In this document: positions 1 through 32,074 of the stretch, one piece after another
Position numbering within the stretch: position 1 is the stretch's first letter
Layout: every line of letters starts with the position of its first letter
Source of the DNA: a virus
DNA length: 32,074 nucleotides
Reading direction: 5' to 3' (one strand)
Virus record (IMG/VR): IMGVR_UViG_3300047457_000104
Coordinates: 1 to 32,074 of that record
Translations under genes and position numbers: made by a program
The notes under the pieces: model-generated
The model's input: the letters and a program-made list of their open reading frames with translations, nothing else
Told to the model about the DNA's origin: nothing
Database searches by the model: none

Positions 1-1251
1 TCGGAGTTTACATCTTATTTATTACCTGCTTGGCTGCTAGGCAAGTTCCCAAACAAAAAGATTATGCAGGTTTCCAATACATCAGAATTAGCTGAAGGTT
101 TTGGTCGTAAAGTGCGTAACTTGGTGGGCTCTGAGCGCTACAGAGAGATATTCCCTGATGTTGAGTTAAGGCAAGATTCTAAAGCTGCAGGACGTTGGAA
201 CACTAACAAGAATGGTGAGTATTTTGCGACAGGTGTCGGGGGTGCCTTGGCAGGCCGTGGTGCTGATATGTGTATTGTCGATGACCCTCACACAGAAGCC
301 GAGGCGTTAGCCGCTAGAACAAACCCAGCGATTTACGATAAGACCTATGACTGGTATACGTCAGGTCCTAGACAGCGGTTACAGCCTGGGGGCTCTATAC
401 TAATTTGCATGACCAGATGGCACTCCCGCGATTTAACAGGACAAATTCTTGAAGCGTCACAAAAGAGTGACAAGATGGACCAGTGGCGCCTTGTGCAGTT
501 CCCTGCAATATTACCTAGCGGTAAACCTCTATGGCCTGAGTTTTGGTCGTTAGAAGAACTAGAAGCAGTCAAAGCTGAGATTCCAAACAGTAAATGGCAA
601 GCGCAGTATCAACAGGAGCCTACCTCAGAAGAAGGTGCGCTTATTAAACGAGAATGGTGGCGAGAGTGGACAAGAGATAATCCGCCTAATAATATTGAGT
701 TCATCCTAATGTCTTGGGATACAGCCTTCGAGAAACATAACAATGCTGACTATAGTGCTATGACGGTATGGGGAGTGTTCGACCATGAAGATGAAAATGG
801 CAATATGCAGCCTAACATCATACTGCTTGATGCCGTTAAAAAACGTGTGGAGTTTCCTGAGCTGAAAGAATGGGTGTTTGATGCGTATAAAGAGTGGGAA
901 CCTGACGGAGTCATTATCGAAAAAAGGGCTTCAGGTGCATCACTAATCCAAGAGCTACGCCGCATGGGTATCCCCGTGCAAGAATTTACCCCCACTAAGG
1001 GCAACGATAAGATTTCTAGGGTTAACTCGGTTGCTGATATTTTTGCTTCAGGTTATGTATGGGCGCCACAAACTCGCTGGGCTGAAGAAGTGATAGATGA
1101 TGTGGCATCATTCCCCGCAGGAAAGCACGATGATATTGTTGATACAGTCAGTATGGCATTGATTAGATTTAGACAAGGTGGGTTTGTAGGAACCAAACGT
1201 GACGAACCCGAAGAAGAACAATACTTTAGACGCAAAGTGACGTATTATTAA
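1..1251 (+). CDS. terL: Phage terminase large subunit, 5' truncated
   Basis: This is the ATP-driven DNA-packaging motor and nuclease that fills the prohead through the portal. The reading frame is open from base 1, upstream of the first ATG at 64, and the first residues (SEFTSYLLPAWL) match the stretch just after the Walker A loop of this family, so the N terminus lies outside the window. Visible motifs are a Walker B-like segment (MCIVDDP, acidic pair near 280-285), the coupling motif ILICMTRWH near 397-423, and an RNase H-type nuclease domain with SWDTAF (Asp codon at 718), VIIEKRASG (Glu near 919) and KHDDIVDT (Asp pair near 1129-1134). These are the three acidic positions expected for the metal-binding site. 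The portal gene follows after 31 bases, the usual order. Confidence 0.95.
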   Translation, partial: SEFTSYLLPAWLLGKFPNKKIMQVSNTSELAEGFGRKVRNLVGSERYREIFPDVELRQDSKAAGRWNTNKNGEYFATGVGGALAGRGADMCIVDDPHTEAEALAARTNPAIYDKTYDWYTSGPRQRLQPGGSILICMTRWHSRDLTGQILEASQKSDKMDQWRLVQFPAILPSGKPLWPEFWSLEELEAVKAEIPNSKWQAQYQQEPTSEEGALIKREWWREWTRDNPPNNIEFILMSWDTAFEKHNNADYSAMTVWGVFDHEDENGNMQPNIILLDAVKKRVEFPELKEWVFDAYKEWEPDGVIIEKRASGASLIQELRRMGIPVQEFTPTKGNDKISRVNSVADIFASGYVWAPQTRWAEEVIDDVASFPAGKHDDIVDTVSMALIRFRQGGFVGTKRDEPEEEQYFRRKVTYY

Positions 1252-1282
1252 GTGAAGCTTTCACCTATAGGAACTACAGAAC

Positions 1283-3826
1283 ATGGCAATTGAAAAATCC
1301 CTTTACCAAGCCCCTCAAGGCATGGCAGCACTTGATAGTTTAGAACCAGACTTAGAGATCGAAATTGAAAACCCAGATGATGTTACGCTAAAAATCGGAG
1401 ATTTAGAACTTGATTTGATGCCTGATGAAGATTCAGAAGATTTCAATGCTAACTTAGCAGAAGAACTCGATGAGCAAGTATTAGCAACAATTGCTAATGA
1501 CCTTTTATCTGATTTCGACGCCGATATTGCCTCAAGACGTGATTGGTTGCAAACTTATGTCGATGGTATTGAGCTACTAGGCATGAAGATTGAGGAGCGG
1601 TCAGAGCCTTGGGAAGGTGCTTGTGGTGTGTATCACCCCCTATTGAGTGAAGCATTGGTTAAGTTCCAAGCTGAAACCATGATGAGTACGTTCCCGGCAG
1701 CGGGGCCTGTTAAAACTCAGGTGATTGGTAAGGAAACACAGGCTAAAAAAGAGGCGGCGACGCGAGTTCAAGACGATATGAACTATCAGTTGACTGATGA
1801 GATGGCTGAATTTAGACCAGAGCATGAGCGTATGTTGTGGGGTTTAGGGATGTCAGGTAATGCGTTCAAAAAAGTCTATTTTGACCCTCACTTAGACCGT
1901 CAGGTGTCGGTGTTTGTGCCTGCTGAAGACTTGGTTGTGCCATATGGTGCGATGAACTTAGAACAAGCGGAGCGTGTGACGCACGTTATGCGTAAAACTG
2001 AGAACGATTTACGCCGCCTACAGGTAGCAGGGTTCTATAGAGACGTCGATTTAGGTGAACCAGATAACGTTTTAGACGAAGTCGAGAAGAAAATAGCTGA
2101 AAAGATGGGCTTCAGAGCCACATCTGATGACCGATATAAGGTCTTAGAGATGCATGTTGACCTTGACCTGCCGGGTTTTGAGCATGAAGAAGATGGAGAA
2201 CCTACAGGTATTGCCCTACCTTACGTTGTGACCCTAGAAAAAGGTAGTAATACAATTCTTTCAATCCGTAGAAACTGGGAAGAAAATGACAAAAGCTATC
2301 AAAAACGTCAACATTTCGTTCACTACGGCTATGTGCCTGGGTTTGGGTTTTATTGCTTCGGGCTTATTCATCTCGTTGGCGCTTTTGCTAAATCTGGTAC
2401 TTCTCTTATCAGACAGCTTGTGGACGCAGGTACACTATCTAATCTCCCAGGTGGCTTCAAAGCTAGAGGCATGCGGATTAAAGGTGATGACACACCGATC
2501 TCACCGGGCGAATGGCGAGATGTAGACGTTCCAAGTGGGGCAATGCGGGACAATATCATCCCATTGCCTTATAAAGAGCCTAGTCAGGTACTAATGGCAC
2601 TGCTTAATCAAATTATTGATGAAGGCAGACGGTTTGCTAACGCAGCAGATCTACAAATCTCTGATATGTCGAGCCAAGCACCGGTCGGTACAACACTGGC
2701 TATTTTAGAGCGCACGTTGAAGGTGATGAGTGCGGTACAAGCGCGTATCCACTATAGTTTTAAACAAGAATTAGTCTTGTTAAAGGGGATTATTGCTGCT
2801 TATGCCCCTGAAGATTACAACTATGAGCCAGATACAGGCACACGTCGGGCAAGACGCTCTGACTATGAGATGGTGGATGTCATCCCTGTCTCTGACCCTA
2901 ACGCCTCAACAATGGCGCAGAAAATCGTACAGTATCAAGCGGTTCTGCAGTTGGCTCAACAGTCACCTCAAATCTATAACTTGCCATTATTGCATCGTCA
3001 GATGTTAGACGTATTGGGTATTAAAGACGCCCATAAGTTGGTGCCAATGGCTGAGGATATGAAGCCGGTCGATCCGATTACGGAGAACCAAAATATCTTG
3101 GCTATGAAGCCCGCCAAAGCGTTCTTAAATCAAGACCATCAGGCACATATTCAGGTACACATGGCAGCAATGCAAGACCCTAAAATTCAACAGCTTCTTC
3201 AAGGTAATCCAGCAGCACCACAGATTGCAGCGGCGGCTCAGGCGCACATTGCAGAGCATTTAGGGTTTGAGTATCGCAAACAGATTGAACAGCAGTTAGG
3301 CTTTGCATTACCTCCTCAGAAAGATGAGTCTGGTGAAGATATGCATATGGACCCCGAAGTAGAAGCGCAATTAGCACCGGTATTAGCTCAGGCGGCTCAG
3401 CAACTACTACAACAAAACCAAGCGCAAGTAGCACAGCAACAAGCTCAACAGCAGATGCAAGACCCAATAGTTCAAATGCAAATGCAAGAGTTACAGTTGA
3501 AAGCCGCTGAACAACAACGTAAAGCGCAAAAAGACCAAGCGGACATTCAGTTAAAAGCCCAACAACTTCAGGTAGAACGTGAACGTATTGCTGCACAAGA
3601 ACGCACAGCGCAACAGCAACAGAAGTTAAACGCCTTAAAAGCAGCCGCTGAAGTAACTGCGAAACGGGATGGTGAAGCTGCCAGACTTAAAATTGACGGT
3701 TTAAAAACAGCTGCCCAGATAACTGAACAGAAACGTAACAACAACGCTAAGTTAGCTGTGGATGCACTTAAAACGGCAGCTACACTAGAAGCACAAGCTA
3801 AAAACAAACCGACAAAAGGTGACTAA
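1283..3826 (+). CDS. Portal protein (podovirus-like, extended C terminus)
   Basis: At 847 aa this is larger than most portal proteins and even longer than the P22 portal (about 725 aa). It would form the dodecameric ring at the capsid vertex through which DNA enters and leaves. The acidic N terminus (about residues 20-65) is followed by a portal-like core (about 85-640). From about residue 690 to the end the protein is very rich in Gln, Ala and Lys with few helix breakers, which predicts a long coiled coil or barrel like that of P22 portals. Position directly after terL supports the call. An AGGAA motif precedes the ATG, and the stop overlaps the next start as TAATG. The assignment rests on context, size and remembered family resemblance, not on an alignment. 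Confidence 0.88.
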   Translation: MAIEKSLYQAPQGMAALDSLEPDLEIEIENPDDVTLKIGDLELDLMPDEDSEDFNANLAEELDEQVLATIANDLLSDFDADIASRRDWLQTYVDGIELLGMKIEERSEPWEGACGVYHPLLSEALVKFQAETMMSTFPAAGPVKTQVIGKETQAKKEAATRVQDDMNYQLTDEMAEFRPEHERMLWGLGMSGNAFKKVYFDPHLDRQVSVFVPAEDLVVPYGAMNLEQAERVTHVMRKTENDLRRLQVAGFYRDVDLGEPDNVLDEVEKKIAEKMGFRATSDDRYKVLEMHVDLDLPGFEHEEDGEPTGIALPYVVTLEKGSNTILSIRRNWEENDKSYQKRQHFVHYGYVPGFGFYCFGLIHLVGAFAKSGTSLIRQLVDAGTLSNLPGGFKARGMRIKGDDTPISPGEWRDVDVPSGAMRDNIIPLPYKEPSQVLMALLNQIIDEGRRFANAADLQISDMSSQAPVGTTLAILERTLKVMSAVQARIHYSFKQELVLLKGIIAAYAPEDYNYEPDTGTRRARRSDYEMVDVIPVSDPNASTMAQKIVQYQAVLQLAQQSPQIYNLPLLHRQMLDVLGIKDAHKLVPMAEDMKPVDPITENQNILAMKPAKAFLNQDHQAHIQVHMAAMQDPKIQQLLQGNPAAPQIAAAAQAHIAEHLGFEYRKQIEQQLGFALPPQKDESGEDMHMDPEVEAQLAPVLAQAAQQLLQQNQAQVAQQQAQQQMQDPIVQMQMQELQLKAAEQQRKAQKDQADIQLKAQQLQVERERIAAQERTAQQQQKLNALKAAAEVTAKRDGEAARLKIDGLKTAAQITEQKRNNNAKLAVDALKTAATLEAQAKNKPTKGD

Positions 3827-4017
3827 TGAACGCTATAGAATGGTTGATACAACAAATCAACGATGAAGTAGAACTAAGAAACTCAGCACTCTGCCAAGGA
3901 AAGGTGGAGAGTTTTGACGAATACAAAAGACTTTGTGGTGAGGCTAGAGGGTTACTCATTGCGAAGGAACTAACCATAACCCTTAAAGACAAAATGGAGA
4001 ACTCGGATGACGAGTAG
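3826..4017 (+). CDS. Small hypothetical protein between portal and co-chaperonin
   Basis: A 63-aa charged protein, predicted mostly helical, with no membrane segment and two Cys residues (CQGKVESF, RLCGEARG). The start overlaps the portal stop (TAATG), indicating translational coupling. Its 3' end overlaps the next gene by 11 bases in another frame. Small helical proteins of this kind often follow the portal in related aquatic phages. I do not recognise a function. The tight coupling on both sides supports a real gene. Confidence 0.75.
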   Translation: MNAIEWLIQQINDEVELRNSALCQGKVESFDEYKRLCGEARGLLIAKELTITLKDKMENSDDE

Positions 4018-4426
4018 TACGATACTTATTGGCTCAAACCCCAATAAACCGCAAGTAGTTGGTGCTGTTAACTTGGAAGCCACCCCCGAAGAGAAAGCAA
4101 GCCAACTACCTAAACCATCGGGTTACCGCATCTTATGTGCTATTCCTGAAGTAGAGAAGGAATATGAAAGTGGCATCATTAAAGCTGATGTCACTATGAA
4201 GCATGAAGAAGTATTAACCACTGTTTTATTCGTAGTTGCTTTAGGTCCAGATTGCTACCCAGAAGAGAAGTTTCCTAGTGGTCCTTGGTGTAAGCCTGGT
4301 GATTTTATTTTGGTTAGACCAAACGCTGGTTCAAGACTGAAAATTCATGGTCGTGAAATGCGAATCATCAATGATGATTCAGTTGAAGCGGTCGTCCAAG
4401 ATCCGCGTGGCATTAAGCGAGCATAA
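4007..4426 (+). CDS. GroES-like co-chaperonin (Cpn10 family)
   Basis: A 139-aa protein whose core (about residues 38-133) follows the Cpn10 pattern: a first strand (YRILCAIPEVE), a mobile-loop-like segment (about 50-65, ESGIIKADVTMKHEE), a central strand with TTVLFVVALGPDCY, the segment KPGDFILVRPNAGSRLKIHGREMRIINDDSVEAVV, typical of GroES ends, and a short basic tail. GroES homologues cap a GroEL chamber; phage versions such as T4 gp31 replace host GroES so that the capsid protein can fold. Location between portal and scaffold fits a role in capsid folding. A GGAGA motif at 3996-4000 sits 6 bases before the ATG. The N-terminal extension of about 35 residues is unusual for GroES. No phage GroEL gene is visible, so host GroEL is the likely partner. 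Confidence 0.82.
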   Translation: MTSSTILIGSNPNKPQVVGAVNLEATPEEKASQLPKPSGYRILCAIPEVEKEYESGIIKADVTMKHEEVLTTVLFVVALGPDCYPEEKFPSGPWCKPGDFILVRPNAGSRLKIHGREMRIINDDSVEAVVQDPRGIKRA

Positions 4427-4436
4427 GGAGTAGAAC

Positions 4437-5348
4437 ATGGCTGAATACGAAGAATATAAATTTCCTGACGAAGTGGAAGAAAGCACCTCTGAAATTGAAA
4501 TCGAGATTGAGGATGATACTCCGGAAGAAGACCGCGGTCGTCAACCAATGCCTAAAGAGATTGTAGATAATCTCGAACAAGATGAACTTGAAGAATACGA
4601 TGAAAGTGTTAAACAAAAGCTGAAACAGCTTAAAAAGGTTTGGCATGATGAACGTCGCGCGAAAGAGCAGTTGGCTAGAGAGCAAGAAGAAGCCTTAGCT
4701 GTAGCAAGACGCTTGTACGAAGAAAACCAAAAATTGCGTTCCGCATATGTTTCAGGTGAAAGAGAGTACATATCTACCGCGCAGTCTAACGCGCAAATGG
4801 AAATGGATGCTGCCAGACGTGCATACCGTGAGGCCTATGAATCAGGTGACACAGATGGGCTACTAGCCGCGCAAGAAAAACTGAACATCGCACAGTTAAA
4901 AGTAATGCGGGCGGAAAATTTAAAAGAAACCCCTTTACAAGAACCAGAAGATGTTGTACAAATTAAGCGTGAAGAGTACCAGTCTGCACAACCTCAGCCT
5001 GTACAACCCGATGCTAAAGCTAGAGCGTGGCAAGAACGCAACAGATGGTTCGGTAAAGATGAGGAAATGACAGCCACCGCATTAGGTTTACACCAAAAAC
5101 TAGTGAACAATGGCGTTGAGGCTGGATCTGATGAATATTACAGCACATTGGACAAGACGATGCGCACAAGGTTTAGCGAGTATTTTGGGGAACCAAAGGC
5201 GAAACCACGCACTGTCGTAGCGCCAGCGACCCGTAGCACATCTTCAAACAAGATAAAACTCACTCAGAGCCAAGTCCAAATTGCCAAAAAGTTTGGTCTA
5301 ACACCTGAAGCATATGCAAAAGAAGTTTTAAAATTGGAGAATAAATAA
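4437..5348 (+). CDS. Capsid scaffold-like protein
   Basis: A 303-aa, highly charged protein. Residues 1-45 are strongly acidic (EIEIEIEDD), and residues about 55-165 are rich in Glu, Lys, Arg, Gln and Ala with a long coiled-coil character. The C-terminal 30 residues (KLTQSQVQIAKKFGLTPEAYAKEVLKLE) form a basic amphipathic helical hairpin of the kind scaffolds use to bind the coat protein. Composition, length and position between portal and major capsid gene fit a scaffold. AAGGAG at 4425-4430 precedes the ATG. No protease motif is visible in or near it, so the scaffold may leave the head intact. The start of the next gene overlaps its stop. Confidence 0.78.
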   Translation: MAEYEEYKFPDEVEESTSEIEIEIEDDTPEEDRGRQPMPKEIVDNLEQDELEEYDESVKQKLKQLKKVWHDERRAKEQLAREQEEALAVARRLYEENQKLRSAYVSGEREYISTAQSNAQMEMDAARRAYREAYESGDTDGLLAAQEKLNIAQLKVMRAENLKETPLQEPEDVVQIKREEYQSAQPQPVQPDAKARAWQERNRWFGKDEEMTATALGLHQKLVNNGVEAGSDEYYSTLDKTMRTRFSEYFGEPKAKPRTVVAPATRSTSSNKIKLTQSQVQIAKKFGLTPEAYAKEVLKLENK

Positions 5349-5803
5349 TGGCTACCCCACAAAACAGAACCCCGCGTGACCTAGAAACCAGAGTATTAGC
5401 AGAGCGTCCTAAGCAGTGGATGCCTCCTGAAGCTCTCCCAGAGCCAGACAAACAGGCTGGTTTCGCCTATAGATGGATTCGCGTTTCAATGCTGAACAAA
5501 GATGACCCTAGCAACACATCAAAGTCGTTTCGCGAAGGTTGGGAACCAGTAAGAATTGAAGAGCAACCACAGTACTCACTGTTAGCCTCTCGTGAAGGTC
5601 GATACAAAGACAATATCGAGATTGGTGGGTTGTTATTGTGCAAAATCCCTGCAGAGTTTATGGATCAACGTAGAGCGCATTTCGCTAACGCCACAGAGTC
5701 TCAGGCAACTGCAGTAGATAACAGCTTTATGAGAGAGAACGATGCACGTATGCCTTTGTTTAAAGAGCGTAAGTCGTCTACTTCTTTTGGTAAAGGTTTT
5801 TAA
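5348..5803 (+). CDS. Conserved head-module protein of unknown function
   Basis: A 151-aa soluble protein with an N-terminal Pro/Arg-rich segment (residues 1-40, containing PPEALPEP) and a mixed alpha/beta middle with WIRVSML and GGLLLCKIPAEF, ending in a basic Ser/Gly tail (KSSTSFGKGF). It is coupled to the scaffold gene by TAATG and lies two genes before the capsid gene. Proteins of this type occur at the same place in related aquatic podovirus-like genomes, as I recall. A role in the head (minor capsid or assembly factor) is an inference from position only. Confidence 0.72.
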   Translation: MATPQNRTPRDLETRVLAERPKQWMPPEALPEPDKQAGFAYRWIRVSMLNKDDPSNTSKSFREGWEPVRIEEQPQYSLLASREGRYKDNIEIGGLLLCKIPAEFMDQRRAHFANATESQATAVDNSFMRENDARMPLFKERKSSTSFGKGF

Positions 5804-5818
5804 TTTTAGGAGTTTCTA

Positions 5819-6634
5819 ATGGCTTATCCTGTTATTTCAGGCCCATATGGGTTCAAGCCCGTAAATCTTATTGGTGGTCAAGTCTTCTCAGGCTCGACAC
5901 GTTATATGCCTATTGCATACGGCTACAACACCAATATCTTCTACGGCGATTTCGTTCAGTTATCTAGCGGTTACGTGAACATCTTAGCTAACACTATTAC
6001 AGGTAACGCTGCAGTGGGTGTTTTCTTGGGTTGTACTTTCACTAACCCTGTAACCAAACAAAAATTGTTTTCGCAATACTGGCCTGCTGGTACTTTGGCA
6101 GGTGACGCGGAAGCAATTATTTGCGATGATCCAGACACAGTATTTAAAGCAGCTGTTGTAACCGCTGCAGGTAACACTGCAATTGCTTCTGCCTCTTCAT
6201 TGTTGGTAGGCCAAAACATGGCGGGTAATACTTCAACAGGTTCAACTGCAACTGGTGATTCTGCTGGTGGTGTTGTCGCTGCTTCTTCTAGCGCTGGTAA
6301 TTTCCGCGTATTGGGTTTAGTGCCTGACACTCAAGTATCTTCTTCAGCTACTTATGTTTCTGGTACAGGTACTACTACATTGACTGTTTCTGGTCTGTCT
6401 GTAGGCGCTGTTATCCCTGTGGGTACTGACGTATTCCAAAGCATCAATGGTCAATTGCAATTTACAGGTTCTACTGTATCTACTGCGGCTACTGTTACTT
6501 CAAGTACTTCGCAAGCATTAACAGTAACAGCCTCAACTGCAACCATTTCAGCCGCTAATCCGTTAGTATTGGTCCAAACACCTGAAGTTCTCATTAAGAT
6601 TACTTTCGGTGCTCACAGATACTACGTAGCCTAA
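5819..6634 (+). CDS. Probable head decoration or fibre-like virion protein
   Basis: A 271-aa protein rich in Ser, Thr, Ala, Gly and Val with few charges, a composition typical of beta-sandwich virion proteins. The N-terminal 110 residues (ISGPYGFKPVNLIGGQ, PAGTLAGDAEAIICDDP) resemble small capsid-associated proteins that precede the coat gene in other phages. Residues about 175-255 are a Thr/Ser/Val-rich beta region. The end (VLIKITFGAHRYYVA) is a plausible closing strand. AGGAG at 5808-5812 precedes the ATG. I infer a capsid decoration or stabilising role; no enzymatic motif is visible. Confidence 0.7.
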   Translation: MAYPVISGPYGFKPVNLIGGQVFSGSTRYMPIAYGYNTNIFYGDFVQLSSGYVNILANTITGNAAVGVFLGCTFTNPVTKQKLFSQYWPAGTLAGDAEAIICDDPDTVFKAAVVTAAGNTAIASASSLLVGQNMAGNTSTGSTATGDSAGGVVAASSSAGNFRVLGLVPDTQVSSSATYVSGTGTTTLTVSGLSVGAVIPVGTDVFQSINGQLQFTGSTVSTAATVTSSTSQALTVTASTATISAANPLVLVQTPEVLIKITFGAHRYYVA

Positions 6635-6647
6635 TAGGAGTTAACTA

Positions 6648-7556
6648 ATGGCAATTTCTCGCGCCCAGCTATTAAAAGAGTTGTTACCGGGCTTGAACGC
6701 TTTGTTCGGTTTGGAATACGCTCGTTACGGTGAAGAACATAAAGAAATCTACGAAACAGAGACTTCTGAGCGTTCTTTTGAAGAAGAAACAAAACTGTCT
6801 GGTTTCTCAGCAGCACCTGTCAAAAACGAGGGTCAAGCCCTGCAGTATGACAATGCTCAAGAAGCTTGGACTGCACGATACAACCACGAAACTATTGCTT
6901 TGGGCTTCAGTTTGACCGAAGAAGCAATCGAAGATAACTTGTATGATTCATTATCAGCTCGTTATACAAAAGCATTGGCTCGTGCTATGGCTTACACCAA
7001 ACAGGTTAAAGCAGCTAACGTATTGAACAATGGTTTCAATGCAGCTATTACTGGTGGTGATGGTGTGTCTTTGTTCAGTTCTGCCCATCCGTTAATTAAC
7101 GGTGGCTCAAACAGCAACGTACCAAGCACTCCTGCAGACTTAAACGAAACCTCTTTAGAAAATGCTGTGATTCAAATCGCTGCATGGACTGACGAGCGTG
7201 GCTTGTTGATCGCTGCTAAACCTAAGAAATTGATTGTTCCACCTGCACTACAATTCGTTGCAACTCGTTTGTTGGAAACTGAATTACGTGTTGGTACAAC
7301 TGACAACGACATCAACGCTATTAAAAATAACGGTGCTGTTCCTGAAGGTTATGCAATCAACCACTTCTTGACTGATAACAATGCTTGGTTCTTGACCACA
7401 AACGTGCCAAACGGTCTCAAACACTTTGTTCGTAGCCCACTTGCTACTTCAATGGATGGTGATTTCGAGACTGGCAATGTACGATATAAAAGTCGCGAAC
7501 GTTACAGCTTCGGCTATAGTGATCCACTTTCTATCTACGGTTCATCTGGCTCTTAA
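6648..7556 (+). CDS. Major capsid protein, Mu gpT / HK97-fold-like
   Basis: A 302-aa protein in the place of the major coat gene, after portal and scaffold-like genes, with a strong Shine-Dalgarno (AGGAG at 6636-6640) and a strong terminator just downstream. Recognisable stretches are MAISRAQLLKELLPGLNALF at the N terminus, YNHETIALGFSLTEEAIEDN (about residues 82-101), the loop FSSAHPLINGGS (about 142-153) and PKKLIVPPALQFVATRLLET in the second half. From memory these match the Mu gpT-like coat proteins, which take the HK97 fold. It is shorter than many HK97-type precursors, and no N-terminal prodomain or maturation cleavage site is evident, in line with a separate scaffold gene. Family placement is from memory. 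Confidence 0.88.
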   Translation: MAISRAQLLKELLPGLNALFGLEYARYGEEHKEIYETETSERSFEEETKLSGFSAAPVKNEGQALQYDNAQEAWTARYNHETIALGFSLTEEAIEDNLYDSLSARYTKALARAMAYTKQVKAANVLNNGFNAAITGGDGVSLFSSAHPLINGGSNSNVPSTPADLNETSLENAVIQIAAWTDERGLLIAAKPKKLIVPPALQFVATRLLETELRVGTTDNDINAIKNNGAVPEGYAINHFLTDNNAWFLTTNVPNGLKHFVRSPLATSMDGDFETGNVRYKSRERYSFGYSDPLSIYGSSGS

Positions 7557-7568
7557 GCTAGTAAAATC

Positions 7569-7584
7569 AATAACTTAGGTTATT
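7569..7584 (+). repeat. Small hairpin after the capsid gene
   Basis: AATAAC (7569-7574) and GTTATT (7579-7584) form a 6-bp stem with a four-base loop, just past the capsid stop and directly upstream of the terminator. It may protect the 3' end of the capsid mRNA or be part of the terminator region. Confidence 0.4.
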
Positions 7585-7588
7585 ACCG

Positions 7589-7615
7589 AAAACCCGCTCC
7601 GGCGGGTTTTCTTTT
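7589..7615 (+). terminator. Rho-independent terminator after major capsid gene
   Basis: AAAACCCGC and GCGGGTTTT form a 9-bp stem around the tetraloop TCCG (7598-7601), and the T-run continues with CTTTT. This is a strong intrinsic terminator 32 bases after the capsid stop. It would set the 3' end of an abundant head transcript, so downstream genes need read-through, antitermination or their own promoter. Confidence 0.9.
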
Positions 7616-7665
7616 GTCTGATGGTTACTCACGGTATGGTATAAATCATACGTTTCCGAAATCAT

Positions 7666-7713
7666 TTGACAATCTCTGTCCATACATTTTGTTATCAAAG
7701 GCGTTGATATAAT
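7666..7713 (+). promoter_or_regulatory. Candidate promoter(s) of the homing endonuclease gene
   Basis: TGATATAAT at 7705-7713 is a perfect extended -10 element (TGn plus TATAAT) and needs little -35 support. Initiation would fall near 7720, giving about 45 nt of leader to the ATG at 7766. A second possible promoter is a consensus TTGACA at 7666-7671 with a weaker TGTTAT at 7690-7695 (18-bp spacing). Placement directly after a strong terminator and before an AT-rich inserted gene supports independent expression. Confidence 0.6.
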
Positions 7714-7723
7714 AAACGCCTTG
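7696..7723 (+). repeat. Inverted repeat centred on the -10 element
   Basis: CAAAGGCGTT (7696-7705) and AACGCCTTG (7715-7723) are complementary apart from one extra A, with a nine-base centre holding TATAAT. As DNA this could be an operator where a dimeric repressor covers the -10. As RNA in a read-through transcript it forms a hairpin. Both are inferences from symmetry. Confidence 0.5.
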
Positions 7724-7765
7724 AGGTACAATAAACGTAACAACTATGTAGAGACGGATACTTTC

Positions 7766-9253
7766 ATGCCAAAAATTATTACACAAGAACAATTCTTAAA
7801 CACTTGTATAAAAACGCATTCAAATACATACGACTTATCAAAAGTCGTATACGTAAATGCTAGAACACCCATAGCTGTTATTTGTCCCCTGCATGGGGAG
7901 TTTGTTACAAAGCCAATTAATTTCATAGGTGGTAAAACTGGATGCCCTAAATGCGCAGGTAGAGGGGTGGATTGGATTAATAGATTTAAAGAAATGCATG
8001 GGGAAACATATGACTACAGCTATGTAGTATATAAAGATTATAAAAAACCTGTAAAAATAATATGCCGTATACATGGGGAATTCTTACAAACGCCAGATAA
8101 TCATTATAGAAATAGACAAGGGTGCCCTAAGTGCAAAGGGAAACGCATAACATTAGCCAAGCAGCTACTTTTTAGCGAATTTATAGAGCGAGCAAATCAT
8201 ATTCACAGCAATAAATTCACATATGCTTGTACAAATTGGGAAAGTTTGTTGAAGTCTAGTATAGATATAATATGTTCTCATGGGGTGTATACTCAAACTG
8301 CTGTTAATCATCTTGCCGGAAAAGTCCCATGCCAAAAATGTGGCAACATGAAATCTAAAGAAGAACAAGCAATCGCGGATTACCTAAAAATATTTACAAC
8401 AGTAGACCAACGAAATCGAGCTATTCTTAAACCTAAAGAGCTAGATATATACCTACCAGAGAAAAGCTTAGCCATTGAGTATAGCGGTATGTATTGGCAC
8501 AGTCATGGGACAGAGGAAGAAGAACGAAAGAACAAAAACAGTCATTACAACAAGTACGTGAATTGTGGCACTAAAGGGATAAGATTAATAACAATCTACG
8601 AATCAGAATGGTTAGAACGTCCTTACGCTATAAAACGATTGCTTAGAAACGCTATAGGTAAATCTAAAGGTAAATTAATGGCTAGAAAATGTGAATTAAA
8701 AAAAGTAGAACATACAGAAGCTAGAGACTTTTATGAAAAGTATCATCCGCAAGGAGGCACCGGAAGTGGTGAGCACTATGGGCTTTATTGGAAAAACAAA
8801 CTTGTTGCTTGTATGCGGTTTACCTATGGGGCTAATGACAGGGGTATAGGCGCAACTAAAAGAGTTTGGACTTTAACCCGATATGCTACAAGAGTCACTA
8901 TTTCTGGTGGAGCATCTAAGTTGTTTAAGGCTTTTATACAAGAGCACACCCCAATAGAAGTCAAATCTTTTTCAGATAATCGGTATTTTTCAGGGGCTAT
9001 GTACGAACAACTAGGGTTTGAGTTAGTAGAAGAAACTGCACCGGATTACCAAGTTTGGAGTGTGAAAGCGGGCCTTAAACCAAAATCGCATTATCAACGA
9101 CGCAATATTCAAGCACGAATAAAAGAACATGGTCTTAATGAGCTATATGACGCTGAAACTGAGGAGCGAACAGAGCGGGAAATGACTTATTATATGGGAG
9201 CCAGAAGAATATATGATTGTGGTAAAAAGAAATGGGTCTGGACACCAAAATAA
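7766..9253 (+). CDS. Free-standing Hef-like homing endonuclease (zinc repeats + Vsr-like nuclease + GNAT/Mom-like domain)
   Basis: A 495-aa selfish endonuclease inserted between virion genes. Three N-terminal repeats of about 55-60 residues each carry a CxxHG (third copy CxHG) and a later CxKC pair: Cys40/His43/Cys60/Cys63, Cys100/His103/Cys120/Cys123 and Cys170/His172/Cys189/Cys192, a DUF723-like zinc module for DNA binding. A Vsr/EDxHD-like nuclease core follows at about 223-300 (ELDIYLP, AIEYSGMYWHSH, LITIYESEW). The C-terminal domain (about 305-435) has GLYWKNKLVACMRF, GGASKLFKAF and SDNRYFSGAMYEQLGF, a GNAT/Mom-like region common in these enzymes. An in-frame TTG at 7721 would add 15 residues, but the predicted promoter starts transcription there, so I prefer the ATG. 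The gene is visibly more AT-rich than its neighbours. All domains look complete, so it may be active. Confidence 0.88.
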   Translation: MPKIITQEQFLNTCIKTHSNTYDLSKVVYVNARTPIAVICPLHGEFVTKPINFIGGKTGCPKCAGRGVDWINRFKEMHGETYDYSYVVYKDYKKPVKIICRIHGEFLQTPDNHYRNRQGCPKCKGKRITLAKQLLFSEFIERANHIHSNKFTYACTNWESLLKSSIDIICSHGVYTQTAVNHLAGKVPCQKCGNMKSKEEQAIADYLKIFTTVDQRNRAILKPKELDIYLPEKSLAIEYSGMYWHSHGTEEEERKNKNSHYNKYVNCGTKGIRLITIYESEWLERPYAIKRLLRNAIGKSKGKLMARKCELKKVEHTEARDFYEKYHPQGGTGSGEHYGLYWKNKLVACMRFTYGANDRGIGATKRVWTLTRYATRVTISGGASKLFKAFIQEHTPIEVKSFSDNRYFSGAMYEQLGFELVEETAPDYQVWSVKAGLKPKSHYQRRNIQARIKEHGLNELYDAETEERTEREMTYYMGARRIYDCGKKKWVWTPK

Positions 9254-9285
9254 ACCACTTGCACTTCCTAACCATTCATGTAATA

Positions 9286-9349
9286 TGCGAGTCGAGTCTA
9301 GGATTTTTTCTGCGCCGACTGACCTAGCAGGCTCGCACAAGACGGCGTG
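9286..9349 (+). ncRNA. Candidate pseudoknotted structured RNA upstream of the next virion gene
   Basis: An outer stem pairs 9286-9291 (TGCGAG) with 9332-9337 (CTCGCA). An inner stem pairs CTAGG (9298-9302) with CCTAG (9323-9327). The 20-nt loop contains TGCGCCG (9311-9317), which can pair with CGGCGTG (9343-9349), giving five Watson-Crick and two G-U pairs and closing an H-type pseudoknot. No T-tract follows, so it is not an intrinsic terminator. It ends 25 bases before the next ATG. A conserved RNA class downstream of Mu gpT-type capsid genes (Mu-gpT-DE) is known to me by name, and this element may belong to it, but I could not compare it to the consensus. An alternative pairing AGTCG (9290-9294) with CGACT (9316-9320) competes. 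Confidence 0.5.
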
Positions 9350-9374
9350 GTTACGTGCATTGGAGAATTAAAAA

Positions 9375-9857
9375 ATGTCATTTGCCAGTCATATGGGCCC
9401 ATGGTTAGTGGGCACCGTTAAAAACACTACCGGTACTGTTGCAGGTACAATCCGCAACATGGGCGCTACTTCAGTATCGCAGATTGACCCTATTGCCTAC
9501 AACGACGCCGCAGCTTCTCGCGCGTTTGTTATTCCGGCAGGTTCATTGATCACCAATTTGGCTCTGTATCAAACAACCAAATTTGTTGGTACTTCTGGTG
9601 TTATCACCATCTACTTGAACGGTACAGCCATTGCTGCTTCTTCTGCTATTACTGCAGGTGCTTCAGGTCTTATTTCTTTCACACCATCATCCGACGCTCA
9701 AGTAGCTATATGGGCTAACGTGGGTTCTACTGACGCTATTATCACCTACACTGTAGGTTCTAGTGGTACTTTCTCTGCTGGCGCAGGTTCGTTGTTGATT
9801 GAATACGTTGTTCGCAACTCAGACGGTTCAGCCAACCCAACTGCACAACAAGCCTAA
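9375..9857 (+). CDS. Putative small head decoration protein
   Basis: A 160-aa, beta-rich, Ser/Thr/Ala/Gly-rich protein with no enzymatic motif. Notable stretches are the N-terminal GPWLVGTVKNTTGTVAGTIR, VIPAGSLITNLALYQTTKF in the middle, and a closing LLIEYVVRNSDGSANP. It has GGAG at 9362-9365 before its ATG, its own terminator immediately after, and a structured leader, features expected for a highly expressed virion component such as a capsid decoration or fibre-like protein. Without the homing endonuclease it would lie directly after the capsid gene. Role inferred from composition and position. Confidence 0.7.
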   Translation: MSFASHMGPWLVGTVKNTTGTVAGTIRNMGATSVSQIDPIAYNDAAASRAFVIPAGSLITNLALYQTTKFVGTSGVITIYLNGTAIAASSAITAGASGLISFTPSSDAQVAIWANVGSTDAIITYTVGSSGTFSAGAGSLLIEYVVRNSDGSANPTAQQA

Positions 9858-9864
9858 TTAATCT

Positions 9865-9889
9865 GGGGAGTTTCGGCTCCCCATTTTTT
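9865..9889 (+). terminator. Rho-independent terminator
   Basis: GGGGAG (9865-9870) and CTCCCC (9877-9882) form a 6-bp GC-rich stem with loop TTTCGG, followed by ATTTTTT. It lies 8 bases past the preceding stop and ends the decoration-protein transcript. Confidence 0.9.
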
Positions 9890-9906
9890 AACTGAAGAGG
9901 TTACGT

Positions 9907-10176
9907 ATGGCTAAGAATCCTTCATTAGCAGTAGGACGAGGCGAAAAGCTTCCTGTATCAAAAGGTGCAGGATTAACTGCGAAAGGTCGTGCTAAGTATA
10001 ATAAAGCAACTGGATCTAAGCTAAAAGCACCTGCCCCGCACCCAAAAACAGAAAAAGACGCTGCAAGACGTAAGTCATTTTGCGCGCGTATGAGTGGTAT
10101 GCCAGGTCCTATGAAAGATGAAAAAGGTAGGCCGACACGTAAAGCTGCTTCACTAAAACGGTGGAACTGTCGATGA
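9907..10176 (+). CDS. Basic DUF6321-like protein
   Basis: An 89-aa, very basic Lys/Arg/Ala/Pro-rich protein. The pattern GRGEKLPVSKGAGLTAKGRAKY, PHPKTEKDAARRKSFCARMSG and the terminal KRWNCR is one I recognise as the DUF6321 family, widespread in phage late regions and of unknown function. The high positive charge suggests nucleic-acid contact, perhaps with packaged DNA. An AGAGG motif precedes the ATG. The stop overlaps the start of the next gene (ATGA). Confidence 0.82.
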   Translation: MAKNPSLAVGRGEKLPVSKGAGLTAKGRAKYNKATGSKLKAPAPHPKTEKDAARRKSFCARMSGMPGPMKDEKGRPTRKAASLKRWNCR

Positions 10177-10373
10177 GTGATGAAAAAGAAAGCTTAGAGA
10201 TTGTTGATACTAGAAACGTGTTGACCGTCGAAGAACTTCAAGAGTTAAAGAAGCTAGCAAGTATGTCAAAAACAGCAAGAGCTGTTATTGCCGTTGTAAT
10301 TGGTGGCATGATGTTAGTAGGCGGGGACAAAGTTATCGACTTCCTGCAGGCTCACGGTACGGTGACACACTAA
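10173..10373 (+). CDS. Small single-pass membrane protein, holin-like candidate
   Basis: A 66-aa protein with a charged, acidic N-terminal half (residues 1-35) and one hydrophobic segment at about 37-55 (ARAVIAVVIGGMMLVGG), then a short polar tail. The start is the ATG at 10173, which forms ATGA with the preceding stop; an upstream in-frame GTG is less likely. The stop overlaps the next ATG (TAATG). Membrane insertion is supported by sequence. A holin or spanin role is speculation, and a stronger holin candidate sits beside the peptidase at 21103. Confidence 0.75.
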   Translation: MSDEKESLEIVDTRNVLTVEELQELKKLASMSKTARAVIAVVIGGMMLVGGDKVIDFLQAHGTVTH

Positions 10374-10768
10374 TGCCTAGTACAAGTAAAGCACAAGCAC
10401 GATTAATGGCAGCCGCAGCGCATAACCCGAAATTTGCAAAGAAAGTAGGTGTGCCAGTGAGTGTAGCTAAAGAATTCAATCAAGCCGATAAAGGCAAAAA
10501 ATTTAACAGAGGTGGCGACGTGGCTAACTTAAAAAAATTGTTTAAAGGTAAAGAGACTTATAAAGAAGAGCTGAAAGAAGGCAAAGCGATTAAGTCTGGC
10601 AAAATTACACCAGAGCAGTACGCGAAAGGTGAAGAGATGGAAAAGAAAATGAAAAAAGGTGGCTGTACCAAGATGAAAAAAGGTGGCTGCGCTAAAATGG
10701 CTAAGGGTGGTGTCGCTCGTGCTGACGGTTGCGTCACTAAAGGCCATACCAAAGGCAAATTTGTATGA
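10373..10768 (+). CDS. Lys/Gly/Cys-rich small protein
   Basis: A 131-aa strongly basic protein. The N terminus (KAQARLMAAAAHNPKFAKKVG, about residues 6-26, then PVSVAKEFNQADK) is a motif common in aquatic phage small proteins. The centre is charged and helical (about 50-90). The C-terminal third has three 8-residue repeats (MKKGGCTK, MKKGGCAK, MAKGGVAR) followed by ADGCVTKGHTKGKFV, with three Cys in all (two in the repeats). Translational coupling exists at both ends. Function unknown; it may bind DNA or line the capsid. Three GG motifs resemble those found in the large internal proteins downstream. Confidence 0.78.
   Translation: MPSTSKAQARLMAAAAHNPKFAKKVGVPVSVAKEFNQADKGKKFNRGGDVANLKKLFKGKETYKEELKEGKAIKSGKITPEQYAKGEEMEKKMKKGGCTKMKKGGCAKMAKGGVARADGCVTKGHTKGKFV
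10649..10720 (+). repeat. Three 24-bp in-frame repeats (KKGG units)
   Basis: Units begin at 10649, 10673 and 10697, and the first two share 17 identical bases from the ATG codon. They encode 8-residue units with a Lys-Lys-Gly-Gly or Ala-Lys-Gly-Gly core. Confidence 0.8.
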
Positions 10769-10908
10769 TGCCAAGTAGAGGCATGGGGGCGATTAACCCT
10801 AGTAAGATGCCGGGCAAAAAGACCATCAAACGTAAAGATAGCCCCCAGAATGTGGGACTATACAAGAAAGGTGGGTCTGTTAAAGGTTCAAGAGGATTAA
10901 ATAAATGA
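10765..10908 (+). CDS. Very small basic protein (47 aa)
   Basis: A 47-aa Lys/Gly/Ser-rich protein beginning with two tandem ATG codons (10765 and 10768). It contains GAINPSKMPGKKTIKRKD and ends YKKGGSVKGSRGLNK. Overlap with the preceding stop (ATGA) and with the next start (ATGA at 10905) supports translation. The YKKGG segment resembles motifs of the preceding gene and of the internal virion proteins. Function unknown. Confidence 0.68.
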   Translation: MMPSRGMGAINPSKMPGKKTIKRKDSPQNVGLYKKGGSVKGSRGLNK

Positions 10909-11201
10909 GACCGATTACACAAGGTATCGTAGGGGTGTCCAATAGTGCGGGTATTCCTTTAGACCATTACATTTCTCCATTTAATGTGGGGTTTGGGGTT
11001 GTTGTAACAGGCACTATTTCTTACAGTGTGCAGCATACGTTTGATGGCATAAACTGGTTTAACCATGCAACTGTGGCTTCGCAGTCAGCCAATCAAAATG
11101 GCAGCTACGACTTTCCTATCTTACAAATTCGAATTTCTGGTATATCTGGCACAGGCACTGCAGTACTAACAGTAATTCAAGCAGGTCAAGTGGGCGGCTA
11201 A
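10905..11201 (+). CDS. Small beta-rich virion-like protein
   Basis: A 98-aa protein predicted as all-beta, with GTISYSVQHTFDGINWFNHA in the middle and a hydrophobic end (GTGTAVLTVIQAGQVGG). Small immunoglobulin-like or decoration proteins in this position are common in related phages. It starts within the previous stop (ATGA) and is followed by a 41-base gap. That gap holds only a 7-codon ATG...TAG frame (11204-11227), which I do not call. Role inferred from composition. Confidence 0.7.
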   Translation: MRPITQGIVGVSNSAGIPLDHYISPFNVGFGVVVTGTISYSVQHTFDGINWFNHATVASQSANQNGSYDFPILQIRISGISGTGTAVLTVIQAGQVGG

Positions 11202-11242
11202 CTATGAGTAGTGTAATCTTTTGGTAGTTGTAAGGAAAAACG

Positions 11243-11974
11243 ATGACAACATCAGGCACAAGTGCATTCAACCTTTCGATTACAGACATCATCGAGGAAT
11301 CTTTTGAAAGATGTGGCAAGGAATTGAGATCGGGCTACGATTTACGCACATCGAGACGTTCGCTTAATTTGCTTTTTACAGAACTGGCTAATCGAGGCAT
11401 TAACCTCTGGACAATTGAAGAAGGTAGCATTCCGCTATACCCTGGTCAGATTACCTATGATTTGCCTGTAGATACAGTCGATTTGTTAGATCAAGTCACC
11501 CGCACAGGCAGTGGGCAAAACCAAACGGATATTAACATTAACCGTATATCAGAATCGACGTATTCAACGATTCCTAATAAGAACGCTACCGGTAGACCGA
11601 TTCAGGTGTGGGTTAACCGTCGTTCAGGTGCTACGTATCCTGTTACCGGTGTTGCGAATCCGCAAATCAATATCTGGCCTACACCAGATCAAGGCTCAGT
11701 AGGGAATCCGTTCTACACATTTGTGTACTGGCGGTTGCGTCGTATTCAGGATGCAGGTAATGGTGAGAACACCCAAGACATTCCGTTTCGCTTTTTAAAT
11801 GCCATTATTGCGGGCTTGTCATACTACTTGTCTATTAAGCTACCCGGTGTAGACCCAAACAGAATCGTGATGCTTAAAGCAGACTATGACCAACAACTGC
11901 AATTGGCGCTCGATGAGGATCGTGAGAAGGCCAGTGACCGGTTCGTTCCACGTTTAGGGATTTATGGGCGGTAG
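11243..11974 (+). CDS. Head-tail adaptor-type protein (P22 gp4 / T7 gp11-like role)
   Basis: A 243-aa protein. An N-terminal helical segment (ITDIIEESFERCGKEL through LLFTELANRGINLW, about 10-55) leads into a beta region (EEGSIPLYPGQITYDLPVD, INIWPTPDQG, FYTFVYWRLRRIQ) and a C-terminal helical part (RFLNAIIAGLSYYLSIKLPG to QLQLALDEDREKASDRF). This helix/beta/helix layout with the YDLP and WPTPD signatures is the one I associate with the accessory ring protein that joins portal to the tail nozzle in short-tailed phages. AAGGA precedes the ATG. The related gene at 12807 gives a second adaptor-like protein. Confidence 0.78.
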   Translation: MTTSGTSAFNLSITDIIEESFERCGKELRSGYDLRTSRRSLNLLFTELANRGINLWTIEEGSIPLYPGQITYDLPVDTVDLLDQVTRTGSGQNQTDININRISESTYSTIPNKNATGRPIQVWVNRRSGATYPVTGVANPQINIWPTPDQGSVGNPFYTFVYWRLRRIQDAGNGENTQDIPFRFLNAIIAGLSYYLSIKLPGVDPNRIVMLKADYDQQLQLALDEDREKASDRFVPRLGIYGR

Positions 11975-11976
11975 AT

Positions 11977-12366
11977 ATGGCTACTAAATTTGCGGTAGGT
12001 AAAAAAGCATTTGGTTTTTGCGATGTTTGCGGACAAAGGTATAAATTGTCAGAGCTACGTAAACTGACAATAAAGACTAAACAAGTAAATATTAAAGCCT
12101 GTCCCGAGTGTTGGAATCCTGATCAACCACAGTTAAGTCTTGGTCTTTATCCTGTTTTTGATCCTCAAGCATTAAGAGAACCTCGTCCTGATAATAGCTA
12201 TCAATCCTCTGGATTAAATGTCTTAGGAAATCAAGGTGAAGGTAGTAGAATATTTCAGTGGGGCTGGAACCCAGTGGGTGGGGCTAGTGCTAATGATGCA
12301 GGCCTAACCCCTAATTATTTAGTAGCGACAACTTCTGTCGGTACAGTTACAATCTCAGTATCTTAG
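11977..12366 (+). CDS. Zinc-ribbon protein of the tail/connector module
   Basis: A 129-aa protein with an N-terminal zinc ribbon: Cys15-x2-Cys18 and Cys42-x2-Cys45 (FCDVCGQRY, ACPECWN), 23 residues between knuckles. The middle (about 50-95) is Pro-rich with YPVFDPQALREPRPDN. The C terminus is Ser/Thr/Val-rich (VATTSVGTVTISVS). Zinc-ribbon proteins of this type occur beside the adaptor genes of related phages and are probably virion or assembly components. The two-base gap from the previous gene suggests coupling. Confidence 0.75.
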   Translation: MATKFAVGKKAFGFCDVCGQRYKLSELRKLTIKTKQVNIKACPECWNPDQPQLSLGLYPVFDPQALREPRPDNSYQSSGLNVLGNQGEGSRIFQWGWNPVGGASANDAGLTPNYLVATTSVGTVTISVS

Positions 12367-12375
12367 GAGGTACAC

Positions 12376-12570
12376 ATGGCATACAGATCAGCAGCAGACG
12401 GTATTACCAAATCAGGCAAAACCAAAGGTAAAAACTTAGGTGACGACGGTGCTAAAAAAGGCATTGACGGTGATGTAGCTAAAGGTGGTAAAGCTAAAAC
12501 CGTTAAGTCAATCGACATGAAAAAGATGGGTCGTAATTTAGCCCGTGCTAAAAATCAAGGTGGCAAATAA
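12376..12570 (+). CDS. Small Lys/Gly-rich basic protein
   Basis: A 64-aa very basic protein (AYRSAADGITKSGKTKGK, KKGIDGDVAKGGKAKT, RNLARAKNQGGK), predicted disordered. A strong AGGAGG at 12365-12370 precedes the ATG, and TAATG links it to the next gene. Likely binds nucleic acid or another acidic partner; function unknown. Confidence 0.72.
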   Translation: MAYRSAADGITKSGKTKGKNLGDDGAKKGIDGDVAKGGKAKTVKSIDMKKMGRNLARAKNQGGK

Positions 12571-12794
12571 TGGCTAAAGAAAACAAACCTGCGTCAGCTT
12601 ATGCTGGTCGCTATAAAGAAGTTGATATGGTCGGTGTTACTACTAAACCAGGCCCAAACAATCTTGCCTCAATGAACATCTCTGTAGGTAGTAATAGCAA
12701 AGCAAACTATGCACCTGAGAAAACGGATGGTATCAAAATGCGTGGTACAGGCGCCGCCACTAAAGGATTGATGTCACGCGGGCCAATGGCATAA
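12570..12794 (+). CDS. Small hypothetical protein
   Basis: A 74-aa basic, Gly/Asn/Lys-rich protein (YAGRYKEVDMVGVTTKPGPN, KMRGTGAATKGLMSRGPMA). Its start overlaps the previous stop (TAATG). The C-terminal KMRGTGAATKG motif is common in small proteins of aquatic phages. Predicted largely unstructured; no function can be assigned. Confidence 0.72.
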   Translation: MAKENKPASAYAGRYKEVDMVGVTTKPGPNNLASMNISVGSNSKANYAPEKTDGIKMRGTGAATKGLMSRGPMA

Positions 12795-12806
12795 GGTATT
12801 ACGAAC

Positions 12807-13457
12807 ATGGACTACACGGCTCTCTGTGAAAATATACAATCGTATGTAGAAAACTCGTTCTCTACTGACCAGTTAAACACCATAATTCGTCAAGTGGAGC
12901 AGCGAATCTATAACACCGTGCAGTTGCCCGACTTACGCAAAAATGTAATAGGTGTTACTTCAGCGAACGTAGCTTATTTGTCGTGCCCGGGTGACTTTTT
13001 GGCGCCTTATTCGATAGCTGTGATTGATGCTGATGGTAACTACTCTTACCTGTTAAACAAGGACGTTAACTTTATCCGTGAAGCTTATGCGAAACCGGCT
13101 ACTACAGGTCTACCTAAATACTATGCAATCTTTGGACCACAATCTGCCGATGAGAAAGAGTTATCTTTTATCTTAGGTCCGACACCGAGTGCAAATTATG
13201 ATGTTGAGCTTCACTATTTCTATTACCCAGAGTCTATTGTTACTGCTGGGCAGACATGGTTGGGCGATAACTTTGATTCTGCTTTGCTTTGGGGAACTAT
13301 TGTGGAAGCGTACCACTTCTTAAAAGGCGAACCAGACTTATTAGCTGTTTACCAAAACCGATACCAAGAAGCCCTTGCTCTTCTAAAACAATTAGGGGAT
13401 GGGAAAAATAGAGGCGATGCTTATCGCGATGGTCAATTCCGACAACCGGTGAGATAA
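12807..13457 (+). CDS. Second adaptor / tail-tube-like protein
   Basis: A 216-aa protein with an N-terminal helical part (ALCENIQSYVENSFS, QLNTIIRQVEQRIYNTVQLP), a beta core (VTSANVAYLSCPGDFLAPYS, LSFILGPTPSANYDVELHYFYYP) and a C-terminal helical part (SALLWGTIVEAYHFLKGEPDL, YQEALALLKQLGDG). This matches the architecture of tail-tube or gatekeeper proteins that sit between portal and nozzle in podoviruses. The layout parallels the gene at 11243. Confidence in a connector role is moderate to good; which ring it forms cannot be told. Confidence 0.76.
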   Translation: MDYTALCENIQSYVENSFSTDQLNTIIRQVEQRIYNTVQLPDLRKNVIGVTSANVAYLSCPGDFLAPYSIAVIDADGNYSYLLNKDVNFIREAYAKPATTGLPKYYAIFGPQSADEKELSFILGPTPSANYDVELHYFYYPESIVTAGQTWLGDNFDSALLWGTIVEAYHFLKGEPDLLAVYQNRYQEALALLKQLGDGKNRGDAYRDGQFRQPVR

Positions 13458-13458
13458 C

Positions 13459-13875
13459 ATGAGTTTAGCCCAGACACAGACGACAAGTTTTAAAGCTGAG
13501 TTGTATGAAGGTATCCATAACCTTTTAGTAGATGATATTTACATAGCGCTCTACACAGCAAATGCAGATTTAAACCAAGCAACTACAGAATATACAAATA
13601 CAGGGGAAGTGATAGCTATAGGCTATATGGCGGGGGGTCAAAAATTAATGTCACCTTCAGTCAATAGTTCAGGATATACAGCCTATGTAGATTTTGCTAA
13701 CCCCTCATGGAACGCGGCAATTACAGCACGGGGTGCTTTAATTTATAATGCGAGCAAGGCTAATAAGTCGATAGCGGTGCTGGACTTTGGCGCAGATAAG
13801 ACATCAACCACTTTATTTACTGTGACAATGCCCGCTAATACAGCGGATAGCGCACTAATCAGATCATCAAATTAG
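13459..13875 (+). CDS. Conserved virion protein
   Basis: A 138-aa beta-rich protein with the pattern SFKAELYEGIHNLLVDDIYI, ALYTANADL, GYMAGGQKLMSP, WNAAITARGALIYN and AVLDFGADKTSTT. I recognise this as a recurring family in tail regions of phages and prophages, without an established function. It starts two bases after the previous gene and pairs with the next gene, with which it commonly co-occurs in my recollection. Confidence 0.75.
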   Translation: MSLAQTQTTSFKAELYEGIHNLLVDDIYIALYTANADLNQATTEYTNTGEVIAIGYMAGGQKLMSPSVNSSGYTAYVDFANPSWNAAITARGALIYNASKANKSIAVLDFGADKTSTTLFTVTMPANTADSALIRSSN

Positions 13876-13884
13876 GAGTTAACA

Positions 13885-14439
13885 ATGTTAGGTGAACAAA
13901 TAAATGCAGTAGATGCCAATGGTGTATCTATCTCGCAAAACATAGGCCAAGACGAAGGTGTTCAAATTAAAGGGTTTTACAACGTAGAATGTGTCGGTGT
14001 TGATGGGGTTGTTAAATGGACTGACACGATTAAAAATCTAGTCGTTACTGTTGGTAAAAACGACTTACTAGACAAGTATTTTGCTGGTACAACCTATACT
14101 GCAGCGTGGTATATGGGCTTGGTAGATGGCGCAACTACACCAACGTATAATGCGGCGGATACACTAGCCTCTCATACAGGCTGGACTGAAAATACAGGTT
14201 ATGCAGGTTCTAACCGTATCACTGTTGGTTGGAATGCCGCGGCTTCTGGTTCTAAATCTTCAACAACAACCGCGTTTTCTATCAATGCGTCTGGCACTAT
14301 TGCTGGTGCATTGTTGACAGCAACTCAAGCTAAAGCGACTACTACAGGTGTTTTATATTCTGCGGGCAACTTTACTGGGGGTAGCCGCACTGTAGCTTCT
14401 TCTGACACATTGAATGTAACGTATACAGCGAGCGTATAA
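13885..14439 (+). CDS. Conserved virion protein, partner of the preceding gene
   Basis: A 184-aa beta-rich protein with VECVGVDGVVKWTDTIKNLV, AAWYMGLVDG, HTGWTENTGY and a C-terminal LYSAGNFTGGSRTVASSDTL. The family is frequent in podovirus-like phage genomes and is thought to be structural. AGGAG precedes the ATG. Ser/Thr/Ala richness and lack of charge fit an exposed trimeric or decoration protein. No catalytic motif is visible. Confidence 0.75.
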   Translation: MLGEQINAVDANGVSISQNIGQDEGVQIKGFYNVECVGVDGVVKWTDTIKNLVVTVGKNDLLDKYFAGTTYTAAWYMGLVDGATTPTYNAADTLASHTGWTENTGYAGSNRITVGWNAAASGSKSSTTTAFSINASGTIAGALLTATQAKATTTGVLYSAGNFTGGSRTVASSDTLNVTYTASV

Positions 14440-14440
14440 C

Positions 14441-14620
14441 ATGGCAGCATCATTTAAAGTAGGGCAAGAAGTACAGATAATCACAGTTATTCCCGAGGGT
14501 CCTATTATGCAGTTAGCAGTAGACCAAGAAGGTAATATTGAATATTTAGTCACATATAAAGATAGCGATGGTGAAACACAGAATCGATGGTTTAAAGAAG
14601 ACGAACTAAAAGCTATCTAA
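14441..14620 (+). CDS. Small SH3-like beta protein
   Basis: A 59-aa protein: FKVGQEVQIITVIPEGPIMQ, then YLVTYKDSDGETQNRWFKED. The pattern of a VGxEV start, a Gly-Pro turn, a short strand with central Tyr and a closing W-F-x-x-x-E-L resembles the small DUF2158/YodC type of SH3-like domain. It starts one base after the preceding stop and is followed by a terminator, so it closes this operon. Function unknown; resemblance is weak and from memory. Confidence 0.65.
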   Translation: MAASFKVGQEVQIITVIPEGPIMQLAVDQEGNIEYLVTYKDSDGETQNRWFKEDELKAI

Positions 14621-14626
14621 TCCTAT

Positions 14627-14649
14627 AAGGCGGGGAGACTCGCCTTTTT
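14627..14649 (+). terminator. Rho-independent terminator closing the connector operon
   Basis: AAGGCG (14627-14632) and CGCCTT pair across an 8-base loop, followed by a T-run (TTTTT, 14645-14649). It separates the connector genes from the tailspike/fibre region. Confidence 0.82.
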
Positions 14650-14672
14650 GCGCTGTGGAGCATTATTAACTT

Positions 14673-16538
14673 ATGGCTATCTATTACATAGACCCTATGG
14701 GTACGGTCAATGGCACCGGTACTTTTGCTAGTCCTTGGGTACTGGGAACAAGTACCCGTTCTGGCTTAGTTTCTGGTGATGAAATTCGTATACTTGGTAC
14801 GTCTTTAGCGAGCTTACTAACAGCAACCACTTATACGGCAACAGTCACTAACAGAACAACATTAACGCTTGCCGCAGGTGGTGGTAGTGCATGGTCAGCG
14901 GGTTCTTTAGGATACTTACCTGCATTCGATACATTTTTTAGAGTGCTGACTGTAGCTGGGGATGTACTTGGGATCTACGCAAGTTCTGTACTACCCATTA
15001 ATGATAGTAGCGTTACATCAACAACTGTACGCATATTCGATACTGTTAATAATATTATCCCGACCATGGCTAACTGTTACATTGGCGGGACTAGTACTAA
15101 CCTGTCAAACATTACTGTGTCCGATTGTTGGGTAGATGAAACCACTAGAGTTACTGACGGTACTGTAAAAACATTAATTAGTGGGACTACCAATAGTAAT
15201 ATAAATGTTTATTTTGATATTACAACTAGATCTAATACTAATGCTTGCACAGGATGGACACTAAATTTGCAAAACACTCATGTTATATCAGGTGGGGTTA
15301 CTTCAGGAGCAAGTTCGATTTCTGGGTATTTTCAGACAGATAATAGTGTTTATAACATCAAGCAGATTTATAGTACAGGTGCAAGCCCGACTCATCGGAT
15401 AGGGTATAGTGGTGTAGGTAGTACTGGGTTGACCCTGAATATAACGCACCTATCAAGCGGAGGTTTATCTACCAATTGTCAGACACAAGACCTAGTGTTT
15501 AATATACTGAATTTCTACGGGTATGCTTCTGATTATTTATTTGCCGCATCCGCACTTACTAATTGTAACAATTACGTTATATCTATAGATTACCTTGGGG
15601 CTGCGGTGGTTAATGGGGGCTATCTTATTTACACAGGTTCTTGTGGGAAAGGTATTATAAACTTAAACAGTCTTTCAGATCTTTGGAGCGCTTCTCAATA
15701 TACTGGGTTAATTGGCGGGGGCTTTGGGGAGGTGTCTCTTAATGTGGCTGCAGGATACCAATTAAAATATGATCGAAAAGTAAGTACACAAACAACGCTT
15801 AGTCGGGGTTATGGTGGGCCTTCCCAGGCCAATAACATCGGAAAAATGGTGGCGCCGGCTGTCAATAATTTAGCAGGGTTAACACTTACGTATCCATACT
15901 ATTTTGGTAATTTTTCTTTTATCCCAGGTAGTGCTAACTCAGAAATAAACTATAAAGTGCCATCAATAATGGAATTTGTCTGTCCAGTTACGTTAAATGC
16001 GGCAGCCGCTTTACCCAATTCCTACACTAACAATATCAATGTTTTAGTAACTTACAAAGGTGGAAGTGAGCCTATAGAAATCTTAGGAATTTTTCAGCCA
16101 TTAACGAGTAATAACATTTCAGCAAATACCTGCCCACAAGTTACGCTAGATACTGTCGTTTATAGGACAACAGGACCAAGTTTAAAAGCTTATTTACCTA
16201 CGAGGACTTCCATAATTTGGCGAGCCAGTACAGCATCACCAAACGCAAAAGCATTTAAGAACATTAAGATACCTGTAACAGCGGGAACAAGTTACACAAT
16301 TACAGGTTATGTCAGAACAGATGACGCAGCTTACTTAGCAGGAGATTGTAGAATTTCTATTGTATTCAACAATGCAGAGTTAGTCGGGCAAAACATGACA
16401 ACTGCCTGTATCAATGCTTGGGAGCAGTTTACTCTAACCTTCACTGCTACACAGACTTGTGAAATGCAATTTGTTTGGGAAATGTACTATTCGAATGGCG
16501 CAAAATCCTACTGGTTAGATGATTTAACAATTTCTTAG
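14673..16538 (+). CDS. Tailspike or tail-fibre-like protein with C-terminal carbohydrate-binding-like domain
   Basis: A 621-aa protein, Ser/Thr/Asn/Gly-rich and low in charge. The N terminus (YYIDPMGTVNGTGTFASPWV, residues 4-23) resembles the start of right-handed beta-helix domains (D-x-x-G-x-x-x-G-S-G-T-x-x-x-P). Residues about 100-380 have short irregular beta repeats, as in solenoid spikes. The last 130 or so (GTSYTITGYVRTDDAAYLAG to FVWEMYYSNGAKSYWLDDLT) look like a beta-sandwich carbohydrate-binding module. It likely binds host surface polysaccharide. No catalytic acidic cluster could be singled out, so enzyme activity is not claimed. GGAG at 14657-14660 is 12 bases from the ATG. Confidence 0.75.
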   Translation: MAIYYIDPMGTVNGTGTFASPWVLGTSTRSGLVSGDEIRILGTSLASLLTATTYTATVTNRTTLTLAAGGGSAWSAGSLGYLPAFDTFFRVLTVAGDVLGIYASSVLPINDSSVTSTTVRIFDTVNNIIPTMANCYIGGTSTNLSNITVSDCWVDETTRVTDGTVKTLISGTTNSNINVYFDITTRSNTNACTGWTLNLQNTHVISGGVTSGASSISGYFQTDNSVYNIKQIYSTGASPTHRIGYSGVGSTGLTLNITHLSSGGLSTNCQTQDLVFNILNFYGYASDYLFAASALTNCNNYVISIDYLGAAVVNGGYLIYTGSCGKGIINLNSLSDLWSASQYTGLIGGGFGEVSLNVAAGYQLKYDRKVSTQTTLSRGYGGPSQANNIGKMVAPAVNNLAGLTLTYPYYFGNFSFIPGSANSEINYKVPSIMEFVCPVTLNAAAALPNSYTNNINVLVTYKGGSEPIEILGIFQPLTSNNISANTCPQVTLDTVVYRTTGPSLKAYLPTRTSIIWRASTASPNAKAFKNIKIPVTAGTSYTITGYVRTDDAAYLAGDCRISIVFNNAELVGQNMTTACINAWEQFTLTFTATQTCEMQFVWEMYYSNGAKSYWLDDLTIS

Positions 16539-16550
16539 AGGATAATAGGT

Positions 16551-16808
16551 ATGGCAGTTATTAAAACAATTACAACAGACCGTGGTGTAGTATTCCCAGA
16601 CCAATATTGCCGAGTCGATGAAGTCACAACTGATAAAACTACAATGCGCTATACAGTAGGTATTTACTTTAGTAGAGCTGCTACTGAGTTACCTCCACAT
16701 AGGGTTGAAATGTTTGAAGCGTCTTTTGACTTGTATAGTAGTTTAAACGTATGGCAACAAGCTTATGAAGCTATTAAGGTAATTTGGGCTGACACCATAG
16801 ACGCCTAA
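16551..16808 (+). CDS. Small protein of the fibre region
   Basis: An 85-aa mixed alpha/beta protein (MAVIKTITTDRGVVFPDQYC, MRYTVGIYFSRAATELPPHR, LNVWQQAYEAIKVIW). It follows the tailspike-like gene by 12 bases and is coupled to the repeat-rich fibre gene by TAATG. It may be a fibre adaptor or chaperone; I recognise no family. Confidence 0.7.
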   Translation: MAVIKTITTDRGVVFPDQYCRVDEVTTDKTTMRYTVGIYFSRAATELPPHRVEMFEASFDLYSSLNVWQQAYEAIKVIWADTIDA

Positions 16809-18328
16809 TGAACCAATTTGATATATTAGGCTATAGGTCAGATAGACCTTATAGTATTGTTTCGAAGACAAACGAGGGTTATTTTGCCCTCGTAAAATCC
16901 AGCGGTAACGTGTACAACGTATCTCTGGCTGAAACCGGCGCAGCGTTAGCCAGCATTACCAATACCACAGTAGTAAATGGTGGTTTAGTTGAAACCGGCG
17001 TAATAACAGACTCGGTATCTGGCACGGCGGTAAGTCCTTCATTAATGACCTTATTTGATATATTAGGTTATCGTGTCAATAGACCTTACAGTAATGTATC
17101 TACAACTAGTAACGGTTACTTTGCGCTTATAAAAATAGGTGGTGGGGGTGTATACAATGTAGCGGTAACTAACACCGTCACATCAACAGACACCGCTGCA
17201 GCAAACGTAGGAGAAGGTATCAGTCTAACTGAAACATCTACGGCTACTGATGTTCAAAATGCTTCAGGAAGTGTTTATGGCGCGCCTATAACGGAAATAG
17301 TTGCCTCAAATGATTTAGAAACTGCCTCAGTTTTATCAAACCTTACTGTAGTTGAAACATCTACTGCTACTGATGTTCAAAATGCTACCCCCTCAATAAG
17401 TTTAAACCTTACTGTAGTTGAAACATCTACTGCTACTGATGTTCAAAATGCTACCCCCTCAATAAGTTTAAACCTAACTGAAACAGTTAATGTCGCAGAT
17501 GTAGAATTAGTAAATCGCGTTGCCCAAACTGCAGTATCTGAAGTGCTACTAGCTATTGATTCATTAAATGCAGGGGCCCTTGTTAATATGTCTATTGCAG
17601 AGTCACTAATTGCCAACGGCGCACAAGATGCTTTGTTGTTTTTAACGAACTACATTGCTGAAGTGGTTGTCAGTACGAGTGCCCAAACTAACATACAAAC
17701 TGCAGTATCGAATGTCGTAGAGAGTGTATCAACCACAAATTTCCAATCTGCAGGAGGGAACACCTATAACGTACCTGTGACTGAAATGCTAACTGCTCAA
17801 GACGTAATGTTGGGGGTTATAACAATTGCTTCGGTCTTATCTGAATCAATAACAGCAACGTCAGCACAACAAGCGATAACTGATTTATTAGTCTCTATAA
17901 CTGAAGCGGCTATTGCAGCTGATAGTCAGGATACATTAGTCAATATAGTTGCCTCATTAATTGAAGTAGTTACTGCCGTTGAATCCATAGCCGCGGTAGG
18001 CAGTATCTATAATGTCGATACAAATGAAGCAGGTGACGCCCAGTCAGCATTAAGCGTAGCGGGCAGCGTGTTTAATGTTGCACTATTAGAATCAGTAATA
18101 GCATCAGATAGCTACGCTGGCAGGTTGCTTTGGGAGCTAATAAATGATATACAGAATGCCAATTGGGGCGATGTATCAAACTCTCAAAATCCTGTTTGGG
18201 CAGCGATAATTAATGCCCAAAATCCTAACTGGGTTAATGTAAATGACTCACAAGCACCGGGTTGGTCAGCTATAAACAATGCGCAGAACCCTAACTGGGT
18301 ACCCATTAATACTTTCGGAACATCATAA
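16808..18328 (+). CDS. Repeat-built tail-fibre-like protein
   Basis: A 506-aa protein assembled from repeats. Residues 4-38 and 83-118 are two copies of a module beginning FDILGYRxxRPYSxVS and containing GYFAL and VYNV. A long Ser/Thr/Val/Ala-rich shaft (about 120-440) is made of degenerate units of roughly 20-25 residues, with two identical 22-residue copies (ETSTATDVQNATPSISLNLT plus VV). The C terminus has five 11-residue units (AQNPNWVPINT type, residues 448-502). Low charge and periodicity suggest a fibrous trimer. The role as a fibre shaft is an inference. It is coupled to both neighbours by TAATG. Confidence 0.72.
   Translation: MNQFDILGYRSDRPYSIVSKTNEGYFALVKSSGNVYNVSLAETGAALASITNTTVVNGGLVETGVITDSVSGTAVSPSLMTLFDILGYRVNRPYSNVSTTSNGYFALIKIGGGGVYNVAVTNTVTSTDTAAANVGEGISLTETSTATDVQNASGSVYGAPITEIVASNDLETASVLSNLTVVETSTATDVQNATPSISLNLTVVETSTATDVQNATPSISLNLTETVNVADVELVNRVAQTAVSEVLLAIDSLNAGALVNMSIAESLIANGAQDALLFLTNYIAEVVVSTSAQTNIQTAVSNVVESVSTTNFQSAGGNTYNVPVTEMLTAQDVMLGVITIASVLSESITATSAQQAITDLLVSITEAAIAADSQDTLVNIVASLIEVVTAVESIAAVGSIYNVDTNEAGDAQSALSVAGSVFNVALLESVIASDSYAGRLLWELINDIQNANWGDVSNSQNPVWAAIINAQNPNWVNVNDSQAPGWSAINNAQNPNWVPINTFGTS
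17338..17469 (+). repeat. Two identical 66-bp in-frame repeats
   Basis: Copies at 17338-17403 and 17404-17469 are identical base for base, encoding two identical 22-residue fibre units. A diverged relative lies upstream near 17228-17300. Identity at synonymous positions points to a recent duplication. Confidence 0.9.
18149..18313 (+). repeat. Five 33-bp in-frame repeats (11-residue Q-N-P-x-W units)
   Basis: Units start at 18149, 18182, 18215, 18248 and 18281, with consensus S/A-Q-N-P-x-W-x-x-I/V-N-N/D. They sit at the very C terminus of the fibre-like protein and have diverged, so they are older than the 66-bp pair. Confidence 0.85.
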
Positions 18329-19302
18329 TGGCTAATACATATTCATCCAGTCTAAGACTGATTATCCAGCAAGACGGAACCAACCAAGGTACTTGGGGCG
18401 GTTATACCAACACGAATATTGCTACATTATTAGAGCAGGCTGTTGCAGGAATAGGTAACATCACTGTGTCTGGGTCTTCAAACTACACCCTAACCAGCAC
18501 CAACGGTGCTTCAGACGAGGCACGTAATGCAGTGCTTAATATAACAGGCACGCTAACTGCAGCTATCAACGTCATCTGCCCTACTGTGGCTAAGACCTAT
18601 ATCGTTAAGAACGGCACAACAGGTGGCTTTGCTATTACATTAAAGACTGCATCGGGTACTGGTATTTCCGTACCTAATGGAGAGACAACTTTTTTATATT
18701 GCGATGGGACTAATGTTGTTCGGTCTATATCAGCGATTAGTGGTATTCCCGGTTCTTTCACAACGTTAAGCGCGTCAAGTACGGTTTCAGGGGTAGGTTT
18801 TAGCAACTACTTAGCCTCTCCACCCGCTATCGGTGGCACAGCGGCGGCGGCTGGAGCTTTCACAACTTTAAGTGCGTCAGGTACGGTTTCAGGTGTAGGG
18901 TTTAGTAATTACTTAGCTTCTCCGCCAGCTATCGGTGGTACAGCAGCGGCAGCGGGTACATTCACAACACTAACAGCCACTGCAGATTCGACATTTACTT
19001 CAACTGGCGCTGTAAAAGTTCCAGTAGGCACAACCGCTCAACGCCCTACAGGTGTTGCGGGTAAGATCCGATTTAACTCAACACTGTCTCAGTTTGAAGG
19101 TTATAACGGTACTACTTGGGGTACAATTGGGGGCGGGGCTACAGGCGGTGGTGATAACCAAATTTTCTATGAAAACAGTCAAATTGTGACTACAAGCTAC
19201 ACAATCACAGCAGGTAAAAGTGCCTCTAGCACAGGACCTATTACAATCAATTCAGGGGCTATAGTGACTATACCTTCTGGCTCACGGTGGGTGATACTCT
19301 AA
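18328..19302 (+). CDS. Tail-fibre protein
   Basis: A 324-aa protein. The N terminus (MANTYSSSLRLIIQQDGTNQ and GTWGGYTNTNIATLLEQAVA) is a domain I recognise from the N termini of fibres in aquatic podovirus-like phages. It is followed by a beta region with ARNAVLNITGTLTAAINVIC. Two nearly identical 34-residue units occupy residues 144-211 (FTTLSASSTVSGVGFSNYLA and on), with a partial third. The end (TTAQRPTGVAGKIRFNSTLS, then PITINSGAIVTIPSGSRWVI) is typical of fibre shafts. TAATG couplings exist on both sides. It may be the main fibre, with the following small genes as tips. Confidence 0.82.
   Translation: MANTYSSSLRLIIQQDGTNQGTWGGYTNTNIATLLEQAVAGIGNITVSGSSNYTLTSTNGASDEARNAVLNITGTLTAAINVICPTVAKTYIVKNGTTGGFAITLKTASGTGISVPNGETTFLYCDGTNVVRSISAISGIPGSFTTLSASSTVSGVGFSNYLASPPAIGGTAAAAGAFTTLSASGTVSGVGFSNYLASPPAIGGTAAAAGTFTTLTATADSTFTSTGAVKVPVGTTAQRPTGVAGKIRFNSTLSQFEGYNGTTWGTIGGGATGGGDNQIFYENSQIVTTSYTITAGKSASSTGPITINSGAIVTIPSGSRWVIL
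18757..18960 (+). repeat. Two 102-bp in-frame repeats in the fibre gene
   Basis: Units 18757-18858 and 18859-18960 encode 34-residue repeats that differ by only two residues, while many synonymous bases differ. A truncated third copy (FTTLTATAD) begins at 18961. The protein repeat is therefore kept despite DNA divergence. Confidence 0.88.
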
Positions 19303-19709
19303 TGGCATATGGTTCAGTTTTAACAGACGTAGTGCAATCAAGCACAACAGGTACACCACCACAATTTAATGACGGCTCAGGTACTCAGGTCGGTACACTT
19401 TGTCGAGCTTGGGTTAATTTTGCTGGAACAGCTTCATCTGGCCTAGCCGCCATTAACGCATCGTTTAATGTCAGCTCAGTTACAGTGAATGCGACAGGCG
19501 ATTTTACCGTTAATTTTACAAATGCCCTGTCGGATACTAATTACTGTATGGTCACTGGATTATCAGAAGGGAGCGGATATTACGGAGCTTCGGTAATGAT
19601 GAAATTTGGTGGGACTAAAACAACGTCATCAGTTGAAGTAACTACAAAGGCGGGAAGTTCAGCAACTTTAATAGCATACCCAAACGTATATTTAGGCTTT
19701 TTCCGCTAA
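19302..19709 (+). CDS. Stand-alone fibre-tip-like protein A
   Basis: A 135-aa protein read from the ATG at 19302, which overlaps the previous stop (TAATG); an upstream in-frame GTG at 19287 is less likely. After a linker (QSSTTGTPPQFNDGSGTQVG) it has the domain AWVNFAGTASSGLAAINASF, VSSVTVNATGDFTVNFTNAL, SDTNYCMVTGL. This pattern (AWVNF... TGDYTxNFTxALxxxNY) is a known module at fibre C termini, here encoded as a separate gene. The following gene is a paralogue. Likely receptor-contacting or an accessory fibre component. Confidence 0.76.
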   Translation: MAYGSVLTDVVQSSTTGTPPQFNDGSGTQVGTLCRAWVNFAGTASSGLAAINASFNVSSVTVNATGDFTVNFTNALSDTNYCMVTGLSEGSGYYGASVMMKFGGTKTTSSVEVTTKAGSSATLIAYPNVYLGFFR

Positions 19710-19721
19710 GAGGTAATAAAA

Positions 19722-20135
19722 ATGGCAACGATTTTAAATGCAGTAAGCGGAACAGGTTTAACACAAACGGCTGATAGTTCAGGTATATTGAAAATACAGT
19801 CAAATGGCGTGACGACTAATGCGCTGGCTTGGGTGAATTTTAATGGTACATCTGCTACGCCAATCACACCAAGAGCAAACTACAACATTAGCTCTGTTAC
19901 CAAAAATGGTACAGGCGATTACACGCTGAATTTTACAAGTGCATTGAGTAATGCTAATTATTCAATTTGTGGGGTCGCAGACGCGGGTGGGTCAACTATT
20001 GCCGGTGGGATCTGTTTGTATACCAGTTACACACCAACGGTTTCTGCAGCACGAATTAATTCTTATAGTATCGGGTCATCTGCTAACGCGCTGATGGATA
20101 AAGCGTATATTAACGTAGCAATCTTCGGCAACTAA
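19722..20135 (+). CDS. Stand-alone fibre-tip-like protein B (paralogue of A)
   Basis: A 137-aa protein with ALAWVNFNGTSATPITPRAN, ISSVTKNGTGDYTLNFTSAL and SNANYSICGVADAGGSTIAG, aligning by eye with the preceding protein across the shared module but with a different N terminus (ILNAVSGTGLTQTADSSGIL). Tandem duplication followed by divergence is the simple explanation. It has a weak GAGGT motif before its ATG. Receptor-binding role inferred. Confidence 0.76.
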   Translation: MATILNAVSGTGLTQTADSSGILKIQSNGVTTNALAWVNFNGTSATPITPRANYNISSVTKNGTGDYTLNFTSALSNANYSICGVADAGGSTIAGGICLYTSYTPTVSAARINSYSIGSSANALMDKAYINVAIFGN

Positions 20136-20150
20136 TTAACAGGATAAACA

Positions 20151-20555
20151 ATGTCAAAAATCATCGCTTTTACAAACGAACTCGGTGGAGTTAGCATCTG
20201 CGTACCGACTGGTGAGCTTTCAATTGAAGAAGTTAAAGCCAAGGACACACCGTTAAACTCTATCATCATGGATGCATCAGAACTGCCTGAAGCTGATAAC
20301 GACTTCTTTAACTCTTGGGAACTGATTGACGGTTATGTTTTAGTCAATCTGGACAAAGCCAAGCTACAAACTAAAGACCGACTAAGAACAGAACGTGTGC
20401 CATTGTTAGCAGCGCAAGACGTTGCATTTCAACGTGCATTAGAAGAAGACAAAGATACAGCGGCTATCGTAGCCGAGAAAGAAAGACTACGTGACATCAC
20501 CAATTTGGTTGATGGGTGCAAAACTACCGAAGAATTAAGAGGGCTTTCTGTATGA
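20151..20555 (+). CDS. Tail-fibre assembly / chaperone-like protein
   Basis: A 134-aa protein. The N-terminal half is mixed (SKIIAFTNELGGVSICVPTG, WELIDGYVLVNLDKAKLQTK). The C-terminal half is a charged helical region (DRLRTERVPLLAAQDVAFQR, IVAEKERLRDITNLVDG). The pattern of a domain followed by a K/R/E-rich helix with RxxRxPLL is what I associate with fibre-assembly-type proteins in phages and prophages. Position among the fibre genes agrees. Its stop overlaps the next start (ATGA). Confidence 0.68.
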   Translation: MSKIIAFTNELGGVSICVPTGELSIEEVKAKDTPLNSIIMDASELPEADNDFFNSWELIDGYVLVNLDKAKLQTKDRLRTERVPLLAAQDVAFQRALEEDKDTAAIVAEKERLRDITNLVDGCKTTEELRGLSV

Positions 20556-21100
20556 GCTTAGTATTAAGCGGTGATTCGCCTTCGTTCTCTGGAACTTATC
20601 AAGGTGGGGTTATTACCTCAGGTACTGCTCAAGCAACTACATCCGGCACAGCGATTGACTTTACTGGTATCCCAAGCTGGGTTAAACGTATCACGGTGAT
20701 GTTGAATGGGGTTAGTACGAATGGAACAAGCTTTCCTCAAATTCAATTAGGCACTTCTGGCGGTATTGAATCTACTAATTATATAGGGACTACTGGTGTT
20801 ATTGGCAATACGGGCACAGGGCTTATTACTCAATTAAGCTCCGGAATATTACTTGATTGCTATGCTAGTTACTATACTGCGTCGTCAACAAGACAAGGAA
20901 GTATAGTTTTTAATTTAATTAGCTCAAATACTTGGGCATTTTCTGGAAACCTTGGTTCAACTGCAACAGCATTTGTTGCAATCGCATGGACTGGTGGCTC
21001 TAAATCTTTAAGTGGAACACTTGACCGCATCCGCCTAACCACCGTTAACGGCACAGATGCTTTTGATGCGGGGTCTGTCAATATTCTTTACGAGGGTTAA
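20552..21100 (+). CDS. Stand-alone fibre-tip-like protein C
   Basis: A 182-aa protein read from the ATG at 20552 in the ATGA overlap; an upstream in-frame start is less likely. It is all-beta with ATTSGTAIDFTGIPSWVKRI, TVMLNGVSTNGTSFPQIQLG and a terminal GTLDRIRLTTVNGTDAFDAG. I recognise this as a domain usually found at fibre C termini, forming a knob. Here it stands alone as the last gene before the lysis pair. Likely a receptor-binding tip. Confidence 0.76.
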   Translation: MSLVLSGDSPSFSGTYQGGVITSGTAQATTSGTAIDFTGIPSWVKRITVMLNGVSTNGTSFPQIQLGTSGGIESTNYIGTTGVIGNTGTGLITQLSSGILLDCYASYYTASSTRQGSIVFNLISSNTWAFSGNLGSTATAFVAIAWTGGSKSLSGTLDRIRLTTVNGTDAFDAGSVNILYEG

Positions 21101-21102
21101 TC

Positions 21103-21267
21103 ATGAACAAAATCATAGATGTCATTATGCAGCCATCCACATGGCGGGGTGTTGTTTGGATGTTAACCGCTGTTGGTATAAACCTAAATCCTGAACAATC
21201 CCAAGCTATTATTACTGCAGGGATGGGTTTGGCGGGTATTATTGGCGCATTTACTTTGGATAAATAA
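21103..21267 (+). CDS. Small holin-like membrane protein
   Basis: A 54-aa protein with two hydrophobic stretches: about residues 13-25 (TWRGVVWMLTAVG) and 35-50 (AIITAGMGLAGIIGAF), separated by LNPEQSQ, and a short charged end (LDK). It overlaps the peptidase start by one base (TAATG), the classic holin-endolysin arrangement. It would permeabilise the inner membrane to release or trigger the lytic enzyme. Size and topology fit small two-segment holins. It could also be another type of membrane protein. Confidence 0.78.
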   Translation: MNKIIDVIMQPSTWRGVVWMLTAVGINLNPEQSQAIITAGMGLAGIIGAFTLDK

Positions 21268-21704
21268 TGCAGTTATCAGAACACTTTACACTTGAAGAGT
21301 TAATTGCTTCAGACACCGCTGCGCGGTTAGGCATAGACAATACGCCACCTGTATTTGTGCTAGAAAACCTAAAGCGTTTATGTGCCTTGTTAGAAGATGT
21401 TCGTCATGCAGTGGGCAGACCTATTCGTATATCAAGTGGCTATCGTTGCCCTAAAGTAAACCACGCAGTGGGTAGTAAGGACACAAGTCAACACGTATTA
21501 GGTTGTGCGGCGGATATTAAAGTTCAAGGTGTTACGGTTGACGAGTTAATGAAAACTATTATCGGTGCTGATATAAAATTCGATCAGTTGATTCGCGAGT
21601 TCAATAGCTGGGTGCATATTAGTATCCCTAACACGCCAGCGGATAAGCCTCGACATTCTATGCTAATCATAGATAATAAGGGTACCAGACCATACGAAGG
21701 GTAG
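21267..21704 (+). CDS. M15-family peptidase endolysin (D-Ala-D-Ala carboxypeptidase-like)
   Basis: A 145-aa peptidoglycan-cleaving enzyme. The M15 signature is clear: ISSGYRCPKVN (residues 55-65, Arg60), SQHVLGCAADI (His76 and Asp83 as zinc ligands) and LIREFNSWVHISI (Glu111 candidate base, His117 third zinc ligand). Length is normal for a single-domain enzyme of this family. No signal peptide is visible, so access to the wall depends on the holin-like protein just upstream, with which it overlaps by one base. It would cut peptide cross-links in the host wall at lysis. No spanin gene is evident nearby. Confidence 0.92.
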   Translation: MQLSEHFTLEELIASDTAARLGIDNTPPVFVLENLKRLCALLEDVRHAVGRPIRISSGYRCPKVNHAVGSKDTSQHVLGCAADIKVQGVTVDELMKTIIGADIKFDQLIREFNSWVHISIPNTPADKPRHSMLIIDNKGTRPYEG

Positions 21705-21707
21705 CTA

Positions 21708-23810
21708 ATGATTAAGAAGTTGGTGTATAAATCAGGTGTCAATCGCGAAAATACACGATACTACACGGAAGGGGGCTACTATGACTGTGATAAAATTCGT
21801 TTTCGCCAAGGAACACCACAGACTATTGGGGGTTGGGAGCTAATCTCACCTTACACATATTTAGGTGTATGTCGCTCATTGTGGAACTGGGAGACCTTAT
21901 CGTTTGTTAATTACACCGGTGTGGGTACTAATTTAAAGTTCTATATCATGCAGGGTGGTGGTTATTACGACATCACACCTGTTCGTGCTCAACAAGCATT
22001 ATCTAATCCTTTTACTGCAACTACTGGCTCAACTACGGTAGCTGTTTATGCTGTAGCACATGGTGCTATTGATGGAGACTTCGTGACATTCAACGGGGCT
22101 ACCGGTCTGGGAGGTAACATTTCTGCAGCGGTGCTTAACGGTATCAATTTTCAGATTACCTACGTCGATGCGGATAACTATACAATCGAAGTGAGTACAC
22201 CAGCGAGCGCAGCGGACACTGGGCATGGCGGAACGGCTGTTAATGCAGTGTATGAAATCCACATCGGCGCAGAAGTTGCAGTATCTGTATCAGGTTGGGG
22301 TGCGGGCGCTTGGGGTTCAGGCACTTGGGGGTACAGCTCCACTTCAAATAACCCAATGCGACTATGGTCACAATCGAACTTTGGTGAAGATTTAGTCTAT
22401 GGCCCACGAGGCGGTGCCATTTATTACTACAATGCGAGTCAAGGTATTAACCCTATCTCAGCTACGATTTCAATTGCATCACCTGCCGTCATTAGTGCCA
22501 TCACTACTTTAGTTGACTATGACCCTGTTATTTTTACAACAACAGGTGCGCTTCCAACAGGCTTGACTGCCGGTGTGACATACTACGCGCGTAACGTAAC
22601 TGCGACACAGTTTAATGTGTCCGCTACACCGACTGGAGCATTAATTACTACATCAGGGACACAATCAGGGGCGCAAGCCATTTCAGTTCGGGGTGTACCA
22701 CTTACTTCACTCTATGGGGCTTCAGATGTACCCGTTATTCAAAATTTCCTCATGGTCTCCGATATTTATCGGTTTGTGTTTGCTTTTGGTTGTAACGATT
22801 ATGGAAGTACTGACCAGAACCCATTGTTGATTCGATGGTCTGACCAAGAAGATGTCACAAATTGGACACCCGCTGCAACTAACCAAGCAGGTAGTTTATT
22901 ACTATCTCGTGGCTCAAAAATTGTTACTGCTACTCAAACGCGCCAGGAGATATTAGTATTTACTGACACCAGCGTTTATGCACTGCAGTACCTAGGTCCT
23001 CCGTATGTTTGGGGTTCTCAGATCATGGGTGCAAACATCTCAATTGTCAGTCAGAATTGCGTATCTCAAGCAGCAGATGTTGTGTACTGGATGGGGTATG
23101 ACAAGTTCTATAAATATGACGGTAGGACACAAACCCTTCGCTGTGACATCAAGCAATATATTTTTGATGACCTTAACTTCGATCAATTGGATCAAGTCTT
23201 TAGTGGCACTGTTGAACGCTTTAATGAAATATGGTGGTTCTATCCTTCTGTGGGAAGCACTGTGGTTAATAAGTATGCTGTCTATAACTACCTAGAGGAC
23301 ATTTGGTATTACGGCACGATGGGTCGAACCGCTTGGATTGATACTGGTGTTTTAACAAGCCCTCTAGCTGCAACCTATCACAACAACCTGACCTATCAAG
23401 AATATGGTCTAGATGATAACGAGACGGGTACTGCGCAGCCGCTGAATGCTTACATTACTAGCTCTGAATTTGACCTGATGGATGGGCACCAATTTGGTTT
23501 TGTGCGTCGTATTATTCCAGACTTAACCTTCAGGGGTTCTACTGCTGAGAATCCATCAGCCACGCTATCAGTCATTCCACTTAATAACTCAGGCTCTGGC
23601 TACACCAACCCGCCGTCTGTTGGTGGTGCTGATAATGGTCTAGTGGCTAGATCAGCTGTACTGCCTATTGAAGCATTTACCCAATATCTGTATATCAGAG
23701 TAAGGGGTAGACAGTTTGCCTTTAAAATGGAATCTAATCAGTTAGGCGTGGCTTGGCAGATGGGAGCAATGCGCTGGGAATGTCAGCCTGATGGTAGAAG
23801 GGCATCATAA
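21708..23810 (+). CDS. Tail nozzle / stabilisation protein (P22 gp10 or T7 gp12-like role)
   Basis: A 700-aa protein. Its start (KKLVYKSGVNRENTRYYTEG, then YDCDKIRFRQGTPQTIGGWE) is a signature I recognise from the large hub protein of aquatic podovirus-like phages. The body is beta-rich with many Trp, Tyr and Gly, consistent with a propeller-like fold: FVFAFGCNDYGSTDQNPLLI, RWSDQEDVTNWTP, LVFTDTSVYALQYLGPPYVW, VYWMGYDKFYKYDGRT. An inserted Ig-like region (about 100-180) and a second Ser/Thr-rich stretch (about 245-320) may be surface additions. It would extend the tail below the adaptors and hold fibres. The next gene overlaps by TAATG. Confidence 0.8.
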   Translation: MIKKLVYKSGVNRENTRYYTEGGYYDCDKIRFRQGTPQTIGGWELISPYTYLGVCRSLWNWETLSFVNYTGVGTNLKFYIMQGGGYYDITPVRAQQALSNPFTATTGSTTVAVYAVAHGAIDGDFVTFNGATGLGGNISAAVLNGINFQITYVDADNYTIEVSTPASAADTGHGGTAVNAVYEIHIGAEVAVSVSGWGAGAWGSGTWGYSSTSNNPMRLWSQSNFGEDLVYGPRGGAIYYYNASQGINPISATISIASPAVISAITTLVDYDPVIFTTTGALPTGLTAGVTYYARNVTATQFNVSATPTGALITTSGTQSGAQAISVRGVPLTSLYGASDVPVIQNFLMVSDIYRFVFAFGCNDYGSTDQNPLLIRWSDQEDVTNWTPAATNQAGSLLLSRGSKIVTATQTRQEILVFTDTSVYALQYLGPPYVWGSQIMGANISIVSQNCVSQAADVVYWMGYDKFYKYDGRTQTLRCDIKQYIFDDLNFDQLDQVFSGTVERFNEIWWFYPSVGSTVVNKYAVYNYLEDIWYYGTMGRTAWIDTGVLTSPLAATYHNNLTYQEYGLDDNETGTAQPLNAYITSSEFDLMDGHQFGFVRRIIPDLTFRGSTAENPSATLSVIPLNNSGSGYTNPPSVGGADNGLVARSAVLPIEAFTQYLYIRVRGRQFAFKMESNQLGVAWQMGAMRWECQPDGRRAS

Positions 23811-24667
23811 TGAGCCGAATACTTAGAAATCCCGTACCACCTAACATACCGCTGGCAACTATTACCTATGAGCGACTCTATCAAGATCAGCTTAATAATG
23901 CCTTTCGTTTGTACTTCAACCAGCTTAACAACCTTAGTTCTGCGTTAGTTGGTTCTACGGGTGGGGCGTATCTTCAATTTCCGCAAGGCGCATTTCACCA
24001 AGACGGGGTTACTACCTTAACAGCAGGACTCACTAATACGTCAACAACACCTATTACAGTTGCTTCAACTGCTGAATTCTTATCTGCAGGCGGTCTGCTT
24101 ATAGGCTCGGAACTTATTAAGTATACTGGTAAAACTGCAACTTCTTTCACAGGGATCACACGCGGAGCCTACGGATCCACGGCAACTTCTCATGCGATAG
24201 GTGATTATGTTTCCGAAGCACAACCTGTGCCTTCTGCTACCGCAGCACTACCGATAAGCTTCACGGTAACGGACTCAAGTACGACAGTGGCTGTTGATCC
24301 AACAGACCTCACAAAGTTAACGTTTGGGGTTTCAGGTTACTACAATATTCAGTTTAGTGCGCAACTACTTAGCTATGACAACACAGTTGATAACGTGTGT
24401 ATGTGGTTTCGTCAGAATGGTGTGGATATTGCGAACAGTGCAAGCTATATCTCGGTTCCTACTATTCACGGCGGAAACCCTGGAGCGTCCATATTAGCGT
24501 TAAACCTCGTTCTGCCTATTATTGAAGGGGACTATATTCAGCTGATGTTATCTTCTACAACAGGCAACACGGTGTGTGCTACCTACCCCCCTGCAACCTT
24601 ACCTACACGCCCTGCATCACCTTCGATTATTCTAACAGCTACTTTTGTCAGCTCACTATATACCTGA
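23810..24667 (+). CDS. Tail-associated virion protein
   Basis: A 285-aa protein. An N-terminal helical segment with TYERLYQDQLNNAFRLYFNQ (about residues 19-38) leads into an AEFLSAGGLLIGSELIKYTG, GITRGAYGSTATSHAIGDYV region (about 85-140), a module seen in tail proteins, then a C1q/TNF-like beta part (VSGYYNIQFSAQLLSYDN, VCMWFRQNGVDIANS, GDYIQLMLSSTTGNTV). The end resembles trimeric C1q-like heads in fibres and decoration proteins. Role in tail or fibre attachment is inferred from these domains and from the coupling to the nozzle gene. Confidence 0.74.
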   Translation: MSRILRNPVPPNIPLATITYERLYQDQLNNAFRLYFNQLNNLSSALVGSTGGAYLQFPQGAFHQDGVTTLTAGLTNTSTTPITVASTAEFLSAGGLLIGSELIKYTGKTATSFTGITRGAYGSTATSHAIGDYVSEAQPVPSATAALPISFTVTDSSTTVAVDPTDLTKLTFGVSGYYNIQFSAQLLSYDNTVDNVCMWFRQNGVDIANSASYISVPTIHGGNPGASILALNLVLPIIEGDYIQLMLSSTTGNTVCATYPPATLPTRPASPSIILTATFVSSLYT

Positions 24668-24679
24668 TATTATTGACCT

Positions 24680-25114
24680 ATGAATAATTTAGCTGAACAA
24701 GGTAATATGCCTGAGATTCTAGCTCTTGAGAGCTGGATAAAAGCGAACACCAATCAGGAAGAGCATATTGCTACAAGTCAGACTAATCATTACCAAATTA
24801 AGGGTGTGTACGTCAGAGAGCTTAGACTTAAAGCAGGTACGGTGTTAACAGGTAAAATCCACAACTTTGAAAGCATTGGTATCTTATCTCAAGGTCGTAT
24901 GCGTATCTTAACTAGTGAAGGAGCTTACATTGTAGAAGCGCCCTTTATTGCTGTGGATAAACCGGGTATTAAACGCTTAGGTGTATGTGAAACAGATTGT
25001 ACATTCGTGACTGTGCATCGCACAGATGCAGAAGAAATTAACGACATCGAGGACGAATTAGTCTCCGATACATTTGAAGAATACGAAGTTAAACGATTAG
25101 GGAGACCTGTATGA
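24680..25114 (+). CDS. Cupin-like protein
   Basis: A 144-aa protein with a double-stranded beta-helix (cupin) pattern: VYVRELRLKAGTVLTGKIHN, FESIGILSQGRMRILTSEGA, YIVEAPFIAVDKPGIKRLGV, TFVTVHRTDAEEINDIE. Only part of the metal-ligand set of enzymatic cupins is seen (His in KIHN; no HxH), so it is more likely a sensor, ligand-binding or structural cupin than an oxygenase. It lies between the tail protein and a Gly/Ala-rich internal protein, with ATGA overlap at its end. Related phages carry cupins in similar positions, as I recall; the role is not established. Confidence 0.72.
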   Translation: MNNLAEQGNMPEILALESWIKANTNQEEHIATSQTNHYQIKGVYVRELRLKAGTVLTGKIHNFESIGILSQGRMRILTSEGAYIVEAPFIAVDKPGIKRLGVCETDCTFVTVHRTDAEEINDIEDELVSDTFEEYEVKRLGRPV

Positions 25115-26745
25115 GTTTTATTGCATCATTAGCTGCTGTTGGTACAGCCTCGGCAGGGCTTGCTGGGATAACCGGATTAAGTGCTGGAGCCGCAGCGCTA
25201 ACAGGCGCAGGTGTTTTAGCAGCGGGCGGGGCGGGGCTTGGCGCAGCAACATCAGCCGCTATGGGGGGAGACCCCGGAGAAGGCGCCATGATGGGTGCAA
25301 TTACAGGCCCATTGATGGCTCCATTGATGCCAGCCGCTGGCGCAGCGGCACCAGCTACACAGGTCGGAACCCAAGCGGCTACTAATGTCGGGGCTAATGT
25401 CGGGGCTAATGTCGGGGCTAATGTCGGGGCTAATGTCGGGGCTACTGTTGCGGAAAATGTCGGGGCTAATGTCGGGGCTAATGTCGGGGCTAATGTCGGG
25501 ACTAATGCCGGGGCTAATGTCGGGACTAATGCCGGAGCAGGGCTTATTTCTTATGGTCTAGGCGAAGCCCCTGCAGCTTTTACAGGTCAAGTTACTGGAG
25601 GAGCTTTAGCTAATGTTCCTGGTGGCGTAAGCCAAGCCGCGGTTCCATTTTTAGATACACTTGCAGGTAAAGCTGTGACCGGTGCAGGTATTGGTGCTTT
25701 AGGTGGTGGTATTACTAACCCTGATGACCCATTAAAAGGTGCAGCGATTGGGGCTGGCGCAGGTGCATTAGGTGGTTATGGCGCAGGAGCTTTAGCACAA
25801 GGCGCAGGGAGTAGTGTCTTACCCTCAGCAGTGGGGGAATTTGCTACAGCACATCCTCATATCACTTCAGGTTTAATTAGTGTCCCAACTTCAATGGCAT
25901 TAAACTCCATGACAGCACCCGATGCAACACCAATGCCTAAACCTGAAGAACGCCAATCTCAGTTCAGATGGGGTGGTCCTAATTACACTTATAACCCTGC
26001 TACTTATACGCCCTATACCCCACAGCCTAATGTGTACAAACCAACTTATTTTGCAGAGGGGGGTATCACTGATTTAGATAGCTATGGGTCCCAAGCACAA
26101 AACGTACCCACTGGTGGTATTACGCAAATCCCTAACCCTGCTGAAGTAGCCGACCCAGAAAGATATGGTGGCGAATCAGTACGCATGATGGCGCAGGGGG
26201 GCATCAGTAAATTGGCAGATAGCGTTGTTTCATCGTCACCCATTGCAGCTATGGCTGGTTGGGAACATGCAAGTGACTTACCTTTAATCGGCGGTTTATT
26301 TAATAAACCAGAAGACCTCCCTGCTACAGCAACACTAACACCTGAAGAAAAGCAAAAGCTAATGGCTATGATGGCTGCTCAACAAGGACAGCAAATGCCG
26401 GGTGCTCAGTTAGCACAAATTCCACAGCAAATGGCTCAAGGTGGTATTGCTGATCTTGGTGGGTATGCTGCTGGTGGCAGACCTAACTTATTACACGGTC
26501 CGGGAACAGGAGTTTCAGATGACATCCCGGCAACTATAGCGGGTAAACAGCCAGCGCGTCTTGCTGCAGGGGAGTATGTAGTGCCGAGCCGCATTGTGTC
26601 TGAATTAGGCAATGGTTCTACTGATGCTGGCGCTCAACGTTTAGATGAAATGGTCAGCCGTATCCAAGCAGGTCGTAAAAAGACTATGGGTAATAAAAAG
26701 CAATTTGCTAATGACTCTAAAGCGTACAAGCACTTACCCGCATAA
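25111..26745 (+). CDS. Gly/Ala-rich candidate internal virion or tail protein with NVGA repeats
   Basis: A 544-aa protein. Residues 1-85 are hydrophobic Gly/Ala-rich (AAALTGAGVLAAGGAGLGAA), suitable for membrane interaction. Residues 91-142 are tandem ANVG-type tetrapeptides, and 150-240 is another Gly/Ala-rich section. The C-terminal part holds FAEGGITDL, MAQGGISKL and MAQGGIADL motifs. Near residues 460-500 it has the segment HGPGTGVSDDIPATI followed by LAAGEYVVPS, a motif widely seen near the C terminus of tail and tape-measure-like proteins. The tail is basic. Location among large Gln/Ala-rich genes suggests a protein ejected into the host, by analogy with T7 internal core proteins. Confidence 0.7.
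   Translation: MSFIASLAAVGTASAGLAGITGLSAGAAALTGAGVLAAGGAGLGAATSAAMGGDPGEGAMMGAITGPLMAPLMPAAGAAAPATQVGTQAATNVGANVGANVGANVGANVGATVAENVGANVGANVGANVGTNAGANVGTNAGAGLISYGLGEAPAAFTGQVTGGALANVPGGVSQAAVPFLDTLAGKAVTGAGIGALGGGITNPDDPLKGAAIGAGAGALGGYGAGALAQGAGSSVLPSAVGEFATAHPHITSGLISVPTSMALNSMTAPDATPMPKPEERQSQFRWGGPNYTYNPATYTPYTPQPNVYKPTYFAEGGITDLDSYGSQAQNVPTGGITQIPNPAEVADPERYGGESVRMMAQGGISKLADSVVSSSPIAAMAGWEHASDLPLIGGLFNKPEDLPATATLTPEEKQKLMAMMAAQQGQQMPGAQLAQIPQQMAQGGIADLGGYAAGGRPNLLHGPGTGVSDDIPATIAGKQPARLAAGEYVVPSRIVSELGNGSTDAGAQRLDEMVSRIQAGRKKTMGNKKQFANDSKAYKHLPA
25381..25536 (+). repeat. Thirteen 12-bp tandem repeats encoding ANVG units
   Basis: The unit GCTAATGTCGGG recurs with near-perfect identity: one variant (ACT start) plus four exact copies, two altered units at 25441-25464, three exact copies, then three mixed units. 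It stays in frame and encodes Ala/Thr-Asn-Val/Ala-Gly. Such perfect short repeats are prone to length change by slippage. Confidence 0.95.
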
Positions 26746-26754
26746 AGGTGACTC

Positions 26755-27096
26755 ATGGCAGGCTCAAATCAAGTATCCGACTTACAAGCTCAGGTAAATC
26801 GAGCACAAGCGCAAAACGAAAGTTATCAAGCACAGCTTGAAGCTCAACAGCGCTCTCTGACTGGGGCAAATGCGTATAAACCTTCCTATACGCAAAACAT
26901 ATCATCGCCAGTATCTTACGTGCCACAACAGAATGTCGTGCAACAATGGCAGCCGCAGAGTAACCAAGGGGCACAACAATGGCAACCTAGATTTTTAGGT
27001 GGACAGCAGTATCCTAGTGTTGGAGGGATTGACTCACTATCGCGCATGGCGAATTATGCTGAAGGTGGGATTGCACACTTAGTTGATGGCTTATGA
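26755..27096 (+). CDS. Gln-rich small virion-associated protein
   Basis: A 113-aa protein. The N-terminal half (SDLQAQVNRAQAQNESYQAQ, about residues 6-25) is Gln-rich and predicted to form a coiled coil. The middle is Gln/Pro/Trp-rich (VVQQWQPQSNQGAQQWQPRF). The C terminus ends YAEGGIAHLVDGL, repeating the GG motif of the preceding protein. The ATGA overlap with the next gene indicates coupling. Possibly a partner of the large internal proteins; function unknown. Confidence 0.72.
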   Translation: MAGSNQVSDLQAQVNRAQAQNESYQAQLEAQQRSLTGANAYKPSYTQNISSPVSYVPQQNVVQQWQPQSNQGAQQWQPRFLGGQQYPSVGGIDSLSRMANYAEGGIAHLVDGL

Positions 27097-27512
27097 TTAC
27101 AGTACGCCCCGTGCCTTTAGAGTACGTTCAAGTTACTTGGCCTCTTGTAGAGCATTTTATAGCCTCCGCTTTTGAAGAAGGAGACCCAAGCGAGCCGTTA
27201 TATAATATGCATCATGTTAGGGGTTATGTAACATCTGGTGCTTGGTTACTGCTGGTTGCAGTAGACGAAGATAACACCATTCATGGCGCTGCTACAGTAT
27301 CGTTTATGAACCACCCCCTGCATCGAGTGGCTTTTGTAACGGCAATGGGGGGCAAATTAATATCAAGTAAAGACACTGTAGCACAGCTTAAAGCTATAAT
27401 GAAACAAAACGGAGCCACGATACTACAAGCGTTCGGAAGGCCATCTATCGTTAGATTGTGGCGTCGCTACAATTTTGAATCTCGAAATACCTTAGTTGAG
27501 GTCCTTTTATGA
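27093..27512 (+). CDS. GNAT-fold-like protein in the internal virion protein cluster
   Basis: A 139-aa protein resembling a GNAT acetyltransferase: an N-terminal strand (ITVRPVP), a helix (TWPLVEHFIASAFEEGD), the strand pair WLLLVAVDED and IHGAATVSFMNHPLHRVAFV, then a helix and YNFESRNTLVEV at the end. The R/Q-x-x-G-x-G/A acetyl-CoA loop is not clear (MGGKLISSKDTVAQL is the nearest), so catalysis is doubtful. T7 gene 13 lies at a comparable place before the core proteins, and a related role is possible. ATGA overlaps occur at both ends. Confidence 0.68.
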   Translation: MITVRPVPLEYVQVTWPLVEHFIASAFEEGDPSEPLYNMHHVRGYVTSGAWLLLVAVDEDNTIHGAATVSFMNHPLHRVAFVTAMGGKLISSKDTVAQLKAIMKQNGATILQAFGRPSIVRLWRRYNFESRNTLVEVLL

Positions 27513-28618
27513 AATTGCTTAACGTATTCAGACTCTTTTGGTTTGATAACGGACTACTCCGTTGCTCCTTATCCCCTACCTTTTTCGGCGGCGGTGGCGG
27601 AGCACCAACTCAAACCACATCCACAGTTACACAGAGTTCTGTACCTGATTGGGTTCGTCCTCAGACTGAGGCTATGTTGGGTGCTGCTACACAACAAATT
27701 TTTAATACTACACCGTCTGGAGAAATTACTGGTATTAAGGGGTATGTTCCTTATAGCGTCAATCCAGCTGACTACGTTGCACCTTTCAGTCCTCTCCAGC
27801 AACAATCGTTTGCTAATGTAGCAAACCTCCAAACACCAGGTCAGTACGCACCTGCTTCGGATATTGCCTATTCTTCAGGTATGGGTGGCCTGATGGCAGG
27901 GCAGCAATACGGTGCTGCAGTTACGAACCCTAACGTAGTTAGTGCTTATATGTCACCTTACCAACAAGGTGTAACGGATGTTGCGAAACAAGCTGCATTA
28001 AGAGATTTTGGTGCTGCACAAACTATGCGCCAAGCGCAAGCAGCTAAAGCTGGTGCCTATGGCGGCGGTCGTCAGGCGATTGAGAACGCAGAAGCTCAGC
28101 GTAATCTAAATCAACAGCTTCAAAACTTGGATGTTCAAGGTCGTCAAAGTGCCTATAACGCAGCGATGGCTAATATCGGGCAGCAAGCAAATTTAGGTAT
28201 TCAAGGCCTCGGAGCGGCAACTCAAGCGGGTACATCACTAGCCAATATAGGTACAGCCAATCTAGCAGCTCAGCAGGGTATTATTGGGACACAAAATCAA
28301 TACGGACAGCAGATTACTCAGCAGCAACAAGACATTATCAATAACGCTATTCAGAACTATGCGTCTGCTCAACAGTACCCAATGCAACAATTGGCTATGT
28401 ACAACGCTCTGCTGCGAGGCTATGCGACACCTACTTCAGCCCAAACAACGTATCAAGCAGCACCAAGTGCTATATCTCAGTTTGGTGGTTTAGCGGCAAC
28501 GGGGCTAGGTGCTTATATGGCAAGCAAAAAAGAAGGCGGTAAGATTGAAGCGCCTAAAACCTATAAATCAGGTGGTCTGGTAGACCTTGCGATTGCTAAT
28601 GCAATGGAGGATAAGTAA
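27509..28618 (+). CDS. Gln/Ala-rich candidate internal virion protein
   Basis: A 369-aa protein. The core (about 40-330) is Gln/Ala/Asn-rich and helical, with SVPDWVRPQTEAMLGAATQQ, PFSPLQQQSFANVANLQTPG, YMSPYQQGVTDVAKQAALRD and GAYGGGRQAIENAEAQRNLN, a pattern I associate with internal or ejected proteins of these phages. The C terminus carries KEGGKIEAPKTYKSGGLVDL. The first 25 residues (MKLLNVFRLFWFDNGLLRCS) are an odd hydrophobic, aromatic leader compared with the usual start near FGGGGGAPTQ, yet no better in-frame start exists and the ATGA overlap supports it. Confidence 0.74.
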   Translation: MKLLNVFRLFWFDNGLLRCSLSPTFFGGGGGAPTQTTSTVTQSSVPDWVRPQTEAMLGAATQQIFNTTPSGEITGIKGYVPYSVNPADYVAPFSPLQQQSFANVANLQTPGQYAPASDIAYSSGMGGLMAGQQYGAAVTNPNVVSAYMSPYQQGVTDVAKQAALRDFGAAQTMRQAQAAKAGAYGGGRQAIENAEAQRNLNQQLQNLDVQGRQSAYNAAMANIGQQANLGIQGLGAATQAGTSLANIGTANLAAQQGIIGTQNQYGQQITQQQQDIINNAIQNYASAQQYPMQQLAMYNALLRGYATPTSAQTTYQAAPSAISQFGGLAATGLGAYMASKKEGGKIEAPKTYKSGGLVDLAIANAMEDK

Positions 28619-29982
28619 TGATTGGAAGTTTAAATAGTATTCAAGCAACCGCTGAGAAGTTGTCTATCCCTCAGTTGCAACAGGCTATGCGTGACGGTAC
28701 TTTACCACCTTACGTTGGGATTCCATTGCTACAAAAGAAAGTGCAGATGCAAAAGCAGATGCAGATGGCCTCACAATTGCAACAGCCTAAAAAACCATCT
28801 ATTGCAGAACAAGTTAATCAGGAAGCCTCTGCTGATGAGATGATGCGCCAACGTGCTCGTATGATGCAGGCTGAGATGGGTCAGACAGGTGGAATCTCTG
28901 ACTTCCTCCCTAAAGGTGAAGAAAGTTACGCTAAAGGCGGTCCGATTGCTTTTGCTAAAGAGCAGTATGTTGATCCTAGGTATACAAATTTAGACCCTTT
29001 CGCTTCTTATGATGAAAGCTACTTCTTATCCAACACTCCTGCCATAGACAATCTACTGAACAAGAACGCACCAAACAGACAAGCGCCTGATGTGGATCAA
29101 GCACAGGCAATGCAGAATCGTATTGCAGCTAGAAAAGCGCCAGTAGCGGGTAGCGTGGCGCCAGTGGTACAAACCCCCTATGTGCAAGCTGCACCTGTAG
29201 AACAAGCCCCCGCACCACAAGTAGCACCAGAAACCATACTATCAGCAGCAGAAAGAGCTAAGCAGTTTAAAGAAGCCTTGGGTGAAGATGTAGGTCGGGC
29301 AGATGCAATAAAGCGTCTAGCAGAACGTGAAGCAGCTACTGCGAAACAAGAAGAACGTGCACCTTGGTTAGGTTTAATGCAAGCTGGGCTTGCTACGATG
29401 GCAGGTACATCACCTTTTGCTATGGCTAATATCGGTGCGGGCGGTGTAGCAGGGCTTAATGCATACATGAAAGCACAAGATAAACTCGACGCTGCTAAAG
29501 AAAACCATGATGCCATTCTTGCACAATTAAACAAAGCGCAACGCGCTGAGGATGTTGCAGCTTATAAATTTGGTGCAGATAGTGAGCAAGCAGATAAAGC
29601 ATTGGCTGCTAGGGAAAGGCTACAAGATAAAGAATTAGCTTCCAGAGAAAAAATGAATCGAGAAGATAATGCGGTGCGACGTGAAGGTTATGCAGTTAAT
29701 AGAGAAATTGCAGGTATGCGTATGGTTAATACCGGAGCTAGCGGAGGACTAAAACCCTACCAAGCAGATCAATTACGTAAAAGCGCAGTATCTGCAGCTG
29801 ATAAAGTGTTATCTAATATGCTTAGCCCAGAGTATAAAGAGTATAGTGCCCTTAAAACTAAAGCGGAACAGAAGCAGTACAAGCAGAATTTAGTAGATAG
29901 TTATTTCGCTACATTCAGAGGTGCTGTACCATCTGCTTCAGCGGCTGCGCAAGCTCCATATGACCTTAACTGGGTTCCATAA
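28618..29982 (+). CDS. Gln/Ala-rich candidate internal virion protein with coiled coils
   Basis: A 454-aa protein. The N terminus (SIQATAEKLSIPQLQQAMRD, PPYVGIPLLQKKVQMQKQMQ) is helical and Met/Gln-rich. A YAKGGPIAFAKEQYVDPRY segment lies near 103-121. A Pro/Ala/Val linker follows (about 170-200), then long charged helices (about 210-400) around a Gly/Ala-rich hydrophobic patch (PWLGLMQAGLATMAGTSPFA, MANIGAGGVAGLNAYMKAQD). The hydrophobic patch inside coiled coil is what one expects of a protein that spans membranes on ejection. TAATG links it to the preceding gene. Confidence 0.72.
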   Translation: MIGSLNSIQATAEKLSIPQLQQAMRDGTLPPYVGIPLLQKKVQMQKQMQMASQLQQPKKPSIAEQVNQEASADEMMRQRARMMQAEMGQTGGISDFLPKGEESYAKGGPIAFAKEQYVDPRYTNLDPFASYDESYFLSNTPAIDNLLNKNAPNRQAPDVDQAQAMQNRIAARKAPVAGSVAPVVQTPYVQAAPVEQAPAPQVAPETILSAAERAKQFKEALGEDVGRADAIKRLAEREAATAKQEERAPWLGLMQAGLATMAGTSPFAMANIGAGGVAGLNAYMKAQDKLDAAKENHDAILAQLNKAQRAEDVAAYKFGADSEQADKALAARERLQDKELASREKMNREDNAVRREGYAVNREIAGMRMVNTGASGGLKPYQADQLRKSAVSAADKVLSNMLSPEYKEYSALKTKAEQKQYKQNLVDSYFATFRGAVPSASAAAQAPYDLNWVP

Positions 29983-30002
29983 TTTATACAGGATAAAAAC
30001 TG

Positions 30003-32074
30003 ATGGCTGAAAAAGAATCTCGTATTGTAACGCTCCCTAGTGGGCTTAGAATTAATGTACCTGCATCAATGACAGATGCTCAGGTTATGGCTCGTGCCCG
30101 TTATGAAGGATTGCTTAAACCAGAAGATGAAGGATGGCTAAAATCTCACTTTAAGGCAGGATTAGGTGCTACTGAAGCAACCGGTGCGGGCATTGCAAGC
30201 TTATTCGGAGAAGGTCCAGAACAGTCAGCGACTGTAAAACGCTTTAAAGAAGAAGGGGAGCAATTAAGTGGACAGTACCCAAGTCTATCGGATGTTGTTG
30301 GCGTTGCTAAATCTTCAGGACTTGCAAAGGCACTATCGAATGTACCAGAAGCAGCGGGTTATGACATCGCAAGGATGCTACCTGAACTAGGGTTAACAGC
30401 AGCTGCAGCTGCAGCAGCACCAGAAGTAGCGGGATTATCAGTGCTTGCGCCAACCGCAGTTAGCACTTTAGGGCATACAGGGCGTTTCCTTAATGAGCAA
30501 CAAGCGCGTATTGATTATCTAAAACAGCATCCTGAAGAAGTAACATCCCCAGATGACTTAACCCTTAGAAGAGGTCAAGCTTTAGGCGCCGCAGTACCTG
30601 CAGGTCTATTAGACACAGCCTTATTAGGGCGTATCAGTCCATTTAAAGGCGCTGCGCAAACTACCGAAGGTCAGCTGATGAAAGAAGCTGCAGGTAAAAC
30701 AGGTTTGGCAGCAGGTGCAAAACGCGCAGTGACCAGTATGCTAGGCACAGGTGCACAGGAAGCCGGTACTGAAGTTGCGCAAGAGGCACTTCAAAGAGCG
30801 CAAGCTAGGGAAGCAATGACCAGCCCAGAAGCTTATGAAGCCTATCTATCCTCAGGATTATCGGGGGGTGTGTTAGGTGGAGGGTTAGGTACACCTAGAG
30901 CTGTACTGCGTGATGCTGGTGCCGCTGGTAGAGCGCAAGAAAAAATGAGTGAGTTAGGCAGTACAGCAGATGCCGTTTTAAAAGGTGAAGCTCCACTAGA
31001 CCCTGCACAGTTTGCCCAATATGGCAAAGCAATGGCTAAAGCCTTCTCTGACAGAACCCAAGATGCGGAAAATCCAGAGGATATTTACTCTCCTGCACAA
31101 GCGTATGCAGAGTTACAAACCAAACTGCCTAAAGGTCCTGTTATTCCAGAAGCCTTTGATACAGGCGAAGAACCTATAGCTGCACCTGAACCAGCACACG
31201 TTGCAGGTAAACTGCCAGAAGTATCAGGCGAAGATCTTGCAGCTACTGCCTACAAAGATATTATCGAAGCGTTTAAAAATCGCCAGCTACAAGACGAAGC
31301 AGGTAACCTTGTTCAGGATATGCCAACAGCCCACCGATTAGGTATGGCAGCTAGAAAGCAGGCTATTGCAGACTACGCAGGGACTTATGCACCTGTACCA
31401 TTACGCCCATTTCAGCAAAGGGCACAGCAAGTAGCTGCAGAGCAGGCGCAGGCACCTTCTCAGGTTACAGGCGGTAACTTCATGCCTACAGCAGACCAAG
31501 AATACATACCACAAGCGCAGCGCAGAGTGCTACAAGCACAGGAACAACAAACTAGGGAGCAGACTTGGGCAGACATACTCCAAGCTGCTAAACAGCAACG
31601 GTTTGACGCGAATGTTGAAAGAATACGAATGCAAGACGCTGAGAATGCAGCGAGAAAAGAAGCTAGTATTTTAGAGCATCAGATGCGTAATGGACAGATA
31701 ACTGAAGACTATCGCAATGCCAGATTAGCAGACATCCAACGAGTTTTAGACTCTATACTTAACCAGCGAGTCGAAGCAGGGATAAACAGAAGTGCTGAAG
31801 GTAGTGCTCCAGACACAAGCCCTGATGTTAATACATTGCTAGGGATAACCCCAGCCAATATGCGCCGTTCAGATATAGCGGCCCCACGACCTTCTGGAGA
31901 AACTATCTATGCCACACCTGAGGGTGAAGCATCTACCGACATAGACCACTTCATAGCCAAACAGCGCCTTGAAGCTGAACTTGCAGCTAAAAAATCTGTA
32001 GCTGACAAGCAAGAATACCTCAACAATCTAACAGCTAATTTAAGAGCACAGTATGAAGAAAGAACGCAATCTAG
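30003..32074 (+). CDS. Large candidate internal virion / ejection protein, 3' truncated
   Basis: The frame is open from the ATG at 30003 to the window edge (690 codons plus two bases), so this gene is cut off. The N terminus (KESRIVTLPSGLRINVPASM, then TDAQVMARARYEGLLKPEDE) is a short domain common at the start of giant virion proteins of these phages. Next come Ala/Gly-rich hydrophobic helices (about 125-150, LTAAAAAAAPEVAGLSVLAP; and 280-300, YLSSGLSGGVLGGGLGTPRA), then long Gln/Glu/Arg-rich coiled-coil regions (about 435-690). By position and composition it parallels the T7 gp15/gp16 type of ejected proteins. No lytic transglycosylase or peptidase motif is seen in the visible part. AGGA lies 11 bases before the ATG. 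Confidence 0.8.
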   Translation, partial: MAEKESRIVTLPSGLRINVPASMTDAQVMARARYEGLLKPEDEGWLKSHFKAGLGATEATGAGIASLFGEGPEQSATVKRFKEEGEQLSGQYPSLSDVVGVAKSSGLAKALSNVPEAAGYDIARMLPELGLTAAAAAAAPEVAGLSVLAPTAVSTLGHTGRFLNEQQARIDYLKQHPEEVTSPDDLTLRRGQALGAAVPAGLLDTALLGRISPFKGAAQTTEGQLMKEAAGKTGLAAGAKRAVTSMLGTGAQEAGTEVAQEALQRAQAREAMTSPEAYEAYLSSGLSGGVLGGGLGTPRAVLRDAGAAGRAQEKMSELGSTADAVLKGEAPLDPAQFAQYGKAMAKAFSDRTQDAENPEDIYSPAQAYAELQTKLPKGPVIPEAFDTGEEPIAAPEPAHVAGKLPEVSGEDLAATAYKDIIEAFKNRQLQDEAGNLVQDMPTAHRLGMAARKQAIADYAGTYAPVPLRPFQQRAQQVAAEQAQAPSQVTGGNFMPTADQEYIPQAQRRVLQAQEQQTREQTWADILQAAKQQRFDANVERIRMQDAENAARKEASILEHQMRNGQITEDYRNARLADIQRVLDSILNQRVEAGINRSAEGSAPDTSPDVNTLLGITPANMRRSDIAAPRPSGETIYATPEGEASTDIDHFIAKQRLEAELAAKKSVADKQEYLNNLTANLRAQYEERTQS

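Follow-up and report, generated by a model that had tools for sequence, protein, structure and literature searches.

Two described systems lie closest to the RNA element considered here. In phage T4, gene 32 carries a pseudoknot operator at the 5' end of its mRNA, and its immediate upstream neighbour is the homing gene segG (PMC535899). This operator is a pseudoknot of about 28 nt bound by the single-strand-binding protein gp32 (PMC535899). The second system is the orphan motif Mu-gpT-DE (RF03012), a family filed as a small RNA gene, in which a 4-bp outer helix pairs CCUG at the 5' end with CAGG of the Shine-Dalgarno sequence. For the protein encoded next to our element, the head of phage GP4 is informative, as cement protein and capsid protein are present there in equal copy number, 540 each (PMC9698820).

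We analysed a window of 32,074 nucleotides, a 32-kb virus record (IMGVR_UViG_3300047457_000104) that encodes terminase and portal proteins, a gpT-type major capsid protein, an HNH homing endonuclease and a 160-aa protein. The original prediction placed a structured, pseudoknotted RNA directly 5' of a virion gene in this window, and the comparative evidence confirmed it.

Gene neighbourhood of the leader

The genes and signals around the element are as follows.

6648-7556: gpT-type major capsid gene (PF10124 and PF25209)
7589-7610, + strand: intrinsic terminator hairpin of the gpT-type capsid gene (AAAACCCGC...GCGGGTTTT), from the sequence
7721-9253, + strand: HNH homing endonuclease gene, inserted after the capsid terminator and ahead of the leader promoter (PHROG 559, E 6.9e-109; PHROG 3339)
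9259-9264, + strand: predicted -35 box TTGCAC, from the sequence; many relatives have a TTGAC/TTGCA-like -35 box
9281-9286, + strand: predicted -10 box TAATAT, spacer 16, from its position in relatives
9375-9857, + strand: capsid cement (decoration) protein gene, 160 aa, from identity to the DSL-LC04 cement protein and from the predicted fold

The capsid gene scored 37.2 bits against PF10124 Mu-like_gpT (cut-off 20.1), which places the element downstream of a Mu gpT-type capsid gene. In relatives, a terminator-like hairpin was found at the matching place 3' of the capsid gene. The window ORF at 4007-4426 probably encodes a GroES-type co-chaperonin, judging from its position between the portal and capsid genes and from related-phage annotation.

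The 160-aa protein, beginning at ATG 9375, showed 28% identity in alignment with the annotated cement protein of phage DSL-LC04. Its fold, predicted with moderate confidence (mean pLDDT 72), matched the cement proteins of Pam1 (7eel), KHP30 (7dn2), GP4 (8h89) and KHP40 (7dou), while the best E-values in the fold-match list belong to other viral beta-sandwich proteins. From this alignment and the predicted fold, we identify it as a cement (decoration) protein. Among cultured phages, a DNA-similarity search returned no homologous junction and tblastn with the window cement protein returned no match at E 0.01; cultured relatives were reached via the capsid protein instead of the cement protein.

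The original prediction also suggested that the homing gene had split the element from its gpT-type capsid gene. The relatives bear this out, since some lack an insert and many have only 136-170 bases between the capsid gene and the cement gene. The gap (7613-9258 in the window) is an insertion hot spot, also occupied in the relatives' loci L001-L006, L012-L014, L017, L018, L027 and L029-L033. Its inserts are unrelated to each other, comprising enzymes of the HNH, GIY-YIG and endonuclease VII-like kinds as well as further small genes. The HNH gene of the window is also present in the gap of L012-L014; a GIY-YIG homing endonuclease is clear in L001 and indicated by PHROG match in L002 and L004; and endonuclease VII-like genes occupy the gap of L030 and L031. 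Beside every insert type, the leader and its promoter are intact. In L012 (1841-3392), the homing ORF extends across the -35 region of the cement promoter and stops only after it, an arrangement also described in T4 for segG and the pseudoknot of gene 32. The homing ORF of the window is listed from TTG 7721, and ATG 7766 is a plausible true start.

Architecture and covariation of class I

A recurring architecture was seen by side-by-side comparison of the bases 5' of cement start codons, using 54 IMG/VR loci with relatives of the window cement protein and about 200 more with relatives of the cement proteins of three related phages. We refer to leaders that carry four helices, P1, P2, P3 and P4, in a set strand order 5' of the cement gene as class I. 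Written with a for the 5' strand and b for the 3' strand, this order is P1a, P3a, A, P2a, one base, P1b, P2b, about 4 bases, P4a, about 3 bases, P3b, P4b, the Shine-Dalgarno sequence and the start codon. The window element, with P1, P2, P3 and P4 of 5, 3, 8 and 4 bp, belongs to class I.

9298-9302, + strand: P1 5' strand CTAGG, exact complement present in 31 of 32 relatives
9310-9317, + strand: P3 5' strand CTGCGCCG, 98% of cells paired, 8 of 8 pairs changing on both sides
9319-9321, + strand: P2 5' strand CTG, 100% paired
9323-9327, + strand: P1 3' strand CCTAG, held in the P2 loop, from the alignment and cross-pairing
9328-9330, + strand: P2 3' strand CAG, from the alignment of junctions
9335-9338, + strand: P4 5' strand GCAC, P4 being at least 5 bp in 30 of 32 junctions
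9343-9350, + strand: P3 3' strand CGGCGTGG, from the alignment of junctions
9355-9358, + strand: P4 3' strand GTGC, abutting or overlapping the Shine-Dalgarno sequence in 78 of 78 unique junctions with P4
9362-9365, + strand: Shine-Dalgarno sequence GGAG, from the sequence

The P2 pairs vary among relatives between CUG/CAG, CAG/CUG, CCG/CGG and CCC/GGG. P4 is the weakest helix of the window (4 bp, against 5 bp in L001-L005) and ends 3 nt before the Shine-Dalgarno sequence; the gap between the P4 3' strand and the Shine-Dalgarno sequence ranges from -3 to +5 nt across all 78 unique junctions with P4. A large subclade (CAGACAAGCCAAGA type, L274-L347) keeps P1, P2 and P3 and has no recognisable P4. 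Many members of this CAGACAAGCCAAGA subclade harbor a TTTCC...GGAAA hairpin around the Shine-Dalgarno sequence in place of P4.

For 47 of the 58 non-redundant junctions, 6-10 nt lie between the end of the best -10 box and P1, so that transcription is expected to start at P1 itself. In the window, 11 nt separate the -10 box from P1, and the predicted transcription start is 9292-9294.

Two nested stems and a loop-to-downstream interaction had been proposed originally, and they fared differently. The inner 5-bp stem (9298-9302/9323-9327, CTAGG/CCTAG) is P1, and the seven-pair interaction (9311-9317/9343-9349) is P3, which extends to 8 bp; both are conserved with compensatory change. The proposal overlooked P2 (CTG/CAG) and P4 (GCAC/GTGC). 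It also included a 6-bp outer stem (9286-9291/9332-9337, TGCGAG/CTCGCA) that can be drawn but is restricted to the window clade: it is identical in the window and the five sisters L001-L005, thus showing no covariation, and is absent elsewhere. The 5' strand of this stem shares its first base with the end of the predicted -10 box and precedes the predicted transcription start, and its 3' strand overlaps P4a and so competes with P4. We leave the outer stem out of the element; its 5' strand probably lies ahead of the transcription start, and it might form a switch with P4 in transcripts reading through from upstream. The absence of a T-tract at 9286-9349 and the distance of 25 bases from the end of the element to ATG 9375 were as predicted.

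For the statistical support, 32 non-redundant junctions (less than 90% alike) were aligned by unguided MAFFT and scored against the pseudoknotted structure. The test resulted in 89.9% paired cells against 62.0% in shuffles (0 of 500 reached the observed value), and pairing fell to 26-39% when the partners were slid by 1-3 columns. Changes on both sides were found in 22 of 23 pairs, and the covariation score was 0.760 against 0.233 in shuffles. Under a phylogeny-aware null, in which substitutions were redistributed on each tree branch, nine of the 3003 pairs tested were significant, and all nine fell inside the structure (eight in P3 and one in P2). Register shifts of P1 and P4 in the unguided alignment kept both helices from pair-by-pair significance under this null, and they were therefore tested by cross-pairing. 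The P1 partner was present in the junction's own upstream region in 31 of 32 cases against 3.0% of 696 mismatched ones. Likewise, 30 of 32 own combinations formed a P4 of at least 5 bp, compared with 18% of mismatched combinations; L237 and the window, with its 4-bp P4, are the exceptions. Neither the P1 nor the P4 value was reached in 2000 permutations.

Scored with a four-helix descriptor, 86 unique junctions had a median of 56.9. The window scores 52, a value reached by 0 of 516 dinucleotide shuffles, 1 of 504 real stretches and 5 of 1000 shuffled versions of the window itself. When the window was folded for minimum energy with nested pairs only, no signal emerged (z = -0.02 for 64 nt and -1.83 for 127 nt), because the element is mainly pseudoknotted. 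The covariation among relatives that the original prediction had proposed to look for is thus strong, and on this comparative sequence evidence the class-I RNA is real and its structure strongly conserved.

Distribution of class I and other leaders at the same slot

Two covariance models were used for the searches, R1 built from P2 and P3, and R2, a second model built without the window clade. Every virus record matching R1 has one copy, at the pre-cement slot. R2 found the window at 9297-9377 (32.5 bits, E 9.5e-5), together with the five sister loci L001-L005. A pattern scan with the DNA pattern ACTGNCCTAGCAGAC, relying on neither model nor protein, yielded 79 readable viral loci. R1 matches 76 of these; the CTAGG P1 partner occurs no more than 40 bases upstream in 75, and almost all lie 5' of a cement-like ORF beginning MA.TTF.GPV. 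Hits of the same pattern in bacterial and archaeal genomes were mostly chance-like, with the P1 partner in 6 of 80 and an R1 match at E <1e-5 in 5 of 80. Five class-I leaders (L389, L395, L402, L448 and L450) are on contigs binned as bacterial genomes, the bins being Chitinophagales, Maricaulis, SAR86, Trichodesmium and Neomarinimicrobiota; these contigs are probably phage contigs or prophages.

The Rfam check suggested with the original prediction was run with release 15. At gathering score the whole window was without a match, as were the 20 class-I or related loci for every Rfam family, and the window element had no hit even up to E 10. Neither the window element nor the relatives' loci tested matched an Rfam ribozyme or riboswitch. 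A weak PhotoRC-I hit in L034, about 110 bases upstream of the L034 element and far below the gathering score, was treated as chance. A resemblance of the window stretch ACAAGACGGCG to a known small riboswitch was rejected as well, since the stretch is not conserved in relatives and has no such match in Rfam. No description of the class-I element was found in the searchable, largely open-access literature, so that an earlier description elsewhere is possible. By these searches of viral sequences, the class-I leader is a widespread RNA across hundreds of aquatic phages and is absent from Rfam 15.

RF03012 at its gathering score of 49 matched neither the window nor any of 20 class-I or related loci, and it had no hit in the window junction at E<=10. 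Weak hits (8-11 bits, E up to 10) were discarded, as their positions did not coincide with the elements in the manner of a class-I match and hits of this kind also arose in 13 of 14 control genomes. The positive control, Roseobacter phage CRP-902, scored 72.3 bits, and 9 of 20 further loci chosen for the test matched. The ten RF03012 hits, including L061 3996-4048, L126 2451-2503 and eight further loci, each lie directly 5' of a cement gene and each end exactly on the cement start codon. Because all ten end there, this orphan motif is probably also a cement-gene leader in these phages. R1 and R2 did not match true Mu-gpT-DE loci. The window has no outer helix of the CCUG/CAGG type; instead, P1 pairs to the P2 loop and P4 precedes the Shine-Dalgarno sequence.

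Other leaders occupy the same slot. Class III, from the HTVC027P group, has P1 ACUAUAC/GUAUAGU, a 2-bp P2 and a P4 (CCUAG/CUAGG) covering the Shine-Dalgarno sequence. It has the P1-P3-P2-P4 strand order of class I but differs in its 2-bp P2, and the class-I models match it weakly (R1 E 0.14, R2 E 0.015). In L030 and L049, P2 and P3 are kept (R2 38.9 and 28 bits), and CTAGG is missing upstream and present at the Shine-Dalgarno sequence instead, which suggests a permutation of the P1 partner. L252, L258, L265, L131 and L228 have a simple pre-cement hairpin, GA-CUGCGAAAGCAG-AC (or with a GUAA loop), which has the GA/AC flanks of P2 and no pseudoknot partner.

L123 (class I) and L126 (Mu-gpT-DE) encode cement proteins that are 96.7% identical, and their DNA similarity begins at the ATG. 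The leader class is common to 78% of pairs with 90-95% identical cement proteins and to 97% of pairs with 90-95% identical capsid proteins. The leader class would accordingly track the capsid protein more than the cement protein, but slower evolution of the capsid protein makes these figures no more than an indication. One speculative view, which we consider possible but less likely than not, is that class I, class III, the L030/L049 form and Mu-gpT-DE are strand permutations of one fold with an A-[hairpin]-AC core, in which the partner of the hairpin loop moved between the mRNA 5' end and the Shine-Dalgarno sequence, and that the module is freely exchanged before the cement gene.

Probable role of the leader and comparison with known systems

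What was observed is the gene context, the four conserved helices, the distance between P4 and the Shine-Dalgarno sequence and that between the promoter box and P1. Mainly because the last two distances are fixed, the reading that we favor, and consider reasonably probable, is that the element is the 5'-terminal leader of the cement mRNA and controls translation of the cement gene, with P4 holding the ribosome-binding site until it is opened. The position of P4 agrees with the translational control element suggested originally. In such a leader of about 60 nt, four short helices would interlock. The upstream promoter would place the mRNA start at P1 or a few bases ahead of it, and the transcript would begin as a pseudoknot in which the loop of the P2 mini-hairpin pairs with the first bases (P1), P3 clamps both sides of P2, and P4 links the interior of P3 to nucleotides in the Shine-Dalgarno sequence or immediately ahead of it. 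The folded leader would set or time cement translation in cis, presumably by keeping the ribosome-binding site against P4, and a factor acting in trans might open or stabilise it. The tight 5' end may additionally protect the mRNA.

Protection could also be the main function. As a stabiliser hiding the 5' end from 5'-dependent decay, the element would bring cement close to 1:1 with capsid, the ratio required by cement-reinforced heads, with translation control secondary; most junctions have their predicted start at P1, and the equal copy numbers in the GP4 head (PMC9698820) are in line with this. We regard it as rather improbable, since it leaves unexplained both the retention of P4 against the Shine-Dalgarno sequence and the Shine-Dalgarno pairing by other leader classes at the slot. 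By analogy with T4 gene 32 (PMC535899), where a 5'-terminal pseudoknot before the gene and an upstream homing gene offer a parallel, the cement protein might bind the leader as an autogenous operator and so repress its own synthesis. Different leader classes before near-identical cement proteins (L123 and L126) make it less likely that the cement protein recognises the leader. Leader class also goes with the capsid rather than the cement protein, a comparison weakened by the slower evolution of the capsid protein, and the predicted fold resembles known cement proteins and not an RNA-binding protein; hence, an autogenous operator seems slightly less probable again than a stabiliser.

The element could alternatively be a diverged member of Mu-gpT-DE, with which it has in common the slot, the downstream gene, a compact pseudoknot, a role for the Shine-Dalgarno sequence and a core hairpin flanked by A and AC. 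We consider such divergence unlikely, to about the degree of the stabiliser, because the models do not match in either direction, RF03012 failing on the window and class I at gathering and loose thresholds alike, and because the strand order differs, the Mu-gpT-DE outer helix joining the 5' end to the Shine-Dalgarno sequence. Of the original proposal of membership, the slot and the likely role thus stand, whereas membership as defined by Rfam does not, as RF03012 matched neither the window nor the class-I relatives tested. A compact intergenic pseudoknot might also be a transcription attenuator, a terminator, a small RNA gene or a self-cleaving ribozyme; with no T-tract, no Rfam ribozyme or riboswitch match, a fixed position and the last helix at the Shine-Dalgarno sequence, these are very improbable. 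A chance fold, for which only the ordinary single-sequence folding energy speaks, is refuted by the covariation, specificity and model searches and has a negligible probability.

The class-I leader adds a widespread, strongly covarying RNA to those outside Rfam 15, and the orphan Mu-gpT-DE motif gains a testable role as cement-gene leader. Both point to an RNA layer that may control a capsid-reinforcing protein in abundant aquatic phages, among them Pelagibacter phages such as the cultured HTVC023P (class I). The leaders also form a natural set of interchangeable elements before near-identical genes, which suits a reporter comparison.

Compared with Mu-gpT-DE, class I occupies the same slot between a gpT-type capsid gene and the cement gene, and it is likewise a small pseudoknot-prone RNA that involves the Shine-Dalgarno sequence. 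It differs in having no sequence or covariance-model match and another strand order. The outer helix of Mu-gpT-DE pairs the Shine-Dalgarno sequence itself, whereas in the window 3 nt separate P4 from that sequence and the pairing of P1 lies upstream. Compared with T4 gene 32, the window leader differs in its four helices, in preceding a cement gene and in having P4 at the Shine-Dalgarno sequence. The likeness to T4 gene 32 is one of architecture and position: an mRNA begins with a 5'-terminal pseudoknot before the ribosome-binding site, and a homing endonuclease gene lies immediately upstream.
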